Positions 1 to 64,000 of a DNA stretch of 64,000 bases are shown one piece after another. The notes under the pieces were generated by a model. That model was not told where the DNA came from. It was given only the letters and a program-made list of their open reading frames with translations, and searched no databases. Each line of letters begins with the position of its first letter. The first letter of the stretch is position 1. The stretch lies in contig MU657191.1 in the NCBI GenBank assembly GCA_026770575.1, positions 201,852 through 265,851 of the forward strand, in the 5' to 3' direction. The translations under genes were made by a program, and so were the position numbers. This DNA comes from Pelagophyceae sp. CCMP2097. Lineage: Eukaryota; Sar; Pelagophyceae.

Positions 1-28
1 CGGCGGACGACGCCCGTGTACGGTCGTC

Positions 29-1429
29 ATGCCGAGCCTCTGGCGATCCGTGCGCGAGGGCGCGTGGCTCGCCTGGGCGGTGGTCCGCTGCATTGCCGAG
101 GATAGGCTGTACTTGTGGGTGGTGGCGCGGTGGCGGAAAATCCCGTTGCAAGTCGCGGACCTTACGCCGGCGGCGATGAGCATTTTTATGGACCGCCGAA
201 TCGACGGCGTCGTCGCCGACGGCGAAAAGGCGCGGCAGTCGGAGCAGTGCGAGATTGGCGCGGGGGGCACGGGCACGGCGCGGTCGTGGCTCCGGCTCTC
301 CACATCGAGCGGCGCAGACGCGCGCGTCTTCGTCAAGCTGCCCGCATCTACCTTTTTCGAGCGCGTCTTCCTCACGGTCTTTGGCGTGTACAAGAACGAG
401 CTGGGCTTTTACCGCGCGTTGCGCGACGACGCTGCGTTGGCAAAAAAGCTGAGCGCCGTATCGTTCGCAAAAGCGCACGCCGCCGAGGCCGTCTTTGGCG
501 GCCGCTTCGTGCTCGTGCTCGAGGACCTGGCGGAGCGAGGGGCGGAGTTTCCAACCGTGGCCAGCAAGCACCCGCGGCCGCGCGTCGAGGTAAGGACCTG
601 TGAAGCCCCGTGGAGGGCTGCCCCAGGGATGGCCATCCCGTGGACGGCGTCAATGCTAGGCGGTGCTGCGGTCTTTGGCGAATCTGCACGCGCCGTTCTT
701 CGGCCGGCCGCCGCCGCACGTCTGGACGGACGCTTCGAGGCCGCCGTTTTTGCGCATAATCTCCGACGAAACGCTCAAAAACGTGCTCAAACGCTTCCCC
801 GGCCTGCTGCCGCCGCTTGTACTCGAGACGTACGAACTCTTCCTGGCCAACTACGAGGCCGTGCGCCGGCACTGGTCGGAAGGGGTGCTGACGCTGGTCC
901 ACGGCGACGCGCACCTCGGCAACATGTTCTTCGCCAACGGTGCGGTGGGGTTCTACGATCTGCAGTGCGTCGCGGCGGAGCACCCGTTTCGAGACGTCGC
1001 GTACCACCTCTGCAGCTCGTGCGACTCTGATGACCTCGCCTTGAACGAGCAACATTACGTCTCTTATTACGTTTCGCAACTCAACGCCGCAGCGGGTTTG
1101 CAAGTGCTGACGTTTGAAGCGGCCTGGGCCGCGTACCGCATCCATGCGCTTTGGGCCTGCTGCGCGTTTGTTTTATGTAGCGGAGCGTCGGAACTCTTCG
1201 AGTCCAAGATGGCCAAACTCACCATCAGACGAATCTGCGCCGCCATGGTGCGCCGCAAACGCGCGCACCGCGCCGCTGCGAACCGCGCTTACTTGCGCAG
1301 GTCCGCCTCGACACGCGCGGCGCGCTCGACGACGTCCTCGCCGCGCAGCGCGCAGAAACGGCAAAGGACAAAGGCATCGAGCCGCCCGACGTACGAGCCG
1401 CCGGTGCTGAAAGAGGGACGATTCCTTAA
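29..1429 (+). CDS. CHK/EcKL-like small-molecule kinase
   Basis: A protein-kinase-fold phosphotransferase of the aminoglycoside/choline kinase type (CHK, EcKL, DUF227 group), likely to phosphorylate a small hydroxylated molecule; the substrate cannot be read. Three exons join in phase 0: 29-589, 660-1247 and 1301-1429, giving about 425 residues. The introns have gtaagg...ctag and gtgcgc...gcag ends. The catalytic loop HGDAHLGN begins near residue 268, and FYDLQ about 15 residues later fits the metal-binding position of this fold (normally DFQ or DFE). An FVKLP strand in exon 1 could carry the ATP-binding Lys. The start ATG is the first in the window, so an upstream exon cannot be excluded. The stop lies 58 bp from the stop of the convergent RRM gene. 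The fold is secure; the substrate class is not. Confidence 0.72.
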
Positions 1430-1487
1430 AAACGAAGGGCCCAAGGCGGGCGAGGGAGGGACACAGGCGGCTTTTCGGCGCGGGTGG

Positions 1488-1672
1488 CTATCGTGCGTCG
1501 TATCGCGCGTCGAGGAAGGCCGATTCCGAATCCGCCGCGTATCGCGCGTCGTCGGTATCGTATCGTGCGTCGTCGGCGAAGTCGTCGGCGGCGTCGTCGG
1601 CGGCGATCTCAGGCTCATCGCGCTCGTCGTCGTCGTCGTCGTCGGCGGCGGCCTCGTCGTCGTCGTCGCCCT

Positions 1673-1703
<31 letters not shown>

Positions 1704-4326
1704 CTCGTCGTCATCGGCGGCGGCGGCCTTTTCAGGCTCATCGCGGTCGTCGTCGTCGTCGTCGTCCGCGGAGGCCTCGGCGTCGTCTTCGTCGTCGAAC
1801 GTCTTGGATTCAGTATTGCCCATCGGGAAGGGCACCTCCTCGGTCCAAGAAATGGAAAAGGGGGGTTGCTGGTCCGTGTCGCGGATTCTCGTAGAGGCGC
1901 GGAGCACCTCCCAGGCCCAGGCCGCGGAGACGTGCGACCGAAACCGCAGGCAGGCGCGGCTCGGCAGCGCGCTAAAGTCGCGGCGCCACAGTCGAACGCT
2001 GTAGGCGCTCGAGCTCGCGGCGGAGACCCCGTCGAACGCGGCGCGGAGGAGCTCGACGAGCTCCTCCTCGCCGAGCGACGGCGCGAGGTGGTGCAGGTAG
2101 AGCTGCTTGAGGTCCGTCGCCGGCTTGGTCCTGCAGGGCCTCTTGCGCACGACAAGGCCAAAGATGTTGAGCTCGGGCGCCGTCGCGTAGCGCGCGCTCT
2201 CGGCGGTGACGAATTCGACGAGGGCGCACGTGGGCGTCTCCGTGGGGGCCTCGATGCGCGCGCGATACGCCCTCTTGCCCTTTTTGCCTCGCGGCTCCTT
2301 CTTCTTCTTCTTCTTCTCGCTGTCGTAGCGGTCGTAGATCTGGACGGCGCGCACTTCGCCGCAGGGCTTGAACAGATCGCGCAGCTCGTCGGCGCCCATG
2401 TCGTGCGGCAGGTTCTGGATGAAGACGCTCCGCACGACGGACTCGTCGACGAGGTCGTCGTCGTCGTCGAGCCGAGGCCGCGCCGACGGCGAGGGCAGGC
2501 CGTCGACGGACTGCTCGTAGATCTTCGCCGGCGCCGCGGGCGCGTGCGCCGCCGGCGTAGGGTCGCTACGCCGCCGCGTGTGCACCAAAGCCGGGCCCGC
2601 CGACGCCACCGTAGCGACGTCAAACGACTGGTCCGGCTGGCCGAGGCCCGCGTCCATGTGCCCACCCTGCATGAAACCTGGCCGCGGCACCGCCGCCGGC
2701 GCCGTCGTGAAGCCCGCCACCGGCGCCGCCGACATGAAGCCCGGCCGCGGGCCACCGACGCCCGACATGAAGCCCGGCCGCGGGCCGTCGGCGGCGCCGA
2801 GCCCTGCGGCGGCGGCGAGGCCGAGGCGCGGGGCTGGCGCGGGGCCGTTCTTGCCGTGGAGGTTAGGTTGGTGGAGCGAAAGGACGTCTTCCTCGATCGA
2901 CAGTTGCGCAAATGTGCCGTCGTCCGTGGCGCTCTTACGGATCGTGCGGCCGAGCAGCATCTCGCTGAAGTCCGGGGCCGACCGCAGCGGTTTTGAGGCA
3001 CCGCCGGGGCTCGCATATTTTTCTTTTTGCGCCTGAATTCCGTCGATGACCGTCTGGTGCGCGCGCTGCGCCTGCTGCGCCTGCTGGAAGTAGGGCTTGA
3101 TGGCCATCAGCGCCAATGCGCCCTGCGCCTCGACGGGCGCGAACCACTCCTGCTCCTCGGCCAACGCCAACGCCGCGTTGCTCAGGACCCAATCGCGCAG
3201 GTCCAGAGTGTACGGCTCGTGCTCCGTCGGCGTCGCCCACTTCACCAGATTGTCGCCCGCGCGTAAAGCCGCATGCGCGCCCAGCGCCTTGAGCGCGCCC
3301 GGCAGCACCTACGCAAGTGGGGACCGTCCGGGCAGAGGCCTTGAGGACCTTTTGAACAGAGGCCTTGAGGACCCAGAGGCCAATCGAATGTCCGGGCGAC
3401 GCACGCGGAGTCGGAGATCGCCGCCGAACTTTGGCTTTGTCTTTGCAAACTTTTCCAAGTGGATGACCGCGTCCAGCCTCTTCCTCGCCACGGGCGGGCA
3501 CGTCCAGACGACGTCGCAGGCCAAAGACTCTGAATGGGCGAGCCAGCGCAGGACCTCTCTAGAATCGACGCCGAGCTCGGCGGCGGCGTGCTGCAGCGAC
3601 GCCCGCGCCGCGGGAGGAAAGAAAGAGTCTTCGACCCCCGCGCCGTCAAACAGCTCGAGCTGCGACCCGACCAAGCCGCCGCCTGCGTCGCAAAGGTCGG
3701 CGGGCCGCCCGGCGTTCATCTCAAAGTCGCACCGATGGCGCGCATGAGCGGCTGGACGACTGCGGCGACTTCGGCTCTGGTTCCGGCTTTGGGTTTTGCG
3801 CCCTGCGGCGCCTTTTCCCAGTGCGGCAGCGACATGGTCGCGAAGAAGATGGTGTACTGCTCGACTTCGTCTTGCAACGGCGGCCGAGGCGCCGTGGGGC
3901 ACGTCGGAGCGTCGGGCCCCGCGCGGACAGACGCCATCAGCGTCCCGACGTCCAGCCGAGTCTCGCGGCGGTACGCGCCTAGGAAGAAGCGTCACCGCCT
4001 CTGCCGCCCGGTTCGACAGGTTCGCGACGCGGGCCGTTGCCGCAGTCGTCTTCAGTTTCGTCGTACAGAAGGTAGCGCTCCAGCGTGACGCGCCCGGCTT
4101 CAGAGGCCCAGCCCAACTTCTTCGTGAGCACGGAATTGTACAGCGCCGACGCGCGGAACTTGTTCCTCGACTCGAGCGGGCCCGAGCCGTAGCGGTCCAG
4201 CGACTTGGTCAGGTTGACAATCGCCTGGCGGTTCGAGACGAAGGAGGACAAGTCCTGGAAGACGGCGACGGCGTTGGCCTTGAGCATCACCTCGGCGTGC
4301 GTCCGCAGCAGCCCGCCCTGCATCAT
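1488..4326 (-). CDS. RNA-binding protein with RRM modules and long acidic tail
   Basis: Four exons (4326-4029, 3978-3733, 3682-3405, 3308-1488), phases all consistent, give about 880 residues. The N-terminal 350 residues are helical and unrecognised. Then come three GPRPGFMSG-like repeats and a convincing RRM, with RNP2-like VFIQNL, RNP1-like ALVEF and a Lys-rich insertion between them. A second weaker RRM-like block begins at KQLYLHHL. The last 90 residues are runs of Asp/Glu broken by Ala, encoded by GTC/GTCGTC repeats on the plus strand. It probably binds RNA in the nucleus or cytoplasm, and the acidic tail suggests protein or nucleosome contacts. The start is the first of two adjacent ATGs after an upstream stop; the 96-nt third intron contains a tandem repeat. 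No orthologue was recognised by eye. Confidence 0.68.
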
Positions 4327-4608
4327 GGCGAAAGGCGGAAACGGCTTTCGCCACTCCCTTGGACCCGCCGCGTCTCAAGGGAGCCGCGCCGGTCGCGTCA
4401 CCCTATGTGGCTCAGTGGCGACGTATTCTCAGAACCAAGCACGCTGCGTTTCCCCCATGCGGTCCCCTTTGACGACTTCGCGGAAACAAAGATATCGCCA
4501 ATCGCCGTCTTTAACGAGGTGCGAGGTCACGGCGGAGACGCGCAATCGGCGCGGGGTCCAAAACGAGTTAGGCGGTTGCGGCCGCGGCGCCGGCGCGCCG
4601 TCGCGGGT

Positions 4609-7562
4609 TTACGTCGACTTTCGCGTCTTTTTCTTCCGGCGCAGCGCCGGCAAAAAGCCGCCCTCGTCGGCCGGCACGAGCTCGACCTCGTCGTCCCGCG
4701 CCACCTCGGCCGCCTCGGCCGTCTCGGGCGACGCCGTCTCGGGCGACGCGGGCGACGCGGGCGTGCTCGAGAGCACGCCGTCGGCGCGCTCGAAGGATTG
4801 CTCGAGGACGCGGCCCGTGGCGTCAAAAGGGTCCCGCGCAACGCCGTACCGCAGCCGCTCCGGCCGCACGAGCTTGATGACCTGCGGAAACGGTCGGGGG
4901 GCGTGCAATTGCGACGGACGCAAGGGACGCACGTCTTGTGCGTGGCTCGAATTTGAGGACGTTTCGTCGTCGTCGTTCGGCCGCGCGCGGTACGCCGGCG
5001 CCGCCTGCAGCGTCGCCTCCTGGATGGGCGGCGTCGCGAGCATGGCCTCCTTGCGCGCGTGCTCGGCCTTCTTGTGCTGCGCCACCGTGCGCAGCGTGCG
5101 GGCGTCGAGGGCCGCGCCGGACCCGTACGCGATGGCCTGCGCGGCCACGAAAAGCTTCTCAATCTCGCGGCCGGAAAAGCCGTGCGTCGTCGCCGTCACG
5201 TCGGCGAGGCAGGGCTCGTCAACGTCGGCCGCGATGTTTAAAGCCGCGGGGCCCGTCCAGCGCGCCCAAAGACTGCGTCTGCGCCGATCCGAGAGGCGGC
5301 CAATATACTTCTCAAAGTACAGTTTGACCAAGTCCAAACGCGCTTCGTACGCCGGCAGGCCGAAGTACAGCGTCTCGTCGACGCGGTCGAGCACCGCCTA
5401 TTGAAGCGTTTTGGGGGTTCTCGAGGGGGCATGGACGTACCTCGTCGAGGTCGTCTGCGCGGTTCGTCGCGAGCACGAGCACAAACGAGTTGGTCGGCGA
5501 CCCCGTCTGGTACAGAAACGCGTTGAGCGCGTTGCGCATGTGCTCCGTCAGCCGCGCGCGCGACCGCGACGCCAGAAAAGCCTCTGCCTCGTCAATGAAG
5601 ATCAAAACACCCGTCTCGCTGGTTCGGGCCCAGCGGAAGAGGGCGTGCAGCGCGGTGACACCCTCGGACCCCAGAGGCCCGACGTCGCCGCCGGACATGA
5701 GAGCGTACTCCAGACCCGACGCGGCGGCGAGCTTGCGGGCGACCAAAGTCTTGCCCGTGCCCGGCGGCCCGTGGAGGAGCATGTGACGAAATGGCGCGCG
5801 GTTCGTCTTTGCGTTGCGCGTGGCGATCGAAAGCTGCAGCACGCGCTCGCGCAGGTCCTCGGGTAACACGACGCCGTGCAAGAATTCGGCCTGCTTGGCG
5901 GCGCCGTAGGCTTGGTCCGCCGCGAGCTTGTCCAAGTCCAAGGCGTACTCGGCCGCAATGCGCTTCAAATCGCCCGCCTCCCAAGCCACCAGAGCGCCGC
6001 GGTGCTTCGCCAGCGCCCTGGAAAAGACCCGCCGGAGCCTTCTGTACGCCTTGTTCGGCCCTCTGTAGAAAACAAACGCCGGCACGCCGCGGACCAGGCC
6101 GCGGTAGAGCAAAGTGCGGAATAAAAAGTGCAGCACGACCTTGGTCGTGGCCATGCGCTTCCTCGACGTCTCTCGCACGAGGCGCGGCCGGCCGAAGTAC
6201 GCCTCTGCGAGCGACCTCGCTAAAATGGCCGCCTCGCGCGCAAAGAAGCCGCCCCCCACCAATGCGATCATGGCGAGGACGAGAGTCAAAAGCGACTTTG
6301 GGTCGTCGATGAGCGTCGTCGCGCCCGAAGCGAAGAAGCCCGCGGCCACGGCAATCGCCTCTAAAACCTTTCGGCGGTCTTCGGCGGCTTGAGCCCGCAT
6401 CGCCCGGAGCCGCACGTCCTCGTTCTCGCGCTCCGTCGCCGCGCGCGCGGCGGCCTCGGCCTTGACTCTTTCGAGCTCGGCGACGCGCCGTAAAGCCTCG
6501 ACGCGCAGCTCGTCGTCCAAGCGCTGCCTCAGCACGGCCTCGTCCGTCGCGCGCCGGAGAGCCTCTTGCCTCTTCAGCGAATCCTCGGCGAGGACGAGGC
6601 CCGCGGCGTGGCGGTCGCGCGCGGCCGCGTCCTGGTCCGCCACACGCAAACGCGCGCGGCCGTCCTCCATGGCCAGCGACGCGTTCTCGAGGCGCTGCCG
6701 CATCAGCGCGGCCTCGCGCTCCGCCGCCGCCTCGGCTTCGAGGCGTTCCTCCTCGTGGACGAGTTGGGAACGGACTTCGGCCTCCATTTTGACCTTTTCC
6801 TCGTCGCCCGCCGCCGCCTCGCGCTTCAGCGCCGCCTCTAGAGCTTCGAAGCGGAGGCGCTGGTCCGCGGCCATGGTTTCCACGGCGGAAACGACGCCGT
6901 CCAAGTCGGCCTGCCTCTTGGCGAGCTCTTGGGCGGCGCCGACGCCGTGCATGAAGATGACGTTTTGGTCGACGTGGGCGAAATTCTCCACGTAGTGCAC
7001 CTCGGAAGCGCCGCCGACCACGGCCGCAAACGCGCGCCGGCCGACGTGCACCGCCTCCGGCAGCAGGTCCTCGACCTCTTCTCCGATCACCCCGAGCTGC
7101 CGCCGGCCCTCGACCGAGTCGAACTCGAGCTCGAAGAGGCGCAGAGGGATGGCGCGCACGACGGCGAGCATCGCAGACGTGTTCGCGCCCTCGAGCCTCT
7201 TGTACACCGCCGCCTGCGCACGAAGAGCGTCGACCACGCGACAGTGCGCATCAACAACGCACCGACGTGGTGCCGAGCGACACGGCCGCCTCGGCGGACG
7301 GCGCGTTCGCGTTCGCCGGCGGCGGCCCTTGCGGAGGCACTGGCGCCGTGGCAGAAGCCGTCAAAGCCGCCGGAGGCGCCGTCGACGCGGCGGCGACGTG
7401 AGCATCAGCGGCGGCGGCGGCTCCCGAAGGGCGCGGCGGCGGCGGCGGCGGCGCTCGCGCGACGGGCGGCGGCGGCGCCTTGAGCGGCGTGCCTGTCGCG
7501 CGCGACGCGGCGGCGCGGGCCTTGGCGAGTGCGTCGTTCGTCTTCGAGGACCCGCCGTGCAT
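4609..7562 (-). CDS. ATAD3: ATAD3-type AAA+ ATPase with N-terminal MYRF-like ICA (peptidase S74) domain
   Basis: ATAD3 is a mitochondrial inner-membrane AAA+ ATPase linked to nucleoid and cristae organisation. Exons 7562-7263, 7213-5441 and 5397-4609 give about 953 residues. In order there is a Pro/Ala-rich segment (1-95); an intramolecular-chaperone auto-processing domain like that of MYRF and phage S74 proteins (about 100-210), with Ser100 and Lys105, QLGVIGEEVEDLLPEAV and ENFAHVDQNVIFMHGVGA; a long charged coiled coil with the ATAD3 signature KRQEALRRAT; a hydrophobic segment; the PRLVRETSR motif; then the AAA module with Walker A GPPGTGKT (582-589), Walker B FIDEAEAF, sensor VLATNRADD and arginine-finger region VLDRVDETLYFGLP. 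Introns are 49 and 43 nt. An alternative start at 7727 would add a hydrophobic leader through a 48-nt intron with a weaker gtgatt donor. The ICA fusion is not normal for ATAD3. Confidence 0.88.
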
Positions 7563-8110
7563 CCGCGCCGCCGCCTAGAGCCCGCTGTGACGCGCCGTCC
7601 CGGAGCGCGCCATTTGAATCACCGACAGACGCTCGGAAGCTCGAGACGCCGGGAGGATGACCGCGCGCGCCGCGTCGGTGTTGCCGCGAGCGCATGCGGC
7701 GAGCGCCGCGAGCGCGAGCAGCAGCATCGCGTGGCCGCACAAGGGACGCTGATTCGAACCTCCACCGGACTGCTCTTCAGCGAGCGTCGTCGCTAAAAAG
7801 GATGCGGCGTCCGCGGCCGCGTCTACGTCAAAGAAAAAGCTCGTGCTCCGACCCTCGCGGCGCGGTCCAGGCGTCCGAGGCTACGGGTCGTTTCAAAAAA
7901 AGATGAGGATGCGCCTTGGAGGCACTATGAGATGGCGCGGAAGCATGGGACTGCATAGAAAGGGGTGCCTTCCTGCGTCGTGGGTGCGCGCTCGCGGGCG
8001 CCGGGGCCAGCCTCCGAGGTTTGAGCCGGATGACGCGGCGCCGTGGCGCCGTGAGAGTCGCGGGGGCCTCGGCTCGGGCGCCAGCGGGGGCGGCCTTGCG
8101 GGGGCCCACT
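7563..8110. other. intergenic stretch between ATAD3 5' end and AMBRA1-like 3' end
   Basis: No convincing gene. On the minus strand an ATG at 7727 opens a 50-codon frame with a signal-like start (MLLLALAALAACARG) ending in ctctag just before the ATAD3 ATG. It may be an upstream ATAD3 exon or leader. A tRNA B-box-like string near 7755 has no partner stems. The rest is probably 3' UTR of the AMBRA1-like gene. Confidence 0.5.
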
Positions 8111-10220
8111 TCACTCTTGCCGCGGCAGCGGCAGTACAGCGCCGCCGGCAGCGCGCGGCGGCGCGGGCGCGCGCGGCGTCATCTTGCAGATGCGGCCCTG
8201 CTTGGTGCCGTAGACGACTCCCGCGCCGGGCGCGGGGTGGAAGCGCGCGATGTTGACGTCGTCGCCAATCTCCTCGCGCGCGTCGACCCGCGCCATGTCG
8301 CCGACTCGGTAGACTACGGAGACAACGCGCGGCACGCCGTCGCCGAAGGTGCCGTCGCCGCCGCGCGAGTGGCCGAGGATGACCAACGACGCCGTAGGCG
8401 ACAGCTTGACGCTCGTGACAATGTCGCTTCCCGCCACGTCCCACTGCTGGTTGCCAGCAAAGCTGTGGTCGTCCAGCGCCGTCGCCTGCAGCAGCGTGCA
8501 GTCGACGTCGTCACCGGCCGCTTTGCTGGGCGGCGCTTTTTGCAGCGCGTCTGCCAGCGACACGACGACGAGGTGCGGCTTGAAGCGGCCCGCCGCGCGC
8601 GGCGCGTCGGCGCCGTCGGGCGCGGCCGCATCCGCGGGCGCGTCCCAGGACCGCCGCGCGCCTGCGGCGTTGCCGTCGAGCTGTCTCGGCGCCCCCGCCG
8701 CGAGCGGATCCACGACGCGCCACCACGGCACGAGCGCGCGCGGCGGCGGCGCTTCGGGCTTCGCCTCGGCGGAGGCGGCGCGCGCTCGCGGCGCGGCTCC
8801 CGAGCGGAAGGACCACCTCGGGGCCGGCGTCGGTGTCGTCGCTTGCGCGTCGCGACAAGTGCGCGGCGTGACGGCGGCGTCGGCGCCGTCGGTGTCGGCG
8901 CGCGCGCGCGCCGGTGGCCGCGCGGCCGCGCCGGCGGCGGCGACGTCGGCCTCGAAGGGCAGCCACAGCTCTGCGCACGAGCAGAGGAACTTGCCGTCAG
9001 GCGAAATGTCAAAGCCGCCGTCGTTGTAGAAGAGCGCGCGGCGCAGCACGCACCGCGGCGTGCCCGAGATAGCCTTGCCGTCGCCCTGCACGGGCAGCAC
9101 CATGGGCGGCGCCGCGGGCGCGGGCCGGGCGCCGCCGCCCATGGCGTCGTTGAACGACAGCGTGTCGTCGGTGGCGGCGCCGAGCGCCGGCCAGCTGTGC
9201 GTGCGCAGCGCCGGCGGCGGCGGCGGCGGCGCGGCCGCGCGCGGCGCCAGGCCCGCCATGGCGTGGTCCATGCCGCGGCCCGCCGACAGCTGCGCGCCCG
9301 ACGCCGCGCGCCCGAGGCGCGCGTGCCGGTTCGACGCGCGCGCAGCCTCGAGGTCAAAGTCGCAGAGCATGAGCTGGAACGTTATGCGCGCCTGCAAAGT
9401 GTGGTTGGGCACAAAAGCTCCGGAATGCAAAAGGCGACTCCTGCCGGGGATTCCGACGCGCCGTGCCGTTCCGCCGCTCGGCCTCTGTCGCGGCGGCGGT
9501 CGTGGCGTTGGCGTTGGCGGTGGCCGTGTTGTTCGCGGCGCCGACGATGATGGCGCTGCACCGCGGCACGAAGCTGAGGCAGCGGATCGGGTGCGCGTGC
9601 GTAAACTCCTGCCGCGGCGGGCTGCCAGAGGCGTAGTCCCAGAGGTAGATGGACGTGCCCGACGCAATGGCCAAGATGTCCACCGTCGGGTGGAACGACA
9701 GCGAGATGATTGCGCGGTCCTAGGTGGGGTGAGGCGTCGGACCGCCGCGCCGCGCGCGTCGCCGGTCGTTTTCGACGTCCGGCCGTCAGCGGCCGCCCCA
9801 GCAAGAGTTGGATTTCTTCCATTGTGCGATTTTTGGGTGCGGCGCGGCGTCCTTACGAGGAGCGTGCGGTGGAGGCAGGCCTGGGTGCGCGTGTCCCAGA
9901 TTCGCGCCTCGAAGCCGAGGCAGCCGGAGGCGACGATGTCTGGGTGCGTCGGGTGGAACTTGACCGTCCAGGGCGTGCGCGGGTGGCCCACGAGCGTCGC
10001 CTCGACGCGCCCGCTCGCAAAGTCGATGACCTTGACGGTATGGTCGCCGTGCGTCGACGCGAAGCGGCCTGCGGGGCAGGCGTCGGCGCTCCGGCGCGCT
10101 CGCAGCGCGGCCGCGCCACGCACGCCGGTCGTTGGAGAAGGCGACGGAGATGGTCGACTTGGTCGACGGCGGCAGCTCGAGGTACTCTGCGGAACAGTCG
10201 CAAACGCTCCGGAGCTCCAT
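8111..10220 (-). CDS. AMBRA1: AMBRA1-like WD40 protein
   Basis: AMBRA1 is a WD40 scaffold and cullin-4 substrate receptor that promotes autophagy initiation downstream of TOR. Exons 10220-10124, 10068-9857, 9719-about 9546 and 9391-8111 give about 587 residues. Family matches include LELPPSTKSTISVAFS, the repeat GHPRTPWTVKFHP followed by DIVASGCLGFEARIWD, then IISLSFHPTVDILAIA, ITFQLMLCDFD, GGFDISPDGKFLCSC and, near the C-terminus, DDVNIARFHP with VVYGTKQGRI. In animals these N- and C-terminal WD blocks form one split propeller; here a low-complexity Ala/Pro/Arg linker lies between them. Introns 1 and 2 are 55 and 137 nt; the intron 3 donor is uncertain (a gtcggc at 9545 fits phase). The long disordered C-terminal half of animal AMBRA1 is absent. 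Upstream coding exons around 10400-10925 could belong to this gene. Confidence 0.75.
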
Positions 10221-10389
10221 GAGTTCCTACCGCACGTGTCGCGACGCGCGTCGAGCCGCTAAGGCAGAGGCGCGGCAGGTGGGAAGTTTTTTTCGGGCCA
10301 GCACGACTCGAGCTGCGGCCTCTCCGAGGAGGGGACCCCCAAAGAGGCGTCGCGGCGGCAGAGGGGCGAAGCGCTAGACAAAGAGGGCG

Positions 10390-10925
10390 ACGCACGGCGG
10401 CGAAGATGCGCTCCGCTTGCACTTTCCACGCCTACGCGGGTGGCTCCAGAGCGGCCTCGCCGCGCGCTCGCATCGACTCCAGAGCGCGCCCGCAAAGAGG
10501 GCGGCGGCGGGCGCGCTTTGGCGGCGAATTCCGTTTTCGGCAGCCGGCCGGTGCGGCGCGTTACCTGGCAGACGACGAGCGCGCAGAGGCCGACGGGGTA
10601 GCCGAGCGCCTGCGCGGCGGAGTTCCCGGGCCGCCCGCCCCCGCGGCGGCGCGCTTCGGGCCGCACCTCAATGACGAGGCCCGGGAGGAACGACGGGGTC
10701 ATCTCGAGGCCGACGAGGTGGTTGAAGCCGGGCTCGGGCGAGGGCGGGCTGTAGGCCTGCTCGAGCGCGCCGCCGGGCCGCAGTGACGCGACGGACCGCG
10801 GCGTCAGCAGCTCGTCGCGGCCGCAGAGGTCCATGTCGGCGTCGCAGTCCACCGGCATGCGGCCCTCGGCGCCCGCCGCGGGCCGCCGCGCCAGGACGCC
10901 GACCTCGAGCCGCGGGGACTGCGTC
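10390..10925 (-). CDS. unassigned exons upstream of the AMBRA1-like gene
   Basis: Two minus-strand open stretches look coding. The larger, about 10925-10561, follows a cgacgcag acceptor and ends at a gtaacg donor; it contains GFNHLVGLEMTPSFLPGLVI and a hydrophobic end GYPVGLCALVVCQ. A short segment reading AWKVQAERIFAA follows a gcgtag acceptor near 10432. Both joins are phase 0, and a third phase-0 join to the AMBRA1-like first exon (acceptor ggtag at about 10226) is possible. They are either 5' exons of that gene or a separate small membrane protein. No family was recognised. Confidence 0.35.
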
Positions 10926-10929
10926 GTGC

Positions 10930-11510
10930 CGGACCCGCGGGGGGTTAACAGTATTGGTGCCGGGAGCCGGGGGGGGGGTTGCGGCCGCTCGCCTCAGTCG
11001 AGAAAGTTGGAGACACAAAGTTTTGTTTCTCATCACTTGGAGCCCATAACCTTCAACGGGTGATTTATTCTCCGACGCACCCTCGCCTGCCTCGCCCGCT
11101 TCCGACTGCGGCGGCGTGCGCCGACCACGTAACTCTACGATTTCCCGTAAGAGTTTGATGAAATTCATTTCACACATCAATCTCCTTTCAGTGTGACCTG
11201 AAGCCGATGGACACGCGTGCGCCGGGAAGCCCCGATCGCGCCGAGTCGCGCCGCCTCCCGTCTCGGGATATTCGGAGGCGTTGTTGAACCTCGTCGACGT
11301 CGTCGTCGACGTCGTCGATCTTCGTCGATGAGAAAGCTCGGGAGAGTTCTTGATGCAAATCTGGAAAATGCGCTGAGCTTTCCTTGAAACGCCGCGGCTG
11401 CTACAACACATAGTAGACGGAAGCTCGCGTCGTGACCGCAGCCGCCGTGATCGCCCTGCCTCGGGTCGTGCCCTCGCAGGCGCCGTTTCAGGCGGGGTGC
11501 GCGGGGCGGC
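10930..11510. other. intergenic region with GTC/GAC microsatellite
   Basis: No gene is supported. A GTCGTCGAC microsatellite runs from about 11290 to 11330 and could fold on itself because it is locally palindromic. The composition is less GC-rich around 11020-11180. The stretch lies upstream of the plus-strand membrane protein at 11511 and should contain its promoter. Confidence 0.5.
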
Positions 11511-12464
11511 ATGGTCTACGAGCCCCCAAAGGCGGGGTGCCTCTGCTGCCCCGACGGCGGCGTGGGGTGCTGCCATTGCTGCTACGACCGGCAGTGCTGG
11601 TTCCAGTCCGCCGCCGTCGGCTCTTCCTCCTTCTGCGTCGCATTAATTCTCTTTATCGTCGCGCTAAGCATCAGCAACGCCGCGTTTCTGGGCATCGTCC
11701 TCCTCCTCATCTGCCCGACGGCCATCGGCCTGGGCGTCAGCGGGTGCTGCTGCCTCGGCTTCTGCACGCCCGCGCTGGACGCGCGGCGCACCGGCGACGC
11801 CGAGGCCCCGCCGGCCCTCGTCGAGTTCGCCCAGGTCCACGCCCACACCTCGGCAGAGCAGTGGGCCCAGCCCATCCAGGGCTACGCGCAAGCCGTCGCC
11901 CAGCCCGGCGCCTGGCAGGGCGGCAATATGCAGCCCGGCGCGCAGCCGCCCATGCAGCACATGATCCAGGGCACCGTTATCCAGCCGCAGGGCTTCGCGC
12001 AGCCGCAGGGCAACTTCGTGCAACAGCTGGGGCCCGTGGTGCAGCAGCAACCGCAGATGCTCCAGAGCGCCGTCGTGCAGCCCGGCAACGGCTCGCCCGC
12101 GCGCGTGGCGCCCGACGTGTTTAGCGTCGAGGCGTTTGTCGACGCGGTGCAGCGCGCGGGCACGACGCGGAAGCGCGACGCGGCCAAGTTCGCGTTGGAG
12201 GGCCGCCCTCTGCCGCGGCGCGCGGACGAGGTGGCCGCGGCGCTGAACGCGTTTAGCCTGAGCTTTGAGATGCTGGACGTCGCAGACGGCCTCGCCGACG
12301 TCGTCCGCCTCGACGCCGAGACGGCGGCGCGCGTCGTGCAGAGCTTGGATGCGGCCAACGCGCGCGAGGAGGCCGCCGCGCGCCTGGCGAAGTACATGTC
12401 GCGCGACGAGAAGCTTCATCTGCTCAAGCTCATCCCACAGTACGGCGCGCGCCTCGGATTCTGA
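11511..12464 (+). CDS. Cys-rich two-TM protein with C-terminal helical (DUF4476-like) domain, paralogue A
   Basis: A 317-residue single-exon protein of unknown function. Residues 8-30 are Cys-rich (CLCCPDGG, CCHCCYD), followed by two close hydrophobic segments (about 38-60 and 63-88) and another Cys cluster GCCCLGFC, typical of palmitoylated membrane-surface proteins. A Gln/Pro/Gly-rich linker (about 120-200) leads to a helical C-terminal domain beginning VFSVEAFVDAV and containing ALNAFSLSFEMLDVADGLADVVRL, which resembles DUF4476. The same architecture recurs at 17797-19665, where an OTU protease is added. The duplication is local but interrupted by two unrelated genes. The start ATG corresponds to that of the paralogue by domain position. 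Confidence 0.72.
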   Translation: MVYEPPKAGCLCCPDGGVGCCHCCYDRQCWFQSAAVGSSSFCVALILFIVALSISNAAFLGIVLLLICPTAIGLGVSGCCCLGFCTPALDARRTGDAEAPPALVEFAQVHAHTSAEQWAQPIQGYAQAVAQPGAWQGGNMQPGAQPPMQHMIQGTVIQPQGFAQPQGNFVQQLGPVVQQQPQMLQSAVVQPGNGSPARVAPDVFSVEAFVDAVQRAGTTRKRDAAKFALEGRPLPRRADEVAAALNAFSLSFEMLDVADGLADVVRLDAETAARVVQSLDAANAREEAAARLAKYMSRDEKLHLLKLIPQYGARLGF

Positions 12465-12917
12465 CAAACTTTTAACTGCTCTCCAAACGCACTCGACAAC
12501 GCAAGCGCTCGCAAGGAGCGCCCGTAATGCACATGGCCGCGAACGAGTGGACCCTCCGGGGAGTCTTCATTCTCAGTCGAGGCGCTATCAAGAGAAGCAT
12601 GAAACACCCACTCTTCTTCTTCTATTATGCACTTCAAATGACCGTCGTTGGAATGGACCGTCGGCACGGCAGTCGGAGCGGCACGATGCGCGCACGCTGG
12701 TGAAGGATGCTTAAGTGAGCGACGCCAGTCGGAGGCACTTGTGGGGGTCGGTGAGGATCGTACGGGAGGAAGGGTTGTGGCGTCGTGGCGTCGTAGCGGC
12801 ATCTCCGACGTCGTGGCGGCATCTCTGCAAGAGGGGGCCTCGCCTTCTTGCGGGCTGCTCGATGTGGTTCGTTGCGCATGGCAACGACACGTCGGCACCA
12901 CACAGATCTTGCGCACT
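12465..12917. other. intergenic region between convergent genes
   Basis: No supported gene. Contains short imperfect repeats of a gtcgtggcggcatctc-type unit around 12780-12830. It lies between the stop codons of the Cys-rich membrane protein and the BTB-Kelch gene, so it is shared 3' flank. Confidence 0.5.
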
Positions 12918-14593
12918 TCAATGCCGGTGGCGCGTAGCTAGCGCGCTCCGCTGAGCATCGACGGCGAGCACCTCCGTCGTCGTCGATAAAGCGCCCCCGA
13001 GCACGAGGATCCGCGCGTCTTCTCCAGCAGCATCGAGTCGAGCGGCTGCGATGCCACTACGCCCAGCCTGTATGGTCGGCCCGGGCGAAAACTCCATCGT
13101 CGACACGTCGAGGAGCTCCGTCGAGGCAAATGACGCTTCTGATGCATCCAGCCCGCCGATGACGAGGACGCGCTGCGCGTCGACGGGCACGGCCGCGCAG
13201 AAGCAGCGTGCCGAGCCCATCGACGGCCCGGGCGCGAACGCCATGGTCCGGACGTCGAGGATCTCTGTTGTATTGAACCGCTCTGAATCCGATTCACCAC
13301 CAGCTACCATAACGCGGCCCTCGTCGAGCGCCACGGCCGCGCAGCCATTGCGCGGATTGGCCATGGCGGGCCCCGGCGCGAACGTCATCGTGTCCAGGCT
13401 AAGGATCTCCGTGGTCGACATGTCAGACTCGCCATCGTAACCGCCGACGACGAGGACCCTGAGAGCGTCGAGTGCAACATCAGCACACCAGGTTCGTGCC
13501 GACTGCAGGTCCGGCCCCGGCGTGACGGTGAGCGTCGAGAGGTGGAAGATCTTTGTCGAGTTTAAAGCTCCGTTATCGTCGTCCGCTCCACCCACCACCA
13601 GCACGCGGTCCGCGTCGATGAGGACGGCCGCACAGCCCTCTCGTCCCGCGATCAAGTTCGGCCCAGCCGTAAACGCCATCGTCTGCGCGTTGAGCAGCAA
13701 CGTCGTGCTTTAAGCAGACTCGTCCTCAACACCGCCAAACACGACGACGCGCCCGCCGGCGAGCACGGCAGCGCAATAAGAACGTACCGAGCCCATCGCC
13801 GGCCCAGGCTGGAACGTCGCGTCTTCGATCCAGAGCCGCGCGCCGAACACGGCCATCTCGAGGCCAAAGTAGTCGAGCTCCTTCATCATGGATTCTTGCG
13901 CGGCCTCGGCTAATGCGCGGACCGCCCTCTGCGTGTGCGAACCGTCAAGGTCGCGGAGTAAGTCAAGGATCAGTCGGAACCGCTCGCCGTCGCGGTCGAT
14001 GAAGATCGACCCGTCGTCGGGGTCGGACTGCAACATCGCGTCGCAGCGCCCGAACATGCGCCCGAGCATCGAGTCCTCGAACTTTGTAAGCACGGTCCTT
14101 GAAGTTTCGAGCCGCACGCCGCCGACGTTCAGCTTGACGACGTCGTCGGGCGGCAGCGCCGCTGCCCGCATGCGCGCCTTCTCGTCGTCCAACTCTGCGC
14201 GGTCGCGCTCGACGCCCGCGCGCATCTCCTCAAGCGCCGTTTCACCGCGCGCGAGCTTCTCCTCGACTTGCCGCATCATGGCCGCGCGGTCACCTTGGAG
14301 CGCCTGTTGGTCCTTTGCGAGCAGGGCCTACGACGGATTCCTCATGTCGAAAAACAGACGGGCGAGCTCGGGCTCTCAGAGGTGCACGTCGGGTTGCAAG
14401 TCAGGCAAGCCTGGTGGGAGCCGCCCCGTCTTCGGCTTCACTGATGCAAGACGCCGGTTCGGACCATCTCGGCATCAAAGGCCCGTTCGAGGGCGCCGAG
14501 CGCCGAGGCGTGCGCCGCGTGGGTGCGCTGGACGGTCGCGAGGGCGCCGAGCGCGCCGAGCGCGGCGGTGAAAGTGGTCGCGGGGGGCGCCAT
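12918..14593 (-). pseudogene. BTB/T1-Kelch protein gene interrupted by one in-frame TAA
   Basis: Likely a substrate adaptor or cytoskeletal Kelch protein. The main exon (14327-12918, opened by a cgtcgtag acceptor) encodes a coiled coil (ALLAKDQQALQGDR), a potassium-channel-T1-type BTB domain beginning VVKLNVGGVRLETSRTVL, and five to six Kelch-like repeats with RVLVVGG and TMTFAPGPAM motifs. A first exon probably starts at ATG 14593 (MAPPATTFTAALGALG); its donor is unresolved. In the first Kelch repeat the frame reads GGVEDESA, then TAA (13712-13710), then STTLLLNAQTMAF in the same frame. All other repeats have a hydrophobic or polar residue there. No intron explains the stop, so this is a recent nonsense allele, an assembly error or readthrough. 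The frame is otherwise intact, so decay is not advanced. Confidence 0.7.
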
Positions 14594-14815
14594 CGTCCTC
14601 GAGGGCCTTCAAGTTCAAGCGCCGGCCGTCGGTCGGACGGCGACGACGACGAGCAGGCTCCTCTAGATCTCTCCCGGTGAAATTTCCTATCGCGAGGACC
14701 CTGGTCTGTTTCTGGCGAAGGATTGGGCCGCGGCGGCGTCGGATCGGTTCGGATCTGCAGCGCGGCCGCCCCTGCGCCGCAGCGCCCTCTGCGCCGCAGC
14801 GCCGCGCGCCGCCCC
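14594..14815. promoter_or_regulatory. 222-bp divergent promoter, BTB-Kelch / PRMT7
   Basis: Start codons of the minus-strand BTB-Kelch gene and the plus-strand methyltransferase are 222 bp apart, so both promoters must lie here. An AT-richer island with tctagatctc and gaaatttcc sits near 14660-14690. No TATA box at a standard distance was identified. Confidence 0.45.
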
Positions 14816-17249
14816 ATGGAGTCGCGGCGTTGGGACGATGTGCTGCGCATCTCGCTGCCGGGCGAGGAGGAAGTCGCTCTGGTCGCCGAGCTCGATTCCA
14901 CGGGCGACCTCGCCTGGCGGCCGACCACCGACGAGGTCGGCGAGCATCTTCGGCGGAAGAGGTGGATCGTGGCCATGCTCAATGATTCGGCGCGCAACGC
15001 GGCCTACGCAGCGGCGCTCTCTGCGGCGGCGGCCGAGGCGCGCAACCGCGCGGCCGTCCACAGCGAGGGCGGCGGCGCCGTCGTGGCTTTAGACATTGGT
15101 GCGGGCACGGGCCTGCTCTCTTTGCTGGCGGCGCAGCATTGCGACCACGTGGTGGCACTGGAGATGGAGCCGGCCATGGTCAACATCGCGCGGCAAAACT
15201 TCGCCTCCCCCGGAGAGGTTGACGTCTCTGCGACGCGCGACGCGGCCGTCGCGGAGCGCATCACTCTAGTGAATGCGCACTCGACGGAGGTGGACCTTCC
15301 CTTCAAGGCGGCTTTAGTCATGTCGGAGATCGTGGACCACTTCCTAATCGGGGAAGGCATCATCCCGGCCGTCCGCGACGCGCTGCAGCGACTCGCGGCG
15401 CCAAACGCAGTCGTCGTTCCCTGCGCCGCGACGGTCTACTGCCGTCTCGCCCACGTCGAAGGCGCGCGCGGCGCAAGAAGACCGCAAACGGGCAGCGCCG
15501 TAAACTGGTACCGCAACGGACCCTGCAAAGCCGACGCAGCGCCGTGCGTACCCGCCTTCGAACAGTCCCGCCTTCGGAGGCGGAATGCAGGATCCCCGTG
15601 CGCGCGGCGGCGCTCGAGGGTTTGCGGTGGCTGTCTGACACCGTCACGGCCGTCGACTTGCGCTTCGACACGCTCGAAAGCCTGCCGCAACCCGGCGAAG
15701 TGCGCCGCGCGAACGTCTCCGTGCCGGCGACGGCAAACGGCACGGCAAACGTCGTCGTCTGGTGGTGGTCGCTTGAACTCTTCGACGGTACGTAATCCTC
15801 GAGTCGCCGGCTCGCTCTCCGGAGCTTGGGCGCACCTTCTTCTCCGAGCCTCGGCACACCCGCGCGACGGTGGACTTCAGGCATCCGCGTCTCAAACGCG
15901 CCCGGCGCGCCTTGGCAGGACCACTGGCTCCAAGTCTCGCAGCGCCTCGACGACATAGACTGCGTCGCCGGCGTGGCCGTCGACCTCGAGGTCCGCCACG
16001 ACGAGACGGCCATCACGTTTACGCGCGCTCCCGCAGCCGCGGGTGACGATGCAACGCTCTGCGGGTGCAGCTGGCACGTCTGGCCCACGCAGCAGCGCCG
16101 GGACGCGCTCCCCGGGCCGCGGGACCAGGCGGTGCTCGCGGCGCACCTCCTCGACCGACGGCGGCTGCCCGAGGCCGCGCGCGGCCGGCAACTCGCCGTT
16201 TTCGACGTCTGCGACGGCGGCGCGTGCGCCCTCGTCGCCGCCTGCAGTGAATCGGGCGTGTCGGCGGTCGCGGTTTCGGCCGACGGTCGCGACGCGCTGC
16301 TCGTGGCCCAGCTGGCGCGCGCCAACGGCGTCGGCGACCGCGTCGCCGTCGTCGCGGCATTGCCGCGAAGCAGGGCCGACCTCGTCGCGGCGCTCCGAGA
16401 CGCGGCGCTCGACGGCGATGAAGACGGCAACGACGAAGGAAGCGACGGGGGTCCTCCGCTGGCCGTCGTCATCTGCGGCGAGCCGTGGTACGTCGCGCTC
16501 GAGGGCCAGCCTATTTGGACGGCGCTGCGCTTCTGGCGCCGCGCGCGCGCCGTGCACGCGCTCCTAAGCGCCGGCGACGCCGCTATAGTCTCGCCCGGTG
16601 CGGCGCACGTCGAATGCGTGGTGGTTGCGTCGCCGCAGCTCCGCGCGGCGTACGCAAACGTCGCCGAAGACGTCTTATGCCACGGCCCCGCGCGGCGCGT
16701 CTGGCGCACCGCGCGCGAAAAGTACTTTGTCGCCTTTGACGGCGGCCTGGATACGCTCTACGATACGTCGCCGGCGACGGCCGACGCCGGTCCGCTGCGC
16801 CTCGCCACGTTCGACTTCCAAAACGACCCGGTGCGACCCGCGGTCCACTCGCGCGCCCCCTCGCCTGTCGACGCCGCCCCTGCGGCGCGACGACGGCGCC
16901 ACGCGTAGCCGCTGCGCATCGACGGCAGCGTCGTGCTGCGGCCGACGGGCCGAATCGACGCCGTAGCAGTCTCCGTGCGCTACGACGACGCCGCGCACCG
17001 GCCGTCGCTGGACCGCCTCGTCGCCATCGTCGACGAGGTGCGCCGCCGCTGTCGCCGCCGGAGCGCCGAGGGGGACGCGCGGGGCGCTCGGGAGCAGCGC
17101 CGCCGCGACGCGGCGCGCCGTAGGACGGCGCCGGGCCGCTCCTCTTCGCCTTCCACCTGGACCTGGTCACGGGCGAGGGGCGCTTCGAGCTGACGCCGTA
17201 CGTCGAGGAGGGCATCGTCGAAACGGGCACGAAGAGGCCACGCCTGTAA
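14816..17249 (+). CDS. PRMT7: protein arginine N-methyltransferase, PRMT7 type
   Basis: PRMT7 monomethylates arginines in histones and RNA-binding proteins and consists of two tandem AdoMet-methyltransferase modules. Five exons (14816-15543, 15591-15787, 15881-16830, 16909-17037, 17124-17249), all phase-consistent, give 709 residues, close to the 692 of human PRMT7. Module 1 has RRKRWIVAMLNDSARNAAY, the AdoMet loop VVALDIGAGTGLLS (about 89-102), LEMEPAM and the double-E loop SEIVDHFLIGEG. NVVVWWWSLELFD followed by APWQDHWLQ matches the end of PRMT7 module 1. Module 2 has a degraded AdoMet site (VFDVCDGGACAL), as usual. Introns have gtgcgt, gtacgt, gtgcga and gtgcgc donors and are 47-93 nt. 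The C-terminal exon ends LTPYVEEGIVETGTKRPRL. Confidence 0.85.
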
Positions 17250-17796
17250 CACGCCTTCCAACAAAGCTCGGTAACGACCGGCAGTCGCTCGCGGCGGCGC
17301 GTGCGTCGCTGCGCCGCGAGGCCGTTTGCCGACGACCGTGCTGCGAAGCCTGTGATCGCCGGGAGGACTGGGAGTGTTCACTCGCGGCGACTCGCCGCCC
17401 GGGATGAATATCGTCGGCGCACGCCCTCGGTGACATCAAGCTTGCAACGCCGCCTGGGAACTGAGCCACCGAGGAAACCACACGGCAGGTCCGCACAACG
17501 GTCGAGCAACCCATCGAGAAACTTGGGGAGGAAAAGGAGTCGACAGTTGTGAATTTCTGTGAAAATTGAACGTTTAGCCAGTAAGAATTGCTAATTTTGG
17601 TCTTATTTTCATGTAAACTCACTTAATTCGTAGTGCAACTCATGTTTTTCTCTCGTGATTTTGGAAAATATGTCATTACATGATTGCCCTCAACTTGAAT
17701 CCTAACACTTTTCTGAGGGTTGACTCGGCGCCGCTACGACGGAAGGAACGTCGAGAGTTCCGAGGCGGGACCGAGGTCTCGGGGCGCCGGGGGCGC
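17250..17796. other. intergenic region with AT-rich island
   Basis: No gene is supported. From about 17550 to 17710 the sequence drops to strongly AT-rich composition, in sharp contrast to its flanks. It sits just upstream of the OTU fusion gene and probably marks its promoter and the 3' flank of PRMT7. Confidence 0.5.
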
Positions 17797-19665
17797 ATGG
17801 CGGACGAGGAGGCGGGCTGCGTCTGCTGCCCCGGGAACCTCGGCTTCTTCAGAGGCGTTTGCTGCCCCGGTAACCCTTTCTTTAGAAGCGTCTGCTGCCC
17901 CGGTGACCCCGGCTTCTTCAGAGGCGTCTGCTGCCCCGGGAACCCCGGCTTCTTTTTTTACTGTCCCTGCTGCTTCGAGCGGTGGTGCTGGGTCTCTACG
18001 GCGACCGTCGGGTGGATTTTCTTCAGCTGCGCAGTGGGCTTCCTAATTGCCGCGCACACCCTCAGCAACAACACCTATCTCGTCACCACGCTCGGCCTCG
18101 TCGTCCCCGTCGCCTTCGTCCTCGCCCTGAGCGGCTGGTGCTGCCTTTGCTTCTGCAAGCTGCAGCGCGACGACGTCAAAGCGCCGCCGGCCACCGTCGA
18201 GTGCGCGCAGGTGCAGGCACACTCGTCTTGGGCCGAGCCGATCCAGGACTTCGCGCAGCCGCCCGCGTGGCAGCCCGCGTGGCAGGGCGCCATCACGCTG
18301 CAGCCCGGCGCGCAGCCGCCCGCGCCGCCCGCGCCGCAGCAGGCCCGGCCCGCGCTGCCCGCGCCGCCGCCGGGGCTCCAGGCCGCCGGCGCGTCGCCGC
18401 AGAAGCCCCGGGACGTCGGCAAGCGCTGGCTCGGCGGCAACTCGACGCGCATCGCGCCCGACGTGTTCAGCGTCGAGGCGTTTGTCGATTTGGTGCGGCG
18501 CGCGGGCAGGAAGCCGAGGCGCGACGCGGCGAGGGCGGCGCTCGAGGGCCGGCCGCCGCCGCGGCGCGCGGAGGACGTGGCCGCGGCCCTCAACGCGTTT
18601 AGCCTGAGCTTTGACGTGCTCGACATCGCAGACGGCATCGCTGACGTAATCCGCCTCGATGCCGAGACGGTGGCGCGAATCGTGCGGAGCCTCGACGCCG
18701 TGCGGTGTGACGCCGTGCGCAACGTCGACGCGCGCGAGGAGTGCGCCGCGCGCCTCGCCAGGGACATGGCGCCCGACGACAAGCTCCGCCTCGCCGGCCT
18801 CATCCCGGAGTACGCCGCACGCCTCGGCCTCGCCGGCTCGCAGCCGGCCGCCGACCGCAGCCAGCCGCAGCTGGCTCACTCGCACTCGCACAAGTTCGCA
18901 ACCTGGATCGTCAGCCTCCCCGCGGCGCCGATGGACGCGAGCGCGCAGTCGGCGAGCGGCGACGGCGCGCCGTGGGCCGGTGATTCGAGCGCGTCGTCGG
19001 CCGTCGGCTTCGCGGGTCCCGTCTCGCTGGAGCGCGCGCGGCTGCTGGAGCGCCTGCAGGACTTTGGGCTCGTGGAGCATTCCGTCGAAGGCGACGGCGC
19101 GTGCCAGTTCCGCGCTTTGGCGCACCAGCTCTTCGGCGACCAGGGTAAACACGCCGTCGTGCGCCACGCCGTCGTCCAGCAGCTCCGGTGCGCGCCGGAC
19201 ACTTATCAAAACTTTGTCCACGAAAACTTTGAGGCCTACGCGTTGAGGATGGCCCAGCCGCGCGAGTGGGGCGACCACGTCACGCTCCAGGCCACGGCGG
19301 ACGCGTACCGTATCAAGATTACCGTCGTCACGAGCTACGCCGAGCGCAGTTTTATCCGGGTCAAACCGACGCTATACGGCGACGCCGACGGGTGCGCCTC
19401 TCCCTCGCGACGGCATCCCTGCACTCGCGCCCGTAGGAACATATGGCTGGCGTTCTGGGCCGAGACGCACTACTCGAGCATCGAGCCGTCAAATGCGCCC
19501 GCGACGCCGCAGACGGCAAAGGCGCATCGCAGCCTGAGCCTGAGCGCCGGAATCAAAGCTGCCGAGGCCGCAGCCGCGGTCGCCGCAGCCGCGGTCGCCG
19601 CACCTGTGGTCGACGCAGCTGCGGTTGCCGCGCCGACCGAGTTCCACGAAGGGATCCTAGTCTAA
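17797..19665 (+). CDS. Cys-rich two-TM protein fused to OTU cysteine protease, paralogue B
   Basis: Paralogue of the gene at 11511 with a C-terminal OTU (ovarian tumour) deubiquitinase domain. Exons 17797-19391 and 19437-19665 give 607 residues; the 45-nt intron (gtgcgc...gtag) is a multiple of three with no stop, so read-through would add 15 residues. The N-terminus has four GVCCPGNPGFF-like repeats, then two hydrophobic segments, a Pro/Ala linker and the shared helical domain starting VFSVEAFVDLV. The OTU part starts near residue 420: catalytic DGACQFRAL with Cys436, and WAETHYSSIEP with His543. The tail is an Ala/Val repeat. It is predicted to remove ubiquitin from proteins at a membrane surface. 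The start was chosen by alignment with paralogue A rather than an in-frame ATG 117 nt upstream. Confidence 0.82.
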   Translation: MADEEAGCVCCPGNLGFFRGVCCPGNPFFRSVCCPGDPGFFRGVCCPGNPGFFFYCPCCFERWCWVSTATVGWIFFSCAVGFLIAAHTLSNNTYLVTTLGLVVPVAFVLALSGWCCLCFCKLQRDDVKAPPATVECAQVQAHSSWAEPIQDFAQPPAWQPAWQGAITLQPGAQPPAPPAPQQARPALPAPPPGLQAAGASPQKPRDVGKRWLGGNSTRIAPDVFSVEAFVDLVRRAGRKPRRDAARAALEGRPPPRRAEDVAAALNAFSLSFDVLDIADGIADVIRLDAETVARIVRSLDAVRCDAVRNVDAREECAARLARDMAPDDKLRLAGLIPEYAARLGLAGSQPAADRSQPQLAHSHSHKFATWIVSLPAAPMDASAQSASGDGAPWAGDSSASSAVGFAGPVSLERARLLERLQDFGLVEHSVEGDGACQFRALAHQLFGDQGKHAVVRHAVVQQLRCAPDTYQNFVHENFEAYALRMAQPREWGDHVTLQATADAYRIKITVVTSYAERSFIRVKPTLYGDADGCASPSRRHPCTRARRNIWLAFWAETHYSSIEPSNAPATPQTAKAHRSLSLSAGIKAAEAAAAVAAAAVAAPVVDAAAVAAPTEFHEGILV

Positions 19666-19957
19666 GTCACACCCTCCTGCCTCGCGCGTGCGTCGAGCCG
19701 ACTCGGCCAGCGAAAGGTCCTCCGAGGCTGCAGTCCGCGGGTGTCTGGGCAGTGCGGGGCTGCGCGGTGCCCGGGCTGCGACCGGGCAGTGGCTGGACAC
19801 CTGGGCGGTGCCGGCCGTGGGCCGGCCGTGGGAATGTTCCGGAGCCCTCCGGAGGGTCCCTAGTCGGCACGCATTTGCATTGTCCCCTACGAGGGTACAG
19901 CTTGTTCGAGTCGCGCGTCGCAGCGCAGTCGGCGCGAGTCGCCCGCGCGGCCGCCGG
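19666..19957. other. short intergenic region before RGS gene
   Basis: Lies between two genes on the same strand. GC-rich, with repeated gggcagtg- and gccggccgtggg-type direct repeats near 19745-19830. No gene is supported. Confidence 0.4.
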
Positions 19958-21078
19958 ATGGGCGCCGGGTCCTCTTCGGGTGCGGGCCCGGACGTGGTCG
20001 TGTTCACCGCGGCTTCGGCCATTGACGGCGCAGCGCCCGACGGAACGGCCCCGCGGGCGGGCCCGCCGGCGTCGTGGGCCGTGCACCCGCTGCAGCACCT
20101 CGTCCTCGGGGGCCTGCAGCAGCACGACGACTGGAACGCCAAGATCGAGCAGATTTTGCTCTCGAAGACGGAACAAAAGGTGTTCCAGGTCTTCTTACGG
20201 GTAAGCCCAGCGTCGGAGCACCGCGCACCACGACGCCGTCGAGAGACGAAGCGCACCATGACGCCGTCGAGAGGTCTCCTTGGAGTCCCTTTGGAGTCGC
20301 GTCGAGCGCTTTGAGCCGCTGCCGCAGGATGAGTTCTGCGACGAGATGCTTTCGTTTTGGCGCGCGGCGGACGTCTACCAGGCCCACGCCTGCAAGTTCG
20401 CCGCCGTGATGAAACAGTTTTCGGGCGAGCGCGCAAACGTGCAAAGGCTCGACGAGATGCGCCTCGCCAACCCGCACGTCATCAAGGTGCGTGCGCCCCG
20501 CTTTCGTTTCGTCGCGCGGCCCTGGATTGCGGCCCGCCGGGCGCTAGATTGCGACAATCGTCTTCGACCACTTCGTCTCGCCCTCTGGCCCAGAGGCGGT
20601 GACCTTTTCGGACAAGTTGATCCGCAAAATAAAAAAAGAGTTGAAGTCTGGCACGGTGACGACGGAGCTCTTCCTCGACGCGTCTCGCGAGGTCAAAAAG
20701 CTCCTCGCCACGGACAAGCTGCCGCGCTTCAAGCAGTGGGTCCTCACGGAAGCGGCGCTGCAGAAGATTGTGGCGAAATGCGGCGTCGACGGCGACACTG
20801 GCCTCCTCTGCCAAGACTCGGAAACCGAGTCGCAGTTGGCCGTACTCGAAGGCCTTTCAGAGGCCGACCCAAGCGGCTCCGACTTTGGCACGCCGACCGG
20901 CGCCGCCGCGTCTAGACGCGCCTCGTGGAAGGGCGGGCCCGCGCCCTCGGACTCGCGCCGCAACTCGGAGTGCATCGCAGAGCACTTGCCCCGCCAGTCC
21001 GACGACGACCGCGCTTTGAAGGCCGTCGTCCTCGGCATGGACGACGCGTTCATCACCGCGCTGCTCGAAGAAAGCTAA
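19958..21078 (+). CDS. RGS-domain protein, probably N-myristoylated
   Basis: Regulator of G-protein signalling: RGS domains accelerate GTP hydrolysis on G-alpha subunits at the plasma membrane. Three exons (19958-20200, 20274-20486, 20548-21078; phase 0 throughout) give 328 residues. The start MGAGSSSGAG fits an N-myristoylation site. The RGS domain (about 75-225) shows VFQVFLR, EMLSFWRAADVYQ, IVFDHFVSPSGPEAV and LFLDASREVKKLLATDKLPR, in the order of canonical helices; it carries an extended loop between the FW helix and the VFDHF helix. The C-terminal third is Ser-rich and likely disordered. The first intron contains a near-perfect direct repeat of a gacgccgtcgagag unit, so two acceptors compete; the second keeps the frame best. 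Confidence 0.75.
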
Positions 21079-21320
21079 GACCCCGCTGCGGTGCGCAGAC
21101 GGCGCCGCAGCCCCCCGTTTGCCAACTCCCGAGCCGCGCGACCCCGTTTGCTCATCCCCTGTCGTTTATAATCATACCCTGCCCCCCTGTGCGCCTCTCG
21201 CACGTCAAAGTTCATCGTGGTTACTGCTGCGTAAGTGGCGGCATGTGTTTTGGGGGTATACGTAGTTCAAAGTTGAGATTAATGGTAATCGGTGTCACCT
21301 TTCAAAGTTTCTAGGGATCC

Positions 21321-24300
21321 CTAGTCGTACTGGTCGTCTTCGTCTGGCGGCTGTGGTCGGTCCGGCGCGCCCGGCCCGGTTTCCGGCGGCGCGGCGCCAA
21401 AGGCCGTGTGCGCCGCCGTCGGCTCGAGTGTAGAGTGCTGCCGGATCGAATCTTCGACCCAAGAAGGGTTGACGACGTGCGCGGCCGGCGGCGCGCCGTC
21501 GAGCGGCGCCTCGACGACGACGTGCGTCACCGACGAATCCAGCGCCGCGGAGATTTTAGCGCCTACCCGGCGCGGTCCGCTCGACGCCGAAACGTCAAAA
21601 AGGAGCTGCACGCACCGTAGTACCGGAGCCGGAAGGCGAGGGGCCTGTTGATGGGGTTTCAAGCGCGCCGAGCCGGCGCGCGGCGTCTCTTGCTCCGTCC
21701 TCGGCGGCAAGTTTCGAAGAAATGCTCGGAGAGTCCTTTCTTCCTATCTCGAGCGGGTTTTCTCCTAGAAATTCTTCTATCGATTTTTAGAATTCGCCTC
21801 TAAGATCGTGACTCGAAACGGACGCTGCGTCCGAACAGCGTCGGCCCGGAGACGTACGCCGTGACGCCGCGCAAGCATCGCCTAGGCCGTCATTGGAACG
21901 CGAGACTTTGAAGACGCCTGCTCGTTTCGCAGCGTCGACACATGCACGACGGCGCGCACTTCGGCGTCCTGATCTCAGAGCTCCAGTCGGCCTCGTCGTC
22001 GCGGGACGGCGTCATGTCTTGGTAGAGCGACGACGGCCTGCGACGCAGCCGCTCGGACGGGCGGCAGAAGGTCCCCGCGGGCCTCTGGTTTCTCGCACGC
22101 GTCCGTCCCCCGCGTCCGTCCCCCGCGAGCCCCTCGCGATCCTCCGCGCGGGCGCCGGTGCGGACCGCTGCGCAGCAGCGGCTGCGCGCGCCGCGGCGAG
22201 CGTCTCCTTTGTTGTCGGTTCGAACAAGTGGTCGCCCCAGACGCGGTCGTAGCTGCGCCGCAGCGCCGAAACGTCGTCGCGCGACGCGCAAATGTAGTCG
22301 CGTGGGCCGCCTGGCCGCCGGCGTCGCACACTGCAAGACGCCAGCGGCCACGGGCGCTCTCGCAGGGAGCATCTGAGCGGTGCGAACAGACCCTCCAAAA
22401 GCGACTCACGGTCGACGTGTTTCAAGCCCTCGACGCAGCGCTTGATCCAGCCGACGTCGACGACGGAGAAGAGCCCGTTCTCGCGGTAGATCCTGTCGAC
22501 GGTCTACTCGCCTCCCAAAGGCTCCGAGCGTCTTCCCTTTCGACGAGCCGCGTCGGCGCTGGTTCCCACTTAATCACGGCCGCGTTGCGGTCGGGCGAGT
22601 CGATGACGACGACCTGCGGCCCCTCCCGCGCCGCCGCCTTGGGTGCCGCCGCGACGACGGAGCCGCCATGCTTGGCCTACGGTGCGACGGTGCGACGACG
22701 GCGCCCGCTCTGGGACCTCTCATGGCGGCTTTTGTACAACCATCCGTGGGATCTTTCTATGACGGCTATGGCGGGACCGCTCTCCCGGCGTCCATCTCTG
22801 CGAAGCCGCTCGCAGCTGGAATCACGGGCCGCCCGGAATCGTCGACGCCGCGCTCTACGATGAGGTCCCGCACCGCTTTGGCGTTGAGCGTCGCACCGCC
22901 AATGTCCAGCTGCGCCGAATTCCTACGCCGCGCCGCGTGGGGAGGCGCTCCGCGGCGTCGACGCGACGCACAGGACGAGGAACGTCTCGCCGACGAAGAG
23001 TGAAACCTCGCCTACTCTGCGCCTCGGCACTCTGCGATTCGAGGGCGCGTCGGACCTTGCGCGAGCTGCAGCAGCGCGGCCTGGTCGATGATCTCGTCGT
23101 CGCGGAAGCCGACCTTGCGTTTTGGGGCCTTTGGAGGCGCGTTCCCTTTCTTCGAAGTCTTCGTCGGTAACACTTTGCCTATTTTCGTCGGTAACACTTT
23201 GCCTACGCCCTCACCGGCGTCGCGGAAAGAGGCGCGCGAGGCCGCGGCGGACGCTGCGGCGTACGCGGCTGGTGGAAGATTTCTCGGAGTTCAATTGCCG
23301 TCACGATCTGGTCCCAGGCCTTGTCGCCGCGGAGCTGCTCGCACCGCGGGAAGCGCCACGTGAACCCAGCCGAGAAGAACTTGGACCTGAGCGTGGCGGA
23401 TGACATCGCAGAGGCGCGATGCATCGCGTCAGTGCAACCTGTCAACAAAGGCATCGGCTCCTGGACGCGGGCCGCGACGGCGTCAGCTCGGAGACCTTCA
23501 TCTCGAGGACGACGGACTTTGTGATGTCGCACACAATCAAGTCCGGCCGATCGTCGGACTTGATCCTCCAGCTACGGTTAGCGTTGGGGGCCGCCGCGCA
23601 GAGCCCCGTACTCTCCGACGGTGCCTCTCCCCTGTCGCAAGGACGACGCGCCTCGGGTCGAGGTAGTTTGGGATCTTGTTGGCCTCGAACGGGGCGAGGT
23701 TGCCCTCGAGCTTGCCGAGGATTTTTTCGAGCATGACCGCATCAATGCCCGACCCCACCTTGCCCACGGTGACGATGCACCCGGCGTCGACTCTGCGGTG
23801 CACGGAGAGCGCGCCGAGGACGAACTGCGTCAGCTTGCCCTTGCGCGGGCCCTGGGAGGCCTCGGACCAGTAGGCGCCGACGATGACTGCGTCGATGGTC
23901 GGCGTGCCACCCTCGTAGTCCGGCTTCAACTTGTACCTAAGTAGTCCCGGCTTGCAGGGCCCGTCCCAAACGAACTCGACGCACCAGCCGCCGCGGGCGC
24001 GGTTGTAGTCGCCGCCAAGGTACGGAGCGTCCAGCCGTTTGGCGACGACGCCCTCGCCACCCGCGGCGACGACGCTCTCGTAGAGGTCGCGCAGCGCCGT
24101 GCGCCGCGCCTCTGTAGGCTCGCCGCGCTCGACGAGTACGTGCTTCACGATGCGCAGCCGCTGGCGGTCGTCGTACGCCCACACCCCCGCGGCCGCGGCC
24201 GGCGCCGCCGCGACGCCGTCCTCGATGAGGCGCCCCCTAAGGTTCGCGCAGTCGGACGCGCGCGGCTCCGCCCCCGGAAACGCACAGGATCTTGCGCCGC

Positions 24301-26137
24301 TCGCCGAGCGTAAAGTGCGTGATGCACCCTTTTTCCTTGGCGCGGTGGCCGAGGAGCGCTTGCATAACAGATTCGTCGTCGTCGTCGACGTAGACGACGT
24401 CGTAGACGATGAATTCTATTCGCGCGTCGAGGAGGTGCTGCGACTCGATGGCGTTGTGAACAGTCAAGGGCATGATTTCTTTGCGTTGCAGGATGGCCTC
24501 GTCCGCGGTGTCCGGGAACGATTGGCGAAACTGCTCAATCTTCGCCACGGCTTTGTTGTTCCCAAACGGCAGCGGCCGCTTCGAGTGGCGGTCGATCGTC
24601 GTCACCTCGCCGTCAAGGATGCAGTCGCGCAGCTTTGAAAGGCGCCGGCCGAGTTCCGCAGTGAGGACCGAGTAAATCCGAGAGCACTCGTTCGTCTTGC
24701 GAGAATACATCTTAAACTCCTTGCCGACCTTGTGTACGATCAAACGCTCGCCGTCCAGCTTCTCGTCCACCTGAAACAAGCCTGCCGGAAACGGCCACGG
24801 GGCGGCGGCGCGAGGGAGAAAAGCGAGCGCCCCAGGGGAAATAGCACGACGCACGATGAAGCCGGGCGGGACGTCGGCGGGGTCCGCCCCCTTCTTCTTC
24901 TTGCCCCCGCTGAGTGCTTGCTACGGGGGGCGCGCGATCCCGGAGTGTCGGGCGGGCGGACGACGCACCTCGACGATGGCGACCTGGTCCGGGGCCTTTG
25001 GAAACCCGAGGCAGACCATGGGCGCAAAGGGTTCGCCGACTTCGAGGGTGAAATTGGCGGCCTCGTCGTCTGGAATCTTCTTCTGGCCGGGGCCGTCGCT
25101 CGCAAACTCGGCACAGACGCGCCGGAGGTCCGAACACGTCGCGTAGCTCGTCACCGCCGCCTACGGACGCTCTCCGCGCCGTCTTCGTCGACGGATGGGC
25201 GCGACGCACGCGGTGCATGCACTTGAAGATTGCATTTTCCTTGAGGCCGATCTTCACTTCCCCGAGGATGATTCGGACGATCCAGGCGTGCTCGCGCGGC
25301 GCAAAGGAGTCGATGTGCCGCGCGAAGAGGTCGTTGCACGCCTTGGCCGGCGACCCCTTGGTCGCGGTGACCGCGTCGAGGAAACGGTTCACTTCCTAGG
25401 GACGCGTGCGCGCACCAAACCCGCCAAGCAACGACCCAGACCGACGACGGGACTCGACGCGCCACTTTCACAGGCGCGCACCGCGAGCGTCGCCTCGGAC
25501 CTAGGCGGCGGCGTCCGGGCGCGCCGTCGCCGGCGCGCATGGCCAAGAAAGCTCTAGCGCGCACCTTTTCTTGGCCGTCCGCTTCTCGAGGATTGCTTGC
25601 ACGGTGAGCGCGAGCTCGGGACTGACGAACTCGGCGCGCGCGTCGGGGTCGCCGGCGTGGTACGCGAGCTTGGCGCCGTCGGCGCCGCCTTTTGTGAGGT
25701 TGATGGCCGCCGCGTAGACTTTCGCCAGCGTCTTCACTTTGAGGCCGTAGTTCTTGCGGTGGCAGTCGATCACGGGCACCACGAGGCGCACCAAAGGGTA
25801 CCAGCTCTGCTGCCCCACCACGCGCGACCGCGCGCCCGAGAAGAGCATCTCCCTGCAGGCGAACGCTCGGACGACGCCCGCAAAAAGACCGGGAGCGCGC
25901 CGCGGGCGCGTGCGCGGCGTCGGCAGGCGCCCGCCGCCTCGCGGCGCCTCACAGGCAGGGCGCGCCGGGGCCCCTTTTGAACGAAAGGCGTGCGACTACG
26001 CACAGCTTCTTGGCTGCGCCAGCCGTCGTCGAGATGGCGTCGAGCGTCTCACAGACGTCGGCGTAGCTCAGGTTCGAGCATGCTTCCAACTTCGCGCTCT
26101 CGGCCTCGGCCTCGGCCGGCGCCGGCGCGTCGTTCAT
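21321..26137 (-). CDS. LIG4: DNA ligase IV
   Basis: ATP-dependent ligase of non-homologous end joining, acting with XRCC4. Exons read with confidence: 26137-26004, 25852-25565, 25500-25482 (19 nt), 25395-25210, 25160-24969, 24770-24286 and from 24236; then a series down to 21321 with less certain edges. The N-terminal DNA-binding domain has YPLVRLVVPVIDCHRKNYGL; the nucleotidyltransferase has EKLDGERLIVHK (adenylated Lys), CILDGEV, FIVYDVVYV, AGGEGVVAKR and LLRYKLKPDYEG; the OB fold ends around FTWRFPRCEQLRGDKAW. A Lys-rich linker has two KVLPTK units. BRCT1 pieces include SLFVGETFLVL and ENGLFSVVDVGWIKRCVEGL, and the last exon has a BRCT2 with THVVVEAPL and NPSWVEDSIRQHS. The intron between 24771 and 24968 is long (198 nt) for this genome. 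Confidence 0.85.
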
Positions 26138-26235
26138 TCCAGCCAGTTGATCGCCTAAAGCCCGGCGTGGAAACACATTGTTCGGTGTTCGGGACTCGGG
26201 AGACGCGTCGACGCGTCGTTCGGAGGTCGAGGCGA
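26138..26235. promoter_or_regulatory. 98-bp divergent promoter, LIG4 / SDR
   Basis: Only 98 bp separate the start codons of LIG4 (minus) and the dehydrogenase (plus), including both 5' UTRs and core promoters. It contains an AT-richer patch aacacattgttcggtg. This is the tightest head-to-head spacing in the window. Confidence 0.5.
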
Positions 26236-27237
26236 ATGCGCGTCGTCTCATCGGCGGTCCTCCGGCGGGCGCTGGCCTTTGTGGGCATGGCGTTTGCCCG
26301 CGGCGCCGGGCGGCCGTTCGATTTGGCGGTGGTGACTGGGGCGTCTTCCGGAATCGGCGCAGCACTCGCGCGAAGGCTCTGCGAGAGCGGGGCCGCCGCA
26401 AACGTGGTCGGCGTCGGCCGGCGCGCGCATGGCGCAGGCGACTGGGCCGACGCACGCTTCGCCTACGTCTCCGCCGACGTCGCCACGGAGGAGGGCCGCG
26501 CGGCCGTCGGCGCCGCAGTGGCCGAGCTGCTCACGGGGCGTTCGGCGAGGGTCGCCGTCGTGCACAACGCCGCCGACGCGGGCGAGCTGCGCGGCGTCAA
26601 GGACCTCAATCTCGCCAAGTTTCGCGAGACGATGGCCACGAACGTCGAGGCGCCGCTGTTCTTGACGCAAACGCTGCTGCCGCACCTCGGCCGCGGGTCG
26701 CGCGTCCTCCACGTCAGCTCGGGCGCCGCGCACGGCGGCATTTCCTCCATGGCGCCGTACTGCGCCTCAAAGGCGGCGCTCCTCTCGCTGAAGCAGGCGC
26801 TCGCGATGGAGCTCGCGCCAGAGGGCATCCTCGTACCGCACCGCGTCGCATCCGTCTCGCCCGCGGCCCCCGATGCTTATGCGGTAGGTCGGCTCGGCGC
26901 AGCCGGGCGTCGTGGACACGGCGATGCAGCGGAGCGTCGTCGACGCGGCGCGGGGCGACTACGCGATGCGCCCGTACGATCCGACCGCGGTCGACGCCAG
27001 ATGGCGGCCCGACTTTGGCGCGGTAGGTACTTCGAGGGGCTCCGCGCGGAGACTCCCGCAGCCCGCGCCGCATGGCCGCGCCCGCCGCCGCAACTCGGCC
27101 TGGACACAGCGGAGAACGTTGCATGTTTCTTCACGTGGCTCCTCCGCGACGCCGACGACGGCGAGTTCGGCGAGGGAGACTGGGACATCCAAGACGCGAA
27201 ACATCACGATCGGTGGGCCGCCGCGCCGGACCTCTAG
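26236..27237 (+). CDS. classical short-chain dehydrogenase/reductase
   Basis: NAD(P)-dependent oxidoreductase of the classical SDR family, of the short form resembling sepiapterin-reductase-like enzymes; the substrate cannot be assigned. Exons 26236-26832, 26888-26973 and 27027-27237 give 297 residues. The Rossmann motif TGASSGIG is at 34-41, HNAAD replaces the usual NNAG, LHVSSGAA supplies the catalytic Ser and YCASK supplies Tyr175 and Lys179. PGVVDT after the first intron is the standard PG motif. Intron 2 (gtacga...gtag, 53 nt) restores the frame to RPYFEGLRAETPAA. A short hydrophobic N-terminus (MRVVSSAVLRRALAFVG) may be an organelle-targeting sequence. It shares a 98-bp promoter with LIG4, which probably reflects genome compactness rather than function. 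Confidence 0.8.
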   Translation: MRVVSSAVLRRALAFVGMAFARGAGRPFDLAVVTGASSGIGAALARRLCESGAAANVVGVGRRAHGAGDWADARFAYVSADVATEEGRAAVGAAVAELLTGRSARVAVVHNAADAGELRGVKDLNLAKFRETMATNVEAPLFLTQTLLPHLGRGSRVLHVSSGAAHGGISSMAPYCASKAALLSLKQALAMELAPEGILVPHRVASVSPAAPDAYAVGRLGAAGRRGHGDAAERRRRGAGRLRDAPVRSDRGRRQMAARLWRGRYFEGLRAETPAARAAWPRPPPQLGLDTAENVACFFTWLLRDADDGEFGEGDWDIQDAKHHDRWAAAPDL

Positions 27238-27507
27238 GGGCGGAAACCCGACCATGCTCAAGTAACACTTGTAAGCCCGCGGCTGCCGTTTAAAGGTATC
27301 GGGGTGGATGCATTTGGACGCTCCCGGGCAGCTTTTGGCCTCGGGCGGTAGCGTGCTTCGAACCATGTCGTGGCCACGCACGTATCACGGGGCTCTGCCA
27401 CCTCGAACTGCAATTGGGACTTTCGCCTTTTGCGAGAGGGTCCGCCTTTTCGCTCGACGAGGCATGCAGAGGCTTCTTATAACAGGGGACGACGTCGGGG
27501 ATGGCGT

Positions 27508-28466
27508 TTAGCGTGTCACGTCGCAATTGAACGAACGCCAGGCTTGTTGCGCGTGGACGGGCGCGTCGCCCCATGAGACCCTGCGTCGACGCAGTCGCGC
27601 GTTGACCTCTTTCCGCCTCGAGACCCCGCAGCACGGATGGTGGCAAATCAATGCGCGGGGGGAACGGACGCCGCGCGCGTACTGTGCGACGATGCGCCAT
27701 CTAGCCTTGAGGTCTGCGCACTTTGCCGCGGGCGTGTTCCCGCGCGGCTCGTCCGTCATCTCGGCCGCGTAGAGGGCTTCTCTTCGCGGCGAGGACTCGA
27801 CGTCGTCCAGGCGCGCGTCCAGGGAATTCAGGGACCCGTATTCGCCGGGGGGCGGGAGGAGGTCCACGGAGTGCGGGTCGTCGTCGTAGCCGCGCGCGCC
27901 GTTGCGCACGTCGTCCTGCGGCTCCACGCCGCCGGGCTGCCGCGCCTGGTCCTGGAGAGGGGCATCGATTGACGAGGCTCCATGTCAAATGGGGGCTCTC
28001 TCGCCGCGGGGGTCGCCGCAGGTGGGAACGCGCCTGCGCGAACGCGTCGTCGTCGGACCGGTCGAACGCGGCGTCGATCTCGAGGGCCAGCTTATCGGCG
28101 TCGGCGTACATTTCCGCAAAGAGGTCGGCCGGCGGCGCCGCGGCGTGGCGCTGCTCGACTTCTCGGAGGACGCGTTGGACGAGGATCATATTCTCCATAG
28201 CTTCTTGTTCAGCGTTCAAAAGCCGAGACTCAAACGACTGCCGGTCCAGCGTCGCAGACGCAGAAGTCGCCTCGGACAGGCCTACGCGACCGTCGAGGCG
28301 CGGCCCTGGATCCTCGTCGCGACGGACCTGACTCGCAGAGGACCGAGTGGCGGATCGAAGCAGCGAGGACGACGATGAGGAGGAGCAGCGTCGCGGGCAC
28401 CGCGAACCAAAACTCCTGCCGGGAGAGGAAGCCCCGGTCTTTCTCGTCCCTCTTGGCCGGGCCCAT
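27508..28466 (-). CDS. single-pass membrane protein of unknown function
   Basis: Unrecognised. Exon 1 (28466-28328) encodes a charged N-terminus and one transmembrane helix (FWFAVPATLLLLIVVLAASI). It joins in phase 1, through a 46-nt intron, exon 2 (28281 to about 28018), a helical segment with ENMILVQRVLREVEQRH. A third exon (about 27945-27508) holds an acidic stretch, DDDPHSVDLLPPPGEYGSL and SLDARLDDVESS. The exon 2-3 junction works best with a GC-AG donor (cag followed by gcgcgt). It is probably a tail-exposed anchored adaptor; the helical segment could oligomerise. Its start lies 122 bp from the divergent GGCT-like gene. The C-terminal end after ALYAAEMTDEP is uncertain. Confidence 0.5.
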
Positions 28467-28588
28467 CGTCGCTCGCGCGCGCCGAGCTCCGTTTTTTTGG
28501 CGAGTGTTTCTTTAGCGTTACAAATGTGCCTGTGTGACAACGGTGACGTGACACTGTCTCAACGACGGTGGCCCGTGCCGACGCTCCA
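28467..28588. promoter_or_regulatory. 122-bp divergent promoter, membrane protein / GGCT-like
   Basis: The intergenic space between two divergent start codons contains a T-run (gtttttttgg), an AT-richer core with tttctttagcgttacaaatg, and a gtgacaacggtgacgtgac stretch with a CRE-like TGACGTGA at about 28545. The CRE-like resemblance is only by motif. Confidence 0.4.
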
Positions 28589-29056
28589 ATGGCGCGCGCC
28601 GCCTTGCGGATGTCGCGGGCACTGTCGACGCAGGGCGCCGCGGAAGTGCGGCATATCTTCGCCTACGGGTCTCTAAGGCCCGACGACGACTCGGGGCAGG
28701 AGTGGACCAAGGCCTTTGTCGCCGGGATGACGCAGCGCAAGGGCTCCGTGGGCCCGGCGGCGCTCTACGAGGAGGACTTTGCCTGCGCGGTGCTCCTTGA
28801 CGGCGGGCCGTCGCGCATCGTCGGCTGGGCGCTCGGCTGCGACGACGCGGCGCTCTTCGACCGCAGGCTCGCCGAGGCCGACGTGATCGAAGAGTACGTC
28901 CCCGACGGCTCGGGCGACTACGACCGCGCCGCCGTCGACGTCCGACTCGACGAAGGCGGCACAGTCAAGGCGTGGGTCTACCACGTGCCAAGGTGCCTCA
29001 AAGAAAAACACATCCCCTCGGGCGACTGGCTCCAACGCGATACCAAACAACACTAA
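28589..29056 (+). CDS. gamma-glutamylcyclotransferase / AIG2-like protein
   Basis: Single-exon protein of 155 residues of the GGCT/GGACT (AIG2-like) superfamily, which cyclises gamma-glutamyl amides to 5-oxoproline. The family signature HIFAYGSLRPD is present near residue 23, as are VGWALGC and a Glu in EADVIEEY at the position of the catalytic acid, then YDRAAVDVRL and KAWVYHVP. The first 20 residues (MARAALRMSRALSTQG) are basic and hydroxylated and could be a mitochondrial presequence, but could equally be an over-long start. Substrate (glutathione, gamma-glutamylamine or another) cannot be decided. Its stop is 115 bp from the convergent PIP-box gene. Confidence 0.75.
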   Translation: MARAALRMSRALSTQGAAEVRHIFAYGSLRPDDDSGQEWTKAFVAGMTQRKGSVGPAALYEEDFACAVLLDGGPSRIVGWALGCDDAALFDRRLAEADVIEEYVPDGSGDYDRAAVDVRLDEGGTVKAWVYHVPRCLKEKHIPSGDWLQRDTKQH

Positions 29057-29171
29057 CCGACGCCGCCCAGGACGCCCCGGGCTTTAATGTTTGATGAGGT
29101 GAGGCGATGTTGAGTACAATAGTTACGCGAGTCAGTATGGTTATCGGCGCCGCGGCGCCCCGGGCGACGTT

Positions 29172-30536
29172 CTATTTGCCCCAGAACGACATCAACGTTA
29201 CCTGCTTCTTCGGCTTGCGCGCCCCGTCTTCGACGCGCTCGGACTCGTCGCGTGGCCTCCGGTGCCCGGGCGCCGGCGACGGAGCAACCGGCTCGGCCGA
29301 CGGAGCGACCTGCTTGGCCGACGGAGCGACCGGCTCGGCCGACGGAACGACCGGCTCGGCCTCCGCCGTCTGCATGATCGTCGCCGCCTCGGCCGGTTTC
29401 GAGTCGGCAGCGGAGCACGGTCGAGTCGGCTCTTCCACCGCTGCCGGCGCCGTGGGAGTCGGCTCTTCCGCAGGTGCCGGCGCCGTGGCGACGAGCGCCG
29501 GCGCCGCGGCAACGAGCGACTGCGCCGAATCTTCGAGCGGCTGCGCGCATTCGACGAGCTGCACGGCTTCGCCGTCATCGGGTTCGCCGAGCGTCTGCTC
29601 GCCGGCCGCCGGCGCGGCCTCGGGAGCCGCGGCGTCACCCTCCTCGGGCGCCGGCGCGGCCTCGGGCGCCGCAGCGCCACCCTCCCCGGCCGCCGGCGCG
29701 GCCTCAGGCGCCGGCACGGCCTCGGGCGCCGCAGCGTCGCCCTCGGGGAGGAACGCCTGCAGCTGGCCGTCGGCGGCGAGGTCTGCGAGCGAGGGCCCGT
29801 CGAAGGTCGACGAGGCGCCCATGCGCTCGAGGACGAGTTGCTGATAGAGCTTCAATTTGCCGAGGGCGTGGGCCCAGGCCCAGCCGCGCGAGACGTCAGC
29901 GCCGTGGCGCGCGTCGTGGCACTTGCCGGCGTGCTTGAGCACCTCGACGTCGGTGCCGAGCGTGAGCGGCTCGTTTCCGCCACCGCAGAGCGCCGTGCCG
30001 CGGGGCCAACTGTTGGAGGCAGCGCCGACGCCCGCTGCCATCTTCTCGAGGACGACCATGACCTTGCTCCGGTTTTGCGCCGACTTGCCGACGAGGACCG
30101 CGGACTTCTCCATCAGAGCGAGCCACGCCGGCGCGCGCGCGCCCGCCGCGGAAAGCGCGGCGCGGACGCGGTCCTCGGTGCTCCACGCCTCGAACGTCGC
30201 CAGCACGGCCTCCGCTGCCGCGCGCTCCGCGTCGTCGAGCAACCGCGGCGCCTCGCCGTGCGCCGCGTCGAGCAGCGCGGCCTGCGCCGCCGTGAGGCGC
30301 GGCGCGTTGCTCGGCCGCGAGACGCGCAGCACCGGCACCGGCGCCGGCGTCACCGCCGCAAACGCCTCGCCGTCGGCCGCCTCGGGCGCCGCGCCCTGCT
30401 GCCGCGACGACTTCCGCGTCGCCTCCTGCTTGCCGCGCGGCGTAACCATCGCGCGGGGCCGCTTCCTCGGCGCCGCGGCTGCGGCCGAGCTGGGACCACC
30501 GAGGCCCAGCGACGCGAGGTACGCCTCGTTGCGCGC
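29172..30536 (-). CDS. Ala/Pro/Glu-rich protein with C-terminal PIP-box-like motif
   Basis: Unrecognised protein of at least 425 residues (ATG 30449), probably longer: the frame stays open to a gtgcctag acceptor ending at 30537, adding ARNEAYLASLGLGG, so a 5' exon exists upstream. The N-terminus is basic with nuclear-localisation-like PRKRPR. A central globular part includes LLDAAHGEAPRLLDDAER and GRGWAWAHALGKLKLYQQ-like helices (the latter reads SRGWAWAHALGKL). The second half is low complexity: repeats of APEAAPAA and PSAEPVA. The extreme C-terminus KKQVTLMSFWGK fits a PCNA-interacting peptide (Q-x-x-L-x-x-F-W), the usual place for one. It is probably a replication- or repair-associated nuclear protein. 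Family identity is unknown. Confidence 0.55.
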   Translation of the reverse strand, partial: ARNEAYLASLGLGGPSSAAAAAPRKRPRAMVTPRGKQEATRKSSRQQGAAPEAADGEAFAAVTPAPVPVLRVSRPSNAPRLTAAQAALLDAAHGEAPRLLDDAERAAAEAVLATFEAWSTEDRVRAALSAAGARAPAWLALMEKSAVLVGKSAQNRSKVMVVLEKMAAGVGAASNSWPRGTALCGGGNEPLTLGTDVEVLKHAGKCHDARHGADVSRGWAWAHALGKLKLYQQLVLERMGASSTFDGPSLADLAADGQLQAFLPEGDAAAPEAVPAPEAAPAAGEGGAAAPEAAPAPEEGDAAAPEAAPAAGEQTLGEPDDGEAVQLVECAQPLEDSAQSLVAAAPALVATAPAPAEEPTPTAPAAVEEPTRPCSAADSKPAEAATIMQTAEAEPVVPSAEPVAPSAKQVAPSAEPVAPSPAPGHRRPRDESERVEDGARKPKKQVTLMSFWGK

Positions 30537-30607
30537 CTAGGCACGCGCGCTACGCTCGCGGCCCTTCCCCGCGCGGGCGGCGGCAGCTGCGAGGCGCGGC
30601 CCCGCGG

Positions 30608-30745
30608 CCTCGCCGCTCCAGCACGATTCTACTCGGCCGGCTTTCGGCAGGGCCGGCCAAGGGGCCGCGCCTCGCCGCTCCACCACGATTCTACTCGGCC
30701 GGCTTTCGGCAGGGCCGGCCAACGCCAGACGCCGCTCCGCACGAT
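30608..30745. repeat. 62-bp tandem repeat with internal hairpin
   Basis: Two copies of a 62-bp unit start at 30608 and 30670, nearly identical, with a third degenerate start near 30731. Each contains ggccggctttcggcagggccggcc, which can fold into a GC-rich hairpin. It lies where the 5' exon of the minus-strand PIP-box gene would be expected. A second, different tandem duplication of a cggctgcgccatcgcgtc unit follows at about 30795-30850. Confidence 0.85.
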
Positions 30746-30866
30746 GTTGGCGTCGCGCTGCCGCTCATAGTCGCACCGGCCGTCGCTCGCGCCCGGCTGC
30801 GCCATCGCGTCCAGGGCCCCGCCGTCGCCCGGCTGCGCCATCGCGTCGGGGCAACTGGTGCGGTCG

Positions 30867-31352
30867 CTTCAAATTCAAAATGTAAACCGCCAAAAAACGA
30901 GCTTGGAGCAGCGGTGGGAATTCATTTAAGGGTGAAGTGAATTATTCACTGAATAAATTCACTTCACCATATTCACTTCACATTCACATTCACATTCACT
31001 ACCACCGAACATTTGTGAAGGACTTCATTAATGACTTCACCAACCCCGGCCGCCGGCCACCGTCGAACGTCGCTGTGGGGTCCCCGGAGGAGGTCCCACC
31101 GTCGCTCTGAGGTCCCCGGAGGACCGGAGGGAGTCGCACTGCCCTTGAGCAGACGTCCTGGGGCCATTAGTGGCGCATACAGCCGTCGGCGGACGAGCCT
31201 TTCACTGATTCACTGATTCACTTCACATTCACCAGGATTTGCAGCCGTAGTGAACGTCGATTCATTAATGACTTCACTACCACCGAACATTTGGGGGCTC
31301 GCGTGAATATTCACTCACTTTGAATTTCCAGTGAATTCCCACCGCTGGCTTG
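30867..31352. mobile_element. AT-rich inverted-repeat element (MITE-like)
   Basis: An AT-rich block in GC-rich surroundings, bounded by a 16-bp inverted repeat, cagcggtgggaattca at 30909-30924 and its complement at 31332-31347. Inside are many ATTCACTT-type words and a module (ttcattaatgacttcac plus cactaccaccgaacattt) present twice in rearranged order (30997-31040 and 31261-31292). No transposase frame. A clear target-site duplication was not found. A GC-rich insert (about 31045-31190) occupies the middle. Confidence 0.55.
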
Positions 31353-31471
31353 GAGCGCCGAGCTTCTGGCCGAAACTTGAGCTACGACGGCGAAAAGTTA
31401 CGCCCCGCCGTCGATCGAGGCGCGTCGGAGCCGGCTTCCCGGGCGTTCGGTCGCGACCGGCCGGTCGGGAT

Positions 31472-31795
31472 ATGCCGGTTCTCGACGTCGACGACGACAT
31501 CTTTTTCCTGCCAAAGCTCCATGAGGACTTTGTCGGCGGAAGGGCGCTCTTCCCGGAGCTCCGCGCCTCGGCGCGCGAGTTCACGCCGAGCGCGTCGTCC
31601 GGCGACCTCTCCCGGGCGTCCTACTCGAGCCTCAACGAGTCGTCGTTCATCTCGCACGAGGCGAGCGCGAACGGCTGGCGCCCTCGCTCGTCCTCGTGGG
31701 GATCGCAGGAACCCTCTGGCTGCCGCGGAGCTGCCGCCGACCTGATGGCGCTCGCCCGGGCGTCACGCGGCCGTGCGAGGTCGTGTCCGTGGGAA
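31472..31795 (+). CDS. putative first exon of an unknown Ser-rich protein
   Basis: An ATG opens a coding-looking frame beginning MPVLDVDDDIFFLPKLHEDF, followed by Ser-rich segments (SASSGDLSRASYSSLNESSF). It reaches a good donor, gtgagg, at about 31801. The downstream exon was not found with confidence. It may join the coding-looking frame at 32140-32700. No family was recognised. Confidence 0.35.
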
Positions 31796-32169
31796 GCCGG
31801 TGAGGACTGCGTGCACCCTGTTTGCGATGATCGCTTGATCAATGATACTCCCTCCCCGTGCTGCTGCAGACGATATGATACCGGCGGCGTGCCCAGTTCG
31901 GGGCCACCGAGAATCTTCACCTGAGAGGGGCCCGCTTGCTTGATGAGCGACCCCTGAGTGGACGGCTTTTCGGGGCGCCACTCATCCGTCTGCTCACGGT
32001 GATCCAGATGCGCCGGCGCGGCCACCGTCGTGCGGCGACGGCAACCTCACCGGCGCGGCTGCTGCGCTGTACGCGCTCGCGATGCGCCCCGCGTGCGTCG
32101 GCCGGCGTGCGGTGCGGCCTCTAGCGGCCCTTCACGAGGCTGCGCTCGTAGGCCGCCCGCGGCGCGGCG

Positions 32170-32845
32170 CTGCCTGTCGCCGCCGCGAGGCTTCGCCGGC
32201 GCCCCGGACGGCACGCCCGAACGCCTGCTGCGCGGCTCGGCGCGCGTGGTGGGCCGCGAGTCGTTTGACGCGCAGGATATGCCGTTCATCACCAAGTCGC
32301 TCTTCTTCGACTTTCTCAGCTGCGCGCAGCCGGCCACCGCGGACGCGAACGCGCCCGGATCACCGGCCGCCGGAGACGCGCGCGCGCCCGACGCTGGGCG
32401 CTTCGCGCGCACGGTACGCCGGCCCGCGCGGCGCGCCGCCGCCGCGCGCGACGAATACGCAGAGGTCCGATCGTCGGCGTCGCGCTCCGACGCCGGAGCG
32501 CCGAGCGACTCTGAAGCGGCGCTGTCTGAACCGTCCGAGGCGCGCGGCGACGACGAGGCACTCGACGACGGCGGCGCGCCCCTCGACGCCGTCGACGTGC
32601 TCGATGGCTGGGGCGGGAGGACCATGTCGTTCTCCCTTGAGCTCCTCGAGCTCGAGCGAGCACCAGCGTCCGCGCGGCTCGCGTTGCGCATCTTTGTAGA
32701 AATAGGGGGGCATGCATGCATCGTCGGTGCCGACGGACGCGCCGCAGCTTCGACGACGAGGCGCCCTACCACGCGGTTGCGCCCACGGGCGCCGCGAGCG
32801 GCCCTTCGGGCGCCGACTCACCCGGCCGGAAGAAGTGAGTCGCGC
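32170..32845 (+). CDS. putative exons of an unknown acidic protein
   Basis: An open frame containing MPFITKSLFFDFLSCAQP near 32280, then an acidic Ser-rich stretch (SDSEAALSEPSEARGDDEAL) and MSFSLELLELERAPASARL around 32625-32690. A separate frame reading FDDEAPYHAVAPTGAASG and ending DSPGRKK plus stop at about 32840 looks like a terminal exon. Joining them needs an intron after about 32696 whose phase I could not reconcile. Gene structure and function are unknown. Confidence 0.3.
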
Positions 32846-33612
32846 ACGCTTGCGCGGACGCTGCGATGCCCGCCGCGACGCGGGCGCTCGTCTAGCAGCG
32901 ACTCGGCCTCTCCAGCGACAATGCCGAGCTCGGACCTCGCACTCTGCTTTAATCTCGCGGGTTTCGTCCAGCGTCCCGCACCTGATGTGGATGCGCCCCT
33001 CTCACCGCGGACCCCGCAGCTTCCGTCGAAGCATAGCTCGCGACTGCCGCACTTGCTCGCAGTCGCTTGACGAAGACGTGACGACACCGACGCGCAGAGG
33101 AGCCACCTTTGGCACACGCCTCGAGCGCACTTGTTCCCATTGACTTAACACACAGTTCGAAAGATTTCCTCCCCGGACCACGATTCCGTCGGGCGCGACG
33201 CCGGCATGCTCCGCTCCGCTCCACGAGTGGACAGCCCCGAACGGAGGGACCACGGACACGACGTCGACTCTCGCCTGCCCTTGAAGAGATCAAGCTCGAG
33301 GTCCCGTGGCTCGGCCGAGGCAACTCCGAAGGCCGGGTCGATGCGCGCGCTGGGCGAAGGGCGACAAAGAGGCGCGGCAGCACGCGTCCGAGTCGGTCCG
33401 ACCGCGGCACCGGACCCAACGTCCACGGCGAACGCCCTCGCCGGCCGCTGCGAGTCGAAGTCGACTGATTCATCGTCTGGTGCCCCGCCGACCAAGCGCC
33501 TCTTCGCGGCCCCGGGCCGCCGGTCCTACCGAGTCAGTCAGTTGTTCCTTCCAAGTACCCTTCCTTGCGATTGTCAGACTTGATAAAATCTTGTTTGCCT
33601 CTCTTCTTTTAG
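32846..33612. other. gene-poor stretch left of the assembly gap
   Basis: No frame here has recognisable protein character. Composition falls toward the right end. No repeat structure except the inverted-repeat element beginning at 33613. Confidence 0.4.
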
Positions 33613-33716
33613 TTGAGGACCCGAAGGGTCCTTGCCGTTTATTCAACGTCAGTTTACGGCAAGGGCCCTTCGGGTCCTTTGATTGAAGGATTACCAGGGG
33701 CAATTATGTCTGTCTG

Positions 33717-34396
33717 NNNNNNNNNNNNNNNNNNNNNNNNNNNNNNNNNNNNNNNNNNNNNNNNNNNNNNNNNNNNNNNNNNNNNNNNNNNNNNNNNNNN
33801 NNNNNNNNNNNNNNNNNNNNNNNNNNNNNNNNNNNNNNNNNNNNNNNNNNNNNNNNNNNNNNNNNNNNNNNNNNNNNNNNNNNNNNNNNNNNNNNNNNNN
33901 NNNNNNNNNNNNNNNNNNNNNNNNNNNNNNNNNNNNNNNNNNNNNNNNNNNNNNNNNNNNNNNNNNNNNNNNNNNNNNNNNNNNNNNNNNNNNNNNNNNN
34001 NNNNNNNNNNNNNNNNNNNNNNNNNNNNNNNNNNNNNNNNNNNNNNNNNNNNNNNNNNNNNNNNNNNNNNNNNNNNNNNNNNNNNNNNNNNNNNNNNNNN
34101 NNNNNNNNNNNNNNNNNNNNNNNNNNNNNNNNNNNNNNNNNNNNNNNNNNNNNNNNNNNNNNNNNNNNNNNNNNNNNNNNNNNNNNNNNNNNNNNNNNNN
34201 NNNNNNNNNNNNNNNNNNNNNNNNNNNNNNNNNNNNNNNNNNNNNNNNNNNNNNNNNNNNNNNNNNNNNNNNNNNNNNNNNNNNNNNNNNNNNNNNNNNN
34301 NNNNNNNNNNNNNNNNNNNNNNNNNNNNNNNNNNNNNNNNNNNNNNNNNNNNNNNNNNNNNNNNNNNNNNNNNNNNNNNNNNNNNNNNNNNNNNNN
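33717..34396. other. assembly gap (680 N)
   Basis: A run of N. The gap lies inside the inverted-repeat element, next to a short-period microsatellite, so repeat structure probably caused the break. True length is unknown. Confidence 0.99.
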
Positions 34397-34570
34397 CCGA
34401 CCAGATTCGAACCTGTGACCAAAAACTTCTTCTATGATGATTCCAATGAGGCTCCTGCTCGACCTCAACTCCCAATTTTAGCAATCGCATCAACCACCAA
34501 TCGCTAAATCGGCCGAGTTGCTGTTTTTTCTTCTTCCCAAAGGTGGAACTTCACGGATGGACCCGGCGAC

Positions 34571-34606
34571 AGACTAACAGACGGACAGACAGACGGACAG
34601 ACAGAC
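34571..34606. repeat. GACA/GACG microsatellite
   Basis: Tetranucleotide run of the agacggacagac type directly inside the right arm of the inverted-repeat element. Confidence 0.85.
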
Positions 34607-34707
34607 ATAATTGCCCCTGGTAATCCTTCAATCAAAGGACCCGAAGGGCCCTTGCCGTAAACTGACGTTGAATAAACGGCAAGGACCCTTCAAGTTCGGG
34701 TCCTCAA

Positions 34708-35040
34708 ATAATAAAAATCACAGGGCGGCTCGTCCCTGAGGACCGGCCTCCAGTCCCAAAGGACCTTGCCCTGGCAGAGTCGGCTCAACCAACTTAGCAC
34801 GTATTTGATAAATCTGATATAAAATGAGTGCAGAGCGAGTGAAACGAACTCGCCGCGAAGCGGGCGCATCTTAGCCGAAGCCCCAAGTTGGTTGGACTCG
34901 GCAGTTGGACGCGTCGCGCCGGGCCTGAAACCCGAACTGAGTCGCACGAAAAAAACTCGAACTTCGGATCTTCGAACAACTGTACTAGTATTCGTCGGCA
35001 CCACGCTCGCATCCGCCGCAACCTCCTCCACGCACCCCCA
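34708..35040. other. intergenic region
   Basis: No gene is supported on either strand. AT-richer around 34708-34830. Confidence 0.4.
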
Positions 35041-35589
35041 TGGTCCGCTCCTATTTCGCCGCCGCCGCCGCGCTGTGCTTCCTCTCGCTGAATTGCGCCA
35101 AGGAGTCCGTCGCGGCGTCTTCCATCTCGACTCCTCACTTCCCAACGAACCTCCTTGATGGTCGAGGGCCCCCGGAGCGACTCTGTTGACGGACCGTGTG
35201 GACGCCGGGGTGGTCCCCGTGGCCAGACTTGCTGGACCGTCGGAGCACCGGCCCGAGTCGTCTCGGCGCGGCACCGAGTCGCCTCGGCGCAGGCTGGGCG
35301 GCAAGCGCGCCGGCGGCAACCGCCCCAAGTTGCTCGAGCGGTGCACCGAGGACCTCGAGCATGCCATCGACAAGCTCGACTTTTGCGAGTGGGACCTCGA
35401 TGAGGCTGGGCGTAAGACCGTGACGGCCTCGAGGAGTGCGAGGACAAGCTCGACGGCGCCACTGGCAAGGCGGACCTCGAGAAGGCCACGCACAAGCTCG
35501 AGGAGAAGATCCAGGACCTCTACAAGGAGCTCGTGCGGGCCAAGTACGACCTCGTCGGCTGCCAAAGAATGAGCCCTGCCCTCGAATAG
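35041..35589 (+). CDS. small predicted secreted, Cys- and Leu-heptad protein (frame broken)
   Basis: ATG 35041 opens a signal-peptide-like leader MVRSYFAAAAALCFLSLNCA. After an unresolved junction a second frame (about 35280-35410) reads LLERCTEDLEHAIDKLDF, CEWDLDEAG. A third frame (35427-35589) continues the same pattern: DGLEECEDKLDGATGK, ATHKLEEKIQDLYKELVRAK, YDLVGCQ, then a stop. The KLD-x-CE-x-DLD spacing continues across the switch at about 35415-35425, where one base seems to be missing; no intron of reasonable size fits. So this is either a recently frameshifted gene or an assembly error. The product would be a secreted helical bundle with paired cysteines. No family was recognised. 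Confidence 0.4.
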
Positions 35590-36061
35590 AGCACCATGAT
35601 CGACACCCAACAAGCGCCCCGCCAGAGCGAACCGTGACCTGCGCCTATGGCCCGACGCGTGGTGATTGCACACGATACCGGTCACCGGTGGCGCGCGGCG
35701 GAAAGCCCCATAGCGCAGTTTTGGTTACCAGAACCTCAGGGAAGGGTACTCGTACGTCACGCGCAATTTCATAACGCGTGACAAGACAAACGTTTCAAAT
35801 CCGCGCGTGCTCGCAAGCTCCGACCAGGTCGCGGGACGTCGAGCGCGGCCCGGTCGTCGGCCCTGCGCGGGCACGAGTGTGCGCGGGGGTTCCATGGTCT
35901 GCCTGACTCCGTTCGCCATCGTCGCTCTCCCACGGTAGCCGCCGGCGTCTCTTTCTCTTTGCTGCGTGCGGCGGCATCGCGGGAGCGGCCTCCCGAATCT
36001 CCTCGCCGCGCCGCCCCCCGCACCGTAAGGGGGCGCCCTCAGGCACGCCGGCCGCGGTGTC
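35590..36061. other. intergenic region
   Basis: No gene supported on either strand; contains the upstream region of the dual-specificity phosphatase. Confidence 0.4.
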
Positions 36062-37253
36062 ATGTCGCGGGCAGGCGCGTCGACGCGCATGGCGGCGGCG
36101 TCCGTCGCGTTCTCGACGGACGAAGCCCCCCGCGCGCGCCGCCGGCCGCAGCTCGACGTCGAATCGGCGGCGTCGACGACGTCGTTCGCCGCCAAGGCAG
36201 TGCTCCTCGCGCCCTTCGTCGGCGTGACGGCGCTGGCTGCCGCCGCGGGCGCGCCGCCGGCGCTGGCCGCGGCGCCCTTCGCCGCGCTGGCTGCCAAGTT
36301 TGTCAAGCGGGCACCGGGCGAGTCGCGGCCCGCGCACGCGTTCAAGGTGCGCCGCCGCGTCCACGGAGGTCCGGGAACGGACCCGGCGCAGACTCAGAGG
36401 CTCCGTAGCCTTTTGGGGCCGCGCGACGCGGTTCCTGATCGATTTGGAATTAGGTCGGCGGCCTGGCGGTGACATGGAGCGTGTGGGCGATTTGCGTGGC
36501 CTGGGCGCCGCTGAGCCTCTTGGGCGTGCCTTTGGCGCCGTGGCACGCGCTGGCCATTTACGCGCCGCTCTTCGTCATTGCGGCGAAGAGAAACCGCGAC
36601 GCGAAATACGGGCCCGGCGCCACGGTAGTGCTCCGCCTGCTCTTCGACGCGCCTTTGGTCGCCACGGCGCTCTGGCTCCGGCTCCTGGGCCTGCGGCTCT
36701 TGGCGCCGTTTGCGACCATTCTGGACGACCAAATCGTCCAAGGGACCATGCCCCTCACCGCCGCTGACGCGGCCATCCTGGCCGCGGAGCCGTACAACGT
36801 CTGCGCCGTCGTCAACATGTGCGCCGAGTGGCCCGGGCCTCAAAAGGCGTACGCGAAACTCGGCATCGTGCAGTGCCGCCTGCCCTTCCAGGACACGAGC
36901 GCGCCGTCGGCAGAGGCGCTCCGCCGCGGCGCCGCCTTCGTGCGGGCCCAGCTCGAGGCCCAGCCGGGCAAGCGCGTCTTCATCCACTGCAAGGGCGGCA
37001 TCGCGCGCGCCTCGGCCATGTCGCTCGCGCACTACGTCCTCAACCGAGGCCACGACGTCGACGACGCCATCGAGGAGATCAAGCGCAAGCGGCCCATCGT
37101 AAGTACCCGCGCCCCGCTGGCGCGCCGAGGCGAGAGGAAGGGGGGGGCTCGCTGCTGGGGCTCCATTCGCCTGCGCAGGTCATGCGCGACGCCGCAAAAT
37201 ACGCCTCGGTCCTCGAGCTCACACGAGACGCGGCCCGGCCACCGCCGCAATGA
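36062..37253 (+). CDS. membrane-anchored dual-specificity / PTPMT1-like phosphatase
   Basis: Exons 36062-36346, 36454-37098 and 37179-37253 (phase 0 joins) give 334 residues. The N-terminal third is basic then hydrophobic, with stretches WSVWAICVAWAPLSLLGV, ALAIYAPLFVIAA and TALWLRLLGLRLLA that should insert in a membrane. The catalytic domain starts ILDDQIVQGTMPL and carries the Cys-phosphatase signature HCKGGIARA, with catalytic Cys274 and Arg at +6. PYNVCAVVNMCAEW is the general-acid side of the fold. The arrangement resembles PTPMT1-type and plant PTEN-like phosphatases, which act on phosphatidylglycerophosphate, phosphoinositides or phosphoproteins; the substrate cannot be read. Intron 1 is 107 nt (gtgcgc donor), intron 2 80 nt (gtaagt donor). 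Confidence 0.78.
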
Positions 37254-37811
37254 CGAGCCAACAGGCCCGAAAGGGCGGCTTTTGGAACCGACGGCCGCTC
37301 GGCCTCGAGAAGATGAATCGAAGATACTTATACAGCAGACGACGCGCCGACTGGCCCACCAGAGGGAACCGCGCGAGGGATCCGCGCCGAGAGCCCGCGT
37401 CCTCGCGCAGCACGCTCCTTGCGGCTCGAGAGAGGCTCGGGGGACCGCGGGCCGCCCCGTGCGCCAGACCTGGGCAGCGAACGGCAGAGCCGAGCAATAC
37501 AATTGTAAGGTTCGAAGGTGCATGGATCTTTCACCCAAATCAATTCCACTTTAAATCCTCGCGGTTCCGCACTATTCGTCACGAGCTCGCTCTTCTCCGG
37601 TCGCGCCGATCGCGAGCTCTGGACCAGCCTCTGGTGCCTGTTCGAGCGCTTTCGAGGCCCGCTGCCGGCGGTGTGTGCTCGGGAGGCCCCAACCCGGTCA
37701 GCGCGGCGTCCAATTTTGCAGACGTGAGTCTCTTCGTGAGTCTCTTCGTGAGGAGAGTTTCAAACCTCCAGCTGGAGGTCGAACGCGCAGCACGCCGCAC
37801 GCCCAGGCTCG
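37254..37811. other. intergenic region
   Basis: No convincing gene. A gtgagtctcttc unit is repeated in tandem at about 37725-37752, and an AT-richer patch lies at 37540-37590. This is the promoter region of the MYND-Sel1 gene. Confidence 0.4.
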
Positions 37812-38857
37812 ATGGGCGACGCGCCGGCGGCCACCGTGCCCAAGCCGTGCTGCGTCTGCGACGCGCCCAACGCCAAGCACTGCACCAAGTGCAAATCGCG
37901 CCACTACTGTGGCAAGGCGTGCCAGCTCGTCCACTGGAAACGAGGGCACAATAAGGCGTGCAAGCAGCTCGCCGCCGACTTCCAGGACCGGCTCCTCGAC
38001 GAATTGATGCTGGCGAAGCTAAAGATCAAGGAGGAGCCGCCCATCGTCGAGGGCGTCGCGCCGGCAGCTGGTTCCAGGGCGGCGGCGCGCTTATCGGCTA
38101 TGCGAGCAGAAACGACGCTGGTCAAGGCCAGCGCGCAGATTGACGACGCGCCGTACTGGCGCGGCACTTGCGCCATCTGCCTGGACCTGCTCCCGCTCGA
38201 AAGTACCCGGCAAACATTCCTCAATTGCTGCTGCAGAAATCTGTGCCTCGAATGCTCCAACAAGTGTCTGCAGTACAAGGATCTCTGCCCGCTCTGCCGC
38301 ACGCCGGCCCCAAAGTCGCCTTCCGAGTTGTTGAGCCGGCTGCAGAAGCACGCGGACAAGGGGAACGTCGAGGCGCAGGTGCATCTCGGAGACGCGTACA
38401 GTTCTGGCAGCCATGGTCTCAAGAACAACTTGAAGCGGGCATTCCAGCTATACGAGCTTGCAGCGGCGCAAGGAGATGCAAAAGCTCAAGCGCGACTGGG
38501 AGTGTGTTATCATACTGGCCAAGGAGTCACGATCGACTACAAGACCGCCGCGCAGTGGTACCGACGTGGAGCCGAGCAAGGATATGCTCAAGCGCAAGCC
38601 AGTCTCGGCGCGGCGTTCTACGAGGGCAAGTGCGTGGCGCAGTCGTACTACGAGGCCGTGCGGTGGTCCCGGCTCGCCGCGGCGCAGGGCCATCAAGACG
38701 CGCTCTACAACCTCGGCGCGTGTTACGCAAACGGTCAGGGCGTGCCGCAGACAGCGATGAGGCGCTGCGCCTCTTCAAGCGCGCCGCGGCCAAGGGGCAC
38801 CCCGTCGCGGCGGCGCAGGTCAAGGGTTTCGCGGCGCGCTCCGGTCGACGGGCATGA
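37812..38857 (+). CDS. MYND-RING-Sel1 repeat protein with a frameshift in the last repeat
   Basis: An adaptor or ubiquitin-ligase-like protein. It starts with a MYND zinc finger (CCVCDAPNAKHCTKC ... HYCGKACQ ... HWKRGHNKAC, residues 13-50), then a RING-like finger (CAICLDLL ... CCCRNLCLECSNKC ... CPLCR, about 120-165), then four Sel1 repeats (for example AQVHLGDAYSSG, ARLGVCYHTGQGV, ASLGAAFYEG, YNLGACYANGQGV). At 38750 the frame shifts: the original frame runs on into Arg-rich sequence, whereas the plus-one frame gives DSDEALRLFKRAAAKGHPVA, a normal Sel1 helix pair, and stops at 38857. One missing base after the ccgcag codons explains it. The given end assumes the shifted frame. Confidence 0.75.
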
Positions 38858-39208
38858 TCGCCGCCCGTCGACTTCAGCTTGTGCAACCGTCCGCATCGGA
38901 AGAAGACGCATCCGAGCGCTTCCGGAAGTATGCCCGTAACTTTGCGTTGCCGCGATCCAGAGCCCTCTCCGGCCCCACTGGGCCTTTTGTCGCAAAGTCC
39001 TCATGGGAACTCGCCTCGGCTCCACGGAACGGCTGCAACCGCAAGAGCCGGGCCTCGCTGCACCGGGCCCTCCGAGATGTGCGTCGACATCGCTGAAATT
39101 CAGCGACGATAAAGGGTCGTTCGACGTCGAGTGGCGGCTCACTCTCTTGGAAGAGACCGCTCGGCCTGGGATAGTGTCAGGGCGAGCCCGCTGCGCGGCG
39201 TTTTCCTC
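38858..39208. other. intergenic region
   Basis: No gene supported; the carrier frame is open upstream to 39131 but lacks an ATG before 39209. Confidence 0.45.
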
Positions 39209-40483
39209 ATGGGCCTGTCGCAGACGATCGCCGCATCGGCGCTGGCGTCGACGCTGGCCGTCGTGCGCCTCCTTTTCGTCGTGGCCGTGGGCGGTTTGGC
39301 GCGGCGCTTCGGGCGCTTCGACGCCGCGGCGGCGGCGGCCATCGCCTGGCTATCGATCCACGTCACGCTGCCATGCCTCTGCTTTACGATGATCGCGCGC
39401 GCCTTCCGCGGCGCAGGCAACTTTGGCGGCGCGTGGCCAGTACTACTCGCGGGGCCGATTCACCTCGCGCTCGGCCGCGTCGTCGCCGCCGCGTTCCTCC
39501 GCTTTAACCCGCGCGTCGGCAAGCAATTTGGCGAAGATCGCGTCGTCGCCGCGCTCGTCTTCAAGAACTCTGCATATCTCCCTATCGCGCTCATCCCCGC
39601 GCTGGTCCAGCTCTCCTCGACGTTCCGAAACGACGGCGGCGCCACGGCGCGGGCCATGGGCATTCTTGGCGCGTACATGGCCATGTACGTGCCCTTGGAA
39701 TTCAACTACTGCCTCCGCCTCTTGGCGCCCGGCAAGGGAGCCGCCGTCGTGCGAGGCACCGAGCTCCTCAAAAAGGATCCCCAGCGCGACGCAGCGCGGG
39801 AGCCCCTCGGCGACGACGTCGCCTCGCCGCGCGGCGCGGCGCGGGACCTCGACGACGACGTCGTCTCGCCGTTCAGAAGCGAGCAAGGCGGCCCCGTGCG
39901 CCGACCAGAGGCCGCGGACGCTACGCGCCTCGCCCGCCGCCTGCGCGGCGTCGCCGAAGCGGTGGCGAAGCACCCCGTCGAGGCGAGCTGCGCCGCCGGC
40001 CTCGCCATCGCAGTCACGCCGCTCCGCGCGGCTTTCTACGGCAGCAAAGCGCCCCTTGCGACGACTGTCACCGCGGCGCTCGAGTGGCTCGGCGGCACCG
40101 TCTCGCCGCTCGTGCTTTTGATGCTCGGCGCCAACATCGCCGCGGTACCCGCAGACAAAGCGCCGGCGGCGCCGGACCGCGCGGCGACGGCGCTCCTCGT
40201 GGCGACGAAGCTGCTCCTCTTGCCGCTCGTAAACGGCACGGCCGTCCTCGGCCTGGTCCGCGTCGGCGCGCTGCGGTGCAACCGCCTCGAACTCCTCGTT
40301 CTCCTCACGCAAGGGTGCATGCCACCGCCCATGAACCTCATGCTGCTCTCGGAGCACGTCGGCGCCGGCCAGAGAGAAATGGCCCACATCCTCCTTGCCA
40401 CGTACGTCTGCTCCGCGCTCTCCATCACGGCCTGGTCCACGGCCCACCTCCTCGTCGTCGACTACTACCCGCAAATAACCTGA
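39209..40483 (+). CDS. PIN-LIKES (PILS)/auxin efflux carrier-type membrane transporter
   Basis: Single-exon protein of 424 residues with about ten hydrophobic helices, five at each end of a polar central loop (about 190-265), the layout of the auxin efflux carrier family (Mem_trans, PF03547). Family-like features are LSIHVTLPCLCFTMIARAF in the N-terminal bundle and, in the C-terminal bundle, VSPLVLLMLGANIA and QGCMPPPMNLMLLSEHVG (the last carrying the conserved Pro-rich break). In plants PILS proteins sit in the ER and transport auxin; in algae the substrate is unknown. The longer frame from 39131 uses GTG; the ATG at 39209 directly precedes the first helix. The central loop is acidic and Asp-rich, a likely regulatory site. 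Confidence 0.78.
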   Translation: MGLSQTIAASALASTLAVVRLLFVVAVGGLARRFGRFDAAAAAAIAWLSIHVTLPCLCFTMIARAFRGAGNFGGAWPVLLAGPIHLALGRVVAAAFLRFNPRVGKQFGEDRVVAALVFKNSAYLPIALIPALVQLSSTFRNDGGATARAMGILGAYMAMYVPLEFNYCLRLLAPGKGAAVVRGTELLKKDPQRDAAREPLGDDVASPRGAARDLDDDVVSPFRSEQGGPVRRPEAADATRLARRLRGVAEAVAKHPVEASCAAGLAIAVTPLRAAFYGSKAPLATTVTAALEWLGGTVSPLVLLMLGANIAAVPADKAPAAPDRAATALLVATKLLLLPLVNGTAVLGLVRVGALRCNRLELLVLLTQGCMPPPMNLMLLSEHVGAGQREMAHILLATYVCSALSITAWSTAHLLVVDYYPQIT

Positions 40484-40742
40484 CGGGAAACTTTTGGCGT
40501 TACCGGGAGACTGTGCGGCGTCGCGGCGGGCGGGGCTCGAAAGGCACCGGCAGTGGCCACGGACGGCCGAGGGCCTTGAAGACATGTCACATTAGGGGCC
40601 ACGAATAGGGCTTTGGAATCATTGCGCCGAGGAGCGTGGGCTCGTCATTCGGCTTTGGGTCGGAGGTCGCCGAGGGCGTAAATGTGGCGCAGGTGGGCTG
40701 CGCACGCGTCGGTAAACGTCGGCAGGTTGGCCGGCGCGCACC

Positions 40743-42436
40743 CTACGTTGCGGTCCGTTGAAAGAAACCCGGGTGATTCGTTTGGAAAGGAGACGGACCG
40801 TGCTTTACGCAAAGCGCGTAGAACTTTGGGTAGAGGTCCGTATAATGGCTCGAGTGGACGCCGGGCATGACGTGGTGGATGCTCTGCAGGTTGAGGCCGC
40901 CCGTGAGGAAGCGCCAGAGCTGCGAGTCTACGGCGTAGTCGAGGGACGTCGTCGTCTGCCTCTGGAAAAAGTCTTGCGGCGGCGCGCCGGCGCGCTGGCA
41001 CGCCGCCTGGACGTGCGAGATCTGCGTCACGGCGAAGAAGATGACGGACGTGACGGCGTAGGGCAGCAGCGTCAGGCATAGCGCGTGCCAGGCGCCGAAG
41101 CGGTAGAACGGAAGGACGAGAAAGGCCACGCCGGCGAGCCACGTGGCCAGCGCGGCGCAGGCGCGCGGCGCGTCGAAGAAGAGGCCGTTGCGGTGCACCT
41201 CGCCGGCGACGCGGAAGAACTTGAGCTCGTGCGGCGCCTCGCGGCCTTGAGCGGCCTCGGCAGCGGCGAATTCTGCGTTGTCGGCGCCAAAAATCTCCGG
41301 CAGGCCCGCGTTACCGTGGCGCCAGCGGAGCCAGAGCGGCACGACGACGAACTTCCACGGGTGCACGACGGACATGTTGATCGTTGAGAGGAGGAAGGCC
41401 GTAAAGTGCCATACCAAATTTATCGCGCCGTTGAGATACTTGTGGTCAACTTTTGTCAATCGGTGCCACCTTGCAAAGGGATGGTGCGAGACGTCGACGT
41501 CCTCGTCGACATCGTTGGTGTGTCGGTGGTGCGAGACGCAATGTTGCATATACCAAGACGCGTACGAGTACAGCAGCGGCGACGCCGCCGCCAGCCAAAC
41601 CTCGTTCACAAACGGCGAACCCGAGACGGCATGATGCGATCCTAAGCGTGCGCGGTGACCGTTGTCACACCGGGCGCATGCACGATGCATCACTCACCGT
41701 CGTGCGACATGTTCGCCATGACGAACCACGCGCAGAGCGGCAGCAACAGCCCGCCCACGAGGACGGACCCGCGCCACCACTGCACGAAGCACGCCGCGTA
41801 GGCGGCGACGATGGCGGTCATCAACAAAACGTGCGCGGGCTTGGCCTTGTGCGCGAAGCGGCGCGGACCAGCAAAGTGTTCTCGCACCAAAATCTTCAAA
41901 TCGGCGTGAAATGCGCTCCAGGCGGGCGCCGCTTGCTTCGCGCCCGGCGAGACGGCGCGGAGGCCGCGGAGCGCGGCGCGGTGCCGGTCGTTGAAGAGAT
42001 GGAACTGTTCAAAGAGGTCCGTCGCGTCCGAGCCCTGCGCCAGCAGGATGGCAGTCGAGCCGCCGGGGTGCACCTAAGCGGAGCGTCGGCGGCCCGCGCG
42101 GCGAAACGCCTCCCGCGTGAACGCACCCTTGCGAACTGGCGCAAGTCGTACCTGCGCCCGCCGGCGTCGGGAACGAAAACGCCTTTTTCGGACCTCTCGA
42201 GCTGCAACGAGGCCCCAGCGTCTCCACGCCGATGCAGCGCCGCTCTCTCGCAGGAGGAGGCGACACAGCGGCCTCGACGACGACGAATACGACTCCCGGA
42301 GCGCGCACCATTCGCCGTGGATCTGCCAGAGCGCCGCGCCGTCCGGAGTCACGCCCGCGCCGTCCGGAGCCACGCCGGCCTTGCCCTCGCCCCCGGCCTT
42401 GGCGTCGACGCCGTCGACCATCGGAGGCACGCACAT
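40743..42436 (-). CDS. cytochrome b5-fused front-end fatty acid desaturase
   Basis: An ER enzyme of polyunsaturated fatty acid synthesis that inserts a double bond between an existing one and the carboxyl end. Confident exons are about 42201-42127, 42073-41698 and 41641-40743; a first exon starting at ATG 42436 (MCVPPMVDGV ... LWQIHGEW) is likely but its junction is unresolved. The b5 domain has RRYDLRQFARVHPGGS and a second heme His in FEQFHLFNDRH. Histidine boxes: HDGSHH (split by the intron at 41642-41697), HCVSHHRH and QSIHH, the last with the Gln typical of front-end desaturases. Two hydrophobic hairpins flank the boxes. Regiospecificity (delta-4, -5, -6 or -8) cannot be assigned. Head-to-head with the small gene at 42655. 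Confidence 0.85.
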
Positions 42437-42654
42437 CGGAAGCACGCCGCGCCTTCGACCGGCGCCGGCTGCGGAAGAAAGCTGCGCTGTTCTCTCGTAC
42501 TGCAGAATGTTCACAGTAAGTCCATATGCAATTTGAAATTCATGTGGCACACAAATATTTTTCTGACTTCGCGAATTCCCCGACGCGATCCGAGACTTCT
42601 TGCAGATCTCGCGGCCAGAAGCAAGCAATCACGGGCCCGGCGCGTCCACGCTCC
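42437..42654. promoter_or_regulatory. 218-bp divergent promoter, desaturase / small gene
   Basis: Start codons of the desaturase (minus) and the small unknown gene (plus) face away from each other. The middle is AT-rich (about 42505-42575), including a cacacaaatatttttctgac stretch that could hold a TATA-like element. Confidence 0.4.
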
Positions 42655-43134
42655 ATGGTGCGCGAGCGGGCCGCCTCGCTGTCGCGGCGCTGTGTCGCGC
42701 GCGCGCCGACGAAGGCCGCGCCGGCGCGCGCGATGAAGTCTTGGCTGCGGCGCACGCTGCACGCCCCACCCGAAATGCTGCAGCGCTGCCAGAGCGGCGA
42801 CTCGCTGGCGTCGAGCAAGTCCCCCGGCGACCCGCGCCTCGCCTTTTGGCGCAGCGACGTGATGATGGACTGCTCCAACCACTCGCAGCCCCTCGTCTCC
42901 AACCTCTCGCGCCAGTCCCTCGACGGCGACTGCGGCATGGACCTCTCGCAGCACGCGCCGCGCGGCAACGCCGACGTTTCGCGCTCGCCGAAGACGCGCA
43001 CCGCCGACGCGTGGAAACGCCAGACGCTCTACGAGGCGCCCCGCGCCGACCCAGCCGACGCCGAAGACCGCGCGCCCGCAGATGCGTTCTGGAAATTTGA
43101 GACCTACAACCGCGACTGCGCGTACGGCCGATAA
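42655..43134 (+). CDS. small protein of unknown function
   Basis: 159 residues from ATG 42655; an internal ATG at 42733 (MKSWLRRTLH) is also possible. The protein is rich in Ser, Asp and Arg, with QSLDGDCGMDLSQHAP, DVMMDCSNHSQPL and a C-terminus DAFWKFETYNRDCAYGR. The codon use is that of neighbouring genes and no domain was recognised. Transmembrane segments and a signal peptide are absent. It is likely a disordered soluble protein. The opposite strand near its end has a protein-like frame (43358-43104) that may be another gene. Confidence 0.45.
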   Translation: MVRERAASLSRRCVARAPTKAAPARAMKSWLRRTLHAPPEMLQRCQSGDSLASSKSPGDPRLAFWRSDVMMDCSNHSQPLVSNLSRQSLDGDCGMDLSQHAPRGNADVSRSPKTRTADAWKRQTLYEAPRADPADAEDRAPADAFWKFETYNRDCAYGR

Positions 43135-43965
43135 CGACCGCCGACGCCCTGGCTCCTCCAAATCGACACTAATTCCTTCTCGTCTCCCTCGTGTCCTTTC
43201 TGAAGAATTTTCCTGAAGATACGACCGTCGAGCGAGAGGGCGCCGTCGAGGGGAGCGGTGTCGAGGGCGTCGTCGAGGTTCGTCAATTGCTCCTTGATCG
43301 AATCGGGGCCTCGTAGAGAAACGCTCTCGGGGCCGGCCGTGGCGCTGCCAGATGGCAATGGGACTCGGACGCGGGTACGGCCCCGACGCGCTCGAGGCGT
43401 CCGACAGCGGCAGCTGTCTCGGACCCTGCGCGCGCTTCCGCGAGGGCGGAGTTACCTCGCCGGCTCGGACACACTTCTCCACCGCCGGCTCACTCCACCG
43501 AGGTACCGCGCACCATCGGATGCCGCCGCACAAACTCGAGAGCCGGCCCGGCGCGCCTCTGGTCTCGGCGATCCCTGCGGCCTCGTCTGGCCGGACCTCG
43601 CGCCCAAGCTGCCGCCGTGGCCGGCCACGCCCGCGGCGTAGAGCAAGAGAGCGACCCGCAGTGGACGAAGGGGGCACCCTGAGTCTATGTCGCGTCGTAG
43701 TTGCCTATACGCAACCGACTGCGGTGTGGACTCTGGCTCAACCGTCGGGTCCCGGGATCGAACGGAGGGGACTTTAGGGGACCCACATGTACACTTGGGC
43801 ACCACGCCGACACTGAAAAGTAGAATCGCTGAAACGTCCAGTCACGTGAACGCAAATCGCGAGCCTGACTGAGATCGGCTCTACGCGCGCGCTCGTCCCC
43901 GGGCGCCGCGACACGCTTCACTACCCCGACTTGGCGCCGCGCCCGCCGCTCTTGCCGCGGGCGCC
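43135..43965. other. intergenic region with a weak minus-strand frame
   Basis: Mostly without support for a gene. A minus-strand frame ending at 43104 contains SIKEQLTNLDDALDTAP and LDGRIFRKILQKGHEG, which looks more protein-like than chance, but has no partner exon or recognised family. A tRNA-like B-box string on the minus strand near 43755 lacks matching stems. Confidence 0.35.
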
Positions 43966-46900
43966 ATGGCGTCGGCTGACGAGCTCAAGGCCCAAGGGAA
44001 CGCGCTCTACACAGCCGGCGACGCGGCGGGCGCGATACGGCTCTACACGAGCGCGCTCGACGCCATGGCGGAGCGCTCGGGTCCCGCCGCGGCAACGCTG
44101 CTCTCGAACCGCGCGGCCTGCACACGCCCGCGTTGCACTTCCGTGGTAGACGTCTTGACGCGCCTTGTGGAGCCTTGCCCGCGTAGGCCACCTCAAACTC
44201 GGCGCGCACACCGCCTGCGTCGCCGACTGCGACTCCGCGCTGGCCTTGGACGGCTCGAACGCCAAGGCGCTGTACCGGCGCGCCACCGCGCGCGAGGCTT
44301 TGGGCGACGTCGAGGCCGCGTTCCGCGATCTCAAGCTGTGCGTGACTTACGAGCCCAAAAACGCCGCCGCCATTTCGGCCGCGCGGCGCCTCAAGGAGGC
44401 GCTCACGCGGAAGTGCGAGGCGCGCGGCGCCTTTGACTCGCCGGCGCAGCAGATTGCACTGCAGATTGCGACTGCATTGGAAATCGGCGAAAATGGCGTC
44501 GACTGGAAACCCGACGCCGAAGAGCCGTCCAAGAACAAGATGACAGCCGTCGACCTCTTCAAGGCCGCCGCCGCGCGCGCCGCAAACGACGAGGCCGACG
44601 CCGCGGTCATGTGGCGCCGCGGGGCGGTGGCGTTTGCGCTCCGCGCCGCGAACGCGCCTCGACTGCGCAAGGACGAGCGCAAGGGCGACGGCCCCAAGGG
44701 CGACGCGCGCGACGCCGCGCTCCGCCTCGTCTCCGCGGTGGCCATGCACCACGAGGCGTGGTTCGCAGAGCAGTGCGTGGCCTCTTGTTTCCCAGCCTCG
44801 GGTTCTGACTGCTCTCAAACCACAGGCCGGCGGCGCTCGAGGCCGTGGCGGCACTGCTTGTGGCCCGAGGCGCGGAGTTTTTGGAGCGCGGCGACGTGCA
44901 AATCACGGTGCTTGCGCTGGCGGCGCGCGTCGCGGACGCGGCAGACGCGCGCGACGTCGCGGCGGCCAGCGGCGCGCGCGCCGCGGCGCCAGCCGTTGCG
45001 ACGGCGGCGGTCACCACGGTGCTCCGCTTGGCGCTGCGGCACGCGCGGCCCGACGTGCGCGACGGCGCGTTGGACGTGCTGGTGCGCTGGTTGGCGCCGG
45101 ACGACGCGCTCGTCACCAAAGGCAAAACAAAAGGCCTCAAGGGGTTTCTCGAGGCGGCGCGGCCCGACTTCAAAGAGCAGAAGCGCTCGAGAGAGGCGGC
45201 GACCGAATCCGCGGAGATGCGGCGCCTCGTGCGTTCGCAGCGCCTCGACGCGGCGCTCGTGGCGCTGGACGCGTCTTCCGACGACGGCGCCGACGTCGCC
45301 GCCGCGTGGTGGGCGCTCCTCGACTCGCGCCACGACGCGGAGCGGCGCAAGGCGCACGCCGCCGTCGCGCGCGTCATGCGCGCCGTCGCCGCGCGCGGCG
45401 ACGCAAACGATCCGGACCTCGTATGGGCCTCGGGCCCAAAAGCCTTCGCAGAGGCGCTCCTCCAAGCCGGCAAATCAGAGGCCGCGCTCGCTTACCCGGC
45501 CTACGGCATCAGCAACGAGTCGGCGGGCGAGTGGTCCGGGGCCCTCGTCGAGGCCGGCGTCCATCCGAATTAGACGGCGTCTCGGTAATCACGCGGCCCC
45601 TTTAGGCGACGCGGCGGCGGTGCGCGGGCATGGTGGCGGCGTGCCACCTCGGGTGCGCCGAGTTCGCGGCGGACGCGCTGGCGCTGTGTTTCGATGGGGG
45701 TAACATTTTTGAAGTGATGCAGCTCCTCTCGACGCGCGACGCTTTAGCAGAGGCTTTGGCAGCTGAGGCGCTGGGCTGCCTCGCGTCGACGGACGCCGGC
45801 CGTGCTTCCTTGGCGCCGCTCGTCGAGGCGAATTTGCTCGAGAAGCTCATGGTCGACGGCGCGACTGCAGCCGTGAGGTCCGCGGCCGCGTCCGCCGTCG
45901 CCAAGCTCGGCCTCGCGGCAAAGGCTCTCAGGGCCGGAGCCACGGAGACGGGCCGCCTCCTCGACGCGGCCGTCGCGCTGCTGCGCGACGCCACTGGGGG
46001 CGGCGACGCGAGCGCCGAGGCTGCTTGCGCGGAACGGGCCGTCGAGGTCCTCGCGGCAATGTCAACGGATTCCGCCGTCAAGGAGGAGTTGACGCACGGC
46101 TCGGGCCGCTGCGGCGAGGCTTTATCAGATCTCTGCCGCCTTGCCAAGGCCGCCGAGCCGGGCGCGCCCGTGGCGTACGGTCTAGCGACTGTGTTTGCCA
46201 ACCTGACGGTGACGAACGACGAGCTGCGACGGCGCCACTTCCACGACCGCGAGATGGAGATCACGCCGGAGCAGTACGACGAGCTCCAGCGCGTCACCAA
46301 GCAAAAGGCCGACGACGACGCCGACGACGACACGCTCGAGCTCGCGGCCGCGAGATGCCGGAAATTCGTACGTGGCCTGAGCGTTTCGGCCGAGGGGGGA
46401 ACGCTTTGACCATTCGTCGTGGTGTCGGCGCCCACGCCTTTGTCTTAGGTCGTGGCGGACGGCGTGGTGGCGCTGGCGCACCTGGCGTCTGCAAGACCTT
46501 CGGTGGAGACGGCGCAAAAGTTGGCCGAAGTCCTCAGCATGCTCGCAAAGGACGAGGCCGTCCGCGGCACTTTGGTGCAGCAGGGCGGCTTCAAGGCCTG
46601 CGTCGCGCTCGCCAGTGTCGGGCCGTCGGCTGCCACGGGCCACGCGTTGGACGACGGCGCGGCGCCGGCCGCGTTCACCGTCGCCTGCCGGCGCCACGCC
46701 GCGCACGCCGCGGCCAAGATCTTGGTGACCACCAACCCGAACCAGCTGACGGACGCGCAGCGCCTCGTCGCGATCCGGCCGCTGCTCTGGCTCTGCAAGG
46801 AGCACGGGGCGCAGGACCTGATGCACTTTGAGGCTCTGTTGGCCCTGACGAACCTGCTCTCGCTCGGCGCCGTGCCTCGGCAGCGCGTCGCCAGCGAGGC

Positions 46901-47414
46901 CGGGGGCATCCGCACCATTGAGTATTTGCAGTTCTCGGACAACGACATGGTCCAGCGCGCGGCGACCGAGGCGCTGACGAACATGGTCCCAAACGAAGCC
47001 TTTCTGGCGCACCTCCAAAAGCCCGACAAGATGAAGCTCTGGCTCGCGCTCGCCGGCGACGTCGGCCGCGACGCCGCCTGCGCCCGCGCCGCCGTCGGCT
47101 GCCTCGCCATGGCGTCGTCGGACGAAGGCGTCGCGCTCGCCCTCGCCCGGGGCGACGGCGCGGTCAAGCTCGCCGAGGTCATCGACGCCGGCGAGCCGTC
47201 GCTGGCGCACCGCGCCGCCTTTGCAGTCGCCAACGTCGCGCGCGACGCCGGCGCGCGCGCGCTCTTCCTCGAGGGCCGCGACGCGCTCCTCTCAGCGCTC
47301 AAGAGCGCCGCGGAGCGCCATGCGGGCGACGCAAACGCCGCGCTGCCCCTCGCGCTCGCAGACGCCGTCGAGGCCATCAACACAGAGCCGCCGCCGGCAA
47401 GCGCAGACGACTAA
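43966..47414 (+). CDS. UNC45: UNC-45/UCS-domain myosin chaperone
   Basis: UNC-45 proteins fold and stabilise myosin heads with Hsp90/Hsp70. Five exons (43966-about 44119, 44187-44772, 44826-45558, 45606-46367, 46449-47414) give about 1,066 residues. An N-terminal TPR domain is visible: ADELKAQGNALYTAGD, then LKLGAHTACVADCDSAL and AKALYRRATAREALGD, the Hsp90-binding part. The central and UCS domains are armadillo-like helices, with GLATVFANLTVTNDEL, the conserved EMEITPEQYDELQRVTKQK loop and FEALLALTNLLS, as in animal UNC-45. The first donor is either a GC site at 44120 (giving NRAACHLKLG) or a GT site at 44132 with four extra residues. In an alga its clients would be class XXVII-like or other myosins. 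Confidence 0.85.
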
Positions 47415-47653
47415 GCGCACGGGCCGGCATCTTCGAACCTCTCGCCACGCGGCCCGGGCCCGACGCCGACAGAGGTGCTCCAGAGACCAAAGAGGGACAC
47501 GGGGTGGATGTGGGTATTGCGAGGAGCGGCACGCGTGTCCCCGACGTCGGACGCGCTTGTTCCAGTCGACTACGTTTTATTCGAATTTTAGTCGACAGCG
47601 TCGAGCTAACGACAGACGCTCTTCGGCCGGCGCGGCCGCATGCCGGCCGCCGA
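47415..47653. other. short convergent 3' region
   Basis: The 239 bp between the stops of UNC45 and the PPP phosphatase, with an AT-richer patch (cgttttattcgaatttta) around 47572-47590 that could serve as a polyadenylation region for either strand. Confidence 0.4.
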
Positions 47654-49846
47654 TCAGCCCGCGGGCAGGTCGCCGCCGGGGGCGTCTCTTGAGAGCCATT
47701 GATTGGGCGACGGCGGTGTGGGCGGCGCGTCGTCCGCGGTCCGCGCCGGCGCCAGCGGCGCGGGCCGCGCGGCCGCCGCGCCCGTTGGCGACTCGTCGCC
47801 CGTGTCAAGACTCGGGTAATTGCTGTCGGCGTCGACGGCGGGCAACCTCTTCGGGCGCACTCGTATCTGACCAAAGCCGTCGCGCGCAATGAGGAGGACG
47901 GCGCCGTCGTTTTGTTCCCTGCCGAAATAGTTGCGGGCCGAGAAGAGCGTGATCAAGCGGCCACCGTGCATGTACTTGTAGCCGAGCCGGACGTACTGGT
48001 GCGACCGGACGATGACGTCCACCGAGTTGCGCAGGCAAAAGCCGCGCGTCACGTCGGCGCCAAACGTGCAAATATTGCCGCCTCGCAGGTTCGCGTGGAC
48101 GCCTCTTCGCATGTCGGCATCGGAGTCGGCCGGGTCCGACCAGAGGGCCTGGATGATCCACGGCGGGGTCGACTTGTCCAGGTCTCGCAGTGGCCGCGTC
48201 GCCGTCTCGATATCCTTCAGCGACCAAGAACCGTCGCCGATGCCCCCGTGGACGACGAGGATGCGGTCGCCGACCAACGCGGCGATTGGGAGCCATTCAA
48301 ATGTTGAAAAGGCTGCTTCGTAGACGACGTTCGCGGGCGAGCCTCGGACTTCCACGAGGGACGCAAACTGTCGTTCTACTGCGCCGCGGAACGACAGCGA
48401 CGGGCCCATGGCCTCTGACGTCCTTCGAAACTCGTGGTTCCCGCGCACTAAATAAATCCTATTCGGGTACAGCGCCTTTAACGCGAAGAGCAGCCCCAAT
48501 AGCGCCGGCTGGTGCGCGCCGCGGTCCACAAAGTCACCGTTGAAGCAGTAAGACGCGAGTTCGACGTCGCCGCCGACGTGCGAGGGGAAACCAAACGCGC
48601 CGAAGAGCAGCAGCACGTCGCGGAGCTGGCCGTGCAAGTCCCCAAAGACCTTTGCCGGCAGCCGCAGCCGCACGAGGCTCGGCTGCGAGGCCACGATCCT
48701 CTGGGCGGCGTGCGCGAGGACGCCGAAGCGGCGCGCGCACTCGGCGACGTCTGGCGATCCCAGAACCGCCTCCAAGGAACCGCCCGCCTCGCCGGAAAGC
48801 CAGTCCGTGTCGTACATGTCGCGCTCGTCGGCCATCGCTTGGAGGGCGAGCTTGCGGCACCGCTCCACGAGCGCCTGCGCGATTTCGAAGAGCGCGGACC
48901 CGCGCGGCGCCGAGCCGGGGCCGCGCCAGTCGAACTCGCACTCCAGAGCGCGGTCCAGAGCCATGCCCGCGTTTACGCCCTGCCGCCCGATCAAGCGCGT
49001 CACCGCGAGCGGCGAGCAGCGCGCCGTCTTGGCCACGTGCGCCGCCGTGGCCGCCGTGCGGGCCACCATTTCCTCGGAATCCAGAGCCACGCGCAGCTCC
49101 GGCCGGTCGCCCTGGCCGGAGTCCGTCGAACGGCACGTCGGCCGTAGGATGCGCTTCTGGATCTGGTTGCGGAACGTGGCTAGCAAATCGCCGCCGCTGA
49201 GGCCGCGCGATTGGAAGTGCTGCGAAATGTGCACGTCCATGAGATCCCGCGAGAAATCGGAGAGTGAGATCTCGACGAACGGCACTTTCACTCCAGCCGC
49301 CGGCTCATTCGCCTTGGCGAGCGACTCCACGGTGTGCGCCACGTGCGTCGACCCGGCGCAGAGGTCGGTGAGGAACTCGTGGTAGTCGCCTTTAGACATG
49401 AGCCCACAGCCGCGCGAGTCGTACTTGTGGAATAGGCCCGCCAGCCGCAGCCGCGTCACCAGCCCGTGCGCTGGCGTGTCCTTGTGATGGAAGCTGGCCA
49501 GCAGGAGCAGGTACTCTTCGGCGGACAAGGCCGCCGCGCCGCGGAGGTTGGCAGCGGAAAACATGGCTCTCGCGGTCCTCGCGTCCACCCCCCAGTGCTG
49601 CCGCGCCGCCATGATAAACGACTCCAGCGTCAGACCCACCGACCCGCACGTCTGCGCTGCGACGATGCGTCTGAACTCAGAGTCCGCAGCAGCCTTGACC
49701 GCTGCGCGCTTGCGGCCGTAGCCGAGTGCGGCGAGGGCTTCTGCGACAGCCGCTTCAATGGCTTTGACGTCCTTCGCATTGGCGCGGTCCGCCAACAGCG
49801 TCGGCCGGAGCGCGCCGCGCGGGCCAACGTCGCCGTAGTTCGCCAT
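47654..49846 (-). CDS. PPP-family serine/threonine phosphatase with N-terminal EF-hand-like region
   Basis: Single-exon protein of 730 residues. The C-terminal half is a complete PPP catalytic domain with all metal and phosphate motifs in order: VFGDLHGQ, FNGDFVDRG, LVRGNHEFRR, LVVHGGIG and VIVRSHQ, then FSARNYFG. The N-terminal 350 residues are helical, with a degenerate EF-hand at FHKYDSRGCGLMSKGDYHEF (position 3 and 5 ligands changed, so calcium binding is doubtful) and no known domain in SPLAVTRLIGRQGVNAGMAL. The arrangement recalls EF-hand phosphatases (PPEF/PP7 group), but with the EF-like part at the front. A Pro/Ala tail follows. ATG 49846 was preferred over an upstream TTG. Confidence 0.83.
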   Translation of the reverse strand: MANYGDVGPRGALRPTLLADRANAKDVKAIEAAVAEALAALGYGRKRAAVKAAADSEFRRIVAAQTCGSVGLTLESFIMAARQHWGVDARTARAMFSAANLRGAAALSAEEYLLLLASFHHKDTPAHGLVTRLRLAGLFHKYDSRGCGLMSKGDYHEFLTDLCAGSTHVAHTVESLAKANEPAAGVKVPFVEISLSDFSRDLMDVHISQHFQSRGLSGGDLLATFRNQIQKRILRPTCRSTDSGQGDRPELRVALDSEEMVARTAATAAHVAKTARCSPLAVTRLIGRQGVNAGMALDRALECEFDWRGPGSAPRGSALFEIAQALVERCRKLALQAMADERDMYDTDWLSGEAGGSLEAVLGSPDVAECARRFGVLAHAAQRIVASQPSLVRLRLPAKVFGDLHGQLRDVLLLFGAFGFPSHVGGDVELASYCFNGDFVDRGAHQPALLGLLFALKALYPNRIYLVRGNHEFRRTSEAMGPSLSFRGAVERQFASLVEVRGSPANVVYEAAFSTFEWLPIAALVGDRILVVHGGIGDGSWSLKDIETATRPLRDLDKSTPPWIIQALWSDPADSDADMRRGVHANLRGGNICTFGADVTRGFCLRNSVDVIVRSHQYVRLGYKYMHGGRLITLFSARNYFGREQNDGAVLLIARDGFGQIRVRPKRLPAVDADSNYPSLDTGDESPTGAAAARPAPLAPARTADDAPPTPPSPNQWLSRDAPGGDLPAG

Positions 49847-50465
49847 TGCCGGCGGCGGGGCGCAAGCCCAGCCCAAGTCGCGGCTTGACTCAGCCGCGGC
49901 TGCCGTCGTCGCCGCGCCGTCGCGCCGCTCGTGACACCTTTTTTAAATCCTCGGATGCTGATTTCGAAATAATTGAATAATAATATCAAAAACAGGATTG
50001 CACACAGATCGAGGTCTGCTCCGGAGCCGACCAGGAAGGGCCTTCGCCCACCTTCCGAGCCTCTGGCCCGTCGCGCTTTGTTAAAACAAGTTTAGCGATA
50101 CCGGCGATTGGTCGGCTGAAAACCAGCGACTCGGAACTTACTCGAAAGCAATCGCTCCGAGCGGAGGCCCGCCACCCTAAGGTACGTCTGTCGTCGTCGT
50201 TTGTTCCACACGTCGCTGGGACGTGGTCAGCCGCACGATAGTCAGGAGACGTCGCCTGGGGTTGTAGAACCCCGCAAATGGCGCGCCCTCCGTTACTCGA
50301 GCGGGAGAGTCAGGCGCTTGATACTTCGGTAGGGCTGGCGCGTCCGTTTTGGGCGCGCCGGCCGTGCCTTCTCGCGCCTCGTACCAATCGAGAGTGGAGA
50401 CGCCCGTCGCTTTCTTCACGACGCGGATCCTAGACTGATGTACGAACAGGCCTTTGCATCGGGCC
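49847..50465. promoter_or_regulatory. divergent intergenic region, phosphatase / mTERF-like
   Basis: 619 bp between divergent start codons with no gene. An AT-rich block at 49945-49995 (with ataattgaataataatatc) sits about 110-150 bp upstream of the phosphatase ATG. Further right, 50080-50130 has an inverted-looking cagcgactc / gagcggaggc area without clear dyad. Confidence 0.45.
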
Positions 50466-51302
50466 ATGGCGGCGCTGCTCGTCGGCGTCGCGGCCCTCGG
50501 CTTCACACGAGCGCTGGCCCCGGCGCGGCGGCGCGTGGTCCTGGCTTCGTCTGAAGCGCGAGTACCGGGCCGCGGCAGACGTCTTTTCGCTGGGGGTGAT
50601 TACGACCCTGCTCCGTTCGGCAACGGCTTCAACGAACACGACGACCGCAAAGCCACGTACGACGCAGCACCCGCGGGCAACGGCTTCAACGAACTCGACG
50701 CCGACGAGGACGAGGACGAGGAGGAGGCCTACGACCCCTTTGCGCTCTCCGAGACGGATTACCTCGTGGCGAAGTTCCCTCTCGATTGGGAGCTGGATGC
50801 GTCAAAGGACGCCCGACCGCTCCTTGACCTCTCGGCCCGCGACATGCCCATCCCGCCCGAGCCGGAACCGCTCTCGTTCGACGTGGACCGCGCAGACGCC
50901 GCGTTCGTCGTCCAGACGCTGAAGACGGCCTTCGGAAATGACGCCGTGCCGCTAATCAAGCGCTGCCCGCCGCTGCTGCGCAAGGGCGCAAACGTCGCTA
51001 ACGCGCTGCTCTTCCTCGACCGGTTCGAGGCCAATGGCGGCGCGAAGGCGTTCGCCCAGACGATGCCCGAGCTGCTCTGCTTCGACGTCGAGGAGCACTT
51101 GGAGCCCGCGCTCGCCTTCCTCGGCGGCGCCCTCGGCACCGGCATCACCACCATGATGACGCCCGAGCTCCTCCACTTCGGCGTCACCGAGACGGCGCGC
51201 GAGCGCCGCGTCTCGGCAGCGCTGCGCGGCGCTAGTGACGCGACCGTCAAGTTCCAGGCCTCGCTCGGCCTCGCGCCAAAGAGCGCGACCAACCTCATGT
51301 GA
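50466..51302 (+). CDS. plastid-targeted mTERF-like protein
   Basis: Single-exon protein of 278 residues. The N-terminus MAALLVGVAALGFTRALAPARR is a signal peptide with ALGF at the likely cleavage site followed by a basic transit-like part, the pattern of heterokont bipartite plastid presequences (ASAFAP-like motif with Phe at +1). The acidic middle has duplicated GNGFNE units and an Asp/Glu run. The C-terminal domain (about 140-240) has mTERF-style helical repeats with the Pro-Leu-Leu signature: LIKRCPPLLRKG, FLDRFEANGGAKAFAQTMPELL and FLGGALGTGI. mTERF proteins bind organellar DNA or RNA and regulate transcription. Only about three repeats are present, fewer than usual, so the assignment is moderate. 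Confidence 0.6.
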   Translation: MAALLVGVAALGFTRALAPARRRVVLASSEARVPGRGRRLFAGGDYDPAPFGNGFNEHDDRKATYDAAPAGNGFNELDADEDEDEEEAYDPFALSETDYLVAKFPLDWELDASKDARPLLDLSARDMPIPPEPEPLSFDVDRADAAFVVQTLKTAFGNDAVPLIKRCPPLLRKGANVANALLFLDRFEANGGAKAFAQTMPELLCFDVEEHLEPALAFLGGALGTGITTMMTPELLHFGVTETARERRVSAALRGASDATVKFQASLGLAPKSATNLM

Positions 51303-51703
51303 ATGTCTGTCAACGCCGCGGTGTGAATGTCTGTCAATGGCGCCGCGGCTGTGGCCGCCGCGCCGTGTGTGTAATAATACCCACCTTGTCTACTATACCC
51401 GTGCCTTGACGGAGCCTGAGTCAGGTTACCTGTATCTCGCAAGCGAGTAGACCTTAGTTGTGTACTAGTTCGGGGGTCCCGTGCAGGCCCAGCCAGTTCC
51501 GCCAGCTTGTAAGAGATGCCGTCGGCGTGGGTCTCGCGTCGCGGTCTCGACGATAACGTCGCGGATTTTCATTTGTTCTGGATTTGAATTTCAGCACAGA
51601 TCGAAGAGAGGAGGAGCTCTCTGTCGAGAGTCATTTCGAGGGTCGACAAGGAGGCCGCGGCCCCGGCATGGTTCGCGCGCACTGTTGAGTCTCGTGCTTT
51701 GAG
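51303..51703. other. intergenic region upstream of TOR
   Basis: No gene. An imperfect tandem gaatgtctgtcaa unit occurs at 51301-51340. Promoter of TOR presumably lies here. AT-richer at 51360-51470. Confidence 0.4.
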
Positions 51704-54700
51704 ATGCAGGCGGAGAATGAGCCTCGCGCTGCGTTCGAGGCGCCTTTGCGCGCCCTCCGCGCGGCGGCGACGGAGCAGCAGCGCTTCGCCGCGGCTTTTG
51801 CCCTAAGACGCGTCGTCGCCTACGCCGCGCGCGAAATGTCCGCAGAGACGTTTTGCCGCTGGGAGGACGAATTGTACTCTCGCATCTTCTCGCATCACGC
51901 CGCGTCCGCGACAAACGCAGACGGGGGAACGCGCGCCGCCCACGGCGGGGGGACCGCCCGGCGCTCATACGCACCGCTCTAGGCTTGTGCACTCTTCGAA
52001 CATGCACGAGAAGCTCGGCGGCGTGGTCGCGATTGAGGCCTTGGTGAGCGCGCCGTCGGCAGAGCCAGAGTCCAAAGGCATCAAATTCGCTAACGTGCTC
52101 TCAAACACGCTCAAGCAGTCCTGCGTCGGCGACTCCGCCTCGGGGGCCGCCTCGGTGTCCGAGTCGAAAAGAGCGTTTATCACAAAGACGGCTGCCGCTT
52201 TGGGCCGCCTCGCGCGGCGCGGCGCGGCAAACTCGAGCGACCACGTCGAGTTCGAAGTCGGCCGCGCTCTAGAGTGGCTCCAGCACCCGGCCTCGTCGGA
52301 GGAGATGATGGCTAGCTCGCTCTCCGCAGGCGCGCCGCCCGCGAGAAGACTGGCCGCGTGCTTGGTCCTCAGAGAGCTCGCGCGCCACGCGCCCACGCTC
52401 TTCTACGCCCGCGTCCGAGACTTCTTCGAGCGCGTCTGGCCCGCCCTCATGGTGCGTCGTCCTCGCCGTGTTGCCTTCTCCCGAGCGATTGCGTAGGACG
52501 CGCGCGCGCCCGACGTGCGCGAGGCGGCGGCGGCGGCGCTGGGCGCGGCTTTGGAGATCCTGGCGCAGCGGCCGTCGGCGCAGCACTCTCACTTTTACTG
52601 CGCGATTTACGCAAAGGCGCACGTCCAGCTCTCGCCGCACGTCGACCGCCGCCTGCCGCCGGCTTCGGAGCTCGCGCGCCGCATCTCCGCCGGCCCGCGC
52701 GCGCCCGAGACGCCGCAGCCGGGCGACGCGCAGTACCCTCTGCTCCGGTCCGTCTTTGGCCGGCGCAGGTCGTCATGCTCTATGGGGTCGGAGAAGGATT
52801 CAGGTGAGGCCCCCCCAAACGCGGCGGCGCAGTTCGCGCGCGCCGCCGCCGACGCCGTGCGCAGTGGGCGCGCGCGCGCCGTGCCCGCGCACGTCGCGGA
52901 AGCCGCCGCGCACGGCGCGCTGCTCGCCGTCGGCGCTCTGCTGAGGCACGCGGGCAACTTCATGATGCCACGCTTCCGCGAGACGTGCGAAGCGGCCCTC
53001 GCGCTGCGCGAGCACCGCTCCCGGGCCATCAGGCGCGCGGTCACGGACCTGCTGCCTCGCCTGGCGCAGTACTGCCCGGACGCGTTTTCGCGCGCGTACC
53101 TCGACGGCACCACTCGGCACCTCCTCAAGATGGCGCGGCACCGCACGTCGGGCGAGTTGCGCGACGCCGCCTACGAGGCGATTGGCCGCTTGGCTTTAGC
53201 GGTGAAGCAGCACCTCGTCCCGGCGCTCGACGAATTGGTCTCAGTTCTTTGCGAATTCGGGCTTGGAGGGTCGTGGGCCAAGTCGGCCGGCGCGCTGTCC
53301 GTCGACGAGCGGCGGCGGCGGTGCGTCGCGGTAGAGTGCGTCGCGGACGTGGTCGAGGCGCTGCGCGACCGCTTGGCGGAGAGGCACCTCGACGCCCTGC
53401 TCGCCGCTTTATTCGCCGGCGGGCTGTGCGAGCCGCTCATCCGCACGCTCGCCGTCATCACACAAGCTTTGCCCGCGAAAAGGCCTTCCGTGCGCGCGCG
53501 TTTGCTGGACGCTTTGACGGCGGTGCTCAGCGACCGCGGGCCCTACGTGGCCCCCGGCGACGCAAAGCCAAAGCGGCGCCGCGGCAAAGACCGAGCACCA
53601 AAGCGCGCCTTCGACGCAACACCCGCCGCCGACGACGACATCGTGTTGCTCTCGCTGCGCACGCTGGGCACGTTTGGCATGGACGGCGTCTGCCTGCTGC
53701 CTTTGGTGCGAGACTGCGTGGCGCACTATTTGGAGGCGCCGTCCGCAGACGTCCGAGCGGCGGCCGTCGAGTCGTGCTGCCGCCTTTTGCTGCCGCCGCA
53801 GCGCGAGGCTGTGGCGGCGACTGGGGCGCAGGACCACCAGCGCGCCGACGACTTAGATTCCGACGCGTCGGCGTCCGACGGCGGCGATTCAGACGGCGGC
53901 GACGGCGACGGCACGCCCAACAAGCGCGCGGCCAAGCCCGCGACCGAGTCCGCCGCCACAAATCCGGCGGAGGCGGCGGCGCCCGGGAGCTGGCGCCGGC
54001 GCATCTTGTCCAAAGTGACCGACCTCTCCGGGTCGGACCTCTCGGTTCCCGACGCAACCAAGGGCGCAGAGGTCGAGCAGTCGCCCGCCGGCCGAGCCTG
54101 GGACTCGTTTTCCGGGCCGTCGGCGGCCGTCGTCGATGACGTGCTCCGGCGCCTCATGCGAGTCGCCCTCGCCGACGCCGACCTCGCGCCGAGACGCGCG
54201 GTGATGCGGTGCCTGCGCGAGCACCGAGTTTTCGACGCGCACTTGTGCCGGTCCGCGCACGTCGACGCGCTGGCGCTCCTCCTGCACGACGACGACGTCG
54301 AGCTGCAGCTCGCGACGCTGGCTTTGCTAGGGCGGCTGGCCGAGCGCAACCCGGCGGCGGTGCTCGCTCGAGTGCGCGCCGTGCTGCAAAGAGCGCTCGA
54401 GGCCTTAAGGTGCACTGCCTCCGACGCGGCGTCCATGGAGCGCGCCGCGCGCCTTGCCGCCGCGGTTTTAAGAGCCGAGTCGCCACGCGCCCGCGCCTGC
54501 GCGCGGCCGCTCGCTGCGGCAGTCGTGCGCGCGCTGCCCCTCGGCTACAGAGAGCTCCGCCTCGGCCCCGACGACGGCAAGGTCGTCAAGGCGGGCGCGG
54601 CGCCGGGCGCCGCCGCAGACGGGAAGAAGGCAAACGTCTTCGCCGCTGGCACTGCCGCCGCAGACGTGCCGACGCGGCTGGCCTGCGCGGCTTTGGACGC

Positions 54701-57700
54701 TTTAGCAGAATGCGTCCTCGTCCTCGGCGCCGACGCGCGCGCGGTGGTCTACACGCCGCGCGTCCTGGCGCCGCTCTTCGACGCGCTGCTAGACCGGTCC
54801 TCGTCGCGGAAGCGCGAGCTGGCTTTAAGGGTGGTTGGCCGCCTGGCTTCGGCGTCGGGCTGCGTCGTCGCGCCGTACTTGGAGCACGCGTCGTTGCTCC
54901 CGCGCATCCTCGCCGTGCTCCGCGAGTCGGGCGGCCGCCACGCCTCAACAAAGGCTTCGAACGGCCAGCCCTGGTCGCTCTGCCGCGAGGCGCTGCGCGC
55001 TTTGGGGCTCCTCGGCGCGCTGGACCCTTACAAATTCGAACTCATCCAGCGCGGCCTGACGCGCGAGAACCGCGAGCGCGCCGCCGCCCTCGCCCTCGCC
55101 TCGACGAGGCGCGCGCCCCACAAGGCCATCGCCGCAGCAGTCGACGACCGCCCGGGGCCGTCGGCGCCCATCGACATCCCGCGCAACGACGCCGCGCCGG
55201 ACGCGGCGCGCGACGATGCGGCGGCCGTCCAAGACGGCGTCGGCGGCGCGCTGGTCGGTGGCGCGCCTGGGGCGGGCGTGCTGAACACGGCGCTGTCGGC
55301 TTCCGCCCAGCTCAGCGAGGCGCCTGCGGAGCCGCCGCTGCTTGCGCCGCACCTCGCCGCTCTGCTGGAGGCGGACGAGGACGATCCGGCGTCGGCGGCC
55401 ATGTACGCGCAGTCGTGCGCCGTCGCGCTTCCCGCGGTCCGCGAGGACTCGGCCGACGACACGCGCGACGCCATGGCCTTGATCAACGCGGGCGAGCAGA
55501 TGGACGGCGCCGCGCGCGGCGACGACCACGAGACGTATTACTACACCGCCGTGCGCCGCGCGGCGGCGGACGCGGCCGGGGCGGCGTTTGCGGCGTCGGC
55601 GGACGACGTCGGCGGCGACGACATGCCCGGCGTCGAGACGGACGCGGCCAAGAAGCGGGCCGCGGCGGCCAAGCAGTCGATGCAGCAGTCCATGCTCTCG
55701 CCGGCGTCGGGCGAGGAGTATTACGCAAGGGTGGCCATCGACGCCCTCGTCCGCGTCTTGCGCGACGCCTCGCTGGCAGCGCACCACGCGGCGGTGACGC
55801 AGGCTTTGACCTTTATCTTCCAGTCGCTCGGGTCGAGATGCGTGCCCTTCCTCGGCGCCATCGTGCCGCACTTGCTGGACGTGGCGCGGCGATGCGAGCC
55901 GGGCCTGCGCGAGAGCGTGCTCCTGCAACTGGCGGCGCTGGCCTCCATCGTGCGGCACCACCTGCGCGAGTACCTGCCTCCTATCTTTGAGCTCGTCGTC
56001 GAGTACTGGAGCGAGCACCTCGAGCAGGTGGTGCCTCTGGTGGAGGAGATTGCGTCTTCAGCGTCCGACGAGAACTTGGTCGCGCCGCTCGTGCCAAGGC
56101 TGCTGCCGCTTTTAGTGGCGTCGCTGGCGCCGTACAAGACGGGCGCCACCGCACAGCCGGCGGTGGGCGACGCGCACCTCGCGCCGGCGGGCGCGGCCGC
56201 GGCCGCGTTCGACGACGAGCTGTACCCCGCCGCCGCGCGGCCGGCGACGGCGCCGGCGGCGCTGGCGGAGCCGCGCCTCGCTCTGGTGCTGCGCGCGACG
56301 ATGCTGCTCCGAGAGAACCTCGGCGAGCACTTGTACCTCTTGGTGCCGACGCTCTTAAAGCTCGCAGAGTCGCTGAGCCCTCCTTTGGACGGCGCGCGCG
56401 GCGCCGACGCGGCGGCGGCGGAGCTCGACGCCGCCGCGAGCGCCCAGGCCGGCGCGCCGTTCGCGGGCGACGCGCCGTTCGCGGGCGGCGCGCCCGCGGC
56501 GGCGGCGGCGGCGGCAAAAGACGGCGCCGCGCCTGCGGGCAAGCCGGCGGTCGGCGAGGCGTCGCGGCCCGGTTTCGTCGGCGTGCCGGCGACGGGCGCG
56601 TTGTGGCAGGCGCGCGTAGTGCGGTGCCTCCGCATCATCTGCAGCCGCGGCGCTCTACGGCAGCGGCGGTCGCTGGGCGCCGCGTCGGCGCGCGCTTTAT
56701 GCCGGCTGCTGGAGCGTTCTCGAGATGTGCGGTCCAAGCAGCCGTCGCCTGGGGCCAACGCTTTGAGGGGCGACGTGGCTGCGGCTTTGGACTCGGTCGC
56801 GTCGCAGCTTGGGCCCGAGCTCTTCGCCCCTTACGAGGAGCTTTCCCTCGCCGCCGTCTCCGCCGGGCCGCGCGGCCCGGAATCGCGCGCGGCGCGGCAG
56901 TGGAAGCGCAAGGCCTTCCAGCGCGCGCAGCGCCGCGACGCTGGCTTCTTCGACGACAACTACGACGACGACGCCGCAGCCGCCGACGCCGACTTTGCCG
57001 CCGCCGCGTCGGACCTCGACGCGTCGAAATCCGGCGGCCCGCCGCGCGCCGACGAATGCGGCTTTGGCGACGAGACGCCGGGCGGGCGGCGCGGCGCGCA
57101 GGGTCCTTTGGCGACGCCGACGACGGCGCGGCGGCGAGACTTTAGCCGCACGGCGTCCATGGACACTGCGGTGACGGAGCTGTCTGCCGTCGCGGAGCTG
57201 TCGGGCTTCTCGACGCCGCGAGGCCGCGCGCCAGCGTGGGCGGGAAACGCCGGAGTCGCCGACGGCCCCAAGCAGCGGCTCCACGTGAACCAGCCCAACC
57301 TGCAGCGCGCCTGGGACGTCTCGCAAAGGCTGACGGCCGACGACTGGAACGACTGGCTCCGGCGATTGAGTCTGGAGCTTTTGCGCGAATCGCCCTCGGC
57401 GGCTTTGAGGTCGTGCGCGACGGTGGCGCACGCCTACGCTCGTTTAGCGCGCCAGCTCTTCCAGCCGGCCTTCGTCTCGTGCTGGCTCGAGCTCGACGAC
57501 GCCTACAGGGACTCGCTCGTCCGATCTTTGGAAGCGGCCTTCCGCAGCGACGAGCTCCAGCAGGTGGCGCCGGACGCATTGCAGCTTTTGCTCGAGCTCG
57601 CAGAGTTCATGGAGCGCGACGTCGACGCGCTGCCCATCGACATTCGAGTGTTGGCGGACCTGGCGACCAAGTGCCGCGCCTACGCAAAGGCGCTGCACTA

Positions 57701-60700
57701 CAAAGAGCTCGAGTACCGCACGCCCGAGCTCGCGCGCGACCGCCTCGCCGCCGCGGAAGCTCTCATCGCCATCAACCGCAAGCTCGCGCAGCCGGAGGCG
57801 GCTTTGGGGGTGCTCCACGCGACGCGGCAGCGGTCGTCGCGCAGGCGCCTGACGCGGCACCGGCGCTGCGGCCAGATGCGCGGCGACGACGAGGCCGAAG
57901 AGGAGGCGCGTGCGCCGCGCGACGGCATGGCCAGCTCGTCCTCCATGGCTTTACTGGCCGAAGCAGCGGCGGCGGCCATGGCGCGCGACGAGACGTCGAA
58001 GCAGTTGGCGTCGGACGGCACGTCCTGGGGCGTCTCCGAGTCGTGGCTCGGCAAGCTCGGTTCGTACGACGAGGCGCTGCAGCTTTACCGGCGCCGGCTG
58101 GACGCCAACGCGTCGGACGTGGAGGCGTGCCTGGGCGCGATGAAGTGCTTGGATGCGTTGGGAGAATGGCAAGAGGCATGCTCGCTCCTCGTCGCGGCGT
58201 GGCCGCGGCTCCAGTCGCGGCGCGGAAGCGAGGGCAACCTGATGGAGCTCTCGGCGTCGCAGGGCGAGGGGGCCTTTGGCGGCGTGCAGAATTATAGTTC
58301 GGCCAGCCTGGCCGGCATGGCAGCGGGCCTGGTTTCCGGGCGGCCCAGCGGCGCCGTGTCGCCGCGGGAGACGCGGCTTTTGATGAAGGCGGCCACCGTG
58401 GGAGCGCGCGCCGCGTGGGCTTTAGGGCGCTGGGACGAGATGAGAACTTTTGTGGACGCCATGGAGAACGACGACGCCTCAAAGCCCTTTTACCGCGCCA
58501 TCCTCGCTTTACAACGGCGGCACACGGCGGGCGCCTCGCCCGACGCGTTCTCCGCGCAGGGCGACGCGGCCGGGGCCCCGTCGTGGGTCAGCTTCGCCAA
58601 GCACACGGATGAAAGCGCCTTTGACGCGGCTTTAGACTTAGTAGACGACGCAAGAAGGCTGCTGCAGCCGGGCTTTGCTGCTTTAGTGGCCGAGTCGTAC
58701 AAGCGCGCCTACGGAACGATGGTGACGCTGCAACAGTTGGCCGAGTTGGAAGAAATCGTCGAGCTCCGACGAGTACAGGCCGAAGTCGCCCGAGGAGATG
58801 AGGCGCGGCGGTCTTCGCCCGACGCTTCGGAGCACCGCGCGGACTTGGTGGCGCGGTGGCGCCGCCGCCTCGCCGGGTGCGCCTCGGACGTGGCCACGTG
58901 GCAGCGCGTCTTGAACGTGCGGGCTTTGGTTTTACGGTTTGACGACGACCCGGAGACGTGGCTCCGGTACGCCTCGCTCTGCCGGCACAGCGGCAATTCG
59001 GCTTTGAGCGAGTCTGTCTTAACGAGGCAGCTCGGGTTCGACCCAAAGCGCGAGACGATGGCCGGTGACGCGCTGAATGACCAACGTTTAGTTTACGCCT
59101 ACGCAAAACACGCCTGGGCCGCAGGCAAGAGGTTGGACGCGCTGTCACGAATGAACAAGCTCAGCGTCGCTCTTGGCCACGCCGCGCGCGTTTCAGCGCC
59201 GCCGGGCGCCGCAGACGACGCCGGCGCTTTACGACTACGAGTGCGGTGCCTCCTGCGTCTCGGCGACTGGCGCTTCGCTTTACGAGAAGAGTCGCCGCGG
59301 CGCCACAACTTTTCCGAAGCGGAGCTCGCCGAGCCGTATGAAGCGGCGACGCGCTTGGATGCGGCGACGTACAAGGGATGGCACGCCTGGGCTTTAGTAA
59401 ATTACAGACAGGTCCAGCGAATCGCTTCCGACCGCCGCGCCACGCTCGACGCCAGAGCCACGCGCGAGGAGTTGCGACCGAGACTCGTCGCCGCCGCGCG
59501 AGGCTTCGTGCGCGCCATTGCTCTAGGGCGCCGGCGCTGGGCCGCTTCTGTGCAGCAGGATTTGTTGAACGTTTTAAATCTCTGGTTCCGCTTCGGGCGC
59601 ATCCCAGAAGTCGAGGCCGTCCTTTTAGACAGCTCGTACGACAGGCCGACATCGCCGGCGACTTCGCCCAAAAGCGGGGGGCCGTCCGAATCGGACGAAA
59701 CGCCGCCTCGGTCCGACGACGACTTCGGAGCCCCGCTCGACGCTTGGCTGGGCGTGCTGCCGCAGCTGATTGCGCGGATTGGCATCGCGGACGCGTCGCC
59801 GCGGTCGGCGCTCCACAGGCTTTTAGCGCGCCTCGGCGCGCGGCACCCGCAGGCGCTCGTCTACCCGCTCTCGCTCCAGCTCAAGTCGCCGCGTGACGAC
59901 CGGCGCGCGGCGGCGGCGGCCATCCTCAAGGCGCCCCGGCGAGTCGCGCCGACGCTCGTGGAGCAGGCCTTGGTCGTGAGCGACGAGCTGGTGCGCGTGG
60001 CCATCCTGTGGCACGAAAAGTGGCACGAGGGCCTGGAAGAGGCGTCTCGGTTGTACTTTGGCGACGGGGACGTCGAGGCGATGCTTGAAATTTTAAGGCC
60101 GCTGCACGCGGAGCTGGAGCACGGCCCGACGACGCTGCGCGAGGCGGCTTTCCAACAAGCCTTCGGCCGCGATTTGGCCGAAGCGGCGAGGTGCCTCGAC
60201 GACTACGAGCGCGACGCGCGCGCGCCCGGCCGCGCTTCCGCGGCGCCGCTGGCGGCGCAGCCCGAGGCGGGCGACGCGCCGGCGGCGGCGCAGCCGACGA
60301 AGCAGCAGAAAGCCGATGCCGCGCTCAACCAAGCCTGGGACTTGTATTATACAGTCTTTCGCCGCGTGAACAAGCAGCTGCCGCAGCTGACGACTTTAGA
60401 ACTGCGCTACGTCTCGCCGGCGCTGCTCCACGCGCGGTCCTTGGAACTGGCCGTGCCGGGCACGTACAGAGTCGACGGGACAGCGGCCAGGATCGCCAAG
60501 TTCGGCGCTTCGGTGCACGTCATCACGTCCAAGCAGCGGCCGCGCAAGCTCGCCATGCGCGGCGACGACGGCAAGGAGTACGGGTTCCTGCTCAAGGGCC
60601 ACGAGGATCTGAGGCAGGACGAGCGCGCCATGCAGCTCTTCGGCCTCGCCAATGCACTTCTGGCAAAGGACAGGCGGACCTTTGGCGAGTACGAACATTT

Positions 60701-62365
60701 GCTCATCCAGCGCTACGCGGTGACGCCGCTCTCACACAACTGCGGCGTGGTGGGCTGGGTGCCCGCCTGCGACACGCTCCACGCGCTCGTCCGCGACTTC
60801 CGAGACGCGAGAAAGGTCGTGCTCAACGTCGAGCACCGCGTCATGCTCGGCCTGGCGCCGGACTACGATGCGCTGACGGTGGCGCAAAAGGTGGAGGTCT
60901 TCTCCGCTGCGCTGTCGAACACGACGGGCCAGGACCTCTCAAAGGTCCTCTGGCTCAAGTCGCGGCACTCGGAGCAGTGGCTCGAGCGCAGGACGCACTA
61001 CTCGCGCTCGCTCGCCGCCATGTCCATGGTCGGCCACATCCTCGGCCTCGGCGACCGCCACCCTTCGAATCTCATGCTCGACCGCAGAACGGGAAAGGTC
61101 CTCCACATCGACTTTGGCGACTGCTTCGAGGTGCGTCGGAGCGGCCCTCCTGGACGTTTCACCGGAGGCCCGCCACCGCGACGCATAGTAGAGTTATGTA
61201 TAGTTTAGTATACATATAAATGTAGGTCGCCATGCACCGCGACAAGTTCCCCGAGCGCGTGCCCTTCCGCCTGACGCGCATGCTCGTCAACGCCATGGAG
61301 GTGTCCGGCGTCGAGGGCACGTACCGCGCCACGTGCGAGCGCGTGCTGAGGGTGCTGCGCGACGAGCGGGATTCTTTGCTCTCGATGCTCGAGGCGTTTA
61401 TCCACGACCCCCTCATCTCCTGGCGCCTCCTCGGCGCCACCGCCGAGCCCGCCGCCAAGGACGACGACGGGGCGGCGCCGGCGGGCGCCTCGCCGCCGTT
61501 GCCAAAGGCGCCGGGCGCGCCGTCGCCGGCGCTGCCGACGGCGCCGCCGCCGCAGTCGGCGAGCCACGGGTCTCGCCACGGCGGCTCGCAACACGGGTCG
61601 CAGCGGCCGGACTCTCGGTCGCCGGCGTCGCCGGCGCTGCGCGAGGAGGACGAGGGCCCCGAGGACCGCTCCTCGGAAGACGAGTCGCAACACTCGGACG
61701 ACGACTCCGACTCGGACTCGGACGACGACCGCGACGACGACGACGACGACGACTCGGACGGCGACGACGCCGGCGACGACTCGCGCGAGTCGGACGACGA
61801 CGACGACGCGACCGATGACGAGGAGTCGGCCGCGCCCGCGGCGGCGGCGGCTCGGTCGATGGCTCGGTCGCAGCGCGCGCAGTCGCACCAGTCGCAGCAG
61901 CGCGCGGCTCGGTCGCAGCGCGCGTCTCAGTCTTCGCAGCGCGCGCCACGGCCGGCGCCGACGTCCGTGTCGCAGCGCGGCTCGCTGCACCTCAAGATGC
62001 AGCGCCTCTCCGCGTCGCTCATTGCCCAGTCCGCGCGCTACTCGCTCCACAGCGCCGCCGACCGGCACGGCGCGCGCGGCTCCGCGGCGGGCTCTGGCGC
62101 GCGCCACTCGCGGCTGGACCACCGCGCGGCGCGCGAGCGCGTCTTGGTCCAGGCTCTGGGCCCAGAGGGCAGCGGCGCGCCCATCGACGCCCTCAACGAA
62201 AAGGCGCTGGCCGTCATTTTGCGCGTTCAGGACAAGCTCAGCGGGTGTGACTTTGGCAACCGGCATGCCCTGTCCGTCGCAGACCAAGTCGACCGGCTGA
62301 TCAAGCAGGCCACAGACGTCCAAAACCTCTGCCAATCCTTCGTCGGCTGGTGCCCGTTCTGGTAG
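51704..62365 (+). CDS. TOR: target of rapamycin (TOR) kinase
   Basis: Phosphatidylinositol-3-kinase-related Ser/Thr kinase, core of TOR complexes. Exons 51704-about 51891, 51983-52451, 52497-61130 and 61226-62365 give about 3,476 residues, far above the usual 2,400-2,550. HEAT repeats come first ([37 protein letters not shown]). FAT begins near 57280 ([18 protein letters not shown]) with [18 protein letters not shown] begins [20 protein letters not shown] and ends [14 protein letters not shown]; the Ser, Phe and Trp that contact rapamycin are conserved, with a roughly 45-residue insertion between the two halves. The kinase has [32 protein letters not shown] and HIDFGDCFE. After VPFRLTRML lies a 250-residue disordered, Asp-rich segment replacing the short regulatory region, then FATC ending [10 protein letters not shown]. 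The first donor is GC at 51892 or GT at 51904. Confidence 0.93.
61131..61225 (+). other. TOR intron inside the kinase domain
   Basis: A gtgcgt donor after HIDFGDCFE and an aaatgtag acceptor before [11 protein letters not shown]. The 95-nt intron has an AT-rich 3' half (tagtatacatataaatgtag), different from the GC-rich introns elsewhere. It splits the activation segment directly behind DFG. Confidence 0.85.
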
Positions 62366-62683
62366 ATTCGCGTAACCACACTCGCGCGATCGACGGGCTG
62401 AGGCGGCGACATCCGGGGAGCCCCGCGCGGCGGCGTGCCGGGAGAGGGCCAACGATGTACTCGACCCATGGATGAACCGTGGCAGTGCTGCCAGTGGGTT
62501 CTCGCGCATCGCTGAACGCGGCTTTCGTTGAATGTCGCAAAGTTTGGCCCGTTCTCTTAATATTTGGTTCTGTAGATTGAATCATCGCCTTTTATTCCGA
62601 CAAAGTTTACCGCACTTCCGACAAAGTAGACTCCATCTCGGACGTCAAACCTCGCTGCATCCACGCCCCGCGCGCCGTGTAGG
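62366..62683 (+). promoter_or_regulatory. upstream region of the ZIP gene with a 12-bp direct repeat
   Basis: Between TOR and the ZIP gene. Two exact copies of ttccgacaaagt start at 62595 and 62616, 21 bp apart (two helical turns), 57-89 bp upstream of the ZIP ATG. No gene is supported in the stretch. Confidence 0.5.
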
Positions 62684-64000
62684 ATGCGCCGCGCCGCCGT
62701 GGTCTCGATGGTGTGCTTGGCGGCGGCTGGCGTGGAGTCTTTTTCTGTCAGCCGCGTGCTCCACGGGGACGAGGTGCACGACGCCTCCTTTGACGGCAGC
62801 ATCTACGAAGTGAAAGCCGGCGCCACGTACGCCTGGACGGCGACCAAGCCCTACGCGCGAAACGCCGACTCGCTGGCGATGCTCCAGGTCGACGTTACGG
62901 ACATTGAATTTGACTTTTCCGCGACCGCATCCGCCGCTTCCGCAACGCTCAAGCAAGCCTGCGCCAACGCCACGGCTGCGTATTCGCCGGGCGACGTCGC
63001 TTCATTAAGCGTGTCGTCGGCGCACGGTTCCTGCGCAGACTTGACTTATGATGGTGACATTTACGCGTCGACGTTCAAGGTCCGCGTCGACGTCGACGGC
63101 GCGGTCGACGGCGCGAGCGTCTACGTCGCTTTCTACTCGACGGCTGATTCGCAGCTGCGCAGCGGCGCGAAAATCGTCTTCAAGGACAGCGACGGCGCCG
63201 ACGTGCTGCCGTTAGTGGACGAGGCTGTCGACTCCGGCTCGGACGACGACGACTCGTCGAACCACCGCCGCGCGTGGCAGAACTCCATGCTCGCCTGCCT
63301 CCTCCTTTTAGCCGTGACGACGGTCGGCGCCTTTGTCCGGCTGCCGTTGGCCTCAAGACTGGAGAGTTCCGCGGCGCTGACGGGGAAGATCGCCGTGTTT
63401 TCGTCGGCTTTTGCGTGCGGCGCCCTCATGGCCTGCGCCATGTTTATCATCCTCTTTGAGGCGACGCATCTGATCGGGGACCAGTGGGTCGAGGAGGGCC
63501 AGGCGACGTGGCGGTTCGGGACCATGGTCCTGGTGGGCTACGCAGTCGGCCTCTTATGCGCTTTGGTCGTGCCGCACCCGCATTCGGCGCCGCAGCAGCA
63601 CCTCGCCGTTGACGGCGGCCACCACCACGCGCACGGCGGCGAGCTGGAGGTGGTCAAGGTCGACGTCAAGCGGGGGGTGCGCAAGATGGACGTCGGCTTC
63701 GTCTTCACCATCTTCATCGGCGACTTTATGCACAACTTTGTCGACGGCATCTTCATCGCCAACGCGTTTTTGGACTGCCGCCAGGCCAAGGGCTGGGTCG
63801 TCACGTCCGCGACCGTGTGCCACGAGCTCGCGCAAGAAGTCTCAGACTTCTTTTTGCTCATCACGCAGGGCGGCCTGACGGTGCCCCAGGCCCTGGCCAT
63901 CAACATGGCCAGCGGCTTCTCCGCGCCCATCGGCGCCGCCATTTTTCTGCTCGCCGAGCCGGGCGCGGGCGACCGCGGCCTGCTTCTCGCCTTTTCCGGG
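62684..64000 (+). CDS. ZIP-family metal ion transporter (cut by window end)
   Basis: ZIP proteins import zinc, iron or other divalent metals into the cytosol. The frame is open from ATG 62684 to the window end (439 codons) without an intron. A signal peptide (MRRAAVVSMVCLAAAGVESF) precedes a roughly 200-residue extracellular domain with two Cys and many Asp, unlike the short N-termini of plant ZIPs. Then come three hydrophobic helices, a His-rich loop (GGHHHAHGG) and the metal-site helices: GDFMHNFVDGIFIANAF (TM4, HNFxDG) and CHELAQEVSDFFLL (TM5, HExxxE). This His/Glu arrangement is the binuclear metal centre of the LIV-1-type branch. The remaining helices are beyond the window. Confidence 0.88.
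   Translation, partial: MRRAAVVSMVCLAAAGVESFSVSRVLHGDEVHDASFDGSIYEVKAGATYAWTATKPYARNADSLAMLQVDVTDIEFDFSATASAASATLKQACANATAAYSPGDVASLSVSSAHGSCADLTYDGDIYASTFKVRVDVDGAVDGASVYVAFYSTADSQLRSGAKIVFKDSDGADVLPLVDEAVDSGSDDDDSSNHRRAWQNSMLACLLLLAVTTVGAFVRLPLASRLESSAALTGKIAVFSSAFACGALMACAMFIILFEATHLIGDQWVEEGQATWRFGTMVLVGYAVGLLCALVVPHPHSAPQQHLAVDGGHHHAHGGELEVVKVDVKRGVRKMDVGFVFTIFIGDFMHNFVDGIFIANAFLDCRQAKGWVVTSATVCHELAQEVSDFFLLITQGGLTVPQALAINMASGFSAPIGAAIFLLAEPGAGDRGLLLAFSG

What the first reader, a model, noticed from the sequence alone, without database searches (positions are those of the whole stretch)
5441..7562. ATAD3 carries an MYRF-type self-cleaving (ICA, peptidase S74) domain
Seen: in one ORF the ATAD3 coiled coil, membrane segment and AAA core are preceded by about 110 residues matching the intramolecular chaperone auto-processing domain of MYRF and phage tail proteins (QLGVIGEEVEDLLPEAV; ENFAHVDQNVIFMHGVGA). 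MYRF cleaves itself with a Ser-Lys dyad spaced five residues apart; here Ser100 and Lys105 keep that spacing, and Ser and Lys lie on opposite sides of a 49-nt intron. Known: ICA domains trimerise, cut the chain before the Ser and are followed by a coiled coil and a membrane helix, exactly the order here. Inference: the Pro-rich N-terminus is released from a mitochondrial AAA+ membrane protein by autoproteolysis, a new architecture, possibly a new mode of ATAD3 assembly or signalling.
Basis: partly seen in the sequence, partly recalled or inferred. Interest (0 to 1): 0.9.

Follow-up and report, generated by a model that had tools for sequence, protein, structure and literature searches.

The report
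ATAD3 fused to MYRF-type ICA domain
An algal gene joins a domain of the phage and MYRF self-cutting, trimer-forming kind to an ATAD3-type membrane ATPase; relatives share the fusion, but the domain seems to have lost its cutting site and the protein seems aimed at the secretory route rather than at mitochondria.

Summary

Self-cleavage is not supported. In seven members only 16-22 residues precede the domain.

The mitochondrial placement is doubtful: 21 of 24 complete N-termini are strongly hydrophobic (canonical side 1 of 57), and N-glycosylation sequons exceed chance before the membrane helix.

Best reading: an endomembrane ATAD3 paralogue with a lumenal, probably catalytically dead, trimerising ICA. 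No experimental data.

The parts
7662..7727 (-). exon 1: signal-peptide-like start MLLLALAALAACARGNTDAARA
   Evidence: eight in-frame GT..AG joins from this ATG were found; this one chosen because homologs start with a hydrophobic stretch followed by an Ala/Arg-rich stretch, e.g. P0013; no transcript seen
7575..7661 (-). intron 1, 87 nt (GTCATC..CTCTAG); donor uncertain, alternatives listed, e.g. 7622
7263..7574 (-). exon 2: Ala/Pro-rich linker, ends in ..GTTS
   Evidence: restores the frame; three homologs continuous here; no transcript seen
5441..7213 (-). exon 3: ICA domain, coiled coil, membrane helix, first part of AAA
6881..7213 (-). ICA (Peptidase S74-type) domain, residues 127-237 of the 962-aa model (HMM match 125-237, the first two residues in exon 2)
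6173..6847 (-). ATAD3_N region, coiled coil and membrane helix (Pfam PF12037, residues 123-347 of exon 3)
   Evidence: E 3e-27
5441..5782 (-). AAA domain, first part, with Walker A GPPGTGKT and Walker B FIDEAE
   Evidence: E 7.4e-21; motifs read
5398..5440 (-). intron 3, 43 nt (GTACGT..CAATAG)
   Evidence: the spliced model is identical over 565 aa to P0026, a protein named as an MMETSP transcript
4933..5397 (-). exon 4: end of AAA and following part
   Evidence: same transcript-derived protein
4609..4881 (-). exon 5: C-terminal tail and stop

Best explanation
The gene encodes a member of an ATAD3 subfamily for which I found no name. A signal peptide directs the chain to the endoplasmic reticulum or a membrane continuous with it. 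The ICA domain and coiled coil then sit on the lumenal side, a membrane helix crosses, and the AAA motor faces the cytosol. The ICA domain, of the phage tailspike and MYRF kind, has lost its Ser-Lys protease site and is kept as a trimer-forming cap that nucleates the coiled coil, perhaps two trimers per AAA hexamer. Shown by computation: the ICA fold, the fusion and its recurrence, the replaced catalytic positions. Inferred: signal peptide, topology, trimerisation, lack of cleavage, hexamer. What the motor acts on is not known; remodelling or extraction of membrane proteins is the general expectation for AAA motors (recalled).
Against: No experiment. The signal peptide is judged from hydropathy, not by a trained predictor. 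3 of 24 N-termini miss the threshold (P0004, C51, P0010). C51 lacks the conserved sequon. The conserved N-x-S/T may be a helix cap rather than a glycosylation site; a mask that took out 15 of these sites still leaves 44 against 24.6. Related sequences are counted as if independent. Some members have a second hydrophobic stretch after the helix, which could change topology. Two long members of the clade, P0041 and P0075, show no ICA. The genome-wide S74 search did not list this gene.
Confidence: 0.62

Rival explanations
1. One reading: Ser100 and Lys105 form a working dyad and the Pro-rich N-terminus is released by self-cleavage.
For: Spacing fits; the Pfam S74 alignment (13-56 on 14-58) and the start points in 3gw6 (912) and 4uw8 (1265) extend without gaps onto this register; Ser at this place in 8 of 24 and Lys in 5 of 24 members.
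Against: 10 of 10 hhalign runs are shifted by one; VIA aligns model residue 1 with MYRF 589, which by ungapped extension puts Tyr104 on K592 (the first ten model residues have pLDDT 59); both residues together in 2 of 24, Arg in place of Lys in 8 of 24; no Asp after Ser; seven members have only 16-22 residues ahead of the domain.
Confidence: 0.08
2. The protein is carried through the ER into the complex plastid or its surrounding membranes by a bipartite targeting sequence (signal peptide plus the Ala/Arg/Pro-rich linker).
For: Several members, among them P0001 of Chrysophaeum, have a long basic, Ala-rich stretch after the hydrophobic start; the host is probably an ochrophyte alga (inferred).
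Against: P0003, P0005 and P0006 have no such stretch; no aromatic residue is evident at the presumed cleavage site of the window protein (motif recalled); sequon excess points to a glycosylating lumen.
Confidence: 0.2
3. It is still mitochondrial, the hydrophobic N-terminus being an anchor or sorting signal and the ICA lying in the intermembrane space.
For: Canonical ATAD3A is described as an inner-membrane protein with coiled coils outside and the AAA core in the matrix (PMC10419812, passages); PMC13249166 (passages) has the N-terminus reach the cytoplasm.
Against: 1 of 57 canonical-side proteins has such an N-terminus; sequon excess; two other ATAD3_N loci of the genome, C13 and C4, look canonical by eye and could serve the mitochondrion.
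Confidence: 0.1

Closest known systems
MYRF ICA domain (PDB 7dc3)
   Same: Fold and length; order ICA, coiled coil or leucine zipper, membrane helix (PMC3742443 and PMC8326128, passages).
   Different: No Ser-Asp..Lys; followed by an AAA motor; ICA predicted lumenal, whereas MYRF's N-terminal side is cytosolic; no DNA-binding domain among the Pfam matches.
Phage tailspike and tail-fibre ICA domains (3gw6, 4uw8, 8hqz)
   Same: Fold and profile match.
   Different: In phages the ICA cuts and is released, leaving a stable trimer upstream (PMC8326128, passages); here it lies ahead of the coiled coil and its site is replaced.
Canonical mitochondrial ATAD3
   Same: Coiled coil, membrane helix, AAA core.
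   Different: None of the canonical-side rows matched the ICA HMM, and 1 of 57 has a hydrophobic start; here the ATAD3_N match begins at profile position 47, the first part being absent or replaced.

Membership tests
ICA / Peptidase S74 fold | sequence-profile and fold match over the whole domain | tested here: met
   single-sequence Pfam scores are below the curated cut-offs
ICA / Peptidase S74 autoprotease | Ser-Asp..Lys catalytic site | tested here: not met
ICA / Peptidase S74 autoprotease | self-cleavage | not testable with these tools
   needs expression
ICA domain | homotrimer | not testable with these tools
   only single-chain models were made
MYRF family | Ndt80-type DNA-binding domain before the ICA | tested here: not met
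ATAD3 family | ATAD3_N plus AAA with Walker A and B | tested here: met
   motifs read
ATAD3 family | mitochondrial inner-membrane location | tested here: inconclusive
   hydropathy and sequons point to the secretory route; no localisation data

The most novel reading that the evidence does not exclude
Pelagophyte algae and unnamed plankton relatives hold a second, endomembrane class of ATAD3 motor, capped in the lumen by a phage-type trimerisation domain that has lost its protease: an ATAD3 working outside mitochondria, with threefold lumenal and sixfold cytosolic symmetry in one machine.
Probability: 0.5. Interest if true: 0.75.

Novelty: new variant of a known kind. Interest (0 to 1): 0.62.

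Why it matters
The two papers whose passages I saw treat ATAD3 as a mitochondrial protein. A recurrent paralogue with a secretory-type N-terminus would show that this motor has been moved to another membrane. It would also be a further eukaryotic reuse of the phage tailspike chaperone besides MYRF, and one in which the chaperone seems to be kept without its protease, so that the folding and cutting roles of the domain are separated by nature.

Tried and rejected

An assembly artefact was rejected: the fusion recurs in Chrysophaeum taylorii (P0001) and in P0006, a protein named as an MMETSP transcript that spans hydrophobic start, ICA, coiled coil and AAA. The transcript-derived protein of this gene itself (P0026) begins at residue 398, downstream of the ICA.

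Literature (papers seen only as listings unless said): ATAD3 with stramenopile 2 papers, judged off topic from title and abstract start; ATAD3 with intramolecular chaperone 0; peptidase S74 with AAA 2, off topic; ATAD3 with ER, signal peptide, evolution and paralog 1; ATAD3 topology terms 43, of which 12 listed; one search held 1,347 papers on any two of five terms, 8 listed, none with ATAD3. None of the listed papers describes this fusion by title or abstract start; most subscription journals are not held. Passages were read in PMC8326128, PMC3742443, PMC10419812 and PMC13249166.

Corrections: my notebook says 28 of 121 homologs; one search shows 27, of which five (P0001-P0005) helped to build the HMM. 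Five of 29 ICA rows (P0012, P0020, P0022, P0024, P0032) were dropped before the counts as split or partial; five (P0009, P0017, P0020, P0022, P0024) before the N-terminus count as truncated, by my judgement. The 57 canonical-side proteins were picked by id range P0033-P0094, start Met, and absence from the ICA clade. Two of 29 ICA rows (P0009, P0030) are not in the tree. In one search four of seven S74 loci were read on the wrong strand and so left out; one search puts them back, with the same register. One search listed 120 of 321 hits and scored only the 7,990 candidates sharing most words.

Full report
What is there. The finding lies on the minus strand. The open frame 7213-5441 holds, in order, about 110 residues of an ICA-like domain, the ATAD3_N region with coiled coil and membrane helix (Pfam E 3e-27) and the first part of the AAA core (E 7.4e-21). 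I extended the gene: a hydrophobic start exon 7727-7662 joins in frame to 7574 over an 87-nt intron whose donor is uncertain (eight in-frame joins), and a further intron, 4932-4882, lies near the 3' end. The model has 962 residues; its last 565 are identical to P0026, a protein named as an MMETSP transcript, which supports introns 5440-5398 and 4932-4882. P0026 begins at residue 398 and so gives no support to the ICA part.

Is the fusion conserved? Of 121 retrieved proteins 27 carry the domain by my own HMM, five of which helped to build it. Named among the 27 are two of Chrysophaeum taylorii, P0001 and the N-terminally short P0020. The genome itself has four ATAD3_N loci: C13 and C4 look canonical by eye, C28 is the window, and C51 has a hydrophobic start, an ICA-like domain and the coiled coil, joined over a 52-nt intron. 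A tree of the AAA part alone has 95 rows, among them 27 of the 29 ICA rows (25 proteins, the window and C51). All 27 fall in a 35-row side with support 99/94; the bootstrap had not settled and C51 is a long branch. The other eight rows show no ICA: P0023, P0025, P0026, P0027, P0031 and P0073 begin within or downstream of the domain, while P0041 and P0075 are long proteins without it. C13 is identical in the tree's columns to P0038, named as Pelagophyceae sp. CCMP2097, so the window is probably that pelagophyte or close kin (inferred).

Does it cut itself? MYRF needs Ser and Lys: S587A and K592A abolish cleavage (PMC8326128, passages), and Ser, Asp and Lys are strictly conserved in MYRF orthologues (PMC3742443, passages). 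All 11 reference domains here read SDxxxK. Each of the 10 hhalign runs, which share their data and are not independent, places Thr99 and Tyr104 in these slots, so Ser100 and Lys105 sit one residue downstream. Further, in P0003, P0005, P0006, P0014, P0015, P0021 and C51 only 16-22 residues, mostly the hydrophobic segment, precede the domain, so little or nothing would be left to release.

Where is it? Of 24 members with complete N-termini 21 have a strongly hydrophobic start; of 57 canonical-side proteins that begin with Met, 1 does. Sequons N-x-S/T before the membrane helix number 59 against 26.1 expected by shuffling (29 proteins), 44 against 24.6 after a mask that took out 15 conserved sites, and 29 against 38.7 after the helix; 55 canonical proteins have 18 against 27.4 before it and 56 against 59.7 after it. 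A sequon at one aligned place is present in 18 of 24. These point to a lumenal N-terminal half. MYRF is arranged the other way, its N-terminal side being cytosolic.

How it most likely works. The coiled coil, helix and AAA core are those of ATAD3, whose coiled coils are described as scaffolds for oligomerisation (PMC10419812, passages) and which is predicted to be hexameric (PMC13249166, passages). The ICA sits where MYRF's does, ahead of a coiled coil and a membrane helix. MYRF that cannot cut still oligomerises. I therefore infer a lumenal trimer cap that organises the coiled coils of a cytosolic AAA motor. The substrate is not known.

Limits.

Noticed in passing
L001-L007 (G000 contigs C70, C275, C263, C39, C157, C613): Seven Peptidase_S74 matches over the cut-off elsewhere in this genome, all seven with an SDxxxK site; five lie in open frames of about 4,400 to 12,000 codons, and L003 resembles MYRF's ICA closely.
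   Followed up: partly
L011 (G000:C51), about 852-2000: Second ATAD3-type gene with a hydrophobic start and a divergent ICA-like domain.
   Followed up: yes
P0041, P0075: Members of the same AAA clade with very long coiled-coil-like stretches and no detectable ICA, a loss or a different N-terminal module.
   Followed up: no
window 8111-10258, minus strand: Neighbouring 715-codon open frame with WD-repeat-like stretches, judged by eye.
   Followed up: no
BFVD matches: Some fold matches are S74 proteins of viruses of green algae (Bathycoccus, Pyramimonas), a possible source of the domain.
   Followed up: no
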